From: Acidobacteriaceae bacterium
GTDB taxonomy: Bacteria > Acidobacteriota > Terriglobia > Terriglobales > Acidobacteriaceae
Direction: 5' to 3'
Length of the DNA stretch: 46,322 bases
NCBI GenBank assembly: GCA_025361625.1
Contig: JANYKL010000067.1
Span: 1-46,322 of the forward strand
The translations under genes and the position numbers were made by a program. Below are positions 1-46,322 of the stretch, piece by piece. Each line of letters begins with the position of its first letter. Position 1 is the stretch's first letter. Under the pieces are notes generated by a model. The model was not told where the DNA came from. It saw only the letters and a program-made list of their open reading frames with translations, and did no database searches.

Positions 1-767
1 ACAACCTCGTCGAAGCACTCTGATTCGCGACCTGCAAACGCGATCTGCACTCCGGCAACAGTTCGCGTCACCGCCTCGATCTTAGTTCCTAAGCGGATTC
101 GCTCCTTGTACGGATTGGTCAGAGGCTCGACATAGACACGGCTGCCGCCCTTCAACACATACCACTTCGCTTGCGTGGTGATTCCGAGAAGACCGTGATT
201 ATCCAGAAAGCGAAACAGCGTAAAAGCTGGAAACTCGTCGATCTCGTCGAGGGATGCAGACCACACCGACGCGGCCATCGGGTTCAGGTAATAGCGGGCG
301 AAGTCCCCGTCAAATGCATGGGCACTCACATATTCTCGCAACGTGATCTCGGCATTCGCCGCATCTTGAAGCAGCAATCTCGCTTCACGGTTGAAGCGCA
401 GAATCTCGGCGAATAACCGGTACTGACGCAGACGGAGCAAGTTGCTGCCAAAGAATCCCCCCAGGCCCCGAGTGCTGTACTCGAAGCCCGTATCGCGGCA
501 CGAAACTCCAAACGACATGTCACTCGGCTGCCGCTCGACGCCAAGTTTCCGAAACAGCTTTATTAAGTTCGGATACGTGCGGTCGTTGTGCACAATAAAT
601 CCAGTGTCAATCGGAAGAAGGCCGCGGCTGGTTTCGATGTCGTGAGTATGGGTGTGGCCGCCTAAGCGGGATTCTTTCTCAAAAAGCCACACTTCGTGCT
701 TACGGCTAAGCAGATAGGCAGCGGCCATTCCTGAGATGCCTGCGCCGATTACCGCGATCCGGCTCAT
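1..767 (-). CDS. FAD-dependent amine-oxidase-like oxidoreductase (3' end cut by window)
   Basis: About 255 N-terminal codons are visible; the rest lies beyond the left edge. The protein starts MSRIAVIGAGISGMAAAYLL, a dinucleotide-binding GxGxxG loop, followed by FEKESRLGGHTHT, the acidic beta-2 end and the GG motif of flavin amine oxidases/phytoene-desaturase-like proteins. Its ATG (767-765) overlaps the TGA of the upstream desaturase in an ATGA junction, so the two are translationally coupled. In other bacteria such FAD proteins occur beside DUF1365 and cyclopropane-fatty-acid synthase genes in photooxidative-stress lipid clusters; those partners would lie left of the window. I infer a role in modifying unsaturated acyl chains. 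Substrate unknown. Confidence 0.85.
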   Translation of the reverse strand, partial: MSRIAVIGAGISGMAAAYLLSRKHEVWLFEKESRLGGHTHTHDIETSRGLLPIDTGFIVHNDRTYPNLIKLFRKLGVERQPSDMSFGVSCRDTGFEYSTRGLGGFFGSNLLRLRQYRLFAEILRFNREARLLLQDAANAEITLREYVSAHAFDGDFARYYLNPMAASVWSASLDEIDEFPAFTLFRFLDNHGLLGITTQAKWYVLKGGSRVYVEPLTNPYKERIRLGTKIEAVTRTVAGVQIAFAGRESECFDEV

Positions 768-1588
768 GCTGCGATCCTCTCCGCGGTTTCCACATTTCGA
801 GGAGCGCGAAGATCGCGCGCAATGCCCAGCCAACTCATGATTTTGAGCAGGTAATAGGTCACATCGACTTCCCACCAGCGAAGTCCCTGGCGGCAGGAAT
901 ACATGAACTGGTGATGATTGTTGTGCCAGCCTTCGCCAAGTGTGATGACCGCCAGCACAAAGTTATTGCGACTATCGTCAGGCGTGGCAAAGCGGCGGGA
1001 GCCCCATAGGTGGGCTAAAGAATTGATGGTGAAAGTTCCGTGAAATAACAAAACGGTCGAAACCAGAAATCCCCATACGAAGGCGTCACAACCGCCCCAC
1101 AATAGAATCACACCACCAAGAAGGGCCGGCGGCACGCAGTAGTGTCTATCAAGCCAGCGAAGTTCGGGATATTTTCCGAAATCTTGAATAAGCCGCGGAT
1201 CGTAATCGTCGTATTCGTTAGAAAGCACCCACCCGACATGGGCCCACCAAAATCCCCGCAATCCCGGAGAGTGAATGTCGCCATCATGATCTGCCTTGCG
1301 ATGGTGGACGCGATGATGCGCCGCCCACCACAGAACGCCTTTCTGTCCCGAAGTCTCGGCCACGAACGCGATCAGAAATTGCCAGACGCGCCCTAATTTA
1401 TAAGCGCGATGACTGAAGTAGCGGTGATAACCGGCTGTGATAGCAAACATTCGAACGGCATACAAGGCTGCCATGAGTCCTACCAGCGACCAACGGAAAG
1501 GTAGTAGAAAGATGGCAAGCGCCGCCACATGCAGGAGCACGAACGGGATGACTGTTCCCAAGCGGTAAGTGCGGAGACTTTTAATCAA
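764..1588 (-). CDS. Membrane acyl-lipid/acyl-CoA fatty acid desaturase
   Basis: A 274-residue integral membrane di-iron desaturase of the delta-9/SCD type. The three histidine boxes are all present: HRYFSH in GYHRYFSHR (about residue 55), HHRVHH (about 91) and EGWHNNHHQF (about 219). Hydrophobic segments lie at about 14-50 and 155-195. The start is a TTG at 1588 with a GAGAGG stretch about 12 nt upstream; no ATG lies upstream in frame. It is the first gene of a leftward operon, coupled by ATGA to the FAD protein, and its promoter shares an operator with the divergent B12-type regulator. Expected reaction: O2-dependent insertion of a cis double bond into membrane acyl chains. The family is clear; the double-bond position is inferred. 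Confidence 0.9.
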   Translation of the reverse strand: MIKSLRTYRLGTVIPFVLLHVAALAIFLLPFRWSLVGLMAALYAVRMFAITAGYHRYFSHRAYKLGRVWQFLIAFVAETSGQKGVLWWAAHHRVHHRKADHDGDIHSPGLRGFWWAHVGWVLSNEYDDYDPRLIQDFGKYPELRWLDRHYCVPPALLGGVILLWGGCDAFVWGFLVSTVLLFHGTFTINSLAHLWGSRRFATPDDSRNNFVLAVITLGEGWHNNHHQFMYSCRQGLRWWEVDVTYYLLKIMSWLGIARDLRAPRNVETAERIAA

Positions 1589-1619
1589 GGAACGGTTTCG
1601 CCTCTCGGATTCTTCTAGA

Positions 1620-1641
1620 GGTACGCACGCAGTTGCGTACC
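1620..1641. repeat. Perfect 8-bp inverted repeat in the desaturase leader
   Basis: GGTACGCA (1620-1627) and TGCGTACC (1634-1641) are exact reverse complements around a 6-base spacer. The site lies downstream of the predicted leftward -10 (1663-1658), inside the untranslated leader and about 30 nt before the desaturase start. It could fold as an RNA hairpin or act as a second protein site; the sequence cannot decide. Confidence 0.6.
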
Positions 1642-1657
1642 GGATTGAACTTCCTTA

Positions 1658-1686
1658 GTTGTACCGTCAAAATTCGACTCTGTCAA
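1658..1686 (-). promoter_or_regulatory. Predicted sigma-70 promoter of the desaturase/FAD operon
   Basis: On the minus strand a consensus TTGACA (1686-1681) is followed after exactly 17 bases by TACAAC (1663-1658). The -35 hexamer is the outer half-site of the dyad operator at 1681-1713, so a bound regulator would occlude it. Confidence 0.55.
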
Positions 1687-1714
1687 GCATTTGTCCATGA
1701 CAAATCATTGACAA
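1680..1714. promoter_or_regulatory. Symmetrical operator between the divergent operons
   Basis: Arms 1681-1695 and 1699-1713 are reverse complements at 13 of 15 positions around a CAT centre. Within each arm half-sites recur every 11 bp: CTGTCA (1680) and TTGTCC (1691), then TGACAA (1698) and TGACAA (1709). Eleven-bp spacing of half-sites is the arrangement known for CarH-type B12 photoreceptors, one of which is encoded next door. The outer half-sites coincide with both -35 boxes. Binding by the adjacent regulator is inferred. Confidence 0.65.
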
Positions 1715-1736
1715 GAATTAAAGCGAAATGTAGGCT
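1708..1736 (+). promoter_or_regulatory. Predicted promoter of the B12-type regulator operon
   Basis: TTGACA (1708-1713) and TAGGCT (1731-1736) are separated by 17 bases. The expected transcription start falls at about 1743, one base before the ATG at 1744, suggesting a leaderless or nearly leaderless message. The -35 lies in the right arm of the operator, predicting autorepression. Confidence 0.55.
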
Positions 1737-1743
1737 GAGATTC

Positions 1744-2658
1744 ATGGCTTCAACCTATCCGATCAGCGCTGTGTCCAAGTTGACTGGCATTCCGCTCGAC
1801 ACCTTGCGTGCATGGGAGCGCCGCTACCAGGCGGTGACACCGAAGCGATCGGCTCGGGGCCGGCTCTACACTGAGATTCAAGTCCAGCGACTGCTGTTGT
1901 TGCGGCAGGCGGTTGAAAGCGGCCATGGCATCGGACAAGTGGCCAGGGTGCGAGACAAGGGGTTGCGAGAACTGCTCGACAACGGGACTACGCTCATCCA
2001 GAGTGAGGCGGCCCGAAACCAAGTTTCAGAGGATTTCCTTGCGCCAGTGCTGCGTGCGATCGAATTCTTCGACTACGCGCAAGCCGATCGGGCACTCAAC
2101 CAGGCGACAACGGCGGTTGGTAGTCCAAGAAGCCTGGTGCATCATGTCGCCCTTCCGTTGATGCGTACCATCGGTGAGCGTTGGCATCAAGGGAAATGCA
2201 GTATCGCGCAGGAACACATGCTCACCTCTCTTTTGAGCGCTCTCCTGACGTCTTTCATCAGGACCTATACACCGTCGAATCCTCGCGCGCGGGTAATGTT
2301 CGCGACTCCTGTAGATGAACGACATGGCTTTCCCAATCTAGCGGCGGCGATGCTGACGGCGGCAGGTGGTCTTGGTGTCATACATCTTGGGACTGAGTTG
2401 CCAAGTGCGGATATTGTGCTGGCGGCGCGCAAGAGCGGGGCAAGCGCACTGCTCTTAAGCATAAGCAAGACGCCGGAAAAAACTTTTGGCGACGATCTCC
2501 TCTACATCGCCCGTAAGGCACCCAAATCGACCGCCTTGTGGCTCGGTGGAGCACCTGAAGTTCTTCTCGACCGCATCGCTTACGGGCTTCGATGGCGTGT
2601 GTTGCACGATTTCGCAGCCTTGGAGCGAGAATTGACAGGAGTTGGTGCACGGTTTTGA
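1744..2658 (+). CDS. MerR-family regulator with B12-binding photoreceptor domain (CarH/LitR type)
   Basis: A 304-residue protein. Residues 5-70 form a MerR winged helix (PISAVSKLTGIPLDTLRAWE); residues about 95-172 match the helical B12-capping domain, and 180-300 the Rossmann B12 domain. The signature W-x9-EH is intact (W147, E157, H158). H148 occupies the place of the light-state second cobalt ligand of CarH, and H194 in DERHGF that of the lower axial ligand. The usual Gly three residues after that His is Pro197. In this family adenosylcobalamin-bound tetramers repress in the dark and light dissolves them. The ATG at 1744 is preferred over an upstream TTG at 1633 because it starts exactly at the conserved domain and just after the promoter. 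Light sensing is inferred from motifs only. Confidence 0.88.
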   Translation: MASTYPISAVSKLTGIPLDTLRAWERRYQAVTPKRSARGRLYTEIQVQRLLLLRQAVESGHGIGQVARVRDKGLRELLDNGTTLIQSEAARNQVSEDFLAPVLRAIEFFDYAQADRALNQATTAVGSPRSLVHHVALPLMRTIGERWHQGKCSIAQEHMLTSLLSALLTSFIRTYTPSNPRARVMFATPVDERHGFPNLAAAMLTAAGGLGVIHLGTELPSADIVLAARKSGASALLLSISKTPEKTFGDDLLYIARKAPKSTALWLGGAPEVLLDRIAYGLRWRVLHDFAALERELTGVGARF

Positions 2659-3154
2659 ATTTGTGAAAAAGGAATTCATCCATCGACGATTGGTGCAACC
2701 CGTGCTCGAATTACTGACGCAAGGTGTGACGCCCGAGAAGATTGCGCTTAGTCTGGCGGTGGGAATCGTAGTTGGAGTATTTCCCGTACTGGGCGCGACC
2801 ACTCTACTTTGCGCGGCTGCGGCATTAGTCTTCCGGCTGAATTTGCCCGCGATCCAACTGGTGAACTACATCGTGTATCCGCTCCAGCTCTTGCTCTTTG
2901 TTCCGTTCATCCGAGCTGGCGAATTTCTTTTTCGGGCGCAGCCATTGCAGCGTTCTCTCGGGCAAATTCTGGCCATGGTGCGGGCCAGTCCGGTGCAGGC
3001 CATCGCTTCCTTGTGGGTGACATCCGTCCATGCAATATCGGCTTGGCTGCTTGTGGGGCCTATCATGATCTTCGTTTTGTATTTGCCACTGGCTTATTTC
3101 GTTCGCAAAGCGGCGTTTTTAGCGCAAAGGCGACGACGAGTCGAGAATGTGTAA
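2645..3154 (+). CDS. DUF2062 membrane protein
   Basis: About 169 residues, with DUF2062 features: an amphipathic N terminus (PVLELLTQGVTPEKIALSLA), then hydrophobic segments around residues 38-65 (GVFPVLGATTLLC), 75-100 and 125-150. The start is uncertain: TTG 2642, GTG 2645 or GTG 2663 are in frame, with AGGAG at 2637-2641 close to the first two. It overlaps the regulator's 3' end by about 14 bases, so the two are probably co-transcribed and coupled. Function of the family is not established; small membrane proteins of this type often accompany lipid or cell-envelope genes. The family assignment is moderately sure. Confidence 0.75.
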   Translation: MHGFEFVKKEFIHRRLVQPVLELLTQGVTPEKIALSLAVGIVVGVFPVLGATTLLCAAAALVFRLNLPAIQLVNYIVYPLQLLLFVPFIRAGEFLFRAQPLQRSLGQILAMVRASPVQAIASLWVTSVHAISAWLLVGPIMIFVLYLPLAYFVRKAAFLAQRRRRVENV

Positions 3155-3214
3155 ACCATACTTAGCAACTTATCCGGTGCGCAGGCGCGGAATATTTCAT
3201 TATGAGGTGATGTT

Positions 3215-3613
3215 ATGTTCGTGAAACTTTATTTCATTGCGCTGCCAATTTTCTTCGCGCTCGACATGGTCTGGCTCGGGGTTGCAGCCAAGAATTTCTA
3301 TATTAAACAAATCGGTTTCCTGATGAAGACGAACGTCAATTGGGTGGCCGCGATCTTGTTCTACCTGCTTTTCGTCGTGGGGTTGGTCGTGTTCGTGATT
3401 GCTCCGTCGGTGGAAAAAGACTCATGGGTACGAGCGCTTTCGCTGGGAGCGCTGTTCGGTTTCATCAGCTATGCGACATACGATCTCACGAACCTGGCAA
3501 CGGTTAAGGATTGGCCGCTCGCTCTGACAATCGTCGACTTAATTTGGGGAACGGTACTCGGTTCTACCGTGTCGGCAGCGACTTGCCTCATCGCGAACAA
3601 AATCAAGTTATGA
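3215..3613 (+). CDS. DUF2177 family membrane protein
   Basis: A 132-residue protein with four predicted membrane helices and the family motifs DMVWLG (about residue 17), YATYDLTNLATVKDWP (about 87-102) and DLIWGT (about 108). A good ribosome-binding site, GAGGTGAT, precedes the ATG. Its stop overlaps the next ATG (ATGA), coupling it to the DUF1295 gene. The biochemical role is unknown. From established genomic associations, DUF2177, DUF1295 and FAD/desaturase genes recur together in LitR- or ECF-ChrR-controlled light and singlet-oxygen regulons, which fits this position behind a B12-type regulator. Confidence 0.85.
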   Translation: MFVKLYFIALPIFFALDMVWLGVAAKNFYIKQIGFLMKTNVNWVAAILFYLLFVVGLVVFVIAPSVEKDSWVRALSLGALFGFISYATYDLTNLATVKDWPLALTIVDLIWGTVLGSTVSAATCLIANKIKL

Positions 3614-4377
3614 ACTATTATCCAACGTTAGCACTCATGCTCTGGTTGTATATGAGCACCTGGTTCGTCATCTCGCTTGCCAGAAAACGAAATGACGTGG
3701 CCGATGTAGCTTGGGGGTTAGGGTTCGTTTTGTTAGCGTGGGCATCTTTCTTTCTTTCGGAGGTGCGCGGGACGCGCGGCTTACTGGTAAACATTCTGGT
3801 GACCGCCTGGGGCGTACGCCTTGCATGGCACATCTACACCCGAAATCGAGGCAAAGCTGAGGACTACCGCTATTTAGCCTGGCGGCATGAGTGGGGCAAG
3901 TGGTTTTATACGCGCTCTTACCTGCAAGTTTATCTTCTTCAGGGTTTGCTCCTCTTGATCATCTCCCTGCCCGTCGTGATGATCAACCGAAGCGCGCATG
4001 GGGCACTCGGCTTTGTCGATGGAATTGGCGTCTGTGTTTGGGTGCTTGGGTTCGCTTTCGAAACGGTCGCCGACGCAGAGCTCGCAAGGTTTGCCAGAGA
4101 TCCTCGCAACCGTGGCAAGATCATGCAGAGCGGCCTATGGAGATATACCCGGCATCCCAACTATTTCGGAGAGATTGTGCAGTGGTGGGGAATTTGGGTT
4201 CTATCGCTTGTTGTAAAAGGCGGCTGCCTTGCGATAATCGGACCCATCACTATCACTTTTTTGATCCTGAAGGTTTCAGGAGTTCCAATATTAGAAAAGA
4301 AGATGGCTGAAAACCCCGCTTTCGCGGACTACAAGTGGAAAACGAGCGTACTGCTCCCATGGTTTCCGAGAGCGTAG
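3610..4377 (+). CDS. DUF1295 family membrane protein (steroid 5-alpha-reductase-like fold)
   Basis: A 255-residue polytopic membrane protein. The C-terminal signature LWRYTRHPNYFGEIVQWWG (about residues 178-196) is that of DUF1295/ICMT-like proteins, where the R-HPNY region belongs to a nucleotide or SAM-binding pocket; an RNRGKAEDYRY motif lies at about 80. DUF1295 proteins are related to NADPH-dependent 5-alpha-reductases, so a reductive step on a lipid or isoprenoid is plausible but unproven. The ATG at 3610 overlaps the preceding TGA by the ATGA arrangement. It is the last gene of the rightward arm; an accessory, gene-poor region follows. Confidence 0.88.
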   Translation: MNYYPTLALMLWLYMSTWFVISLARKRNDVADVAWGLGFVLLAWASFFLSEVRGTRGLLVNILVTAWGVRLAWHIYTRNRGKAEDYRYLAWRHEWGKWFYTRSYLQVYLLQGLLLLIISLPVVMINRSAHGALGFVDGIGVCVWVLGFAFETVADAELARFARDPRNRGKIMQSGLWRYTRHPNYFGEIVQWWGIWVLSLVVKGGCLAIIGPITITFLILKVSGVPILEKKMAENPAFADYKWKTSVLLPWFPRA

Positions 4378-4812
4378 TCCGATTGAAGCCCTGGCACAGC
4401 CCGCTGACAACCTGATGATCGCGTATTCTGGGCAAAGCCACCCACATGATTTAGCTGATTTGGCTGGGCACGCAGCAAGTCAGACGACGGACAGAGTTCC
4501 ACAACCCATAATGCAGACGCCGGGCACGGGCCGCTCAGAGTCCCGAGCGAATCCGACGCCAAAACTAGAACGAATCAGCCAGACTGATTAGCGCCACTTG
4601 AGCGGGAACTGGTAAAGGCAGATGAACTATTAGTCGATGAAAGCAATAGCCATAAAGAAAGGTCGAGTGTATCGCCTGGTAAGGGGCCGTTTTCAGCCCC
4701 GTCCTATCCCGAGATCATCCCCACCGGCCTACTACACCCAAATGACAGAGATGGCGCGACGACTCCAACTGAGTATTTATAAGAACGAATTAGGTAAGAA
4801 GGCCGAGCCCAT
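4378..4812. other. Gene-poor stretch after the lipid operon
   Basis: No convincing gene is seen in these 435 bases. An open frame from 4637 has mixed, low-complexity composition and no recognisable domain. A small hairpin, GGGGC...GCCCC at 4683-4700, is the only local structure noticed; it has no following T-run. Confidence 0.5.
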
Positions 4813-4929
4813 ATGCGTCAGGAGGTCTTGTTCACTGGCTTCGGCGGGGCACTCGCAGCACTGGCAGCTTTCTTCTTCGCCATTGTTCAAGCGCATTTCG
4901 CGACGAGGTTAGCTCTTCGACTCGCCTAG
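4813..4929 (+). CDS. Possible 38-residue single-pass membrane peptide
   Basis: The frame from ATG 4813 encodes MRQEVLFTGFGGALAALAAF and continues hydrophobic, then basic (HFATRLALRLA), ending at TAG 4927-4929. This is one plausible membrane helix with a positive C-terminal tail. An AAGAAGG stretch about 9 nt upstream could serve as a ribosome-binding site. It overlaps the end of the convergent small gene by 21 bases. I have no homologue in mind; it could be chance. Confidence 0.25.
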   Translation: MRQEVLFTGFGGALAALAAFFFAIVQAHFATRLALRLA

Positions 4930-5124
4930 TCGAAGCACTGGGGATTCTGTTCGGCAGCAGACCCCATACCGTTGCCAAAGCTGAAACCAAGGGCTATGCG
5001 CGAGCATTTCGTCGTGCCTTCGATTCGCAGCCGAGAGGTCGCTTGCACTGAGTGGCCTTATGTCCGGCGCTCCGAACATCTCCTCTATCTGCTCAATGTC
5101 GTCGATGATGCGTTCAACGTTCAT
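4909..5124 (-). CDS. Small conserved-looking hypothetical protein
   Basis: Seventy-one residues from the ATG at 5124: MNVERIIDDIEQIEEMFGAP, followed by DIRPLSASDLSAANRRHDEM and LAHSPWFQLWQRYGVCC. The composition is that of a real soluble protein: an acidic amphipathic N-terminal helix, a polar centre and an aromatic W-F-x-L-W-x-x-YGVCC end. It resembles short uncharacterised acidobacterial proteins I recall, but I cannot name a family. An in-frame TTG at 5175 would add 17 residues; the ATG is preferred. The CC pair near the C terminus is the only candidate metal or redox site. Function unknown. Confidence 0.55.
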   Translation of the reverse strand: MNVERIIDDIEQIEEMFGAPDIRPLSASDLSAANRRHDEMLAHSPWFQLWQRYGVCCRTESPVLRLGESKS

Positions 5125-5270
5125 GCGTTCACAATATCCAACATAAGCGGGGAAATGGTCAACCTGTGGTGGCAACTAGCCTGAAGTCCCTCCCTTTGTG
5201 TGTAGTCTTCGATAAACTCAATGCCCATGAGGCGGTATAGGGTCAAAGCCCGATAGACATGGGAGTGCTG

Positions 5271-5287
5271 ACGTTAGATTCTAACGT
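5271..5287. repeat. 17-bp palindrome
   Basis: ACGTTAGA and TCTAACGT flank a single T, giving perfect 8-bp arms. A second, weaker pair, CCCATG (5223) and CATGGG (5258), lies just upstream. The site sits about 110 bp before the small frame at 5399 and could be an operator; there is no direct evidence for what binds. Confidence 0.45.
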
Positions 5288-5398
5288 TGTGCCCTCCCTT
5301 CGTCGCCTTCATGACCGAATCCGTGTATTGTCCCTGAAAGTCACTCGCACTCCTGACGCTGAAGTGGAAGGTGTCTGTCCTGCGTAGGAGGTCCCAAT

Positions 5399-5599
5399 AT
5401 GGCTACTTTTTCAATATCTCCAATGTCCCCGAAGGGTTCACACACAGAACATGGGGCAGAATGTGAGTTTCTTCGCCACAAAACTCAAGCGCAATTGCTT
5501 TTAATAGGAAAAGTCCTAAAGAGCAGTGAGACCATTATGCGTGAATCGACTACTTTTCTGAGAGAGTTGCGATCTCGTGACCCGACGAACCTCGTCTAA
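5399..5599 (+). CDS. Possible small protein with a strong ribosome-binding site
   Basis: Sixty-six residues, beginning MATFSISPMSPKGSHTEHGA. The main support is AGGAGG seven to eight bases before the ATG, the best Shine-Dalgarno match in this region, and the palindrome further upstream. The middle (LLLIGKVLKSSETIMRESTT) could form a short amphipathic helix. No family is recognised and no neighbour gives context, as the next feature is an IS remnant on the other strand. It may be a real small gene or a remnant. Confidence 0.35.
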   Translation: MATFSISPMSPKGSHTEHGAECEFLRHKTQAQLLLIGKVLKSSETIMRESTTFLRELRSRDPTNLV

Positions 5600-5715
5600 C
5601 TCTGATCAACTTCTTCCAAGCTTTGTTTTGCACTGCCTTCCCCGAACAATGCTCGGGGCGAATCGCTGACGCGGCGCCCACAACAATCTTTCGGTGACGA
5701 GTTTCACATCCAACA

Positions 5716-6201
5716 TTATAAAAAAGCAGCTTCAGCAAAGTGGGTTCTAACCCGCAGAACCGCGGATTGCGAGCTTCCAGTGTCGAAGCGTGCCGTTCCC
5801 ACACTCGGCCCCGCCCAGACCTTGGTCATGTCCGATTGCCAGATGAGATTGGGACACGGAGCTTCCACCTTGCCCCAGTCCTTTCTGCGGGAAATCTGAA
5901 AGCGATGCTGACGCACCAACAAGCCGCGTTCCCGCATCACGCGCAGCGCCCGCTTGCCGTTCACCATCCGTCCGCGATGCCGCTTCAACCACCAGACCAC
6001 GCGACGATAGCCATAGGCCGGCTTCTCACCGCAGGCCAGAATAATTTCCTGATCGCGCGAACGATCCGCACGATCCCGGCGCGGCTGTCGCTGATAGTAG
6101 AGACTGGACCGGCTGATTTCCAGCGTCTCGGCCACCAGCTTGGTTTCTTTTCCCTGGGCCACTAATTCCCGTGCCGACGAATGAGCTGGCCCGCAGCTCA
6201 C
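5716..6201 (-). pseudogene. IS3-family orfB (DDE transposase), truncated
   Basis: From GTG 6201 the frame carries the orfB N-terminal HTH (AETLEISRSSLYYQRQ), the HTH_21 segment (PAYGYRRVVWWLKR; NGKRALRVMRERGLL) and the start of the rve core, NLIWQSDMTKVWAGPSVG, with the first catalytic Asp at residue 124. After residue 135 the sequence no longer resembles a transposase and ends at 5716. The second Asp and the Glu are missing, so it is inactive. Confidence 0.8.
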
Positions 6202-6556
6202 TCGCCCAGCACGTTTTTTAGTATTTCGATTTGCAAATGCGAACGGCCCAGCGCCCGCTCCAGTTGCTTGATCCGCTTCTCCTGCTCGGCGTCAGGCCGC
6301 GCCGCTGCGCTTCTCCCCCAAGCGCAGCCTTGGCTCCCAATTCCACTTCGTCCTTCCAACGATAATAGAGATTGGGAGCGATCTCGTACTTGCGGCAGGT
6401 CTCAGCCACGTTGCCGCTCTTCAGAGCTTCCAACACAATCTGCCACTTCTCTTCCGGGGTTCTTTGCACTCTCGGCTTTCTCGACATTCTCGCCTCCTGG
6501 CGGAGGCCCTAAGCCTTACTAACTTCCGTGTCCAGTTCTACCGGGGTGCACTACAG
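5797..6556 (-). mobile_element. IS3-family insertion sequence remnant
   Basis: Reading leftward, the element starts at 6556 with TGTAGTGCACCCC, an IS3-like terminus, then carries orfA (6487-6198) and the first 135 codons of orfB. Similarity to IS3 transposase stops at about 5797, inside the catalytic core after the first acidic residue, and no matching right-hand terminal repeat is seen. It is therefore a one-ended, dead fragment. Confidence 0.8.
6198..6487 (-). pseudogene. IS3-family orfA (HTH protein), single-base frameshift
   Basis: The reading begins MSRKPRVQRTPEEKWQIVLE with a Tnp_1-type helix-turn-helix (GNVAETCRKYEIAPNLYYRW). It is lost at a run of five G on the coding strand (6319-6315). 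Adding one G restores a typical end, with EKRIKQLERALGRSHLQIEI and a leucine-zipper-like pattern, stopping at 6200-6198 where orfB begins (GTGA overlap). A mid-gene shift is not the programmed orfA/orfB frameshift, so this is decay or a homopolymer sequencing error. Confidence 0.75.
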
Positions 6557-6660
6557 TGGGTTAGAGTGACGGCACATGTATATCGTCGCAAAGCGTCACA
6601 TCGAGCTTACTATTTTTGAACAGTCGTTCGTCAAACCAGCGTGCATGACAGGAGTCAACT

Positions 6661-6810
6661 ATGTCCATATCCAACGGCAACAAATCTAGATTTCATCGAG
6701 TTCGCAAACAGAACATGGCCCGGCGTGAGCGAAATCGGGTACTACTACTACACCATCTATCAGCCAATGGCGCTGCAAGAGTTGCCAAAGTGGCCAAGCG
6801 GAGCCATTAA
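6661..6810 (+). CDS. 49-residue highly basic small protein
   Basis: An ATG with AGGAG five bases upstream (6651-6655) opens a frame of 49 codons: MSISNGNKSRFHRVRKQNMA, RRERNRVLLLHHLSANGAAR, VAKVAKRSH. About two fifths of the residues are Lys, Arg or His. The pattern NKSRFHRxRKQxxARRxRxR recalls short uncharacterised acidobacterial proteins and RNA-binding peptides, but no function can be assigned. It lies just outside the IS3 terminus and upstream of the convergent Cys-rich repeat gene. Confidence 0.5.
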   Translation: MSISNGNKSRFHRVRKQNMARRERNRVLLLHHLSANGAARVAKVAKRSH

Positions 6811-6878
6811 TATCGTTGCTGAAGTATTTAACGTGCGGGGATTACGAAGATGGGTGTGCTGGTCGGTGCCTCACCTCT

Positions 6879-7097
6879 CTAGCCTCTTTTTTGACAGACC
6901 GCGCACTCGCAATGGCTGTAGTGCTCCCCGCCGCCCTTTTGACACATAGGGCACACGCAATGGCTTTCGTGCTGACCCCCTTGCTTCTTGCATCTTGGGC
7001 AGATGCAGTCTTTGTAGTGCTCCCCGCTTTGCTTATTGCACACAGGACAAATGCAGTCGTGTCGATGATCTCCGCCGAACTTATATTCATCGGGCAT
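6879..7097 (-). CDS. Tandem Cys/His repeat protein (putative zinc-binding)
   Basis: Seventy-two residues: a 10-residue head, then four copies of a 16-residue unit, HxxxCxCPxCxKxxGx, at 11-26, 27-42, 43-58 and 59-72 (HRHDCICPVCNKQSGE; HYKDCICPRCKKQGGQ; HESHCVCPMCQKGGGE; HYSHCECAVCQKRG). Each unit has three Cys (CxCxxC) and one to three His, twelve Cys in all, which strongly suggests metal binding (zinc or copper). Spacing is exact and the unit also repeats at DNA level as 48 bp. The start ATG is 7097; a GGGGAGG lies 13-19 nt upstream. No signal peptide, so presumably cytoplasmic. No known family is recognised. Confidence 0.75.
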   Translation of the reverse strand: MPDEYKFGGDHRHDCICPVCNKQSGEHYKDCICPRCKKQGGQHESHCVCPMCQKGGGEHYSHCECAVCQKRG

Positions 7098-7263
7098 GCG
7101 AGCATTCTAGCCTCCCCTCGGTCCTCCAATGCTGAACAACTCCCGGCCCGTTCTTGGCTTACCTCGACAGGCCACGGCAACGCGTAGACTATCCGAGCAA
7201 AATGACCATCTTCCGTATTAAGTGACTCATCGATTGCAAAAGTGAAGGAGACGGCGTTCGCTC

Positions 7264-7494
7264 GCGAAAACTGCTCGAAAGAAAAACCTCAGAGACGGCT
7301 CAAAGGTCGTCCGCAGAACCGAAGGCTTCTCATTCGCCGAGTTAGGCGAAGTCTACATTTTGGCTTCGCAGGCAGGCTTCGACCATGAGCGTGAGATCGA
7401 AGTGACCGATGTCGTGCAGGCGATAGAGGCTCAGCTGAATGGCTCGCAAGAAGTCAAAGAATTTCGCAAGGGCTCGGGCTTTGTAGCAGCATGA
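7264..7494 (+). pseudogene. C-terminal fragment of an AAA-type ATPase
   Basis: An open stretch without a proper start ends at TGA 7492. It contains RRTEGFSFAELGEVYILASQ and DVVQAIEAQL, the C-terminal lid (Sensor-2 region) of an AAA protein. The Walker motifs and the rest of the module are absent upstream, so this is a remnant. Confidence 0.55.
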
Positions 7495-7516
7495 TTGGGT
7501 TTAGAAATACAAGTCG

Positions 7517-7864
7517 ATGAAAAAGCGGCGCATGAAAAAAGCCGAAATTATTTTGAAGACACTCGAAGGCGTCGAATCACTACCAATGTCTCGGACCTCC
7601 GCCAGACGTGATGGCGAAATAGTGGCGCATGCCGCGTTTGCGTCGCAAGACGGCATCATTAGTTGTAGCAAACGGCAAATGACCCGACTTGCCTCCATTC
7701 CGGCCATCTTGAAGCGACCGGGGCGCTTCGACCGCGTGGTGCACTTTAACAACCCGAATAGTGAGCTTCGCCGCAAATATTATCAACGGCTCAACCCAAA
7801 TTTGGGCGGAGCGAAATTTGAGACGCCATCCACGTGGAGTGGCTGGCTTTTTTCCATTTTGGAT
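7517..7864 (+). pseudogene. Middle fragment of an AAA-type ATPase
   Basis: The segment ILKRPGRFDRVVHFNNPNSE followed by LRRKYYQRL is the second region of homology of AAA ATPases, with the arginine-finger region. The preceding part (LKTLEGVES...DGIIS) matches the Walker B neighbourhood only with frame changes. It lies downstream of the C-terminal piece at 7264-7494, so the parts are out of order; both are degraded. Confidence 0.5.
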
Positions 7865-8373
7865 CGATGATGCCGCGGAATTGAATATGATTTCGTCGAA
7901 GGAAAGTGAATGATGTATTGCACCAATATCCGCGTTGGGTGGTCTATCTCACGATCCACTGGCTAACAGCGCAAACTCAATATGAACGCGCAGCTGAAGT
8001 TTTCGCGCGATTCGGGACTCTAACGCCGAGACTGTGGTTTGGATTCGCAATCAACTTCTGTGCTAACGAAAGTCAAGTCGGGTTCGCATGTGACTGCGCG
8101 CCTAGGATGCAGTCACAAGACCAACAATTTCTCCGGCCAAGCAACTGATAGACATTGCTTCGGACGGTGTCCATCGCTTGGGTTTGCACGCAATCTTTAT
8201 CTTGCATTCGCGAAATGACATCTGTGTTTTGGTAACAGTTGGTAACAGGCGTTTAGCGCTCATCAACCCCACAATGATTGAAGCCGCGATTTTTCATCAA
8301 CTGACAGATCGTTTCTGGATTGCCAACGATACACCCAGCATCATTGTCATCCGAGTCAACGCGCTGCACAGGC
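7865..8373. other. Non-coding stretch before kinase 1, carrying a dispersed repeat
   Basis: No gene is supported here. It holds the first copy of the 61-bp repeat (8020-8080) and leads into the kinase promoter. Open frames at 7906-8148 and 8178-8378 have no recognisable features, and the first overlaps the repeat. Confidence 0.5.
8020..8080. repeat. 61-bp dispersed direct repeat, copy 1
   Basis: The block from CTAACGCCGAGACTGTGG to AACGAAAGTCAAGTCG recurs at 16603-16663 in the same orientation, with mismatches confined to a short central segment. The copies bracket the two kinase genes. Confidence 0.85.
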
Positions 8374-8379
8374 TATAAT
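8374..8379 (+). promoter_or_regulatory. -10 box of kinase 1
   Basis: A perfect TATAAT, in GGCTATAATT, lies 11 bases before the ATG at 8391, so the transcript would have only about a 5-base leader. No well-placed TTGACA-like -35 is seen. The second kinase has the matching GGCTACAATT before its start. Confidence 0.5.
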
Positions 8380-8390
8380 TACGGCCACGG

Positions 8391-11066
8391 ATGGCCCTCA
8401 CCCCTGGCGCGAAACTTGGCCCTTACGAAATTCAATCCCCGCTGGGCGCGGGCGGGATGGGCGAGGTGTATCGAGCTAAGGATACCCGCCTCGACCGCAT
8501 TGTTGCCATCAAAGTTTTACCTTCGCATCTTTCCTCTGACCCGGAATTGAAGCAACGCATGGAGCGCGAAGCCAAAGCTATTTCCGCGCTCCAGCACGCG
8601 AATATCTGCACGCTTCACGACATCGGCACGCAGGACGGCACTGACTTTCTAGTCATGGAGTACCTCGAAGGCCAGACTCTCGCCGACCGTCTGGGGAAGG
8701 GCGCACTGCCGCTTGATCAGATTCTTAAAATTGGCACGGACATCGCGCAAGCCCTAGAGAAGGCGCATCAACACGGCATTGTCCATCGTGACTTGAAACC
8801 GGCGAACATCATGCTGACCAAAGCCGGCGCCAAGCTGATGGACTTCGGGCTCGCAAAACCGAAGGTATCAACCGCTTCCCAGGCCACCGGCCCATTCACT
8901 CCTTCAACGCCGACTATGAATCTGGCCTCGCTCACGGCGGCCTCGTCGCCGCTCACGCAGAAGGGTTCGATCATCGGAACTTTTCAGTACATGGCGCCGG
9001 AGGTTTTGCAGGGAGCGGAAGCCGACGCGCGCAGCGACCTGTTCAGTTTCGGATGCGTTCTTTACGAAATGGTTACCGGACGGCGCGCATTTGAAGGCAA
9101 ATCGCAACTCAGTGTATTCACCGCCATTCTAGAAAAAGACCCAGAGCCTATTGCGGCTGCCCAGCCGCTCGCCCCGCACATGCTCGCGAATGTAGCTTTT
9201 GCATGCCTCGCTAAAGATCCCGCTGACAGAATCCAATCAGCGCACGACCTGGCTATGGATCTGCGCTGGGTCCCCTCCCTCGTTTCGGCGCCGTCGCCAG
9301 ATTCAAAATCTTTTTCCCCGCTAAGCCGCGTTCGTTGGTTTGCCAGCATCGCGGCTGCAATTGTTTTGGGAACCCTTGTTGGTTTTCTCCTCCATCATCC
9401 CGCCCCGTCAGGTCCCAGCATTCGCACCGTCCTAAATCCCCCACCGGGCGCGCACTTTCGATTGACCGACGATGCCGCGGGTCCGCCCGTGCTTTCGCCC
9501 AACGGCCGGTATCTGGCTTTCACTGCCACCGGCGCCGACGGGAAGACTTCCATCTGGGTCCGCCCCATGAATGCCGCGGAGGCCCGACCGCTCCCCGATA
9601 CCAACGACGCGATCTTTCCCTTCTGGTCTCCGGACAGCGGCTCGATCGGGTTCTTCGCCAACAACAAATTGAAGACGACCGAGATTGATGGCGGCGCGGC
9701 TCAGGTTCTGTGTGACGTCCCGCTTGGACGAGGCGGCGCATGGGGAAGCGGTGGCGTGATCGCGTTCTCTGCGTCTCCGGTTTCCGCTCTATCGCAGGTG
9801 AGCGCCAGCGGCGGCGCCCCCACCCTACTCACAAGATTGGATGCCTCCCAGCACACCTCCCACCGCTGGCCGTTCTTTTTACCCGACGGCAGGCATTTTC
9901 TTTACTTCGCCATGCATCACGATCCCTCGAAGTCCTCGAACAACGGCGTCTACTATGCATCGCTGGATGGCGGCGAGAATCGCCTTTTGGTTCATGGCCA
10001 GACCAACGCCATTTACACCGCCGGGTTCCTCCTTTTTGGCCGTGGTGACCAGCTGGTGGCGCAACCGTTCGACCCAGCCAACGGCAAATTAAGCGGCCAG
10101 TTGCAAACCATTTCTACTGGCGTGTTAAACGATGTAACGACTTGGCACCTCGGCGCCTCGGCTGCCGACAACCGTGTGCTGGCATTCGGCAATGGCACTT
10201 CCGGTAGTGTTCAATTGGTTTGGATGGATCGCACCGGAAAGCAGATTGGTATAGCTGCCGAGAATTTGCAAAACTTGCAATATGCCCGGTTGTCGCCGCA
10301 GGGCGACCGCATTGCCCTAATGCTGGATTCCGGCATCAATGACATTTGGTCTCTCGATCTAGCGCGCGGCGTCCGCACACGCCTGACGTTTGGTCCTGTT
10401 GCCAATACCTATCCTGTGTGGTCGCCCGATGGCAAGTGGGTCGCCTATGGCTCGATACGGCCGGGGGGAAGTGGCATCTTCCGCAAGCTCGCCGACGGAA
10501 GCGGCGCCGAAGAGATGCTCATCTCAAGTCCGGATACCACCGGGTTCATTCCCAGTGACTGGTCATTCGATGGCAAAACCATCTTCTATTCGACTGGCCT
10601 CTCCACCGGGGATCAAATCATCTGGGCCCTGTCGTTGGATGGAGAGCGAAAATCCCAGCAGGTAGTTACGCACGGAACAGACGGGGTACTATCCCCCAAC
10701 GGCCGTTGGCTCGCCTATACCGCGTTCTCAGGGCTGCCGGAAGTTTATGTGGTGGCCTACGACGGCGGCGAGGGCAGGTGGCAGGTCTCGCCCAATAAAG
10801 GGCAGGTGCCGCATTGGAGTAAAGATGGAAAGGAACTTTACTACTTTGACGGAACGCAATCCATCTCCGCCGTTCAGGTCAAGGACCTGGGAAAATCGCT
10901 CGAATTCGGAGCGAGTAAAACCCTAGTCAGCCAGTGGACAATTTTAAGCCTGCCATTTTACAGCGTCACACCCGACGGCAAGAAACTCCTGATGGAGCGC
11001 GTCGCACAGCAGGTCAGCCAGCCGGTAACGATCATTACCAACTTTACCGCTGAACTGAAAAAATAA
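8391..11066 (+). CDS. Membrane Ser/Thr protein kinase with PD40/TolB-type beta-propeller
   Basis: 891 residues. Kinase domain at about 12-275: glycine loop LGAGGMGEVYRA (18-29), catalytic Lys41 in VAIKVL, Glu60, HRDLKPAN (132-139), DFG (151-153) and APE in YMAPEVLQG. All essential residues are present, so it should be active. A transmembrane helix (about 317-340) separates it from a periplasmic region of WD40-like PD40 repeats (LSPNGRYLAFTA, WSPDGKWVAYGS, LSPNGRWLAYTA). Kinases of this build are abundant in Acidobacteriota and are presumed sensor kinases; ligand and substrates are unknown. It is paralogous to the next gene, with matching domain positions. Confidence 0.93.
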   Translation: MALTPGAKLGPYEIQSPLGAGGMGEVYRAKDTRLDRIVAIKVLPSHLSSDPELKQRMEREAKAISALQHANICTLHDIGTQDGTDFLVMEYLEGQTLADRLGKGALPLDQILKIGTDIAQALEKAHQHGIVHRDLKPANIMLTKAGAKLMDFGLAKPKVSTASQATGPFTPSTPTMNLASLTAASSPLTQKGSIIGTFQYMAPEVLQGAEADARSDLFSFGCVLYEMVTGRRAFEGKSQLSVFTAILEKDPEPIAAAQPLAPHMLANVAFACLAKDPADRIQSAHDLAMDLRWVPSLVSAPSPDSKSFSPLSRVRWFASIAAAIVLGTLVGFLLHHPAPSGPSIRTVLNPPPGAHFRLTDDAAGPPVLSPNGRYLAFTATGADGKTSIWVRPMNAAEARPLPDTNDAIFPFWSPDSGSIGFFANNKLKTTEIDGGAAQVLCDVPLGRGGAWGSGGVIAFSASPVSALSQVSASGGAPTLLTRLDASQHTSHRWPFFLPDGRHFLYFAMHHDPSKSSNNGVYYASLDGGENRLLVHGQTNAIYTAGFLLFGRGDQLVAQPFDPANGKLSGQLQTISTGVLNDVTTWHLGASAADNRVLAFGNGTSGSVQLVWMDRTGKQIGIAAENLQNLQYARLSPQGDRIALMLDSGINDIWSLDLARGVRTRLTFGPVANTYPVWSPDGKWVAYGSIRPGGSGIFRKLADGSGAEEMLISSPDTTGFIPSDWSFDGKTIFYSTGLSTGDQIIWALSLDGERKSQQVVTHGTDGVLSPNGRWLAYTAFSGLPEVYVVAYDGGEGRWQVSPNKGQVPHWSKDGKELYYFDGTQSISAVQVKDLGKSLEFGASKTLVSQWTILSLPFYSVTPDGKKLLMERVAQQVSQPVTIITNFTAELKK

Positions 11067-11213
11067 CCCTTCGCCTAGCCTGGATCACGGGCAAACTTTC
11101 CTGACTTTTTACTTCCAGTTTGCCGACCATCCGGAAGTTGGTCGGTTCGGTCAACACTACCGCCGTTAAACCCTTCAGCAGGAGATAACCGCCCCATCTT
11201 CTTTGTGTAGGGC

Positions 11214-11219
11214 TACAAT
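11214..11219 (+). promoter_or_regulatory. -10 box of kinase 2
   Basis: TACAAT, within GGCTACAATT, lies 13 bases before the ATG at 11233 and matches the GGCTATAATT before kinase 1. A very short leader is predicted. No clear -35 is visible. Confidence 0.45.
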
Positions 11220-11232
11220 TCGGGTAATCCTC

Positions 11233-13905
11233 ATGCCTATCGCTGCAGGAACTCGCTTCGGGCCCTACGAGATAATTTCCGCTGCCGGGGCTGGCGGCAT
11301 GGGCGAGGTTTACCGCGCCAAAGACACCCGCTTGAACCGAATTGTGGCGGTGAAAGTATTGCCTGCCGAGCTTGCCCATAATCCAGAGACGAGGCAGCGG
11401 TTTGAACGAGAAGCACGATCTATCTCAACTCTTTCGCATGCTCACATCTGCACTCTGCATGACATTGGACACCAGGATGGAGTGGACTACCTGGTGTTGG
11501 AATATCTCGAAGGCGGGACGCTCGAGCAGCGCCTCATCAAAGGACCGCTGCCACCGGACCAGACGTTGCGCTACGCCGCCCAAATTGCCGACGCGCTAGC
11601 CAAAGCGCACAAGCTGGGGATCACGCACCGCGATCTAAAACCCGCCAACGTCATGCTGACCAAGGGCGGCGCTAAGCTCATGGACTTTGGTTTGGCGAAG
11701 CAGTCCGGCGTCGCGCCCCTCGCGGCAGCCCTCACCGAGATGACCGTGGACCAGGCCAAACTGACCAGCGAAGGCATGATCGTTGGTACGTTCCAATACA
11801 TGGCGCCAGAACAATTGGAAGGAAAAGAAGCCGATGCCCGCACGGACATTTTTGCATTCGGGGAAGTCCTCTACGAAATGGCGACAGGCAGGCCTGCGTT
11901 TTCCGGCACGAGCCGAGCTAGCCTGATCGCGGCGATCTTGACGAGTGAACCTCCACCGATCACTCAAGTTCAGGCACTAAGTCCGCTTGCGCTGGAGCGC
12001 GTGGTCAGGAAATGCTTGGCCAAGGACCCAGACGACCGTTGGCAGAATGCAGCCGACCTAGCGAGCGAACTGAAGTGGATCGGCGAGGGCGGCTCGCAGT
12101 CGGGAACCACGGCTGCGCTAACTCCCGGGCGGACCCACCGTGAAAAGCTGCTGTGGGTGCTGGCAACGTTGGCGCTCTGTGCGGCGGCAGTGGTGGCCAC
12201 GGTTTATGTCCGACCAAGCGCCCCGCAAGCGGGTGTGATCCGGGCATCCATTTCATCAGAGGACGGCGCATCCCCCATATGGACGGGCGACTTTGCCGGT
12301 CCGGCGGTAGTCTCGCCAGACGGTAGCGCTCTCGCCTTTGTCACGACACGCGAGCAAGGTGCGTCGGTGTTATGGGTGAGAAAGTTAAACGCTGTTCATG
12401 GTCACGCTCTGGCAGGCACCGACGGCGCGATTTTTCCGTTCTGGTCTTCCGATAGCAGGTCGATGGGCTTCTTCGCTGGCAGCAAGCTGAAGACTATTTC
12501 TGTCGAGGGCGGCACGCCAACCGACGTTTGCGATGCACAAGCAGGGCGCGGGGGGACCTGGAACGCACAGGGCATCATCGTTTTCGCCCCCGCATTCCAG
12601 AGCGCCCTGATGCAAGTCCCGGCCTCAGGCGGTGTCCCGAAGCCGGTGACCGTCTTGGATACCTCCAAGCATGACAGCCACCGCTGGCCTTATTTTCTTC
12701 CCGACGGCAAACACTTCCTGTATCTGGCGGTTACCCATATCCGACCTCGCGATCCGAACGACGGCATCTACTACGCGTCTCTGGACGGCAAGGAAAACCG
12801 CATGCTGATGACTGCGTATACGAACGCGACGTATGCCGCGGGACGGCTGCTGTTCATGCGTGAGAGCGACTTGATGGCGCAATCCATGGATCCTGAGACG
12901 GGTAATCTGCGTGGGCCAGCAGAGCGCGTGGAGGAAGGTGTGCTCGTCGATGGGAGCACTTGGAGAGCAGGCTTTGATGCTTCGAGCTCAGGTATATTGG
13001 CGTATGCTGCGGGCGGCCTGATTCCCGCTCAAGCCATTTGGTATGACCGCGCAGGGAAAAACCTGGGTGCTGCCGGCGAGAAAACGCTTAACCTAGTCAC
13101 CGTCAGGCTTTCTCCCGATGGTACCCGGCTGGCGACGGAGTCGGGCGACGCCAACAACGAAATCTGGATCGACGAACTCAAACGGCAAGTGAATACCAGG
13201 CTGACTTTTGGCTCGGGGGCAAGTTCGACCCCCGTTTGGTCGCCGGATGGGCGCTGGATCGCGTTTGGGGGTTTTCGCGGCAAGAACAATCTCTATCGCA
13301 AGGCCTCCAATGGTGTGGGCCAGGAAGAATTACTGCTGGAAGGCGAGGCCAGAAACCTGCAGCCCTCGGACTGGTCGCCCGACGGCAAGTCCCTGCTGTT
13401 TGGCATTGGGGATTTTGCTTCTTCCGGGCAGACCTGGTTACTTCCGTTAGAAGGCGACCGCAAACCGGTGCCCCTATTGCAGGGTAACTTTGTCGCGGCC
13501 AACGCCCGGTTTTCTCCCGATGGCCGCTGGGTCGCTTACAACTCGAGCGAATCGGGCAGGCCCGAAGTGTACGTGATGCCGTTTGGCAATGGAGGCGGCA
13601 AATGGCAGGTTTCCGGCGCGGGCGGAGTCTTGCCCATATGGCGGCGTGACGGGAGAGAATTATTTTACTGGTCTTTAGACAATACCTTAGTCTCGGTTCC
13701 CGTCCAGATCAAGAAGGACGCGGTGGAGGTAGGTGCTCCTCACTTAGTGTTTCGTCTCAGGCAGCCGCTGGGCAATGTCGGCGTTGTCAGTCCTTACGAC
13801 GTCACCGCCGATGGCCAGCGCTTCCTGATAATCGAAACTCCAGGGCAGGCGTCTAAACCGATCACTCTGATGACGAACTGGGCAGCGGAGTTGAAGCACC
13901 AATGA
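11233..13905 (+). CDS. Membrane Ser/Thr protein kinase with PD40/TolB-type beta-propeller (paralogue)
   Basis: 890 residues from the ATG at 11233; an upstream in-frame GTG at 11203 lies in the promoter and is rejected. Kinase motifs sit at the same positions as in kinase 1: glycine loop AGAGGMGEVYRA, Lys41 in VAVKVL, HRDLKPAN (132-139), DFG (151-153), YMAPEQLEG. A transmembrane helix at about 305-327 (WVLATLALCAAAVVATVY) is followed by PD40 propeller repeats (VSPDGSALAFV, WSPDGRWIAFGG, WSPDGKSLLFG, FSPDGRWVAYNS) and an AELKHQ end equivalent to AELKK of kinase 1. The pair arose by tandem duplication. It probably senses an extracytoplasmic signal; partners unknown. Confidence 0.93.
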   Translation: MPIAAGTRFGPYEIISAAGAGGMGEVYRAKDTRLNRIVAVKVLPAELAHNPETRQRFEREARSISTLSHAHICTLHDIGHQDGVDYLVLEYLEGGTLEQRLIKGPLPPDQTLRYAAQIADALAKAHKLGITHRDLKPANVMLTKGGAKLMDFGLAKQSGVAPLAAALTEMTVDQAKLTSEGMIVGTFQYMAPEQLEGKEADARTDIFAFGEVLYEMATGRPAFSGTSRASLIAAILTSEPPPITQVQALSPLALERVVRKCLAKDPDDRWQNAADLASELKWIGEGGSQSGTTAALTPGRTHREKLLWVLATLALCAAAVVATVYVRPSAPQAGVIRASISSEDGASPIWTGDFAGPAVVSPDGSALAFVTTREQGASVLWVRKLNAVHGHALAGTDGAIFPFWSSDSRSMGFFAGSKLKTISVEGGTPTDVCDAQAGRGGTWNAQGIIVFAPAFQSALMQVPASGGVPKPVTVLDTSKHDSHRWPYFLPDGKHFLYLAVTHIRPRDPNDGIYYASLDGKENRMLMTAYTNATYAAGRLLFMRESDLMAQSMDPETGNLRGPAERVEEGVLVDGSTWRAGFDASSSGILAYAAGGLIPAQAIWYDRAGKNLGAAGEKTLNLVTVRLSPDGTRLATESGDANNEIWIDELKRQVNTRLTFGSGASSTPVWSPDGRWIAFGGFRGKNNLYRKASNGVGQEELLLEGEARNLQPSDWSPDGKSLLFGIGDFASSGQTWLLPLEGDRKPVPLLQGNFVAANARFSPDGRWVAYNSSESGRPEVYVMPFGNGGGKWQVSGAGGVLPIWRRDGRELFYWSLDNTLVSVPVQIKKDAVEVGAPHLVFRLRQPLGNVGVVSPYDVTADGQRFLIIETPGQASKPITLMTNWAAELKHQ

Positions 13906-14021
13906 CTTCACGATGAGCACAAACCCATGCCGCTCGAATCCAATCACCGCTAGAAGCTGATTCCACCTTGATCATGGGCGATCGTCTTTTCGGCTCAACT
14001 GTCGGTCTTCACTGGATTGTT

Positions 14022-14080
14022 CCCGATTCATGGGCAACTCTTCCCTGATCGGATTATGGAAGAGTTGTCGACTAATCGGG
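14022..14080. terminator. Nested inverted repeats between convergent genes (possible terminator)
   Basis: An inner perfect 10-bp pair, CAACTCTTCC (14035-14044) and GGAAGAGTTG (14058-14067), is enclosed by an outer 7-bp pair, CCCGATT (14022-14028) and AATCGGG (14074-14080). It lies between the converging kinase 2 and DUF2165 genes and overlaps the latter's stop. There is no T-run, so factor-independent termination is uncertain. Confidence 0.45.
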
Positions 14081-14565
14081 AGTTGGCTCGCGTTGCACGA
14101 CAACCAAAAACACCACACCGACAATGGTAAACATTCGGAATGCCTCTTCCTGCCCATTCCACATTTTCGACTGCCACATCAGAAACCATTCGCCCCCGAC
14201 ATCGAGGAATGCCACCAACCACATCAGCAGGCTCGTCGTCAGCGCAATCACGGCGACGTTCAGTGCAGCCGCGTATTGTTCCGTGTCCGCACGATACGAT
14301 TTCAGCAATCGAACACCAGCCCACCAGCATAGAAGCATAGTGACTGATTCCCAGGCGATGATGCCGATGTAGAAGACCGTATGTACTGGCGACGAATTGA
14401 CGGCGCGCCACATGAGGTGGTTCCCCGGAAGGGTTGAGTCCATCATCAGGACGTGGCGGACAAACTCGTAGTTGGAGCCGTAATCCGTGATGTTGTTAGG
14501 ACCAGAATCGTGTAGAAAAGTGCGATTGCAAAAACGAGAACGGCTTTGGAAAAGCGAAGCGCCAT
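14072..14565 (-). pseudogene. DUF2165 membrane protein gene with one-base frameshift
   Basis: Two frames together give a complete DUF2165 protein of about 164 residues. The first (from ATG 14565) reads MALRFSKAVLVFAIALFYTI; the second reads MMDSTLPGNHLMWRAVNSSP, then three membrane helices and ends at 14074-14072. Restoring one A (near 14497, coding strand CTAACAAC to CTAAACAAC) joins them with NNITDYGSNYEFVRHV, as expected for the family. It is therefore either a recent loss or a sequencing error. The function of the family, small inner-membrane proteins with four helices, is unknown. Confidence 0.75.
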
Positions 14566-14866
14566 GACATGCCGCATAGGTTGTTGCACGCGGGAATTAT
14601 ATCTCTCGGTGACGGACCGCGAACTTTCTTGGAATGCGCACACGTCGTGATTAACGGGGCAAACCTTCAATAATCCAACGTGCCGGCGTTGATCGGCAAT
14701 TTTCTGGCCGGGCTACACCGGCAGAGGCAGAGCGTGTCAGGCATGAGCGGAAACCGTCGGATTTCCGGGAGCCTGTTTGAGGACTACTTCCGGCTTGCCG
14801 ACAATCCAGACAGTGCGCCGACCCACGCAGTTTCTGTGCATAAATGGCGAATATTCAGAAATGGAC
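14566..14866. other. Gene-free stretch upstream of DUF2165
   Basis: About 300 bases in which no supported gene is seen. Open frames present are short and without recognisable domains. The leader of the DUF2165 gene occupies the left end. Confidence 0.45.
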
Positions 14867-14944
14867 AGGAGCGGGTTTGTCAGATGTGGCTTCTGTGGCG
14901 GCCCGATGTGTTCGATCTCTAACCGCGGCGATCCGCTATCGCGA
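14867..14944 (+). pseudogene. Possible scrap of a serine-recombinase zinc ribbon
   Basis: One frame reads RSGFVRCGFCGGPMCSISNR followed by GDPLSR. A (L/F)-x-RCGxCGGPM motif is typical of the zinc beta-ribbon of large serine recombinases. Nothing else of such a protein is seen, and the end overlaps the convergent lipoprotein gene by a few bases, so this is at most a remnant and may be chance. Confidence 0.25.
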
Positions 14945-16210
14945 GAAAACCACTCCGTGCGGCAGACCCGATCCCTTCCACCCGTGCGGCCACTCACGAT
15001 CAGCGAAGTTAAAACCCGACTTGCCGTTCGTATCATGAAAACCGTCGTCCATGATGAGAGCACCGGTCGCTTGGTCTAGCTTCACCAGAAAAAGGCGAGG
15101 CTCTCTACCCGTGACAACCAATCGCTGCGTCTTGGCGTCCCATCCCGTCCAGTGTGGCTTGAACGTTTCGCTGATCTTCAAGCGTGAGACCTCTACTGGC
15201 TTCGCTCCATTCCTGATATCGAGGACAATCAAAGCGTGCTCGGCTGGCACGCTCTGCACGAGATAATGCCCAACGACGGTGGGGACACCACAGAAATTGC
15301 CGGGAAAGGTATACACCAGCTGAGACTTGGGCTGGTCGATGCTCATGCCTGTGATGCGCTCGATCCCACAGCCCAACGTCTGTACAAAGATCGATCCGTC
15401 CGGTCCAAGGCGGGGCTCTTCCGGGCTGATCTGAGCGTAGCGGTTCTCCCCCACATCAAAATAATCCGTCTTGAGAAGCTTGAGATCAGAAAGTCGCCAA
15501 AGCTGGTAGGTGACGCCACGGAAGATATCTTCCTGGTGCATCGAGGAATTGGTGGAGACGACGCGATCGGATTCTGGAAGAACGACGAGACCGTAAGGGC
15601 TCAGTAGGGCATCTGGAAAACTCGGATCTGCATTGCTGCTGGTGCGAACCACCTTGCCCTCGTCGTCGATCTCCACTAGGCCACCGCTGGTGCCCATGTG
15701 CCCTTCTGGGGCACCGTGATGCGCGTGCTGGAATGTAGCGAGCACGTGCCCGTTGGGCAACCGCACAAACGAATGCGGATGCATGTACCCGGCCATATCG
15801 GTGAACGACGTTTCGACAGTCGGATGCAGCGGGTCGCGCACATCAAAGATGAAAGTACGGCCAGCGTCATGATCGTTGGCAAAGAGCATGCCGCTAGCGG
15901 GCATGGTGTATTCCGTGTGATGTGCGTACATGGTCTGTTGATCAGTGGTGACGGTCGTCACCAGATGTCCGTACGACGGCGAAGCCGGATCGGCGTCGAT
16001 CACCGCGAGAAAGTCCTTGCCCCACCCTTCCCGCCCTTCGGCTCCACAATTGGCCGAACAACCAGCGCGCTTGTTAGCCGCGTCACCAGTCCAGGCAAAC
16101 AGGTAGTGGCCTGATGCTGTCTTTTTTTGCTCTTGAGAATGCATCGGACGATTGATGCTGCAAGCAAGCAAAACAAGCAGAAAAAGGGCGAGCAGAAGAC
16201 GGCGCCGCAT
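14936..16210 (-). CDS. Secreted lipoprotein with beta-propeller, selenium-binding/methanethiol-oxidase-like
   Basis: 424 residues from the ATG at 16210, preceded by GGAG six bases upstream; an in-frame GTG at 16222 is less likely. The N terminus MRRRLLLALFLLVLLAC is a lipoprotein signal with lipobox LLAC, Cys17 being the lipidated residue. The body has blade-like repeats and conserved His-rich motifs: YAHHTEYTMP, FANDHDAGRTFIFDV, GYMHPHSFVRLPNGHVLATF and QHAHHG. These recall the SBP56/methanethiol oxidase propeller, whose His residues bind metal. The assignment is by motif memory and only moderate. It is monocistronic, flanked by degraded sequence on both sides. Confidence 0.7.
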   Translation of the reverse strand: MRRRLLLALFLLVLLACSINRPMHSQEQKKTASGHYLFAWTGDAANKRAGCSANCGAEGREGWGKDFLAVIDADPASPSYGHLVTTVTTDQQTMYAHHTEYTMPASGMLFANDHDAGRTFIFDVRDPLHPTVETSFTDMAGYMHPHSFVRLPNGHVLATFQHAHHGAPEGHMGTSGGLVEIDDEGKVVRTSSNADPSFPDALLSPYGLVVLPESDRVVSTNSSMHQEDIFRGVTYQLWRLSDLKLLKTDYFDVGENRYAQISPEEPRLGPDGSIFVQTLGCGIERITGMSIDQPKSQLVYTFPGNFCGVPTVVGHYLVQSVPAEHALIVLDIRNGAKPVEVSRLKISETFKPHWTGWDAKTQRLVVTGREPRLFLVKLDQATGALIMDDGFHDTNGKSGFNFADREWPHGWKGSGLPHGVVFSR

Positions 16211-16329
16211 GGAGGTCTCCACTGCTTAAATATGTGCCAACACAAAAGCATATCAGTTTGTCTCTCTGAAGTCCCTGGGCTGTTGGGGCGATCACTTGGA
16301 AGCAACAGGAATCGATTCTGGGGCGGATG

Positions 16330-16602
16330 ACGGGCAAACCGGAACTAATCGGATTAGCATCAAGTTGCCGGCGCGAGATGCTCTTGGCGGAACATGGTAT
16401 TGGTATCCGAGTGTGGCGCTTTCGGAGGATGGATCTCAGATCGCAACGTGGGGCATCGCGGAGGCGAATCGCAGATTTACATGCGAGGGATTGGCGAGAT
16501 GACAGCGCGAGCAGTTCCTGGAACGGAGGGAGCCCGCATGCCATTCTTCTCCCCCGATGGACAGTGGCTGGGAATTTACTCGGGCGGAATGATTAAGAAC
16601 AC
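16330..16602 (+). pseudogene. Remnant of a kinase/TolB-type PD40 propeller
   Basis: Pieces in two frames fit one blade series: YPSVALSEDGSQIA in the first, then SQIYMRGIGEMTARAVPGTE, GA and PFFSPDGQWLGIYSGG in the second. This is the membrane-distal region that follows the kinase domain in proteins like the two neighbours at 8391-13905. It has no kinase domain, is frameshifted and ends at the 61-bp repeat. Confidence 0.6.
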
Positions 16603-16663
16603 CTAACGCCGAGACTGTGGTTTGGATTCGCAAGCAAGCTCTGTGCTAACGAAAGTCAAGTCG
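16603..16663. repeat. 61-bp dispersed direct repeat, copy 2
   Basis: Same orientation as the copy at 8020-8080. Differences lie at a few central positions (AATCAACT versus AAGCAAGC) and after the block. It directly abuts the end of the kinase-propeller remnant, as if it marks a junction. Confidence 0.85.
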
Positions 16664-16867
16664 CTTTTGCCAAATCATCGGATTGTGATCGCATTGCATT
16701 CGCCGGCAGCATCGTTGAAACCGGACTACCAATGTGCACTACAGAGAAAGGGCGCGAAAGCTTGCCTGCGGAAGAGAGTGGAACACTTTCTCCGGGTTTA
16801 AGAACAATAGTTGCCGATTTCCTGCAATTTCGCAATCCAGCCGGATTTCTCCGCACCTCAGACTGTG

Positions 16868-16900
16868 TGGCGGGCGAGAAAAATTCGAACCCTCGGTCCC
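16868..16900 (-). other. Degenerate tRNA-Ser-like 3' end
   Basis: Read leftward, GGGACCGAGGGTTCGAAT, then T-rich bases and CTCGCCCGCCA, resembles the variable-arm end, T loop (TTCGAAT), acceptor strand, G discriminator and CCA of a bacterial tRNA-Ser. The T stem does not pair properly and the 5' half is missing, so it is not a functional tRNA. It may be an integration scar. The surrounding 16664-17028 holds no recognised gene. Confidence 0.35.
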
Positions 16901-17028
16901 TTTTTTCGGCTCCCAGGTATCAATTACAAAGTAGCCCCGATTCCAGCCCCGATTTCACATTTGCGCCTGTTGACTGGTAGCGATCGTGGCTGCCCCACAA
17001 CACCAATCCATTGCAAACATTGGAGATT

Positions 17029-17117
17029 TGGTGCCCGGAGACGGAATCGAACCGTCACGTCCTGTTAGGGACCCGGGATTTTAAGTCCCGTGCGTCTGCC
17101 AGTTTCGCCATCCGGGC
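17029..17117 (-). tRNA. tRNA-Leu (anticodon TAA)
   Basis: The minus strand reads GCCCGGA at the 5' acceptor strand, and TCCGGGC A CCA at the 3' end with CCA encoded at 17031-17029. The anticodon stem CGGGA/TCCCG encloses CTTAAAA, giving anticodon TAA (codon UUA). A long variable arm, as in Leu tRNAs, precedes the T arm GACGGTTCGATTCCGTC. Length 89 with CCA; all stems pair, so it appears functional. Confidence 0.96.
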
Positions 17118-17170
17118 TTGGTTGTTGAAAAAGTGTATCAGCCGTAGGCTTCAACCGGAGGTTCCACGCT

Positions 17171-17476
17171 CTAGCAATCTTCGGACTCAAAACTGCCAAG
17201 TTTCTTTTCGCTTACCGCCAATGCGCCGAAGCGCGCGTCGAGGGCGCAATAATCTTCTGCAAATTGCTTGCGGAAGTTTTCGAAGTCTTCCGCCTTCGAC
17301 CAACGATCAATCGTCACAAAAACATTTGGTTGGCCGGCTGAACGCAGTAGCTCGGTGCCCTTGTAGCCATTACCTCGAAGAAAAAGCATTGCCCAGTCAC
17401 CATTGCTACCGTACGCGCGCATAAAATCTAGCTTCTTGTCGTCCCGCGCCTCAAATTCCCAAATAATTGTATGCAC
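17171..17476 (-). CDS. Small alpha/beta-barrel protein, antibiotic-biosynthesis-monooxygenase (ABM)-like
   Basis: 101 residues from a GTG at 17476 preceded by GAGGAG at a spacing of eight; an overlapping ATG is out of frame. The sequence MHTIIWEFEARDDKKLDFMR, then GDWAMLFLRGNGYKGTELLR, VFVTIDRWSKAEDFENFRKQ and FAEDYCALD, follows the beta-alpha-beta-beta-alpha order of dimeric ABM-like proteins, with the W-x-x-x-ED-F-x-x-F motif after the central strand. Members bind small aromatic substrates or heme, but catalytic residues are not universal. Sits between tRNA-Leu and a divergent glucosidase pseudogene; likely monocistronic. Confidence 0.7.
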   Translation of the reverse strand: MHTIIWEFEARDDKKLDFMRAYGSNGDWAMLFLRGNGYKGTELLRSAGQPNVFVTIDRWSKAEDFENFRKQFAEDYCALDARFGALAVSEKKLGSFESEDC

Positions 17477-17572
17477 TTGGCATTCTCCTCGTCGTAATTT
17501 CGTCTATCCAAGAATTGCTTGAGTTGAGCCGAACTACAAGCGCAAAGGATCGTGAGCCCAACCCTAATCAAA

Positions 17573-18360
17573 CCGATTCATCGAATCCGCTCTTTAATTG
17601 GGAAGGCGGCCGTGTCGCCTTGGAAGCAGCCCGCTCAGGCATGGTTCTCCTCAAAAATGACGGTGACATTCTCCCGCTCGATAAAAGCCGCATCAAATCG
17701 ATCGCAGTCATCGGGCCCGACGCCTATTCCGCTCAGGTTGGCGGCGGTGGCAGCGCGGAAAGCGAAACCGAAACCGTTTATGGCGGTCAGTTACCTGCAG
17801 GATCCGGCACATTATCTGGTAACGGCGTCACGATGAACTACGCCCGCGGAATCCCGACGCTGCAAGACACGGCAAAGCAGACAGAATTTCTACTGCTGCC
17901 AACGGCGGCAAACGAGGGCTTAAGACTGAGATTTTCCATAACACGGAAATCTCGGGCGCTCCGCCCTCTATCCGCACCGACAAACATCTGTTTTATCAGC
18001 CCGCGCAAAGTGATGAGGGAGCCGGCAGCAACGTTTCGATCCGATGGACCGGATACTTCACTCCGCCGTCAGAGGGTGGCTACATAGCGTTCGCGCAAGG
18101 CCAGTGAGAGAACGGTGGCTATCGTTTATATCGATAGGAAGTTGGTCATTGACGACTGGAAGCAGTGGTACGGATTTGTCCGCGCGGTTCCCCTTAAGCT
18201 ATCTGCTGGATTCGAAACACGTAGAGATAAGTCTCGACCGCCGTGCTTTTTCTTACGACGTCAAGACCCATAAGTGGACAGTCGCGCTGGAGATTTCGAT
18301 TTCTATGTGGCGCGGGCTGCGGCCGGGATTGAGTTGACGGGCAATGTGGCCGTGAAGTAG
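17573..18360 (+). pseudogene. GH3 beta-glucosidase C-terminal/PA14 region, multiply frameshifted
   Basis: The sequence begins inside a GH3 enzyme: RVALEAARSGMVLLKNDGDI, then LPLDKS...IAVIGPDA, the start of the GH3 C-terminal domain. After about 17890 the frame shifts into a PA14 domain (FHNTEISGAP, RTDKHLFYQPAQSDEGAGSN, VSIRWTGYFTPPSEGGY). A stop (near 18105) and another shift follow before LVIDDWKQWYGFVRAVPLKL; the end reads FYVARAAAGIELTGNVAVK and a TAG at 18358. The N-terminal catalytic barrel is absent. Originally a PA14-inserted secreted or periplasmic glycosidase; now dead. Confidence 0.85.
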
Positions 18361-18412
18361 TTTAAGCCGATCAGCACAGGTTCTTCATTCGCTGCGAATG
18401 CACCGATGCTGA

Positions 18413-19531
18413 TTAGGCCTTGGCGTCGGTAGTGAGCTTGACCCATTGCCCCGAAGCGGCCGATCGAGCGAGCGCATCCAAGACGCGTTCCACTTCAACC
18501 GCGTCATCGGCATTGACGTGGAATTTCTCTCCACTCGACATTGACTGCAAAAAGTCGCCGAGCGTCGCAATGAACGGGTGCTCGTACCCAATTGTATGCC
18601 CAGGTTTCCAAAAGGTCTTCCAATAGGGATGGTCCGGGCCGGTGACCAGTATGTTTCGCCTCGCGCGAAAATTCGCACGCTCGGTTGCGTCATAGAAGTT
18701 CAGCCTATTCATGTCGTCGAGCGAAAACTGTAGCATGCCTTTAGAACCATTGAGTTCGAATGAATTAAGATTTGGATTTCCGACGCCGTAGCGGGTCGCC
18801 TCGATGGTCCCGATACTTCCGTTGCTGAAACGAACCATGGCCATCGCAGCGTCATCGACGTCGCGTCCAGCAGCGAAGACGTGCAGCACTGCGGTCAACT
18901 CGCTTATGGGGCCATTCAAATACAAAGCGGTGTCGATAACATGAGACAGCAGATCTCCCGCCGCTCCTGTACCCGACGCGCTGCGCTGGTAGCGCCATCC
19001 TGAGGCTTTTGAAGGATCGTTGCCGGACTGATTCAAATAGAGCGCTCGATAGTGATAGGGCTGGCCGGTGCGGCCTTCTTCAATCAACTGTTTCGCATAA
19101 GCAATCGCAGGAAGGCGGCGATAGTTGAACCAAACCAGATGCGGAACTGGCCGCAGTGCTTTCGCCATGCGCCGTGCCTCTTCAAGCGACGTCGCCAAAG
19201 GTTTCTCGCACAGAACGATCTTCCCTGCTTCAGCGGCGGCAATTGCAATAGGAGCGTGCAAAGCGTTCGGAACCGCGATGTCGATCACCTCGACATCTTT
19301 TCGGTCGATCAATTTACGCCAATCGGTTTCCGTTTCTTCCCATCCCCACTGCGCAGCGGCGGCCTCAAGCTTCACTCGGTCGCGGCCGCACACTACTCTC
19401 AGTTGCAGATCGTAGTCGACGTCATAAAAATGTCCGACCTGCCTGAAGGCATTGGAATGCACCTTCCCCATGAAGCCGGAGCCGATCATGGCTATATTTA
19501 ATTTCTTTTTAGAGACGCTTTGCTTCGCCAT
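18413..19531 (-). CDS. Gfo/Idh/MocA-family NAD(P)-dependent oxidoreductase
   Basis: 372 residues. N-terminal Rossmann fold with IAMIGSGFMGKVHSNAF (GxGxxG, about 13-29) and the EKP motif in VLCEKPLATSLEEARRMA (about 108-125), the usual catalytic Lys; the C-terminal domain has GDLLSHVIDTALYLNG with the conserved D-x3-H. Family members oxidise or reduce sugars, inositol and sugar amino acids; the substrate here is unknown. The ATG at 19531 abuts a 13-bp tandem repeat that fills the place of the ribosome-binding site, with no strong Shine-Dalgarno. The neighbouring GH3 pseudogene suggests a former sugar-use locus. Confidence 0.9.
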   Translation of the reverse strand: MAKQSVSKKKLNIAMIGSGFMGKVHSNAFRQVGHFYDVDYDLQLRVVCGRDRVKLEAAAAQWGWEETETDWRKLIDRKDVEVIDIAVPNALHAPIAIAAAEAGKIVLCEKPLATSLEEARRMAKALRPVPHLVWFNYRRLPAIAYAKQLIEEGRTGQPYHYRALYLNQSGNDPSKASGWRYQRSASGTGAAGDLLSHVIDTALYLNGPISELTAVLHVFAAGRDVDDAAMAMVRFSNGSIGTIEATRYGVGNPNLNSFELNGSKGMLQFSLDDMNRLNFYDATERANFRARRNILVTGPDHPYWKTFWKPGHTIGYEHPFIATLGDFLQSMSSGEKFHVNADDAVEVERVLDALARSAASGQWVKLTTDAKA

Positions 19532-19570
19532 TGTTTATCTCAATTGTTTATCTCAGTTGTTTGTCTCAAC
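19532..19570. repeat. 13-bp tandem repeat, three units, at the Gfo/Idh start codon
   Basis: TGTTTATCTCAAT, TGTTTATCTCAGT and TGTTTGTCTCAAC follow each other, and a fourth partial unit (TGTTTGCC) follows. The array begins one base before the leftward ATG, so on the mRNA each unit supplies a GAGATAA-like purine stretch in the ribosome-binding zone. Confidence 0.85.
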
Positions 19571-19622
19571 TGTTTGCCTTGATCGATGCTCAGCCATTTC
19601 TTCGACGGCAATCTCTCGACAG

Positions 19623-20516
19623 TTAGCTTTTTCGCTCCAGCGCGGCGCGATCCCATCCCGCTCGATTCGCTGCCGCTTCGTAGGAACTCTGGGCAAACTC
19701 CAGAATTGCGTTGACGGGGGACGCGTCTCGCCGCACATCGTCGTACATCAGCAAAAATTCGTGCATTTGTTTTGAGTAGGCAGCCTTCCCGGGACGTATC
19801 GCTACTTCTCCCAACCCCGCAGGTTCCGGAGCGGCGTAGGCATAAAATGCTGGACTTGCTACCTCTCCGCCTCCCGGCCACCACCCCACGCTGATGCACT
19901 CATGTGAGTAGGCTTCGGAGGTGATCACGCCTTTTCGCGGGGGTGCGGTCTTCTCATTGAAGCGCGTGCAGCACAGATCGAAACTTCCCCAGAAGAAATG
20001 AACCGGGCTCGATTTGCCGATGAAGCGCGCGCGAAATTCTTGAAAAGCAATTTCGGTCGAAGCCAAAATTCGCCATAAGCGGGTTGCATAGACCGGATCA
20101 TAGGAAGAATTTGTTTCATCTTGATCGAATGGGATTGGATTAGGAACTTCCTGAGGCTTCAAGTTGATCTGCGGCTTGATCCCGTCCTCAGCCAGCAATT
20201 CGAATAGCTCTCGATAGAAAGCAGCGACAGACTTTGGCGCAAGGTCCATGCTGCGCTCCCGATTCGACGTCTTCAATACGAGTTTGTGGTGAACAAAATC
20301 AAATTGAATCGCAAACAAATTTCCCTGGTATGGAATAGGAGACGTCGTCAAGCCGTTGGTAGTCACGTATAAAGCTGCGTCCCACCAGTGATTTTGCTTT
20401 TGAGCTAGGCCAAGACGTATCTTGCCCACGACTTGCGTCCACATGTGTAAAGTTTTGAAAGTTGATTCCCACTCTGCCATGGGAAGCGAGGGCCAAAATT
20501 CTTCGTTGTGCTTCAT
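19623..20516 (-). CDS. DUF5996 family protein
   Basis: 297 residues, the usual family length. Characteristic segments are WPSLPMAEWESTFKTLHMWT near the N terminus, QVVGKIRLGLAQKQNHWW, the central HFFWGSFDLCCTRF (about 175-188) and the C-terminal HECISVGWWPGGGEVASPAF, AYAAPEP. No signal peptide or membrane segment, so cytoplasmic. The family is common in soil bacteria and has no established activity; the many Trp and His residues suggest a substrate-binding barrel. The start is ATG 20516. Upstream and divergent is a secreted protein gene. Confidence 0.88.
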   Translation of the reverse strand: MKHNEEFWPSLPMAEWESTFKTLHMWTQVVGKIRLGLAQKQNHWWDAALYVTTNGLTTSPIPYQGNLFAIQFDFVHHKLVLKTSNRERSMDLAPKSVAAFYRELFELLAEDGIKPQINLKPQEVPNPIPFDQDETNSSYDPVYATRLWRILASTEIAFQEFRARFIGKSSPVHFFWGSFDLCCTRFNEKTAPPRKGVITSEAYSHECISVGWWPGGGEVASPAFYAYAAPEPAGLGEVAIRPGKAAYSKQMHEFLLMYDDVRRDASPVNAILEFAQSSYEAAANRAGWDRAALERKS

Positions 20517-20700
20517 TGCCTGCTCCGGAGTAAGGTCGCATCAGCAAACTGCGTCGATCAGAAGCTGACTTTAGGGCGGAATCCAGTAACCAGCATCCAT
20601 GGTTACTCCCCAATAGTACGTGTTCGATGGGGAACCCCGCATACAACTTTTCTCTTAGCTTGGGGTTTCTTACTATCGCAATGTACAGGGGGAGAACCCA

Positions 20701-21345
20701 GTGAAACCATCAAGCGTGTTTCGCAGCGCAAGGCTTGTCGCATCGACGGCAGCGCTTTGCCTTTCAGTCACCGTCGTCGGATACTCGCAGGATCGGCCAT
20801 ATCCGCAAGAACGGTCTCAAGATCCTCGGTATTCAGGAGATCGTCAACGCCCGCAAGGGGATCAGGACCAGCGCGAAAGTAACGGTATCAGCGCCGGCGG
20901 TAATTGGCTGGAGTTTTCGTCTGATGACAAGATGACCGGCGCAAGAAGGGTTCGTTTCGAACTTCAATCCAACAATTATTTTCGCGAAGATCCGAATTAC
21001 CGCCCGCGCGTGACTCTCTATTGCGAGTCGGGCAAACTGAAGCTTGCCGACTTTAACCCTGGTGTCAGACTGCCCCCTCCGAACCGTCCCGGCTTTTGGG
21101 GACAGCCGCAACTGGAAGTTCAAGTCCGCCTCGACGACGTGAACTACTACAAAGGTTGGAACTGGGCGGGCGGCCGAAATTTCTTGTCCATGGATAAAAC
21201 AACAGTTCGGAGATTGCTACACGCAGATGTATTCAACGTCGCCATGAGAACGAGGAGCGGCAGGCAAATCGCTGAATTTTCACCGCAAGGGATCGACCTG
21301 CGAAGAGTTCGCGAAGCCTGCGATGTGACCCCGAAGCGCCCATAA
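20701..21345 (+). CDS. Secreted protein of unknown function
   Basis: 214 residues from a GTG preceded by GGGGGAG at a spacing of six to seven. The N terminus carries a signal peptide (positive start, hydrophobic STAALCLSVTVVGYS, cleavage near SQD). A Gln/Arg/Pro-rich linker (about 30-60) leads to a compact domain: GGNWLEFSSDDKMTGARRVR, RPRVTLYCESGKLKL, QVRLDDVNYYKGW and a C-terminal GIDLRRVREACD. The last motif and a single Cys pair (CESG, REAC) resemble VasI-like periplasmic proteins. Probably periplasmic; no partner genes nearby. Confidence 0.75.
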   Translation: MKPSSVFRSARLVASTAALCLSVTVVGYSQDRPYPQERSQDPRYSGDRQRPQGDQDQRESNGISAGGNWLEFSSDDKMTGARRVRFELQSNNYFREDPNYRPRVTLYCESGKLKLADFNPGVRLPPPNRPGFWGQPQLEVQVRLDDVNYYKGWNWAGGRNFLSMDKTTVRRLLHADVFNVAMRTRSGRQIAEFSPQGIDLRRVREACDVTPKRP

Positions 21346-21522
21346 TCGGGGGCGCGCAACCACCAGTTATCGACTGCCATGCAAAGCGACGCGAGGTTCC
21401 TTTTCCCGGCGAAACAACACCATGAATAGAATTTCTGCCCTCGCTCGGGCATGGCAGCGCAAGTTTGGCCGCGAAGTAATAACGGGCAAGAAGATAACGC
21501 GACGTATAAAAAGATAGCTAAG

Positions 21523-22140
21523 TCAGTTTGCAGCCCGCTCCAAACAGCCTGCTCTCAACGACCGCCCATCGAGCCGGTGTAACTTCGCGGCTTGCGCGGG
21601 AGTGATAAGCCGATAGTGCGAAATGGTCAGCAAATATTCCGCGACAAACCACACCGGCTTTTCGGATGTCATCCAACCCTGCGAATCGAAACGCCGCATG
21701 TTTACCGGACGCGAAAATGTTCGCAAGGTTCTCTCCCCGCGAAGATTGAAGTAGCTATCAAAATAGCTCAACGCCAACTCGCGCAGCGAACGATATACGG
21801 GTTCTCGATAGCGGCATCCCGTGTAATTTGATTTTGCAATTGCTCCCCAATGATCATTAACCCGATAGACCGCAATAACATGATCCGTGTCGTGCTCGGC
21901 TTCGAGGTCGAGAATCAGCGGCGCAAATCCGATGATCCGCAGTGCCGCCGCGGCAAAGAGCGCTCCTTCGTAGCAGTGAGATGTTTTTTCTCTCAACACC
22001 CGCCGCGGAGACCAGGCACTTGTAGCAAGGTGGTAGGGCATGTCGTCGAGAGCCCGCTGAATGCCATGCGGCGTTTTCATGCTGCGGAACTTGCGCAATT
22101 CGGCGTTGGTGAGCCGCCAGCCAGTTGAATTTTTTGCCAT
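21523..22140 (-). CDS. Transglutaminase-like cysteine protein
   Basis: 205 residues with the ordered Cys-His-Asp/Asn arrangement of transglutaminase-like folds: Cys in TSHCYEGALFAAAALR (about 54), His in HDTDHVIAVYRVNDHWGAI (about 86) followed by the DHWG strand. The Cys-helix-His-strand spacing matches bacterial transglutaminase/protease-like proteins, but I cannot name a subfamily. No signal peptide. The ATG at 22140 is followed directly by a typical soluble N terminus. The upstream neighbour on the same strand is the HAD phosphatase, 143 bases away, so they may be co-transcribed. Activity is inferred. Confidence 0.6.
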   Translation of the reverse strand: MAKNSTGWRLTNAELRKFRSMKTPHGIQRALDDMPYHLATSAWSPRRVLREKTSHCYEGALFAAAALRIIGFAPLILDLEAEHDTDHVIAVYRVNDHWGAIAKSNYTGCRYREPVYRSLRELALSYFDSYFNLRGERTLRTFSRPVNMRRFDSQGWMTSEKPVWFVAEYLLTISHYRLITPAQAAKLHRLDGRSLRAGCLERAAN

Positions 22141-22283
22141 CGCGCCTTCTTTGTCCTCCAGCCAAGCAGAACGATGCTTGAATCTAACAAGATGAGGCGC
22201 CTCTGGGAATATTGTTGCGGATGCGTCGTTTGCTTGCAGGATTTCGTCGAAATGAACTCATCGAAATGCTATTGATGGAAATA

Positions 22284-23030
22284 CTAGTGGAGTGCGACTC
22301 GATCAAATATGTCCCCGAGTTCGCAAGGAGAATCGACCAGTACATCGGGAGGAACTTCTGCCAAAGTTTGCGGAGCAAAACCATAGTTTACTCCGCAGGT
22401 CCAGAGCCCGGCGCCGCGTCCAGTCAGGACGTCGACCGCCGAATCGCCGATCATCAAGGCTTCGTCGGGCCTTACTCCGGACTCGTCGAGAAGGGTCTGA
22501 ACTCCCAACGGGTCAGGTTTCTTTGTCGCAAAGCTATTGCCGCCGTAAACTCGAAAAAAATAATTTTTGAGCCCGAATGCTCGAAGAATATCCCGTGAAG
22601 GATTGACTGGTTTATTCGACAAAACCGCCATCTGGCGCTGTGTCGCCTCCCTATCTGTTCTTGGCGGACTCTGATCTGCCCGAGGTTGGAGTGCTGGTTG
22701 AGACAATTTTGCGAGCACTTCTCTCACGCCGTCGTAGAGCGTCGTGTGATCGAGTTTGTGTTTGCGGTAGTAACTAATGAAAAATTCGAGCGCGGCGTTG
22801 AAAATATTTTCATCCGACCCTTCGCCCACAGCTCTACGCATGAGGGCGGGAGCGCCATCTCCCACGTAGCTCGCGATTACATCCCCCTCTAATTCCGGGC
22901 GGCTTATGTGCTTCAGAGCCGCGTTAACAGACTGAATCAGATCGAGGCGCGAGTCGATCAGGGTGCCGTCCAAATCGAAAATCAGCAGGCGAACGCGCTC
23001 GGGATCAAACGGCCGCAGGAAGCGAATCAT
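22284..23030 (-). CDS. HAD-superfamily phosphatase, phosphoglycolate phosphatase-like
   Basis: 248 residues with all four HAD motifs: motif I FDLDGTLIDS (about 18-27, nucleophile Asp), motif II AVLSNKP, motif III Lys in FATKKPDPLG, and motif IV GDSAVDVLTGRGAG. The helical cap between motifs I and II (SYVGDGAPALMRRAVGEG) is the C1 cap typical of Gph. Gph removes 2-phosphoglycolate formed in DNA repair or oxygenation, but close relatives act on other sugar phosphates. The ATG at 23030 is the natural start. Downstream on the same strand lies the transglutaminase-like gene. Confidence 0.85.
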   Translation of the reverse strand: MIRFLRPFDPERVRLLIFDLDGTLIDSRLDLIQSVNAALKHISRPELEGDVIASYVGDGAPALMRRAVGEGSDENIFNAALEFFISYYRKHKLDHTTLYDGVREVLAKLSQPALQPRADQSPPRTDREATQRQMAVLSNKPVNPSRDILRAFGLKNYFFRVYGGNSFATKKPDPLGVQTLLDESGVRPDEALMIGDSAVDVLTGRGAGLWTCGVNYGFAPQTLAEVPPDVLVDSPCELGDIFDRVALH

Positions 23031-23224
23031 GAGTTTTCAGAATATTAGAGTAAATGAGGATGGACCGCGTTCGCGCGCATGCGAATCGCAATTGTGCAGT
23101 TTCGACTGCCCGAAACTTGCTTGCCCAAATTGCTCGTCCACTTTCCCAGCCAACCCTATTCCCAAAATCCTCACCCCAGTTACAATAGGGCGGGGTTCAA
23201 ACTTCGGGGGGTGTCGGACGCAGC

Positions 23225-25441
23225 ATGGCTACCACAAAAGTCGATCCCAAGCTTAACGAAAACACCGCCCTCAAGAAGGCTAAGTCTTATGAAGGCCTCA
23301 CTAGCCGACAACTCATTGATGCTTATCGCATCATGTTCACCTCACGCCGTGTGGATGACCGGGAAATTCTTTTAAAACGCCAACAAAAGGTGTTCTTTCA
23401 GATTTCTGGCGCGGGACATGAGGCTATGGGTGTCGCCGCAGCTCTCGCCCTCAAGTCGAACTACGACTGGTTCTACCCCTATTATCGCGATCGAGCCCTG
23501 TGTCTCGCCCTGGGGGCCACCCCGTATGAAATGCTGCTTGGTGCCGTCGGAGCGGCTGACGATCCGTCTTCAGGCGGACGCCAGATGCCGTCGCATTGGG
23601 CCTTCAAGGCTTTCAACGTTGTCACCCAGTCTTCGGCGACGGGCACCCAACTTCTGCAAGCGGTCGGATGCAGTGAAGCGGCGCGTTATTTCTCGAGGCA
23701 TCCCAACTCTGCGAAGAAGTTTGAAGGCGACTATCGGCAGTTTAAAGACGTGCAATTTAAAGGGGACGAGATCACCTATGTCTCACTAGGTGATGGGACG
23801 ACGAGCGAGGGCGAGTTTTGGGAGGCAATGAATACCGCTTCCAACAAGCGCCTACCGGTAATTTTCTGCATTCAAGATAACAAATATGCCATTTCCGTTC
23901 CGGTAGAAGTGCAGACTTCCGGCGGAAACATCTCGCGAGTGGTTTCCGGGTTCCCAAACTTTCACTTTGAAGAGTTTGATGGAACCGACCCGGTTGTCGC
24001 TTACGCCGCGTTGAAGCGCGCCGCCGAATACTGCCGCGCCGGCCATGGCCCTGCGTTCGTTCATGCACACGTAATTCGGCCGTACTCACACTCGTTATCC
24101 GATGATGAACGACTTTACCGGCCGGATGCCGAACGGCAAGCCGATGCCGCCCGAGATCCCGTGCCGCGCCTGCAGATGTTCCTGTTGCGCGAAGGAATCC
24201 TCGACGAAAAAGGCATCAATACGATCGAAAAAGAAGTCGAAGAGCAGATGCAGATCGATACTGATCGGGCGCTAGCAGCCGCCCTTCCGCAGCCGAACAC
24301 CATCTACGATTTCGTTTACTCGCCGGACGTCGACCCTACTTCAAATGCCTTCGCGACCGAGCCACTAACAGCGGCTCCAGAAGTTGCGATCGAGGGGAAG
24401 AAGCCCCTTGCCCCGAAAACAATGGCAGAGCTCATCAATTTAACCTTGCGCGATGAGATGCGACGCGATGAACGCATCGTCATCTTTGGCGAGGACGTTG
24501 CCGATTGTAGCCGCGAAGAGTACATCACGGGCAAGCTTGTCAAAGGTAAGGGTGGCGTCTTCAAACTGACTTCAGGCCTACAGATGGAGTTTGGCGCCGA
24601 TCGAGTATTCAATTCTCCTCTGGCCGAAGCGAACATTATTGGCCGAGCCACCGGAATGGCGACGCGTGGCATGAAGCCGGTCGTTGAAATTCAATTCTTC
24701 GACTACATCTGGCCAGCCATGATGCAGCTTCGAGACGAACTACCGACCGTCCGCTGGCGCTCGAATAATGCTTTCTCATCACCGCTGGTCGTCCGCGTGG
24801 CTATCGGCGGCTACCTTACCGGCGGCGCGATCTATCACTCCCAGTGCGGCGAGAGCATTTTCACTCATACGCCGGGAATGCGCGTCGTGTTCCCATCGAA
24901 CGCGCTAGACGCGGCGGGATTACTGCGCACCGCGATTCGCTGCGACGACCCTGTTTTGTTCCTCGAGCACAAACGACTCTACCGTGAAACCTATGGGCGC
25001 GCTGCGTACCCCGGCGCGGATTACATGGTTCCCTTCGGCAAGGCGAAAATCGTGCAGCCGGGAACGGATTTGACCGTCGTTACCTATGGAGCGGTTGTCC
25101 CGCGAGCTTTGCAGGCTGCACAGAAACTAGAACGCGAGCATGAGGTAAGCGTTGAATTGATCGACCTAAGAACTTTGAGCCCGTTCGACTGGGATTCGAT
25201 CGCCGCTTCGGTCAAGAAGACGAACCGTGTCTTAATTGCTTATGAAGATTGCCTGAGTTGGGGTTACGGAGCGGAGATCGCTGCCCGCGTCGCCGACCAG
25301 CTTTTCCATCACCTGGACGCTCCGGTCAAGCGAGTGGCGGCAACGGACACGTTTGTCGCTTATCAGCCGATACTCGAGGACGCCATCTTGCCGCAGGCCA
25401 GCGACTTGTTCAGGGCGATGAAAGAGTTGGCAGAGTTCTAG
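23225..25441 (+). CDS. 2-oxoacid dehydrogenase E1, alpha and beta subunits fused
   Basis: 738 residues. Residues about 25-350 are an E1 alpha domain with the thiamine-diphosphate motif [15 protein letters not shown] (189-203) ending in QDNKYAIS; residues about 395-738 are an E1 beta domain ([38 protein letters not shown]; transketolase C-terminal segment ending ...[10 protein letters not shown]). A 40-residue linker joins them. Fused E1 enzymes of this size oxidise branched-chain or related 2-oxoacids with E2 and E3 encoded elsewhere. No E2 or E3 gene is adjacent; the split E1/E2 genes at 38803-43734 are a separate set. The fused type appears to be monocistronic, convergent with DoxX. Confidence 0.93.
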
Positions 25442-25483
25442 AGGTTCGTGAAAAAGCGCTAGCCTTTCAGCAGCGGCTGTAAG

Positions 25484-25897
25484 TCATCGCTGCAACTTGC
25501 GCCCACCTCGTCTTCCAAACATAACTCCCCAAGGCCCGCCATCAAAACAGATCAACGCAAAAGCAATCGCCATCAGGGCCATCGGAAACTGATAGCCTCC
25601 CTGCCCTGTCAACCCGTGCTTGTAATGCAACTTCCAAATCGCCACCGCCATTTCGATAAAAAACGCGAGCGAGAAGAAGCGCGTGAATAATCCCAGCACG
25701 ATTCCAATCCCACCAAAGAACTCTGTTCCAGCGGAGAGGTAGCCCATCCAAGACGGCAGGCCGAGGGAGCCGACCGCAGCTGTATGCTGGTGCAAACCGC
25801 CGGCGATCTTGGGATACCCGTGCGCGATCATGATCGCGCCGAGAACGAGCCGTAGCACAAGCAAGGCAAGGGGCTGCATGCGATTAAGAAAATCCAC
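25484..25897 (-). CDS. DoxX family membrane protein
   Basis: 137 residues from a GTG at 25897 with GGAGG four bases upstream. A longer in-frame reading from 26014 would run into the pseudopilin gene and adds a non-family extension, so it is rejected. Four hydrophobic segments (LALLVLRLVLGAIMIAHG; GTEFFGGIGIVLGLFTRFF; EMAVAIWKL; FPMALMAIAFALICFDGGPW) match the DoxX fold, including the early HG and the C-terminal DGG. DoxX proteins are often associated with quinone/thiol redox functions. Lies 46 bases after the third pseudopilin gene, possibly the last gene of that operon. Confidence 0.85.
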   Translation of the reverse strand: MDFLNRMQPLALLVLRLVLGAIMIAHGYPKIAGGLHQHTAAVGSLGLPSWMGYLSAGTEFFGGIGIVLGLFTRFFSLAFFIEMAVAIWKLHYKHGLTGQGGYQFPMALMAIAFALICFDGGPWGVMFGRRGGRKLQR

Positions 25898-25943
25898 ATT
25901 ACCTCCGGGAGAGTCAAACAAATCGGGCAATCCAGCAGGAAGC

Positions 25944-26372
25944 CTACCAGCTAGAGTAGGCTTTGCCATCGCTGCCAACCTGGCTTGACCCGCTGTGAAC
26001 GCCGATGATACCACCTGTATCCTTTTGGTCGAGCGTCATGATTGTGCCATCGCCCTGCTCGGTTTCCCAGGTATCGACGCTGCCGGTAATATCTTCAGGA
26101 ATTTCTTTTATGTAGCCGGCGGTGCGCAAATCGTCCAGAGATTGCGGCGGCTTCTGTTTGTCCTGCGTGTACTGATAAATAACACGATTCAGCGTTTCAA
26201 GATTCTGCCGCAAATTATCTTCGCGCGCCCGCACTATCGTGTGGCTGTAAATTGGTATGCCGATTCCGAGCAGAATCAGGATAATACTGATCACGACCAT
26301 CATCTCAATCAGAGTGAAGCCGCGGCAGTCGGGTGTTGACTTAGCAGGCACCATCGCTTTGCGCATCGGCAA
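25944..26372 (-). CDS. Type II/IV-type pseudopilin (GspG-like), third of three
   Basis: 142 residues. A short positive leader ends in DCRG, with prepilin peptidase cleavage before FTLIEMMVVISIILILLG (Glu+5 present), followed by the long N-terminal helix (SHTIVRAREDNLRQNLETLN) and a small C-terminal domain ending IGVHSGSSQVGSDGKAYSSW. The C-terminal DG-x-x-YSSW loop is shared with the two upstream pseudopilins and resembles the calcium-binding region of GspG. It should be a minor or major pseudopilin of a secretion or pilus-like system with the secretin at 27390-29738. Four bases separate it from the preceding gene. Confidence 0.88.
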   Translation of the reverse strand: MPMRKAMVPAKSTPDCRGFTLIEMMVVISIILILLGIGIPIYSHTIVRAREDNLRQNLETLNRVIYQYTQDKQKPPQSLDDLRTAGYIKEIPEDITGSVDTWETEQGDGTIMTLDQKDTGGIIGVHSGSSQVGSDGKAYSSW

Positions 26373-26375
26373 CGC

Positions 26376-26840
26376 CTAGTGGGTCCAACTGGAATACGGT
26401 GTCCCGTCGCTCGATATTTCCTCCGAACCACTATGAACGCCGCCTATCCCGGTTTGATTCGGGTCCCAGGCGTTTTCCGGGTCTTCCGGATCAGTCACCC
26501 ACGTATCGTTTTTTCCGGTGATGTCATCGGGGATGAATTTCATGTATCCAGGCACTAAGTCTTGTAAGGACTGCGGCGCTTTCTTCTTGTCGAGCGAGTA
26601 TTCCTGAATTTGCTTGTTGAGCGTGGCCAAGTCCTGATGAAGTCGTGCCTCCCGAGATCGGACAATGCTGCGGTTGTACATCGGCAATGCAATCGCCAGC
26701 AGGATAAGAATCATGCTGATGACAACGACCATCTCGATCAGGGTGAAACCGCGAAATCTCGAAATTGGCGCGCTGCGGCCGCAAATTCTATTCGGAAGGC
26801 TGCCGCCAGAGGGCTCCCCAAGTCTGGATTGGAACATCAT
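26376..26840 (-). CDS. Type II/IV-type pseudopilin (GspG-like), second of three
   Basis: 154 residues. The leader is unusually long for a prepilin, 31 residues ending SRFRG before FTLIEMVVVISMILILLA with Glu+5. The helix (RSIVRSREARLHQDLATLNK) and the C-terminal segment GIGGVHSGSEEISSDGTPYS with SWTH parallel the next gene; the two are sister copies. The ATG at 26840 overlaps the preceding TAA by one base (TAATG), so translation is coupled. A shorter start within the leader is possible, though no better start codon is obvious. Role as for the other pseudopilins. Confidence 0.87.
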   Translation of the reverse strand: MMFQSRLGEPSGGSLPNRICGRSAPISRFRGFTLIEMVVVISMILILLAIALPMYNRSIVRSREARLHQDLATLNKQIQEYSLDKKKAPQSLQDLVPGYMKFIPDDITGKNDTWVTDPEDPENAWDPNQTGIGGVHSGSEEISSDGTPYSSWTH

Positions 26841-27304
26841 TACCAGTCCTTATACTTCGTGCCGTCCAAAGCGGTCTGGTCGGATTTGGTGTAAACGTCG
26901 AACACGTTCTGGCCGCCCCACGAATCGGATGTGGGATCATCCTGCATGGAACGCATTCCCCATTCCTGTTTGGTTAAAGGGTCGACTGGAATTTTGCGTA
27001 GAAATTTTAATTTTTTACCGCCAACATCCACGCCTTTCACCAGCGTGTCCAAGTCCGGAGGATAACCTTCGCTGCCCACTTTGAGTTGAAACGCCCCCCG
27101 ATCGGCAGCATCCTTGTATCGGTCAATCGCGTCGCGCAACATCCACAGGTCATAACGAAGTTCACGCTCACGTTCGCGGTAGATAGCGTTTTTAGCGATT
27201 GGAACTGCGCCGCCAACCAGAATGATAAGGATCGCTGTCGCAACCATCAATTCGATGAGCGTGAAACCTCGCTGCGACTTTCGAAGTCTGATTGCAATAC
27301 TCAT
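26840..27304 (-). CDS. Type II/IV-type pseudopilin (GspG-like), first of three
   Basis: 154 residues from the ATG at 27304; a longer in-frame start at 27343 gives a Cys-rich extension not seen in prepilins. The leader MSIAIRLRKSQRG precedes FTLIELMVATAILIILVG (cleavage after Gly13, Glu+5). The helix is followed by YDLWMLRDAIDRYKDAADRG, GYPPDLDTLVKGV and a C-terminal GGQNVFDVYTKSD, LDGTKYKDW. The GYPPxLDxLV element is typical of GspG-type pseudopilins. Ends in TAATG coupling to the second pseudopilin gene. Together the three could build a short pseudopilus in the periplasm. Confidence 0.88.
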   Translation of the reverse strand: MSIAIRLRKSQRGFTLIELMVATAILIILVGGAVPIAKNAIYRERERELRYDLWMLRDAIDRYKDAADRGAFQLKVGSEGYPPDLDTLVKGVDVGGKKLKFLRKIPVDPLTKQEWGMRSMQDDPTSDSWGGQNVFDVYTKSDQTALDGTKYKDW

Positions 27305-27389
27305 AAATGATCTGCCGCACGGTTGCTGATCCGATCTGCACATCAGAATCCCGAAACAAACGCCACCCTAAAACCTGCCCAAATGAGTG

Positions 27390-29738
27390 TCACTGAATCG
27401 TGATTGCCGCCTGTGCGCCGCTCATGGAAATAGGCTGCATACCGGGATCGCGCGCTCCTCCGCGAGTGATGCTCAGGGCAGATTGACCTGCGGTTTTGGC
27501 CATAAACGTTATGGTCACGACCGCTCCCTGGCCAGAGACCCCGCCAGCACCGGGAGGCCGCGTTGCGGTAATCTGCAAGGTGCCGCTCGCCGGATCATCG
27601 CGGTGCACGAGCGCGACCGCTTGACCGTCCTGCGAGAGAAATCCGCCATTTGAGACGTTAACCACCTGCAATTGATTTGGGTCGTAGTTCATTTGAACCG
27701 GAACCGAATAAATATTCTGCGCACCTGATACCAGCACATTCACGGTGAAGGTCGAGCCCTTGGCCTGCGTCACCGTTGGCGGATCGAATATGAACATTCC
27801 GCTTCCGGCCGGAGGCGCGGCTTGTCCGGGAAGAAGGTTCTGCGCAGACGGATTCGGCGTCGCCAGCGGCGCAGGGGTCCCTGGTGCTGGGGCTTGTGGT
27901 GCAGGCGTTGGAGAACCCGGCGCAGCATTGGGCGCGCTTATCTTGCTGTTCGTCCGTCGTAAGACGAGAGCGTTAGCCGTGCCCACATCGAGCATATCGG
28001 AGCCAACGCGCGACCCTTCTGGCCCACGAATGATGTGTGGGATCAGGACAAAAACGATTTCGTTCTGCTGGTGATCGGCGTTGGTTTGCGAGAAGAGATA
28101 CTTCAAGATTGGAATCTGAGCCAAGCCCGGAATGCCGGTAAGAGCTCTGGTCTGCTGGTCCTCCATGATGCCGCCAAGAAGATTGACTTCGCCATCCTTC
28201 AGCCGGATTTCGTGTTCGATTTTACGCTGCCCGATTACAGGTTGGTTAATACCACCGATGCTAACGTAGGAGGTTACCGCCGAAACATCTAACGACATCT
28301 TCAGCGAGACTTCGCGTCCGGCGTGGACTCGAGGCGTGATATCGATGTTTACACCAACGTCGAGATACTGAAACTGAGTGTTTACCAGTGGATTAATCCC
28401 GACGCCTCCAATTCCCGGTTGAAACGATCCGGTCGCTACCGGCACTCGATCGCCGATCTTCAAGGTAGCTTTCTGCCCGTCGAGAGCGCGAATCTGCGGG
28501 TTCTGCATGATCTTGGTATTCGTGTCGCTTAAGAGCGCGGTCGCAGACGCCTGCGGAATTGTCACCTGGAAATCGGTGGCGTTCAAACTCCCGAGCTGAT
28601 TCAAACTGATGCCGTTGCTCGAGGAGGATGAGGTTGGCGACGTGGTGGTCACGCCGTTCGTGGTCGTGGTCGTCGGAGCGGGGGTATTGATATTATTTTG
28701 CAGCTGAACGGAAATGCTCGTTGGGGGGTTGATTCCGAGCGTGTGCATCTTGTCGCGGCTCACCTGCATGACCGCCACTTCGATCAGAACTTCCGGCTTC
28801 GCCTTGTCGAGATCGTCGACTAATTTCTGCACCAATGCCATCTGATCCGGAGTCCCGCGAACCACGATTGCACCCTGCGATGGCAGTTGCTGAATGCGGC
28901 TGACTTCTAGGATAGTGCGAATAGCATTGACGACATCCTGCAACTCGGTGGGCTGGGAAAGATTAGATAAATAAAAGGTTTTGATAACGTTTTGTTCCAG
29001 CTCTTTCCGCTTGGCGGGATTGTCTTGCGCGATAAAAATCGTATTCGGCGTCACCGGACGCCAGAAAGTTTTGGTCTCGAAAGAAATAATCTCGAGAGCA
29101 TCTTCGAGAGTAACGCCATTGAGTTCGATTCGTACCTGACGCGGCGTGTAATCGGGATCGAACAGCACGTTAATGCCGGCCAGCTTTCCTACCGTCTCGT
29201 AAATGACGCTCGCTTTTTCCGTAATCTTCAACGTGATCGGCACGTTCGAAATTGGAGCGAGTTCCACCGGGCCTTGCGCCGACTCGAGCCGCCGTCGCAG
29301 CGGCGTGACGCTCGGTCCGAGAGCCTGCGGACCCGGATTTGCCGCATCTTTGATCATTTGCTCGGTGCGCTTCAACTCCTGCTGGGCAATGAAGGAGGAA
29401 GGGTCGATGTCGAGCCCCTTCTGAAATTCAATCAGCGCCTGGTCAAGCTTGCCGTTATCGCGCACAATCTGGCCGCGATGAACGTGCGAGGCAGCGGCGT
29501 AGAATTTCGAGCGCTCGTAGGAAGAGCGGTATTTCAAATCTTTGGGTCTGAGATTGTAAGCTTGCTTGTAATAGTCAAAAGCCTGCTCATAATTTTGGCG
29601 TGCCTCGGCGTCGGCGCCCTTATCCCATAGCGCACGGGCTGAGTCGACGCTGCGAGCCAGCACCGGAAATTGCACACATAGCGCGAGAAGCGCAATCAGA
29701 ACTGGAAGGATCGAACGCTCTGCCCTCATCCTCATCAA
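27390..29738 (-). CDS. Secretin (GspD/PilQ-type) with TPR N terminus and C-terminal cohesin-like domain
   Basis: 782 residues. Signal peptide (SILPVLIALLALCVQFPVLA), TPR-like repeats at about 30-140 (QNYEQAFDYYKQAYNLRPKD; LDQALIEFQKGLDIDPSS), a secretin short N domain (VIYETVGKLAGINVLFDPDY), an N1-like domain (VVRGTPDQMALVQKLVDDLD) and the secretin barrel at about 400-590 with VPVATGSFQ and GGIMEDQQTRALTGIPGLAQ. A Pro/Ala-rich linker (about 615-665) leads to FDPPTVTQAKGSTFTVNVLV and MNYDPNQLQVVNV, a cohesin-like beta-sandwich. An outer-membrane channel for a type II secretion or pilus system; the extra domain may bind cargo or peptidoglycan. No ATPase or platform protein is in the window. First gene of the leftward operon. 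Confidence 0.92.
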   Translation of the reverse strand: MMRMRAERSILPVLIALLALCVQFPVLARSVDSARALWDKGADAEARQNYEQAFDYYKQAYNLRPKDLKYRSSYERSKFYAAASHVHRGQIVRDNGKLDQALIEFQKGLDIDPSSFIAQQELKRTEQMIKDAANPGPQALGPSVTPLRRRLESAQGPVELAPISNVPITLKITEKASVIYETVGKLAGINVLFDPDYTPRQVRIELNGVTLEDALEIISFETKTFWRPVTPNTIFIAQDNPAKRKELEQNVIKTFYLSNLSQPTELQDVVNAIRTILEVSRIQQLPSQGAIVVRGTPDQMALVQKLVDDLDKAKPEVLIEVAVMQVSRDKMHTLGINPPTSISVQLQNNINTPAPTTTTTNGVTTTSPTSSSSSNGISLNQLGSLNATDFQVTIPQASATALLSDTNTKIMQNPQIRALDGQKATLKIGDRVPVATGSFQPGIGGVGINPLVNTQFQYLDVGVNIDITPRVHAGREVSLKMSLDVSAVTSYVSIGGINQPVIGQRKIEHEIRLKDGEVNLLGGIMEDQQTRALTGIPGLAQIPILKYLFSQTNADHQQNEIVFVLIPHIIRGPEGSRVGSDMLDVGTANALVLRRTNSKISAPNAAPGSPTPAPQAPAPGTPAPLATPNPSAQNLLPGQAAPPAGSGMFIFDPPTVTQAKGSTFTVNVLVSGAQNIYSVPVQMNYDPNQLQVVNVSNGGFLSQDGQAVALVHRDDPASGTLQITATRPPGAGGVSGQGAVVTITFMAKTAGQSALSITRGGARDPGMQPISMSGAQAAITIQ

Positions 29739-30037
29739 TCAATCCTCATCAGAATCTTTCTCCGGGCGGCTCCGGCTGGAAATTGTGATAACCAAGCACC
29801 ACGGCGAGAGGCCGCCTTGGTTGAACTTCTCTAGGAAAAGTACTGGAAAATCGGATTATAACATCGCGGAAACACCCGCCGAAGTGATTGTCACGCCACT
29901 GTTTACACTCGTTGGTACATTTTCCAAATAAGGCCCAAGCGCACCTCACTCTGTGCTATTCCAACGGGTGTGAAGCGCGTTTTCAGGCCGAAATTCCATC
30001 GTGCATTCGTGGTACTTTCTTTCTAGTCCTTTTAGTC

Positions 30038-30568
30038 ATGGCCAAGCAAACTACCCATCCAACCCAACCCAACAAGGAGAAAAATCCTCGCCGTCAGCCG
30101 ACCGCTTCCGGTGAGAAGGATGCCTCGGTCAACAGGAACGCCGGCTACAACTACTTCTTGCTAGAAAAATTCGAAGCTGGGGTGGTTTTAACCGGTACCG
30201 AGGTCAAATCGGTTCGCACCGGGAAGACGAATTTGAAGGATGCGTATGGACTGATCAAAGATGGCGAACTCTGGTTGCTAAACTGCCATATCAGTCCCTA
30301 CGATCACGGCAATTTCGCAAATCACGCCGCTCTTCGGACCCGCAAGCTGCTGATTCACAAGGAAGAAATTCGCAAGTTAATCGGCAAAACGCAGCAGAAG
30401 GGCCTTACCCTCATCCCGACCCGCATGTATTTCAAGAACGGCAAGATCAAGGTGGAGGTGGCGCTGGCCAAAGGCAAACAGCAGTGGGACAAGCGAGAGA
30501 CCGAGCGTCGCCGAACTGCCGACAAAGAAGCCCGCGACGCAATCTCGCGGGGACGAAAGCACGCCTAA
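30038..30568 (+). CDS. smpB: SsrA-binding protein SmpB
   Basis: 176 residues from the ATG at 30038; an upstream in-frame reading from 29888 is rejected because it adds about 50 residues unlike SmpB. After a basic N-terminal extension rich in Lys, Pro and Thr, the core matches SmpB: NRNAGYNYFLLEKFEAGVVL, TGTEVKSVRTGKTNLKDAYG, GELWLLNCHISPYDHGNF, RTRKLLIHKEEIRKL and the basic tail GKQQWDKRETERRR. SmpB binds tmRNA and rescues stalled ribosomes in trans-translation. The tmRNA gene is not seen here. Divergent from the secretin operon; pepA follows. Confidence 0.97.
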   Translation: MAKQTTHPTQPNKEKNPRRQPTASGEKDASVNRNAGYNYFLLEKFEAGVVLTGTEVKSVRTGKTNLKDAYGLIKDGELWLLNCHISPYDHGNFANHAALRTRKLLIHKEEIRKLIGKTQQKGLTLIPTRMYFKNGKIKVEVALAKGKQQWDKRETERRRTADKEARDAISRGRKHA

Positions 30569-30728
30569 CTGGTCTGGAGGCTCGGCGGTTGCCAATCATG
30601 CGACTGTTAAATTAACTAACTTGCCGGCTACGAGATCTTTCTCCATCCACTTTTAACAGGGTGCTTTTCAAAAGTTCCTCGCGGGTTGCACGTTTCCCCT
30701 TCCACCGTGGATACTGAAGCTATTCATC

Positions 30729-32363
30729 ATGAAAACAATTCTTTCTTCCTCCTCTCCTTCGCAAATCGAAACTGATTGTCTGGTAGTAATCGTTCTAGAT
30801 CGCGTTGAAAAAGAGGCGTTTCAAAAGCCGAGCGAAAGGGCTAAGGCCGACAAGGACAAAGTTGCTCCTATAAACCAAGTAGTATCTGGCGAAAAGCAGA
30901 AGTCGACGCCGTCGGTCGAATCTTCCGATGCGGCCGTGATTGAGGCCGCCAAGGAGGTGCTCTCGAGCGGCGAAGTCACCGCCCGCATCTTCGAAACTAC
31001 ACTTATTCATCGCCCTGCGGGCCTAGCGGCAAAGCGCCTGTTGTTGCTCGGAGGGGGCAAGGCTAAGAATTTTTCTGATATCGATTTGCGCAAGTTGGCT
31101 GGCACGGCCGTGCGCGCGCTGAAAGGTAAGGGCATCCGCCAGTTCGCGTTTGTGGTGGGCGGCGGTGAGGGGGGAAGCATTTCTTCTACGCGGGCAGTCA
31201 CCTCAATCGTCGAGGGTGCTTTCGTCGGCAACTTCGAGCCTGACTACTACAAGAGCGACCGCAAAGACCAGAAGATTGACGAACTCACAATCGTCGTTGA
31301 AGGCGGGCAAGTGGAGAGTCGACAAAGGGATTCGAGATCGCCGGAGAGCGGGCTTGAGGACGCGCTCGAGACCGCCCGCGTCATCGGCGAGTCGCAAAAT
31401 TTTGCCCGTGACTTGATCAACGAGCCATCGAACCGGATGACGCCGACGATTCTGGCAGAGCGAGCGCGACAGATGGCAGAAGAGGTCGGCCTGAAGTGCG
31501 AAGATTATGGAGCCGACAAGATCAGGCAACTGAAGATGGGAGCGTTCTGGGGAGTCGCCCAAGGTTCCGACGAGCCTCCGACACTCATTGTGCTGCATTA
31601 CGAACCGCTGGGGGAAGCGCCTAGCGGGGCGGCAAAAAATGTGCACATAGGTCTGGTCGGCAAGGGCGTGACGTTTGATACCGGCGGCATCTCGATTAAA
31701 CCGGCCGACGGCATGGAAAAAATGAAGTACGACATGGCCGGAGCCGCTACGATGATCGGAGTGATGCGGGCGATCGCGTTGCTTAAGCCCAAGGTTAAAG
31801 TTACTGCGATCATTCTGGCGACGGAAAACATGCCCTCCGGCAAGGCTCAGAAACCGGGAGACGTACAGATCGCGATGTCAGGCAAGTCGATCGAAATCAT
31901 CAATACCGACGCCGAGGGACGCCAGATTCTGGCAGATGGCTTGACCTACGCGCGACAACTCGGATGCACCCACCTCATCGACGCTGCCACCTTAACCGGA
32001 GCAGTCGTCGTAGCGCTCGGGTACGTCAACGCCGGAGTTTTCGCCAGCACCGACGAGATGTACGACCGCTTTTCCGCCGCCAACAAAGTGGCGGGCGAGA
32101 AAATGTGGCGCTTGCCGCTGGACGACGAATATAAAGAGACTCTTAAGTCAAACATTGCCGACATGGTAAACGCCGGCAGCCGCTACGGTGGCGCCATTTT
32201 CGCCGCAATGTTTTTGAAAGAATTTGCGGAAGACACACCGTGGATTCACCTCGACATCGCGGGAACGGCGTGGATGGAAGACGCCAAACCCTGGATCGCG
32301 AAGGGGCCATCAGGAGTTGCGCTGCGAAGTCTGGTGGAGTTTGTGAAGGGTTGGACCGCCTAG
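30729..32363 (+). CDS. pepA: Leucyl aminopeptidase (M17 family)
   Basis: 544 residues, longer than the usual ~500 because of a Lys/Asp/Ser-rich insertion in the N-terminal domain (about 34-66). The C-terminal catalytic domain has the metal and catalytic signatures: GLVGKGVTFDTGGISIKP (Lys and Asp ligands), KYDMAGAATMIG, and NTDAEGRQ, where the family motif NTDAEGRL has Leu changed to Gln. All metal ligands seem present. A two-metal exopeptidase that removes N-terminal residues, hexameric in the cytoplasm; PepA homologues can also bind DNA. The ATG at 30729 is the first in frame. It is followed by uvrC after 150 bases. Confidence 0.95.
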   Translation: MKTILSSSSPSQIETDCLVVIVLDRVEKEAFQKPSERAKADKDKVAPINQVVSGEKQKSTPSVESSDAAVIEAAKEVLSSGEVTARIFETTLIHRPAGLAAKRLLLLGGGKAKNFSDIDLRKLAGTAVRALKGKGIRQFAFVVGGGEGGSISSTRAVTSIVEGAFVGNFEPDYYKSDRKDQKIDELTIVVEGGQVESRQRDSRSPESGLEDALETARVIGESQNFARDLINEPSNRMTPTILAERARQMAEEVGLKCEDYGADKIRQLKMGAFWGVAQGSDEPPTLIVLHYEPLGEAPSGAAKNVHIGLVGKGVTFDTGGISIKPADGMEKMKYDMAGAATMIGVMRAIALLKPKVKVTAIILATENMPSGKAQKPGDVQIAMSGKSIEIINTDAEGRQILADGLTYARQLGCTHLIDAATLTGAVVVALGYVNAGVFASTDEMYDRFSAANKVAGEKMWRLPLDDEYKETLKSNIADMVNAGSRYGGAIFAAMFLKEFAEDTPWIHLDIAGTAWMEDAKPWIAKGPSGVALRSLVEFVKGWTA

Positions 32364-32513
32364 ATTCAGCCGAGCTCAATTTTTTTGGATAGCGAGAATC
32401 AGATTCGCACATCGTGGAACCGGTAACTGAGCCCGATACTTCTTCGCCAAGCCCGAAGTTCGCCGAAACCCATATATTTGAAGTGTTTTTCTCTAAACTG
32501 AATCCAATCACTT

Positions 32514-34598
32514 GTGGATCTTCCCCAAAAAATTCGGTCCCTGCCCACCTCCGCCGGCGTGTATCTGTACAAGAATGCCGAGGGTGAGGTCATCTACGTT
32601 GGCAAGGCGAAAAACCTGCGCTCCCGCGTGGGGTCTTATTTTCATGAAGGCCGCTGGGAGGACGCGAAGACGGGCACGCTGGTTCGTGAGGCGGTTGACG
32701 TCGACTACATCGTTGTCGCCAATAACAAAGAAGCCCTGGCACTCGAGAATCACCTCATCAAGCAGAAGAAGCCACGCTTCAACATTCTGCTGCGCGACGA
32801 CAAGACCTATCCTTACGTGAAACTGACTTTGGGGGAGCGTTTTCCGCGCGTCTATGTGACGCGCCGTCTCCGAAAAGATGGCAGCGCGTACTATGGACCA
32901 TTCTTCCCCGCGAACCTCGCGTATCGTATTGTCGATCTGATTCATCGCCATTTTTTGGTTCCATCCTGCAAAGTTGATTTGACCCGATACCATCCGCGGC
33001 CTTGCCTGCAGTACTACATCAAGCGCTGTCTGGGACCATGCGTGGAGCTCCTCACGACACCCGAAACTTATTCGGAGGCCGTCCGCGATGTGAAATTGTT
33101 TCTTGAGGGCCGCCAGCCAGACTTGATCAGATCGCTGCGCGAGCGGATGGCCGAAGCGGCAGCAGCTCAGGAGTTTGAGCGCGCAGCCCGAAATCGCGAC
33201 CTTATCTCGACCGTCGAGCAGTTGCAGGAGAAGCAGCGAATTGCATCCGCCGAAGGAGATGATGCGGACGTCTTCGGCTATCACTTTGAAAATCAGATGC
33301 TGGCGGTGAATCTATTCCATATGCGCGGAGGGAAGGTCTTAGATCGAAGAGAATTTTTCTGGGAAGAACTTCCCGAGTTCTCCGCCCTGAGTGACGTCAG
33401 TATGGAGACCGGCGACCCTCGCCGGGAAGGTGAGCAGAGCTCGCCGCCGACGCCGGCAGAGGTGTCAGTCGGCTCATCCGCAGAAAACACTTCACTGAAG
33501 AACACAGAGGAAGAGCAAGCCGAACTCTCTGAGAGTGCGCTCTGGACGGGCGAACTTACTCGTCCCCAAGCTAGTCGCCAAGTTGACCGTCCCCAAGTTG
33601 ATGGTGCCGACACTGACCGTGCTTATTCCGACCTGTTTCATCCGGGAGAATTTTTCTCGGCCCTGCTTAAGCAGCTTTATCTGGGGCAGCCATATGTCCC
33701 GCGAAATATCTACGTCCCCGCGGATTTCGAAGATCGCGCTGAACTCGAAGAGGCTCTTAGCGATCAACTCGCGAGCGAGGGCGGAAGAGCGACGCGGGTT
33801 TATATTACTGTGCCGCAACGCGGCGACAAGCGCGAGTTGATCTCGCTTGCAGGCGCGAATGCTAAACAGTCTTACGACCAGCGCTTTCGCGTGCTGAAGC
33901 CGAATGCGCGAGCGATTCAAGAAGCATTTCAGGATGCTCTCGGGCTGCCTGAATTGCCGATGCGAATTGAATGCTTCGACATTTCGCACATTCAGGGAGC
34001 GGAGACGGTCGCATCCATGGTGGTATGGGAAGACGGCACGATGAAAAAGTCCGACTACCGCAAGTTCATCATTAAGACGGTCGAGGGTGTGGACGATTTT
34101 GCCAGCATGCGCGAGGTTGTGACGCGCCGCTACAGGCGAATTTGCGAAGAGAAAAAGGCCATGCCGAGCCTGGTCTTAATCGACGGTGGCCTTGGCCACC
34201 TTCACGCGGCTGCCCAGGCCTTGGATGCTCTTCAGATCATCAACCAACCGCTGGCCTCGATCGCCAAACGAGAGGAGATCATCTACGTTTACGGGCAGGA
34301 AAGCGAACCCGTGGTACTCGATCACCACAATCCCGTTTTACATCTCGTGCAGTTGATTCGCGACGAGGCGCACCGCTTTGCCGTGACCTTCCACCGCAAG
34401 CGTCGGCAGATTCGAGATCGCGCCACCGAGTTGCGAGAGATTCCGGGCGTTGGGCAATCGACGACGCGACGTCTCCTTGAACACTTCGGGAGCTTGCAAG
34501 CCGTAAAACAGGCCGACGTCTCGGCGCTCTCGGCGGTGGTAACACGCTCGCAAGCGCAAGCGATCTTGAACCACTTTCACAGCGTGGAGAGTCGTTGA
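32514..34598 (+). CDS. uvrC: Excinuclease ABC subunit UvrC
   Basis: 694 residues from a GTG at 32514. Domains in order: GIY-YIG nuclease (SLPTSAGVYLYKNAEGEVIY, VGKAKNLRSRVGSYF), UVR motif (about 200-235), the RNase H-like C-terminal nuclease (PMRIECFDISHIQGAETVAS; VLIDGGLGHLHAA) and a tandem helix-hairpin-helix (LREIPGVGQSTTRRLLEHFG). A 70-residue acidic, Ser/Thr/Gln-rich insertion at about 296-365 accounts for the extra length over about 610; it contains short repeats (RPQ-V-D). It makes both incisions in nucleotide excision repair with UvrA and UvrB, encoded elsewhere. Confidence 0.96.
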   Translation: MDLPQKIRSLPTSAGVYLYKNAEGEVIYVGKAKNLRSRVGSYFHEGRWEDAKTGTLVREAVDVDYIVVANNKEALALENHLIKQKKPRFNILLRDDKTYPYVKLTLGERFPRVYVTRRLRKDGSAYYGPFFPANLAYRIVDLIHRHFLVPSCKVDLTRYHPRPCLQYYIKRCLGPCVELLTTPETYSEAVRDVKLFLEGRQPDLIRSLRERMAEAAAAQEFERAARNRDLISTVEQLQEKQRIASAEGDDADVFGYHFENQMLAVNLFHMRGGKVLDRREFFWEELPEFSALSDVSMETGDPRREGEQSSPPTPAEVSVGSSAENTSLKNTEEEQAELSESALWTGELTRPQASRQVDRPQVDGADTDRAYSDLFHPGEFFSALLKQLYLGQPYVPRNIYVPADFEDRAELEEALSDQLASEGGRATRVYITVPQRGDKRELISLAGANAKQSYDQRFRVLKPNARAIQEAFQDALGLPELPMRIECFDISHIQGAETVASMVVWEDGTMKKSDYRKFIIKTVEGVDDFASMREVVTRRYRRICEEKKAMPSLVLIDGGLGHLHAAAQALDALQIINQPLASIAKREEIIYVYGQESEPVVLDHHNPVLHLVQLIRDEAHRFAVTFHRKRRQIRDRATELREIPGVGQSTTRRLLEHFGSLQAVKQADVSALSAVVTRSQAQAILNHFHSVESR

Positions 34599-34659
34599 TC
34601 TGACGGCCCTCGCTCCGCCGTCCTCTTGCACGGAATCTCTCAAACTCGGACCTCGAAAG

Positions 34660-34953
34660 CTACTTCAGAATCAAGTCAGAATATTCAGGATGGGTGCGCA
34701 AAAATCCAGCGACGAAGGGACATACTTCATCGACCTTCATGTTCTTGTCACGGGCCCAATCAAGCGCAGTTTTGGATAAGGTGGAGGCGATCCCGCTCCC
34801 TCGCATTGATTCGGGAATTTCAGAGTGAAGCAGCGCCAGGATATTTCCAGCAATGGTGTATTGCAAGGTTGCCACTTTACCATCGTGTTCCAACTCAAAC
34901 TGGCCTGCCGTTACTAACTCTGGCGGGCGATTGTTGGCCTTAAATAACTTCAT
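34660..34953 (-). CDS. Small GNAT-type N-acetyltransferase
   Basis: 97 residues from the ATG at 34953; a TTG at 35007 would add 18 residues and is less likely, since the family is about 95 long. The sequence FELEHDGKVATLQYTIAGNI, then LALLHSEIPESMRGSGIAST, LSKTALDWARDKNMKV, and EVCPFVAGFLRTHPEYSDLI corresponds to the Acetyltransf_CG (PF14542) family, with the acetyl-CoA pyrophosphate loop in RGSGIA and the CPF..F.R.HPEY motif. The substrate is not known. Convergent with uvrC. Confidence 0.9.
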   Translation of the reverse strand: MKLFKANNRPPELVTAGQFELEHDGKVATLQYTIAGNILALLHSEIPESMRGSGIASTLSKTALDWARDKNMKVDEVCPFVAGFLRTHPEYSDLILK

Positions 34954-35035
34954 TTTGCTAGCGACAAATGCGTACCTCTCGGCTTCTGTGACGCTCGGCT
35001 TGCGCAAAAGCTTGGCTTAGACCGCATTCCGATGG

Positions 35036-35533
35036 CTAGTTTACCTTTGGAGATTCCTGATCGGCGGCCTTCTGGTCGTCTCCGTGGATGATCCCGTCAT
35101 CCTCTGCGTAAAAAGACCGGTGGTCCGCGTCCATTTGTTTGGGAGTCAGGGTCAGAATGAATCCGTTGCTATTGCTATCGCCTTTTGCCGCTCCGTGATG
35201 GGCAGGTTCGGGGCGGGCATGAAAACTGACAGCATAGTCTCCGCGCTGATTAGAAGCCGCCATGCGCTTGCTAAACGTGCCCGTCCCGGCCAAAGCCGAA
35301 AGAGAGGTGGCGTACTTATCATGACGTTTCTTATACTCCCGCTGTGCTCGCAGAACAACCCGCATATAACCCAGCGCCTGTGACTCGGAATCCGAATGCG
35401 CGGGATCGCCCTTGAACTTCGGCTGATAGGAAGTCGCCGAGGCTGGAGTTTGGCCCCATGCCGGGCCTATTACCATGAAGACCGACGCCAAAACGGCCAC
35501 ACCAACTTGCAGGATCCACATTTTTGCCACCAT
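35036..35533 (-). CDS. Secreted protein with pilin-like core, function unknown
   Basis: 165 residues from ATG 35533; a GTG at 35530 five bases after GGAGG may be the true start. A signal peptide (ILQVGVAVLASVFMVIGPAWG) precedes QALGYMRVVLRAQREYKKRH, DKYATSLSALAGTG, then GFILTLTPKQMDADHRSFYA and EDDGIIHGDD. The helix followed by a K-Y-A-x-S-L-x-x-L motif recalls the core of type IV pilin-like periplasmic proteins common in Acidobacteriota, but there is no prepilin cleavage site. Likely periplasmic; no functional partner is adjacent. Divergent from the LuxR-type regulator. Confidence 0.72.
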   Translation of the reverse strand: MVAKMWILQVGVAVLASVFMVIGPAWGQTPASATSYQPKFKGDPAHSDSESQALGYMRVVLRAQREYKKRHDKYATSLSALAGTGTFSKRMAASNQRGDYAVSFHARPEPAHHGAAKGDSNSNGFILTLTPKQMDADHRSFYAEDDGIIHGDDQKAADQESPKVN

Positions 35534-35655
35534 CGCCTCCGCTGACTTAGCCTTCCCGGGGTTACCCCGGTAATTTGAACACGTGACGAATTGTTTCAAT
35601 TCTGGCTTGCTTCAGGCAAGCTTTTACAGCAAGTAATCCTAACAGGGAAACTCGA

Positions 35656-36312
35656 ATGAAAGCTGCCGTCGCTAGAAAGCCGCTGATCCGTGTCGCAGTA
35701 GTAGAGAGCGATCCTTTACGCTTTGTCGGGTTTCGGGCCCTTTTCGATACCGAAGCCGATCTGGAGCTCGTCTCCGCTTCGCTGGCCGACCTAGGCCAGT
35801 TGCAGGGGATTGATATGGTGCTGCTCGGAAACCGTGGCGGCCAGAATCTTTATGACATCATGGCCAGTATGAGGGCCATTCGCCCAGACCTGCGCATCAT
35901 TGTCACCGGCTCGGGCATGGATGAAGAAAGCATTCTCAAGGCCATCGCCGCCGGTGCCAAGGGCTATGTTGACGAAGCTGCCTCGGCCGGCGAATTCATT
36001 CAGGCTTTGCGCATGGTGCATCAGGGCTCGGTTTGGGCTCCCCGTCGTGTGCTTTCGACTTTTATAGAACGCGTAAGCTCATCGCCGGGCCGCATCTTTC
36101 CCGCCGGACGCATCACGTTTACGGATCGCGAAAAAGAGGTATTGGAGATGCTGGTTGCGGGACGCTCCAATAAAGAAATTGGGTCTGCCCTGGGAATTGA
36201 AGAACGCACGGTAAAAGCTCACGTTGCGAAACTCATGCGCAAGGTCGGAGTGCAGAACCGTATTGCACTCTCAGTACACGCGATCACGCATTCGCTCGTT
36301 ACGGCAAAATAG
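35656..36312 (+). CDS. LuxR/NarL-type regulator with atypical receiver
   Basis: 218 residues. The N-terminal receiver-like domain (about 11-130) has the acidic pocket Glu17/Asp19 in VVESDP, Thr in IIVTGSG and Lys in AAGAKGYVDE, but the residue at the phospho-acceptor site is Gly58 in MVLLGNRGG instead of Asp. The C-terminal LuxR helix-turn-helix is complete: FTDREKEVLEMLVAGRSNKE, IGSALGIEERTVKAHVAKLM, RKVGVQNR. So it binds DNA but is probably not controlled by phosphorylation. No cognate histidine kinase is adjacent. The start ATG at 35656 follows GGGAAACTCG, a modest ribosome-binding site. Confidence 0.92.
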   Translation: MKAAVARKPLIRVAVVESDPLRFVGFRALFDTEADLELVSASLADLGQLQGIDMVLLGNRGGQNLYDIMASMRAIRPDLRIIVTGSGMDEESILKAIAAGAKGYVDEAASAGEFIQALRMVHQGSVWAPRRVLSTFIERVSSSPGRIFPAGRITFTDREKEVLEMLVAGRSNKEIGSALGIEERTVKAHVAKLMRKVGVQNRIALSVHAITHSLVTAK

Positions 36313-36491
36313 CGTCACAGACCTTAATCATCCTCGGCAAGCGAGGACGCGGCACATTGTTCGCGCGAATCTCGTCGCATGGATGAGACTGATCGAAGAG
36401 CTGTCCGAGCCGTCCGGAAAACAATTCCAGGCAGCTCCTCAGCAAATTCGTTGAAGTGAATATGCGGCAATCGTGTCTGCCGATCTATCAC

Positions 36492-36900
36492 TTAACTTCC
36501 AATCAAGAAATAATCCATCTTGTCAGGCTTGACGAAATCATAGCGTTCGCCCACCTTGAAGCCGGCCTGCTGTACCTCATCGACGAACACTTTTCCGGGA
36601 TACCGTGAATTCACCGTTTCCGTTGCGATCGATGATCCCTAACCTGGCGTTAGGAGCCAGTGATTGGCGAAGATGCTCGAGCAGAGCGATCGGCTCCGCG
36701 ACTTCGTGATAGGTCTTGAGCAGCAAGGCTGCCTGTATCTTCCCGGAGAGGAAGCTGTGCATCGCGTTAATGTTCTGAAGATGATCTTTCGCGCCCGCTT
36801 TTGGATATATTCGATTGCATGCCGGATCAAGATCAACGGCGTACACTTCGCCGCCGCTTTATAGAACGGCTTTATAGAGGCTCGCGGCCTCAGGATGAGA
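36492..36900 (-). pseudogene. SAM-dependent methyltransferase remnant
   Basis: One frame reads GGEVYAVDLDPACNRIYPKA with a stop just upstream, then KTYHEVAEPIALLEHLRQSL, APNARLGIIDRNGNGE. After about 36607 it shifts to VFVDEVQQAGFKVGERYDF, VKPDKMDYFLIGS and a TAA at 36494. This is a class I methyltransferase missing its N terminus and frameshifted. The 180 bases between the LuxR-type gene and this remnant hold no recognised gene. Confidence 0.65.
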
Positions 36901-36923
36901 TCCGATCGTTAGATCGTCACAAC

Positions 36924-36949
36924 GATGGTTGACATGGATGGTTGACAGG
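36924..36949. repeat. 13-bp tandem repeat carrying two TTGACA boxes
   Basis: GATGGTTGACATG and GATGGTTGACAGG are adjacent copies. Each contains TTGACA (36929-36934, 36942-36947), so two alternative -35 boxes exist 13 bp apart. Confidence 0.8.
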
Positions 36950-36969
36950 GTCGAGTTCGATGATAGACT
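36942..36969 (+). promoter_or_regulatory. Predicted promoter of the PfkB kinase
   Basis: TTGACA (36942-36947), a 16-base spacer and TAGACT (36964-36969). The gene's start follows at 37032 after a leader of about 55 bases. Confidence 0.45.
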
Positions 36970-37031
36970 CTGCCTTCCCTTATCATAAAAGTAACGCCAT
37001 CGAAACTGGACGAGGCCGCGAGAAAACATTT

Positions 37032-37967
37032 ATGACAAAACGATCAAAAATAGCAGTGGTAGGAAGCGCAAACGTCGACATGACCACATTCGCCGATCAT
37101 TTTCCCAAAGCGGGTGAGACAATTTTTGGCCAGAAATTCGATCTCGGTTTCGGGGGGAAAGGCGCGAACCAGGCCGTGGCGGCTCGTTTGTGCGGATCGG
37201 AAGTATTCATGGTCGCACGCGTTGGAGATGACCTGTTTGGCCCCCCCACGATCAAGAATTTCGAGAAGCTCGACATTGACGCAACCCACGTTAAGGAAGT
37301 GAAGGGAGTTTCGAGCGGAGTTGCACCGATCTTCGTCGAACCCTCAGGTCAAAACCGAATCATCGTCGTGAAGGGCGCGAACGAAACTTTGAAACCGGCC
37401 GACGTAGACGCCGCAGCCGATACGTTGAAGAAAGCCGACTGCATTGTGCTGCAATTTGAAATCCCGCTTGAGACCGTCTATCACGTAGTCAAATTTGCGC
37501 ACGAAAATAAGATTCGGTGCATTCTCAATCCCGCACCCGCGCAACCGGTGGATTTAGCAGCCCTCGCAGGTCTCGATTACTTTGTGCCCAACGAACATGA
37601 GGCGGAGTCGATCACCGGCATGGCGGTGCGCAACGTCGAGGAGGCGAAGCTGTGCGCGGGCAAGCTTCTGCAAGGCGGCATCAAGCGCGTGATTATCACA
37701 CTCGGTTCGAACGGTTCGCTGGTGGCATCAAGCGAGGGGATGACGCACGTGCCAGCTTTTAAAGTGAAGAGCGTGGACAGCACAGGCGCAGGGGATGCCT
37801 TCATTGGCAGCTTTGCCACTTTCTTAGGAGAAGGGTTGACCGAGCTTGCAGCGGTTCGTCGCGCCAACCTGTACGCGGGGCTTTCTACGACCGGAGTAGG
37901 AACGCAGAAATCATTTTATGACCGGCAGCGCTTCGACGGCGAGTGGGACAAATTGCAGAAAGCCTAA
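37032..37967 (+). CDS. PfkB-family carbohydrate kinase, ribokinase-like
   Basis: 311 residues from the ATG at 37032; an in-frame reading from 36942 would begin inside the promoter. The N terminus IAVVGSANVDMTTFADHFPK and GLGFGGKGANQAVAA-like segment (FDLGFGGKGANQAVAARL) match PfkB signature 1. Signature 2 is complete: DSTGAGDAFIGSFATFLGEG, with the catalytic Asp in GAGDAF and the anion hole. The closest match is ribokinase (ribose to ribose 5-phosphate), but other sugar kinases share the motifs. It is monocistronic; no ribose transporter is adjacent. Confidence 0.9.
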   Translation: MTKRSKIAVVGSANVDMTTFADHFPKAGETIFGQKFDLGFGGKGANQAVAARLCGSEVFMVARVGDDLFGPPTIKNFEKLDIDATHVKEVKGVSSGVAPIFVEPSGQNRIIVVKGANETLKPADVDAAADTLKKADCIVLQFEIPLETVYHVVKFAHENKIRCILNPAPAQPVDLAALAGLDYFVPNEHEAESITGMAVRNVEEAKLCAGKLLQGGIKRVIITLGSNGSLVASSEGMTHVPAFKVKSVDSTGAGDAFIGSFATFLGEGLTELAAVRRANLYAGLSTTGVGTQKSFYDRQRFDGEWDKLQKA

Positions 37968-38070
37968 GTCTTGTGGGTATCTCTGGCTAGAGAAACCTAA
38001 ATTTTATTCTTTTCGATCCGGGCGGCCTGCAGAGTGCCGGGCTGAGTGTCACGAGAGCGTTCATGTGCGA

Positions 38071-38643
38071 TTAGCGCTCCATAAGCAAAACTTTTTCAGC
38101 GTTGTCGGTCTCGGTCAACTTCACTTCAATGATTTCGGCATCCGTCGTCTGCACGACGCGTCCTATAAATGTCGCTTCGACCGGTAACTCACGGTGTCCG
38201 CGATCAATCAGAACGAGTAATTGAACCAGGCTTGGCCGTCCATGCGAGAAGAGAGCGTCGAGCGCGGCGCGGGTAGTGCGTCCGGTGTAGAGAACGTCGT
38301 CGACGAGCACAATCTTTTTACCTTCAATGGAGAAACCGATTTCGCCCTCCTGCACGACAGGCTTAGGGCCAAGGGTAGTTAAGTCGTCCCGATAAAAAGT
38401 TATGTCGAGAGTTCCGACTGAAACTTTCTTTTTCTCGACCTGCTGAATCATTTTGGCAAGACGCTCGGCCAGCGGAACACCCCTACGCTTAATGCCGACA
38501 AGTCCCAACCCCTCGACGCCATCATTCTTTTCCAGAATTTCGTGAGCCAGGCGCACCAGAGTCCGCTCGATTTCCGAACCGGACATCAGTTGCGCTTTCT
38601 GCCTCAGCGCCGCGGTGCGGACAGTATTGGTTTTGATGGTCAT
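38071..38643 (-). CDS. pyrR: PyrR: pyrimidine operon regulator/uracil phosphoribosyltransferase
   Basis: 190 residues. Characteristic segments are GIKRRGVPLAERLAKMI, GTLDITFYRDDL, and the PRPP-binding loop in KIVLVDDVLYTGRTTRAALD, followed by LIDRGHRELPVEATFIGR. PyrR binds UMP and attenuates pyr mRNA, and also has weak uracil phosphoribosyltransferase activity. Normally it is followed by pyrB and pyrC; here no pyr gene is next to it. It lies 159 bases after the E2 gene on the same strand, so it may be co-transcribed with the catabolic block, or have its own promoter. Confidence 0.94.
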   Translation of the reverse strand: MTIKTNTVRTAALRQKAQLMSGSEIERTLVRLAHEILEKNDGVEGLGLVGIKRRGVPLAERLAKMIQQVEKKKVSVGTLDITFYRDDLTTLGPKPVVQEGEIGFSIEGKKIVLVDDVLYTGRTTRAALDALFSHGRPSLVQLLVLIDRGHRELPVEATFIGRVVQTTDAEIIEVKLTETDNAEKVLLMER

Positions 38644-38802
38644 TGGCTAGCCCTCGGAGGAATTGGTATTACGTTCGCGTTTGTCGAGACACAAGAATAC
38701 CCGAAGCTCGGACGTGCTGGCGACACGGGAAATAGGGGATCGGGAACAATGCATTCTTTCGAGGAAAGGCGGTTCGCTTCAGGACCCTTGTGGTACTGCA
38801 TA

Positions 38803-40062
38803 TCAGCTTAAATATTTTTCCGGGTCGACAATGGCTTCGGCTAAATCGCGCATGAACTCCGCAGCGCGAGCGCCATCGACGATGCGGTGGTCGCTTGAAA
38901 GCGTCAAGGTCATCATGGGTCGAACTTCAGGCCGCCCATTTTCGGCCACGACGCGATCAGCGATAGCGCCGACCGCGAGGATTGCGGCTTGTGGATGGAT
39001 GATGATGGCGGTGAAGGCATTGACCCCGAACATGCCGAGGTTGCTGATGGTGAAGGTGCCGCCGGTCATATCAGCGGGGCGCAACTTGCCGCTACGCGCG
39101 CGCTCGGTAAGATCGTGGCGCTGCTGCGCGATTTCGCTCAACTTCGCCTTATCGGCTTTAGCAATCACTGGAGCGACAATACCGTCCTCGACCGCCATGG
39201 CAATTCCAATATTGATTTCGGAATTCGGGCGAGCGCCTTCGCCGGACCAACGCGAGTTCAGTCGTGGATGCTTTCGCAGCACGCGGGCGACGATAGCGAC
39301 CAAGAGGTCGGTATGAGTCAGCTTGATGCTATTGGCGCTCTCCGGTTGCGATCGGCGTGTCTGGCGGGCTGCGTTCAACGCGGTCGCCTCGATTTCGCGA
39401 GTGAGAAAAAAATGAGGGATGGTCGTCCAGCTTTCGGTCGTACGCTCCGCCATCAAGCGCGCAACCGGGCTGGCACTTGTTGTGGACTGCGGGGCCGAGG
39501 CTGGCTTAGCAGATTTCGCTTCGGCCGCAGCAAGAATGTCGGAGGCAAGAACCTCTCCCCCAGGGCCGGAGCCTGGAACGTCGGCGAGATTCACTCCGCG
39601 CTCAGCGGCGAGGCGGCGGGCTTTAGGAGAAATTTTTGCAGTTTGCGCAGGGCTCGCAGCAGATGAATTTGAATTGGATTGGCCGGCTGCAAAATTATCA
39701 GGCTTGGTTTGAGGAAGCGTCGGGGAAGATGTTTGAGAAGTTGTTGGGGAAGTTGGTTGAGATGAGGCGATGGTATTTTTTCGCCCCGATGTGGCAGCAA
39801 CCTCATCCGTCGGCGGTTGTTCGCCAGGGCGAACAATCCATGCGATCGTTTGCCCTACCGGAACTTCGGCTCCGGCCTGGGCCTTGACTCCGGCGAGAAC
39901 ACCGTCGGCGGGAGCTTCGATTTCCATGACGGCCTTGTCGGTTTCGATCTCGAGAAGGGGCTCGCCCTTGGTGATCGAGTCTCCTTCTTTCTTCAGCCAG
40001 GAAATGAGCTTACCGGTTTCCTGCGCCATCTCGAGCGCGGGCATTACAACACTAATCGCCAT
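38803..40062 (-). CDS. Dihydrolipoamide acyltransferase (E2) of a 2-oxoacid dehydrogenase complex
   Basis: 419 residues from the ATG at 40062; an in-frame upstream start adds an Arg-rich stretch and is rejected. Lipoyl domain at about 1-80 with the lipoylated Lys in ETDKAVMEIE; a Ser/Thr/Gln-rich flexible linker; an E1/E3-binding domain at about 150-185 (ISPKARRLAAERGVNLADVP); and the catalytic domain ending with DHRIVDGARAAEFMRDL, the HxxxDG active site. Together with the E1 beta and alpha genes upstream it forms a pyruvate/acetoin-type complex; no E3 gene is present. The M24 gene lies between E1 and this gene. Confidence 0.94.
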   Translation of the reverse strand: MAISVVMPALEMAQETGKLISWLKKEGDSITKGEPLLEIETDKAVMEIEAPADGVLAGVKAQAGAEVPVGQTIAWIVRPGEQPPTDEVAATSGRKNTIASSQPTSPTTSQTSSPTLPQTKPDNFAAGQSNSNSSAASPAQTAKISPKARRLAAERGVNLADVPGSGPGGEVLASDILAAAEAKSAKPASAPQSTTSASPVARLMAERTTESWTTIPHFFLTREIEATALNAARQTRRSQPESANSIKLTHTDLLVAIVARVLRKHPRLNSRWSGEGARPNSEINIGIAMAVEDGIVAPVIAKADKAKLSEIAQQRHDLTERARSGKLRPADMTGGTFTISNLGMFGVNAFTAIIIHPQAAILAVGAIADRVVAENGRPEVRPMMTLTLSSDHRIVDGARAAEFMRDLAEAIVDPEKYLS

Positions 40063-40198
40063 AAAAATCTTTCTGTAGAGACGCGGCTCACGGCGTCTTC
40101 CACGACGCACAAACCTAAAGGGATCGTAGTGTGCAGAATTTATTCGTATCCCTGAAGCGGTACCCGGCTACGAAGCACTTTTTGCAAACAAGGCCCGG

Positions 40199-41545
40199 CT
40201 AATCCCCAACGCCGACGCGCTCTTGCCGCGAACTTGCTTCAATCATCTCTTTCACCTTCGGGCTTGCCGCGCCGTTCGTTTCACGAATTGCGGGCAGTGG
40301 ACCGTTGACGGTGAAATAGTGACGGCCCGCGACGAGCAATTCTTCGGCCGGGAAGCGTGTGATGACTTCGTGTCCAGTTTCGGTTACGACAATTTCTTCC
40401 TCGATACGGGCGGCGCTCCATCCGTCGGTGGAGGGCCAGAATGTTTCGAGGGCAAACACCATGCCGGGCTTGATCTCGCACGAATGTTCGAGTGAAACGA
40501 GACGGCTGATCACGGGCTTTTCCCAAATGGCGAGGCCGATCCCGTGGCCGTATTGCAAAGCAAACGCAGCTTCTTCGTTCGGGAATCCAAATTCCTGTGC
40601 CTTTGGCCAAACGGCTGCGATTTCGGCGGTGGTGCGGCCGGGACGGACGAGTTCAATCGCCGCATCAAGATATTCCCTGCACCGCTTGTAGGCATCATTC
40701 ATTGCGTGCGAGGCGTATCCGATGGTAAAGCAGCGGTAATAGCAGGTGCGGTAGCCCATGTAGGAGTGAAGGATGTCGTAATAAACCGGATCACCGGGGC
40801 GCAGCACGCGATCAGAAAAAACGTGCGGGTGCGGATTGCAGCGCTCGCCGGAAATCGCGTTGACGGCCTCGACGTACTCCGAGCCCATGTCGTAAAGCAC
40901 CTTGCTGACAAGGCCGACGGCCTGATTTTCGCTCATGCCTGGCTTCATTGCGCGATAGAGCTCGTCGTAGGCTGCGTCGACCATCATGGCGGAATGGTTG
41001 AGGAGCGAAATTTCGTCGCGCGTTTTAATCAGGCGCGCTTCGGACATCAGGGCTTGCCCGTCGATGACTTTGATTCCCTCTTTTTGCAGTGCGAACAGAA
41101 CGGGCAGTTCGACGATATCGATGCCCACGGGCTCCTTGTGCAAGCCGAGCTTCTCGAGTTCGATGCGAATTTTTTTAGCGACGTCTTCGGCGCGTCCCAT
41201 TTCCGGCGTCATCGCTCCGCGCAAAACGGAAATGCCGGCGCGTGAACGTTCTCCGAGCCACGGGCAGTGAAGCTGGTGATGTTTCGCCGCCGATCCGAAA
41301 TCCCACAGTATGGGTTCGGCATTTTGTGGAAGGAGCGTGAAGCGATTCGCTTTATCTTGCGCCCAGGTGCCGATATGGGTCGCCGTCAGGTAGCGGACAT
41401 TGTTCATGTCGAAGCAGAGCAGCGCGCCCATCTCTGACTTTTTTAAAAGATCTTTGGCGCGAGCGAGGCGTTCGCGGCGCAGGCGATCAAAGTCGATTCG
41501 GTTTTCCCAGTCAACCGCCATCGATCCGTAGGTGGGTAGAGCCAT
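40199..41545 (-). CDS. M24-fold (Xaa-Pro peptidase/creatinase-like) protein with an altered metal site
   Basis: 448 residues. The N-terminal creatinase-like domain (RLRRERLARAKDLL; ALLCFDMNNVRYLTA) is followed by the pita-bread domain. Of the five metal ligands, Asp257 (VYYDILHSYMGY), His334 (QYGHGIGLAIWE), Glu367 (FALETFW) and Glu382 (ARIEEEIVVTE) are in place, but the second Asp, eleven residues after the first, is Cys268 (GYRTCYYRCF). The length and N-terminal motif also recall DMSP lyase DddP, an M24-fold lyase. So it may be a hydrolase or lyase rather than an aminopeptidase. It sits between the E1 and E2 genes, which suggests it acts in the same pathway. Confidence 0.82.
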   Translation of the reverse strand: MALPTYGSMAVDWENRIDFDRLRRERLARAKDLLKKSEMGALLCFDMNNVRYLTATHIGTWAQDKANRFTLLPQNAEPILWDFGSAAKHHQLHCPWLGERSRAGISVLRGAMTPEMGRAEDVAKKIRIELEKLGLHKEPVGIDIVELPVLFALQKEGIKVIDGQALMSEARLIKTRDEISLLNHSAMMVDAAYDELYRAMKPGMSENQAVGLVSKVLYDMGSEYVEAVNAISGERCNPHPHVFSDRVLRPGDPVYYDILHSYMGYRTCYYRCFTIGYASHAMNDAYKRCREYLDAAIELVRPGRTTAEIAAVWPKAQEFGFPNEEAAFALQYGHGIGLAIWEKPVISRLVSLEHSCEIKPGMVFALETFWPSTDGWSAARIEEEIVVTETGHEVITRFPAEELLVAGRHYFTVNGPLPAIRETNGAASPKVKEMIEASSRQERVGVGD

Positions 41546-41633
41546 AAAATCTCCTTATTTCGACAAAGATCTCAAAAACGTCGATGATGGCCGGGTCGGT
41601 TCGTATCAAGTACGGTTATTAGCGATACCCGGA

Positions 41634-41703
41634 GATCGTCTCACAGCAATCGTCTAACATTAATCGTTTGACACTAATCGTCTAACAGCAGACGTCTAAT
41701 AGC
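41634..41703. repeat. 14-bp tandem repeat, five units
   Basis: Units GATCGTCTCACAGC, AATCGTCTAACATT, AATCGTTTGACACT, AATCGTCTAACAGC and AGACGTCTAATAGC follow one another between the E1 beta stop (41745) and the M24 start (41545). It fills most of the intergenic region. Confidence 0.88.
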
Positions 41704-41744
41704 AAAGCGCCTTGAAATCGTTGATTCGAACCATTTGTTTCCGG

Positions 41745-42752
41745 CTATTTCCCACACATCTTTCGAGCGGCTTCAAATACTGTTTGCTCGGTCGGCACGG
41801 TGACATCTTCGAGGGGAGGCGAGAACGGAATCGGAACATGCATCGCCCCCATACGTTTCACCGGAGCGTCGAGATCATAGAAGGCTCCGGTTGCGATGAC
41901 AGAAGCGAGTTCCGCCGTCACTCCATAGCGCTCGTACCCTTCATCGAGAATGATCGCGCGCGAGGTTTTCTTGGCCGATTCGATTAAAGTTTTTTCGTCG
42001 AGCGGCCACATTGTGCGCGGATCAACCACCTCCGCGCTAATGCCGATTTCTTCGAGCATAGTCGCCGCGCCTAACGCCACTTGCACCATGCTGCTTGTGG
42101 CGATCAAGCTGATGTCCTCGCCTGTGCGTTTTATGTCGGCCAGACCTAACGGGACGGTGTAGTCTCCGGCCGGGACATTGCCTTTCATCTTGTACATCAT
42201 TTTGTCTTCGAAAAAGACAACCGGGTTATCGTCGCGAATTGCGGCCTTCAGCAGGCCTTTCGCGTCGTAGGGGGTTGAAGGAAGAATTACCTTCAATCCG
42301 GGAACGTGGCAGAACCAGGCATGCAATGACTGCGAGTGCTGCGCGGCGGAGCGCCGGGTCGCGCCTAGAGTCGTCCTCATCACCATTGGAACTTTCCATT
42401 TGCCGCCAGACATGTAATGCACTTTCGCCGCCTGGTTAACCATCTGGTCCATGGTGAGGGTGATGAAGTCGCCGAACATGATGTCGACCACCGGGCGCAT
42501 TCCGGTCATCGCAGCCCCAACCGCAAGGCCGGTGAATCCGGCTTCAGAGATTGGAGTGTCGATCACGCGATCTTTGCCAAACTCTTCAAGCAATCCGGAA
42601 AGAACTTTGAAGGGGGTACCGGCCTCGGCCACATCTTCCCCCATAATGCAGACGGTCGAGTCGCGGCGCATTTCTTCCGCCAGCGCTTCACGAACCGCCT
42701 GCGCGAAAGTGATCTCGCGATCTTTTTCCGTGCCCACAGCGCTCTCAGGCAT
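41745..42752 (-). CDS. 2-oxoacid dehydrogenase E1, beta subunit
   Basis: 335 residues from ATG 42752, chosen because GAGG lies six bases upstream; ATGs at 42758 and 42764 are in frame. Characteristic motifs: ITFAQAVREALAEEMRRDST, CIMGEDVAEAG (TPP-pocket Glu), PISEAGFTGLAVGAAMTGMR and the C-terminal transketolase segment (DEGYERYGVTAELASVI). It overlaps the E1 alpha 3' end by eight bases. With the alpha subunit it makes the heterotetrameric E1 of pyruvate, acetoin or branched-chain type. The AQHSQSLHAWFCHVPGLK segment is typical of pyruvate/acetoin E1 beta. Confidence 0.94.
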   Translation of the reverse strand: MPESAVGTEKDREITFAQAVREALAEEMRRDSTVCIMGEDVAEAGTPFKVLSGLLEEFGKDRVIDTPISEAGFTGLAVGAAMTGMRPVVDIMFGDFITLTMDQMVNQAAKVHYMSGGKWKVPMVMRTTLGATRRSAAQHSQSLHAWFCHVPGLKVILPSTPYDAKGLLKAAIRDDNPVVFFEDKMMYKMKGNVPAGDYTVPLGLADIKRTGEDISLIATSSMVQVALGAATMLEEIGISAEVVDPRTMWPLDEKTLIESAKKTSRAIILDEGYERYGVTAELASVIATGAFYDLDAPVKRMGAMHVPIPFSPPLEDVTVPTEQTVFEAARKMCGK

Positions 42753-43734
42753 ACACATCCTCATTCACTTCGCTTACATCTGGGTAAGGAGAGGCGACCG
42801 CAAATTCAACCGCTTTCTTCATCTCCGCTTCGAGTTCGTTTCCAACCAGTTCGAGCGCCGGCGCGTCAGCCAGTTTCTGTTCGATGAGCCACTTCCCTAG
42901 ATTGAGGATTGGATCGCGCTCCGTCTTCCAGCTATGTTCTTCCTGTTTCGAGCGGTAATATTCGCGATTGATGTCGCCGACATGGTGTCCGTGATAGCGG
43001 TAGGTGTTGCAGAGAATGAAGCCCGGCCCGTCGCCTTTGCGGGCCCGATCAATCAACCGCTTTGCCGTGGTGTGAACGGCGCGGACGTCTTGCCCATCGA
43101 CGTCCTCAGCGTCGAGTCCGAAGGCTGTCGCGCGCAGCAGGATCTCACCCGCGGTGGTTTCGAGGAAGTGGGTGTACTCAGAGTAACTATTGTTCTCACA
43201 CACGTAAATTACGGGGAGTTTAAAAAGCTGCGCCAGGTTCATGACTTCGTAGAGAACGCCCTGCCCGAGCGCGCCTTCACCGAAGAAACACACTGCAACG
43301 CGATTATTTTTGAGATGCTTTGCAGTAAAAGCAGCTCCGGTCGCGATTCCCGCGCTGCCGCAGACGATGGCGTTCGCTCCGAGATTGCCGGTGGCTGGGT
43401 CAGCGATGTGCATTGAGCCGCCTTTGCCTTTGCAGTACCCGGCCCTTTTGCCGAGCAGCTCGGCAAACATTAAATTTGGGGAAGCGCCTTTTGCCAAACA
43501 GTGGCCGTGGCCGCGATGCGTGCTCGTGATGTAGTCGGAGCGCTCGAGCGCCTCGCAAATGCCTACGGCAATCGCTTCTTCGCCAATATAGAGATGCGCC
43601 AACCCGGGCATCAAAGCGCGGGTGTAAAGGTCGTTCACCTGCGCCTCAAACTGGCGGATGGCAACCATCTGCCGGTACATGCGGAGATATAGAGCAACGT
43701 CTTGCGATGATTTTGTTTCGGTCGCGGTCGTCAT
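42745..43734 (-). CDS. 2-oxoacid dehydrogenase E1, alpha subunit
   Basis: 329 residues from the ATG at 43734; longer in-frame readings to 43821 run into the upstream gene. The TPP motif GEGALGQGVLYEVMNLAQ ends with CENNSYSEYTH (GxG...NN). Other family segments are HLYIGEEAIAVGICEAL, THRGHGHCLAKGA, KGKGGSMHIADP and NTYRYHGHHVGD, with the substrate-site His residues. Pyruvate or acetoin as the substrate is the best guess, but 2-oxo acids with other chains are possible. Co-transcribed with the beta subunit. Confidence 0.94.
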   Translation of the reverse strand: MTTATETKSSQDVALYLRMYRQMVAIRQFEAQVNDLYTRALMPGLAHLYIGEEAIAVGICEALERSDYITSTHRGHGHCLAKGASPNLMFAELLGKRAGYCKGKGGSMHIADPATGNLGANAIVCGSAGIATGAAFTAKHLKNNRVAVCFFGEGALGQGVLYEVMNLAQLFKLPVIYVCENNSYSEYTHFLETTAGEILLRATAFGLDAEDVDGQDVRAVHTTAKRLIDRARKGDGPGFILCNTYRYHGHHVGDINREYYRSKQEEHSWKTERDPILNLGKWLIEQKLADAPALELVGNELEAEMKKAVEFAVASPYPDVSEVNEDVYA

Positions 43735-43771
43735 TGGATTGTCATTACTCGGGATCATTCTGCGAGCTTCG

Positions 43772-44653
43772 CTATTTCGAAATGCCCGACATGCGCGCAA
43801 GCACATCGAACACGACTGCAAAATCTTTTTTCTCCCAACCCATGCCGCGGGCAGCGGTCAAAAACTCATTACATATAGCGGTCGTAGGCAGAGGAACGTT
43901 GAGCTTGCGGCCAAGATCCATCGCAAGCAGCATGTCTTTCTGCATCATGTTGCAATCGAACCAGGCTTCTTCGGGCTGCTCGAGGACGAAGGGGCCACGG
44001 TAGACAATCATGGGCGAAGCGATGGCGCTGTGGATCATCACGTCGACCGCAACTTCGCGCGAGATGCCGCTTTTTTCCGCCAGCAGTACGCCTTCGCAGA
44101 ATCCCATCATCTGCACTTGCAGTTGCAGGTTGATTGCGATCTTCATGGAGAGCGCTACCCCGTTATCCCCAACCAGCGTCACTTTCGGACCGATTTCGAG
44201 TAACAGAGGCTTGAGCTGCTCGAACGTTTCCTTGCGCCCTCCGACCATCACGGAGAGCTTGCCTTGCTGCAGGGTGATAACGCTCCCAGAGACAGGAGCG
44301 TCGATCATATCGGCGCCCTTTTCACGGACTTTCGCCGCCATGGCCCGGCTTACCTCGGGGCTTACGGTGCTCATGTCGACATGATGTTTTCCGCGGCCGA
44401 TGCCCGCCAGTAAACCATCAGGACCGTCCATGACGGCAGTCAAGGCGGCTGCGTTGGTCACCATGGAAAAGGTCACGTCTGAAGCTTCCGCCACGGCCTT
44501 TGGGGAATCGGCAAACTTCATGCCCTTATCGATCAGCCATTGCGCTTTCGAACGCGTGCGGTTGAAGCCGGTTACAGTGTGTCCCTTTTCGAGCAGACGG
44601 GCGACCATGTTGCCGCCCATGACGCCGAGACCGACAAAACCTAACTTCGCCAT
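43772..44653 (-). CDS. Beta-hydroxyacid dehydrogenase-family protein (3-hydroxyisobutyrate/GLYR-like)
   Basis: 293 residues. Rossmann motif GFVGLGVMGGNMVARLLEKG (N-terminal GxGxxG), substrate motif DAPVSGSVITLQQGKLSVMV, and catalytic Lys in ALSMKIAINLQLQVQMMGFC, so the family's catalytic Lys and Asn are present. Members oxidise 3-hydroxyisobutyrate, or reduce tartronate, glyoxylate or succinic semialdehyde. With a semialdehyde dehydrogenase and FadR-type regulator upstream, conversion of a hydroxy acid to a semialdehyde is plausible. The ATG 44653 has AAGGA at a spacing of nine to ten; 13-bp tandem repeats lie just upstream. Confidence 0.92.
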   Translation of the reverse strand: MAKLGFVGLGVMGGNMVARLLEKGHTVTGFNRTRSKAQWLIDKGMKFADSPKAVAEASDVTFSMVTNAAALTAVMDGPDGLLAGIGRGKHHVDMSTVSPEVSRAMAAKVREKGADMIDAPVSGSVITLQQGKLSVMVGGRKETFEQLKPLLLEIGPKVTLVGDNGVALSMKIAINLQLQVQMMGFCEGVLLAEKSGISREVAVDVMIHSAIASPMIVYRGPFVLEQPEEAWFDCNMMQKDMLLAMDLGRKLNVPLPTTAICNEFLTAARGMGWEKKDFAVVFDVLARMSGISK

Positions 44654-44670
44654 CGATATTGTTCCTTTGC

Positions 44671-44709
44671 TAGTCTTCGTTGCTTATCTTCGTTGCTAAT
44701 CTTCCCCGC
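44671..44709. repeat. 13-bp tandem repeat, three units
   Basis: TAGTCTTCGTTGC, TTATCTTCGTTGC and TAATCTTCCCCGC, with a weaker fourth unit before them (44658-44670). The array lies in the short gap between the FadR-type regulator stop and the dehydrogenase ATG at 44653. Confidence 0.8.
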
Positions 44710-44749
44710 AGATTTTCCCTTGGTCGAAAACCTGTTTCTTTTAGCCTGA

Positions 44750-45517
44750 TTACAACTTCAGCTTGAGATTCGAACTGACCAATCCACTTGCTGGGGCGGA
44801 GGAATCTTCGAGCACCTGCTTCAGGTGCTCTCGCATGGCAACTCGCGCCGCATCGACATCGCGAGATTCTACGGCGGCCAGTATGCGCTTGTGATGGTAC
44901 TGCCCTCGCTCGGGACCGCGTTCGACGTTGAAAATTCGGCTGCGCTGCTCGCGCAAGAGTCCCACGATCGAATCGAGCAAAGAAAGAATCAGCGGATTCC
45001 CGGCGGCTTCTGCCAACGCCAAATGAAAATCGAGATCGGCTTCGACGTAGGCGTCCGGATCGCGAAGATTGCGGTCCATCACCGTCACCGCTTCGCGCAT
45101 GGTGCTGAGCAACTGGTCTTCAATTCGCTCAGCCGCGAGACCGGCAATCTCCGGCTCAAGAACAAAACGCAACTCAGCGAGATGGGCCGAGCCCTCCTGC
45201 TGGTTGATTCGAATCATGAGATCGAGCGACTGGCGGATGGCCTGAGAGGTACCGTTCGTGACGAACGTGCCGCGGCCTGAGTAGGCCTCAACCAACCCTT
45301 TTTCGCGCAGGGTTTTCACCGCTTCGCGAACGGCCGTGCGGCTCACTCCAAATCTTTGGGCAAGGTCGCGTTCTGCCGGTAGCTGGTCGCCCGGCTTCAG
45401 CTGACCTTTTAGAATCGACTCTTCGACCTGCTGGACAATCTGTTCAAAGAGGCGCGAGGCCTTCACTGCCCGGTACATGGGTTTAAGAGTTAAAGAATCA
45501 GCGACTTCATTTGCCAT
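44750..45517 (-). CDS. FadR-family (GntR) transcriptional regulator
   Basis: 255 residues from the ATG at 45517, with GAGGAAG six bases upstream; an in-frame start at 45583 is unlikely. The N-terminal winged helix (PGDQLPAERDLAQRFGVSRT, AVREAVKTLREKGLVEAYSG, RGTFV) is the GntR signature. The C-terminal all-helical FCD domain is present with DLDFHLALAEAAGNPLIL and HHKRILAAVESRDVDAARVA, which carry the metal- and ligand-binding His and Asp. Such regulators usually repress the adjacent catabolic genes until an organic acid or acyl-CoA binds. It likely controls the genes on both sides of it. Confidence 0.92.
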   Translation of the reverse strand: MANEVADSLTLKPMYRAVKASRLFEQIVQQVEESILKGQLKPGDQLPAERDLAQRFGVSRTAVREAVKTLREKGLVEAYSGRGTFVTNGTSQAIRQSLDLMIRINQQEGSAHLAELRFVLEPEIAGLAAERIEDQLLSTMREAVTVMDRNLRDPDAYVEADLDFHLALAEAAGNPLILSLLDSIVGLLREQRSRIFNVERGPERGQYHHKRILAAVESRDVDAARVAMREHLKQVLEDSSAPASGLVSSNLKLKL

Positions 45518-45620
45518 TTTCTTCCTCGTTATCTTCCCCGTGCTCTGCGGCCGGAATCGCGAGAGGTGCAGTGGTCCAACCACTATACCGCATCGGCGGC
45601 ACTGGGTTCCACTGCGTTGT

Positions 45621-46322
45621 TCATTGGATCCAGACCGTCTTTATATTCATGAATTCACGAATGCCGTGTTCGGAGAGTTCACGTCCGTGGCCGGAGAACT
45701 TGACGCCCCCGAAAGGCAGCCGCGGGTCCGAAGCGACCATTTTGTTCAAGAAGACCATACCGGCCTCCAGTTCGTTGATAAATCTGTCGATCTCGGCTGG
45801 ATCTTTGGTCCAGGCGCTGGCTCCTAAACCGAAGCGGATATCGTTTGCGATATGGATTGCCTGATCGATATCCTTCACCCGGAAAATGGAAGCTACCGGC
45901 CCGAAAAACTCTTCTCTGTAGGCAGGAGAAGTTTTCGGGATATCGGTAAGAACGGTCGGGGCGTAAAAGTTGCCGGGGCGCTTCAGTGGCTGCCCTCCGG
46001 TCAAAACTTTTGCTCCGGCGGCCACGCTTTTCTTGACATCATCATCGAGCGTCTTCACGGCATCGGCGCTAGCGAGGGGGCCGAGTTGGGTGCTCTCTTC
46101 GAAGGGATCGCCGACCCGAAGATCCTGCATCTGTTTTACGAATTTGCGCTGGAACTCGTCCGCAATGCTTTCCGAGACTATAAAGCGCTTGGCGGCGATG
46201 CAGGACTGCCCGTTGTTCTGGACGCGCGCGTCGACTGCGGTTGCGATGGCGGCGTCGAGATCGGCACTGGGCATGACGATAAAGGGATCACTTCGAAGAG
46301 AGCACCCAACTCGGCCCCCTCG
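45621..46322 (-). CDS. NAD(P)-dependent succinate-semialdehyde-type aldehyde dehydrogenase (N-terminal part missing)
   Basis: About 230 codons at the C-terminal side are visible, as the window ends before the start. The catalytic Cys is in NNGQSCIAAKRFIV. C-terminal landmarks are RPGNFYAPTVLTDIPKTSPA, EEFFGPVASIFRVKDIDQAI, GLGASAWTKD and LPFGGVKFSGHGRELSEHGI, followed by REF. The NNGQSC-IAAKRF pattern is that of semialdehyde dehydrogenases (GabD-like). The last 32 bases (46291-46322) are an inverted copy of 46073-46104 and do not continue the gene, so real coding probably ends at about 46290. The upstream ELGG motif is lost. It is the first visible gene of the catabolic block. Confidence 0.88.
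   Translation of the reverse strand, partial: RGGRVGCSLRSDPFIVMPSADLDAAIATAVDARVQNNGQSCIAAKRFIVSESIADEFQRKFVKQMQDLRVGDPFEESTQLGPLASADAVKTLDDDVKKSVAAGAKVLTGGQPLKRPGNFYAPTVLTDIPKTSPAYREEFFGPVASIFRVKDIDQAIHIANDIRFGLGASAWTKDPAEIDRFINELEAGMVFLNKMVASDPRLPFGGVKFSGHGRELSEHGIREFMNIKTVWIQ
46073..46104. repeat. Internal arm of a 32-bp perfect inverted repeat (partner at window end)
   Basis: CGAGGGGGCCGAGTTGGGTG and the next 12 bases (to GAAG) are repeated in reverse complement exactly at 46291-46322, the final bases of the window. The copy here is within the aldehyde dehydrogenase coding sequence and fits the gene. Confidence 0.95.

Follow-up and report, generated by a model that had tools for sequence, protein, structure and literature searches.

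The 33-bp dyad between two divergently transcribed gene sets of an Acidobacteriaceae bacterium is, as cross-locus sequence comparison indicates, a conserved element that overlaps two predicted promoters and is linked to the gene of a B12-binding MerR-type regulator and to a lipid cluster. The reading that we favour, with a probability of about 0.7, is that this element is the operator of the adjacent regulator, a member of the CarH/LitR group, which would close both divergent promoters in the dark and be released from them by light. The window (the whole stretch of DNA analysed here, 46,322 nucleotides) comprises the entire contig C144 of a 3.83-Mb genome assembled in 196 contigs. The features discussed below are collected in Table 1.

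Table 1. Features of the operator region and its flanking genes, in coordinates of the window
Feature	Position	Strand	Basis
FAD/NAD-binding amine-oxidase family protein, resembling UfaD by family only, truncated at the contig end	3..767	-	
Fatty acid desaturase, first gene of the leftward operon	764..1588	-	ORF and domain match
Predicted -10 box TACAAC of the leftward promoter, 17-bp spacer	1658..1663	-	Conservation across aligned operators
Operator, 33-bp dyad (15 + 3 + 15)	1681..1713	.	Sequence reading, cross-locus comparison and dyad count
Outer left half-site TTGACA (TnnACA), also the predicted -35 box of the leftward promoter	1681..1686	-	TnnACA in 32/33 operators
Inner left half-site TGGACA (TnnACA)	1692..1697	-	TnnACA in 27/33 operators
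Inner right half-site ATGACA (nnnACA)	1697..1702	+	nnnACA in 29/33 operators, TnnACA in only 3/33
Outer right half-site TTGACA (TnnACA), also the predicted -35 box of the regulator promoter	1708..1713	+	TnnACA in 25/33 operators
Predicted -10 box TAGGCT of the rightward promoter, 17-bp spacer	1731..1736	+	Conservation across aligned operators
MerR-type regulator with B12-binding domain (CarH/LitR group), 304 aa	1744..2658	+	Domain, profile, fold and motif evidence
DUF2062 membrane protein, second gene to the right, start codon uncertain	2642..3154	+	Pfam match on 2666-3154
DUF2177 membrane protein	3215..3613	+	ORF and Pfam match
DUF1295 membrane protein, earlier TTG start possible at 3511	3610..4377	+	ORF and Pfam match

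Operator sequence and half-site arrangement

The dyad consists of two 15-base arms, which match at 13 positions, around a central CAT. Its left arm region contains CTGTCA (1680-1685) and TTGTCC (1691-1696), copies spaced 11 bp apart, and its right arm region contains TGACAA at 1698-1703 and again at 1709-1714, also spaced 11 bp apart. A preliminary description made from the sequence of the window had pointed out this dyad, its half-sites and the TTGACA on both strands, each followed by a -10 element after 17 bp, and all of these can be read in the sequence as described.

The published CarH repeat is TnnACA in 11-bp steps (PMC9304148), and the CarH-type spacing that the preliminary description had recognised agrees with it. 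Its further suggestion, that the half-site is unlike the motifs described for LitR-type proteins, does not hold in this form, since three of the four half-sites of the window (TTGACA, TTGACA and TGGACA) fit TnnACA, and ATGACA, the fourth, fits nnnACA. From the class II box TGTACA they are indeed distinct, and the class II LitR (PplR1) box T(G/A)TACA-N12-TGTA(C/T)A was not seen when 1658-1736 was read by eye. Both inner half-sites use base pair 1697, so that at most one of them can start with T, and because the plus strand carries A at this position in 30 of 33 aligned operators, the T falls to the inner left half-site.

The repeat unit, the 11-bp spacing and the overlap with (predicted) promoter elements are thus those of CarH operators. 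The arrangement is different, a point that the preliminary description had missed: described CarH operators have at least three tandem repeats in one direction, some of which may be degenerate, whereas here there are two repeats on each strand. A TnnACA in the next register beyond the four half-sites is present in only 0 to 2 of the 33 operators on either strand; the TnnACA counts at the four half-sites themselves are partly built in, as the pattern helped to choose the loci, but the absence of further repeats is not. Where operators at the compared loci vary, they shift in 11-bp steps: one right repeat is added at L068, L069 has three full repeats and a partial fourth on the left with one on the right, and L050 and L052 have an extra same-strand pair of TnnACA, with 11-bp spacing, downstream on the regulator side.

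The window has two dyads of this quality (13/15 with a 3-bp centre), starting at 1681 and 14035, and three appeared across 20 Markov shuffles, an expectation of 0.15 per window against two seen. On these chance counts the dyad alone is weak evidence, and it is the comparison between loci that settles the operator. The second dyad lies at 14035-14067 of the window.

Conservation from the regulator side

Regulator relatives are patchily distributed. Some match to the regulator, mostly weak, is found in 33 of 101 near genomes at E values up to 0.001, and at E values up to 1e-40 the family has matches in seven of its 398 genomes, counting the window's. In nine near genomes, again counting the window's, a relative reaches 43% identity or more, and in all nine the operator precedes the regulator gene; at two weaker relatives, L010 (33%) and L011 (31%), the operator layout is not evident by eye.

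A scan of genome contigs gave 39 regulator-relative loci, of which 34 are labelled Acidobacteriota, three Anaeromyxobacter(aceae), one Planctomycetota and one Bifidobacterium; eight of the near genomes recur among them. The preliminary description had called for a comparison of the intergenic region in related genomes, and this comparison finds the operator, as a 33-bp pattern with 26 fixed bases allowing up to 5 mismatches, at 32 of the 39 loci (both strands scanned), with regulators that are 39-64% identical to the window protein. The Markov-shuffled loci gave one match at the same threshold in 1.28 Mb (one strand scanned). At the other seven of the 39 loci there is no operator match within 5 mismatches. 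A minus-strand gene lies to the left of the operator in nearly every compared locus. At L064, L071 and L080 other genes precede the regulator; the operator match lies 2288, 436 and 1301 bp, respectively, upstream of the regulator match and adjoins the leftward genes of the cluster.

L080, on a contig labelled Bifidobacterium breve, bears an Acidobacteriota-type cluster and operator (5 mismatches), and the label is probably wrong. In the Anaeromyxobacter relatives L072, L074 and L078 only a degenerate operator core is left (like TTTGTCATGGATAA).

Conservation from the DNA side

Searched for directly with up to 3 mismatches, the 33-bp pattern is found at 17 places (the window's included) in 13 of 396 phylum genomes, from seven families, while the reversed control pattern has no match in the same 396 genomes. 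The remaining 383 genomes have no operator match at this threshold; the operator is scattered in Acidobacteriota, not universal.

All 16 places outside the window have either a regulator relative or cluster genes next to them, four of these places (L081, L082, L083 and L088) having also been found protein-first. The regulator itself was found at 14 of the 16: at 11 within the fetched stretch, at L087 and L090 by wider fetches (L103 and L104), and at L083 via L064, a larger locus whose operator sequence matches that of L083. The two places at which no regulator was found, L089 and L093, both have the amine oxidase, with DUF2177 also in L089, and at both no more than about 1.2 kb of contig remains on the side opposite to the amine oxidase. 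At L084, L095 and L096 the regulator is present with no other reference gene within the 3-kb stretch. Several genomes have more than one operator copy, namely three in G768 (L089, L094 and L096), two in G616 (L088 and L093) and two in G628 (L086 and L095), all adjoining cluster or regulator genes; as G768 and G628 each have two places with a regulator relative, the regulator gene has probably been duplicated there.

Within the window's own genome, the full pattern matches, besides the operator itself, only one site on contig C40, with 3 mismatches, and the right three quarters of the pattern match a site on C160 with 2 mismatches. The reversed control produced two matches in the whole genome, one forward and one reverse, and the neighbours of the C160 match appear unrelated by eye; a wider regulon in this genome is therefore not claimed.

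Predicted divergent promoters and leaders

On the minus strand a 17-bp spacer separates TTGACA (1686-1681) from TACAAC (1663-1658); on the plus strand TTGACA (1708-1713) likewise lies 17 bp ahead of TAGGCT (1731-1736), which agrees with TATAAT at three of six positions. A generic σ70 scan of 1500-1900 on both strands reported no promoter, a result that is overruled by the conservation of the -10 boxes.

This conservation was read from an alignment of 33 operators, made up of the window and the 32 matched loci. The sequences are not independent of one another, since several belong to the window's genus; L049, L057, L069, L072, L074, L078 and L079 were left out, as they either exceed 5 mismatches or have no match at all. 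Within the 33 bp the fixed positions have a high information content, which selection with the pattern partly ensures. Outside the 33 bp the information content exceeds 0.5 bit only in the two predicted -10 boxes, which played no part in the locus-finding pattern, and at the single base immediately preceding the dyad; a few other columns reach 0.3 to 0.5 bit. Beyond the right end, TAnnnT is found after 17 bp in 22 of 33 operators and after 18 bp in four, and in at most one at any other spacer from 8 to 31 bp. Beyond the left end, hexamers matching TATAAT at four or more of six positions are found after 17 bp in 17 operators and after 18 bp in seven, compared with at most four at other spacers; TAnnnT is rarer on this side (7/33 at 17 bp). 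The left box in the nearest relatives (L042-L045, L047 and L048) reads TACAAC, TACAAC, TAAAAC, TACAAC, TATAAG and TACAAA. Both predicted promoters are supported by these -10 boxes, recurring 17 bp beyond each end of the operator, and the earlier proposal of one operator lying on the -35 boxes of two divergent promoters is borne out to this extent.

The regulator ATG starts 7 nt past the right -10 box in the window. Among the 25 loci that have the right -10 box at spacer 17 or 18 and the regulator as first gene, an in-frame start codon lies 6 to 11 nt past the box in 20 and 14 to 23 nt past it in five. Such short distances suggest that the regulator mRNA is probably leaderless, and they also support the right -10 box.

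The predicted 5' leader of the leftward operon (1612-1651, minus strand) has CAATCC near its start and in the window can form an 8-bp perfect hairpin (GGTACGCA/TGCGTACC), with fold z scores of -2.9 over 40 nt and -1.3 over 63 nt. In this region GGATTG and GTACG (plus strand) are invariant in seven aligned sequences. An Rfam search of window positions 1-5000 found no known RNA family at gathering thresholds.

The regulator

The regulator combines a MerR-type DNA-binding domain with RxWERRY, a B12 domain and a CarH fold. In a profile search its best solved matches are 3whp, a probable transcriptional regulator (E 6e-32), and CarH 5c8d (E 7e-32), and the AlphaFold2 model (pLDDT 85, pTM 0.66) has its best fold match in CarH 5c8d/5c8e (E 2e-16, TM about 0.54, full-length rmsd 11-14 Å). 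The best NCBIfam model is the CarH equivalog NF052513, with 96.8 bits (E 1.3e-27) against a cut-off of 400. On this sequence and model evidence the protein belongs to the CarH/LitR group and is not filed as an NCBIfam CarH equivalog.

The Wx9EH motif, which caps the adenosyl group in CarH and is absent from CarA (PMC9304148, PMC8156234), is present as W147...E157 H158 and is invariant in nine of nine aligned sequences, the window's included; the Trp has a His next to it on the C-terminal side. The His-ligand motif reads E192-R-H194-G-F-P197, where Pro is an accepted variant in the CarH B12 motif (PMC9304148, PMC8156234), and S239 and GG268-269 follow at the expected spacing. The strict pattern D/ExHx2G/Px41SxT/Vx22-27GG does not match, the deviation being SxS instead of SxT/V. 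A combination of GxxW, EH, GxxH and GxxxP has been used as a search signature for light-responsive B12 domains, not as a family definition (PMC11796333); the window regulator has three of the four, with DxxH in place of GxxH, which is intact in the relatives L006, L008 and L009.

Neighbouring genes and cofactor supply

The leftward genes share families with the furan fatty acid enzymes known from Rhodobacter sphaeroides, UfaD, UfaO and UfaM (PMC7380195), an assignment made by family only. The amine-oxidase gene is interrupted by the end of the window contig, and the end of contig C137 carries an amine-oxidase C-terminal part (residues 273-419 of the relative at L031), a DUF1365 gene and a cyclopropane-synthase-like gene, in the same order as in relatives. 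The leftward operon probably makes furan- or cyclopropane-type fatty acids that guard membranes against photo-oxidation.

Some relatives have photolyase-family genes within the cluster or next to it; those at L036 (9135-10562) and L033 (4448-5851) comprise one divergent from the regulator and one among the regulator-side genes. No FAD_binding_7 (photolyase) match was found in the window genome. Elsewhere in the window, an ORF at 5716-6201 on the minus strand resembles, by eye, an IS3-type transposase fragment.

The window genome encodes a BtuR/CobA-type adenosyltransferase, while no PduO-type enzyme was found in it, and it also encodes a methylmalonyl-CoA mutase. From the BtuR/CobA-type enzyme and the mutase, adenosylcobalamin (AdoCbl) is likely to be available in the host.

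Proposed mechanism and alternative readings

The mechanism that we propose is modelled on characterised CarH proteins (PMC9304148, PMC8156234). The operator would consist of two 11-bp-spaced TnnACA-type half-sites per strand, placed back to back around base pair 1697, with each outer half-site doubling as the -35 box of one divergent promoter. In the dark the regulator, oligomerised by AdoCbl, would fill the four half-sites and bar RNA polymerase from both -35 boxes; light would cleave the Co-C bond and dissociate the oligomer, so that both operons would be expressed together. The genes under common control would be the regulator and membrane-protein genes to the right and the desaturase and UfaD-, UfaO- and UfaM-like genes to the left, and the regulator gene would, as a consequence of the operator position, be autoregulated. 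If true, this would make a compact bidirectional light switch, and it predicts light control of a lipid-protection operon, possibly for furan fatty acids, in Acidobacteriota.

Several other readings bear on different parts of this mechanism. The MerR-type DNA-binding domain might suggest that the regulator activates both promoters in the manner of classic MerR proteins, which is very improbable given that the spacers are an ordinary 17 bp. MerR-activated promoters have spacers of 19-20 bp. Described CarH proteins, in addition, repress (PMC9304148). It is unlikely, though with a better chance than activation, that the regulator binds here and senses something other than light and AdoCbl, such as B12 status alone, or has no ligand, like CarA; the change from G to D in GxxH and the S in place of T/V in the B12 motif would fit such a protein, whereas the intact Wx9EH, with its Trp followed by His, the Pro as an accepted B12-motif variant and the photolyase-family genes in or adjoining some relatives' clusters argue for light and AdoCbl. 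Hardly any weight falls on an ordinary one-strand tandem CarH operator with degenerate extra repeats, the dyad reflecting no more than two consensus -35 boxes: degenerate repeats are tolerated in CarH operators (PMC9304148) and the outer TTGACA is a -35 box, but a full TnnACA third repeat in the next register is seen in only 0 to 2 of 33 operators on either strand, and conservation of the inner halves, which do not form promoter elements, is about equal to that of the outer halves.

How the four half-sites would be occupied is a closer matter. Two separate dimers, one on each strand's repeat pair and each closing its own promoter with no single tetramer, have a substantial chance, if one well short of even: the Cystobacter CarH binds tandem repeats as cooperative dimers (PMC9304148, PMC8156234), and the extra same-strand TnnACA pair at L050 and L052 looks as if the pair were the unit. 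Against this, the register between the pairs is constant in the 32 matched loci and in distant families, a constancy that is partly built in, as the pattern fixes the register. The two-fold symmetry of the site makes the reading of one tetramer on all four half-sites attractive and plausible, although two dimers would give the same sequence. The single-tetramer reading can be extended, tentatively and at slightly less than even odds, to the CarH group of Acidobacteriota as a whole, which would use a two-fold symmetric mode in which one AdoCbl-built tetramer sits with its four DNA-binding domains on two inverted repeat pairs as a light-released clamp on two promoters, in contrast to the one-way tandem mode of described CarH proteins, and serves membrane-lipid and not carotenoid genes.

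Comparison with known systems

The CarH operators of Thermus thermophilus and Bacillus megaterium share with the window the 11-bp TnnACA repeats, the promoter overlap and a B12-binding MerR-type regulator, but they have three or four one-way tandem repeats, in contrast to the two per strand and two promoters here (PMC9304148). In the CarA/CarH operator at Pcrt of Myxococcus xanthus and its relatives, the -35 TTGACA likewise lies inside one of the 11-bp repeats; this operator covers about 55 bp with five one-way repeats, some degenerate, and the inverted repeats proposed there fade in relatives, direct repeats being favoured in the published account, whereas the inverted layout of the window is conserved (PMC9304148). 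In the CarH tetramer two head-to-tail dimers are joined as a dimer, and it has been described as unexpected that this tetramer binds direct repeats (PMC8156234); a natural inverted operator in several Acidobacteriota families would be well suited to testing how the CarH subunits are positioned on DNA.

The Pseudomonas class II LitR proteins PplR1 and PmlR2 belong to the LitR/CarH family and control light-regulated genes, with UfaM among the light-induced genes of P. putida, but their box is T(G/A)TACA-N12-TGTA(C/T)A, they retain just one of two B12-binding domains, and PmlR2 acts with a LOV protein (PMC9758184). The available part of a Vibrio cholerae MerR paper (PMC5241685) gives no operator. 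Rhodobacter sphaeroides ufaM, ufaD and ufaO correspond to the methyltransferase, NAD/FAD-type desaturase and DUF1365 families of the leftward operon; furan fatty acid is raised there by deletion of chrR (PMC7380195), whereas in the window a CarH-type operator precedes the genes, whose enzymes are assigned by family only.

In the literature searched, which covers few subscription journals, we found among the papers listed neither a description of a back-to-back 2+2 layout on two promoters nor a paper on a CarH operator in Acidobacteriota. The repeat unit and its spacing are already known from CarH operators, and the new part is the conserved back-to-back 2+2 layout serving two promoters.
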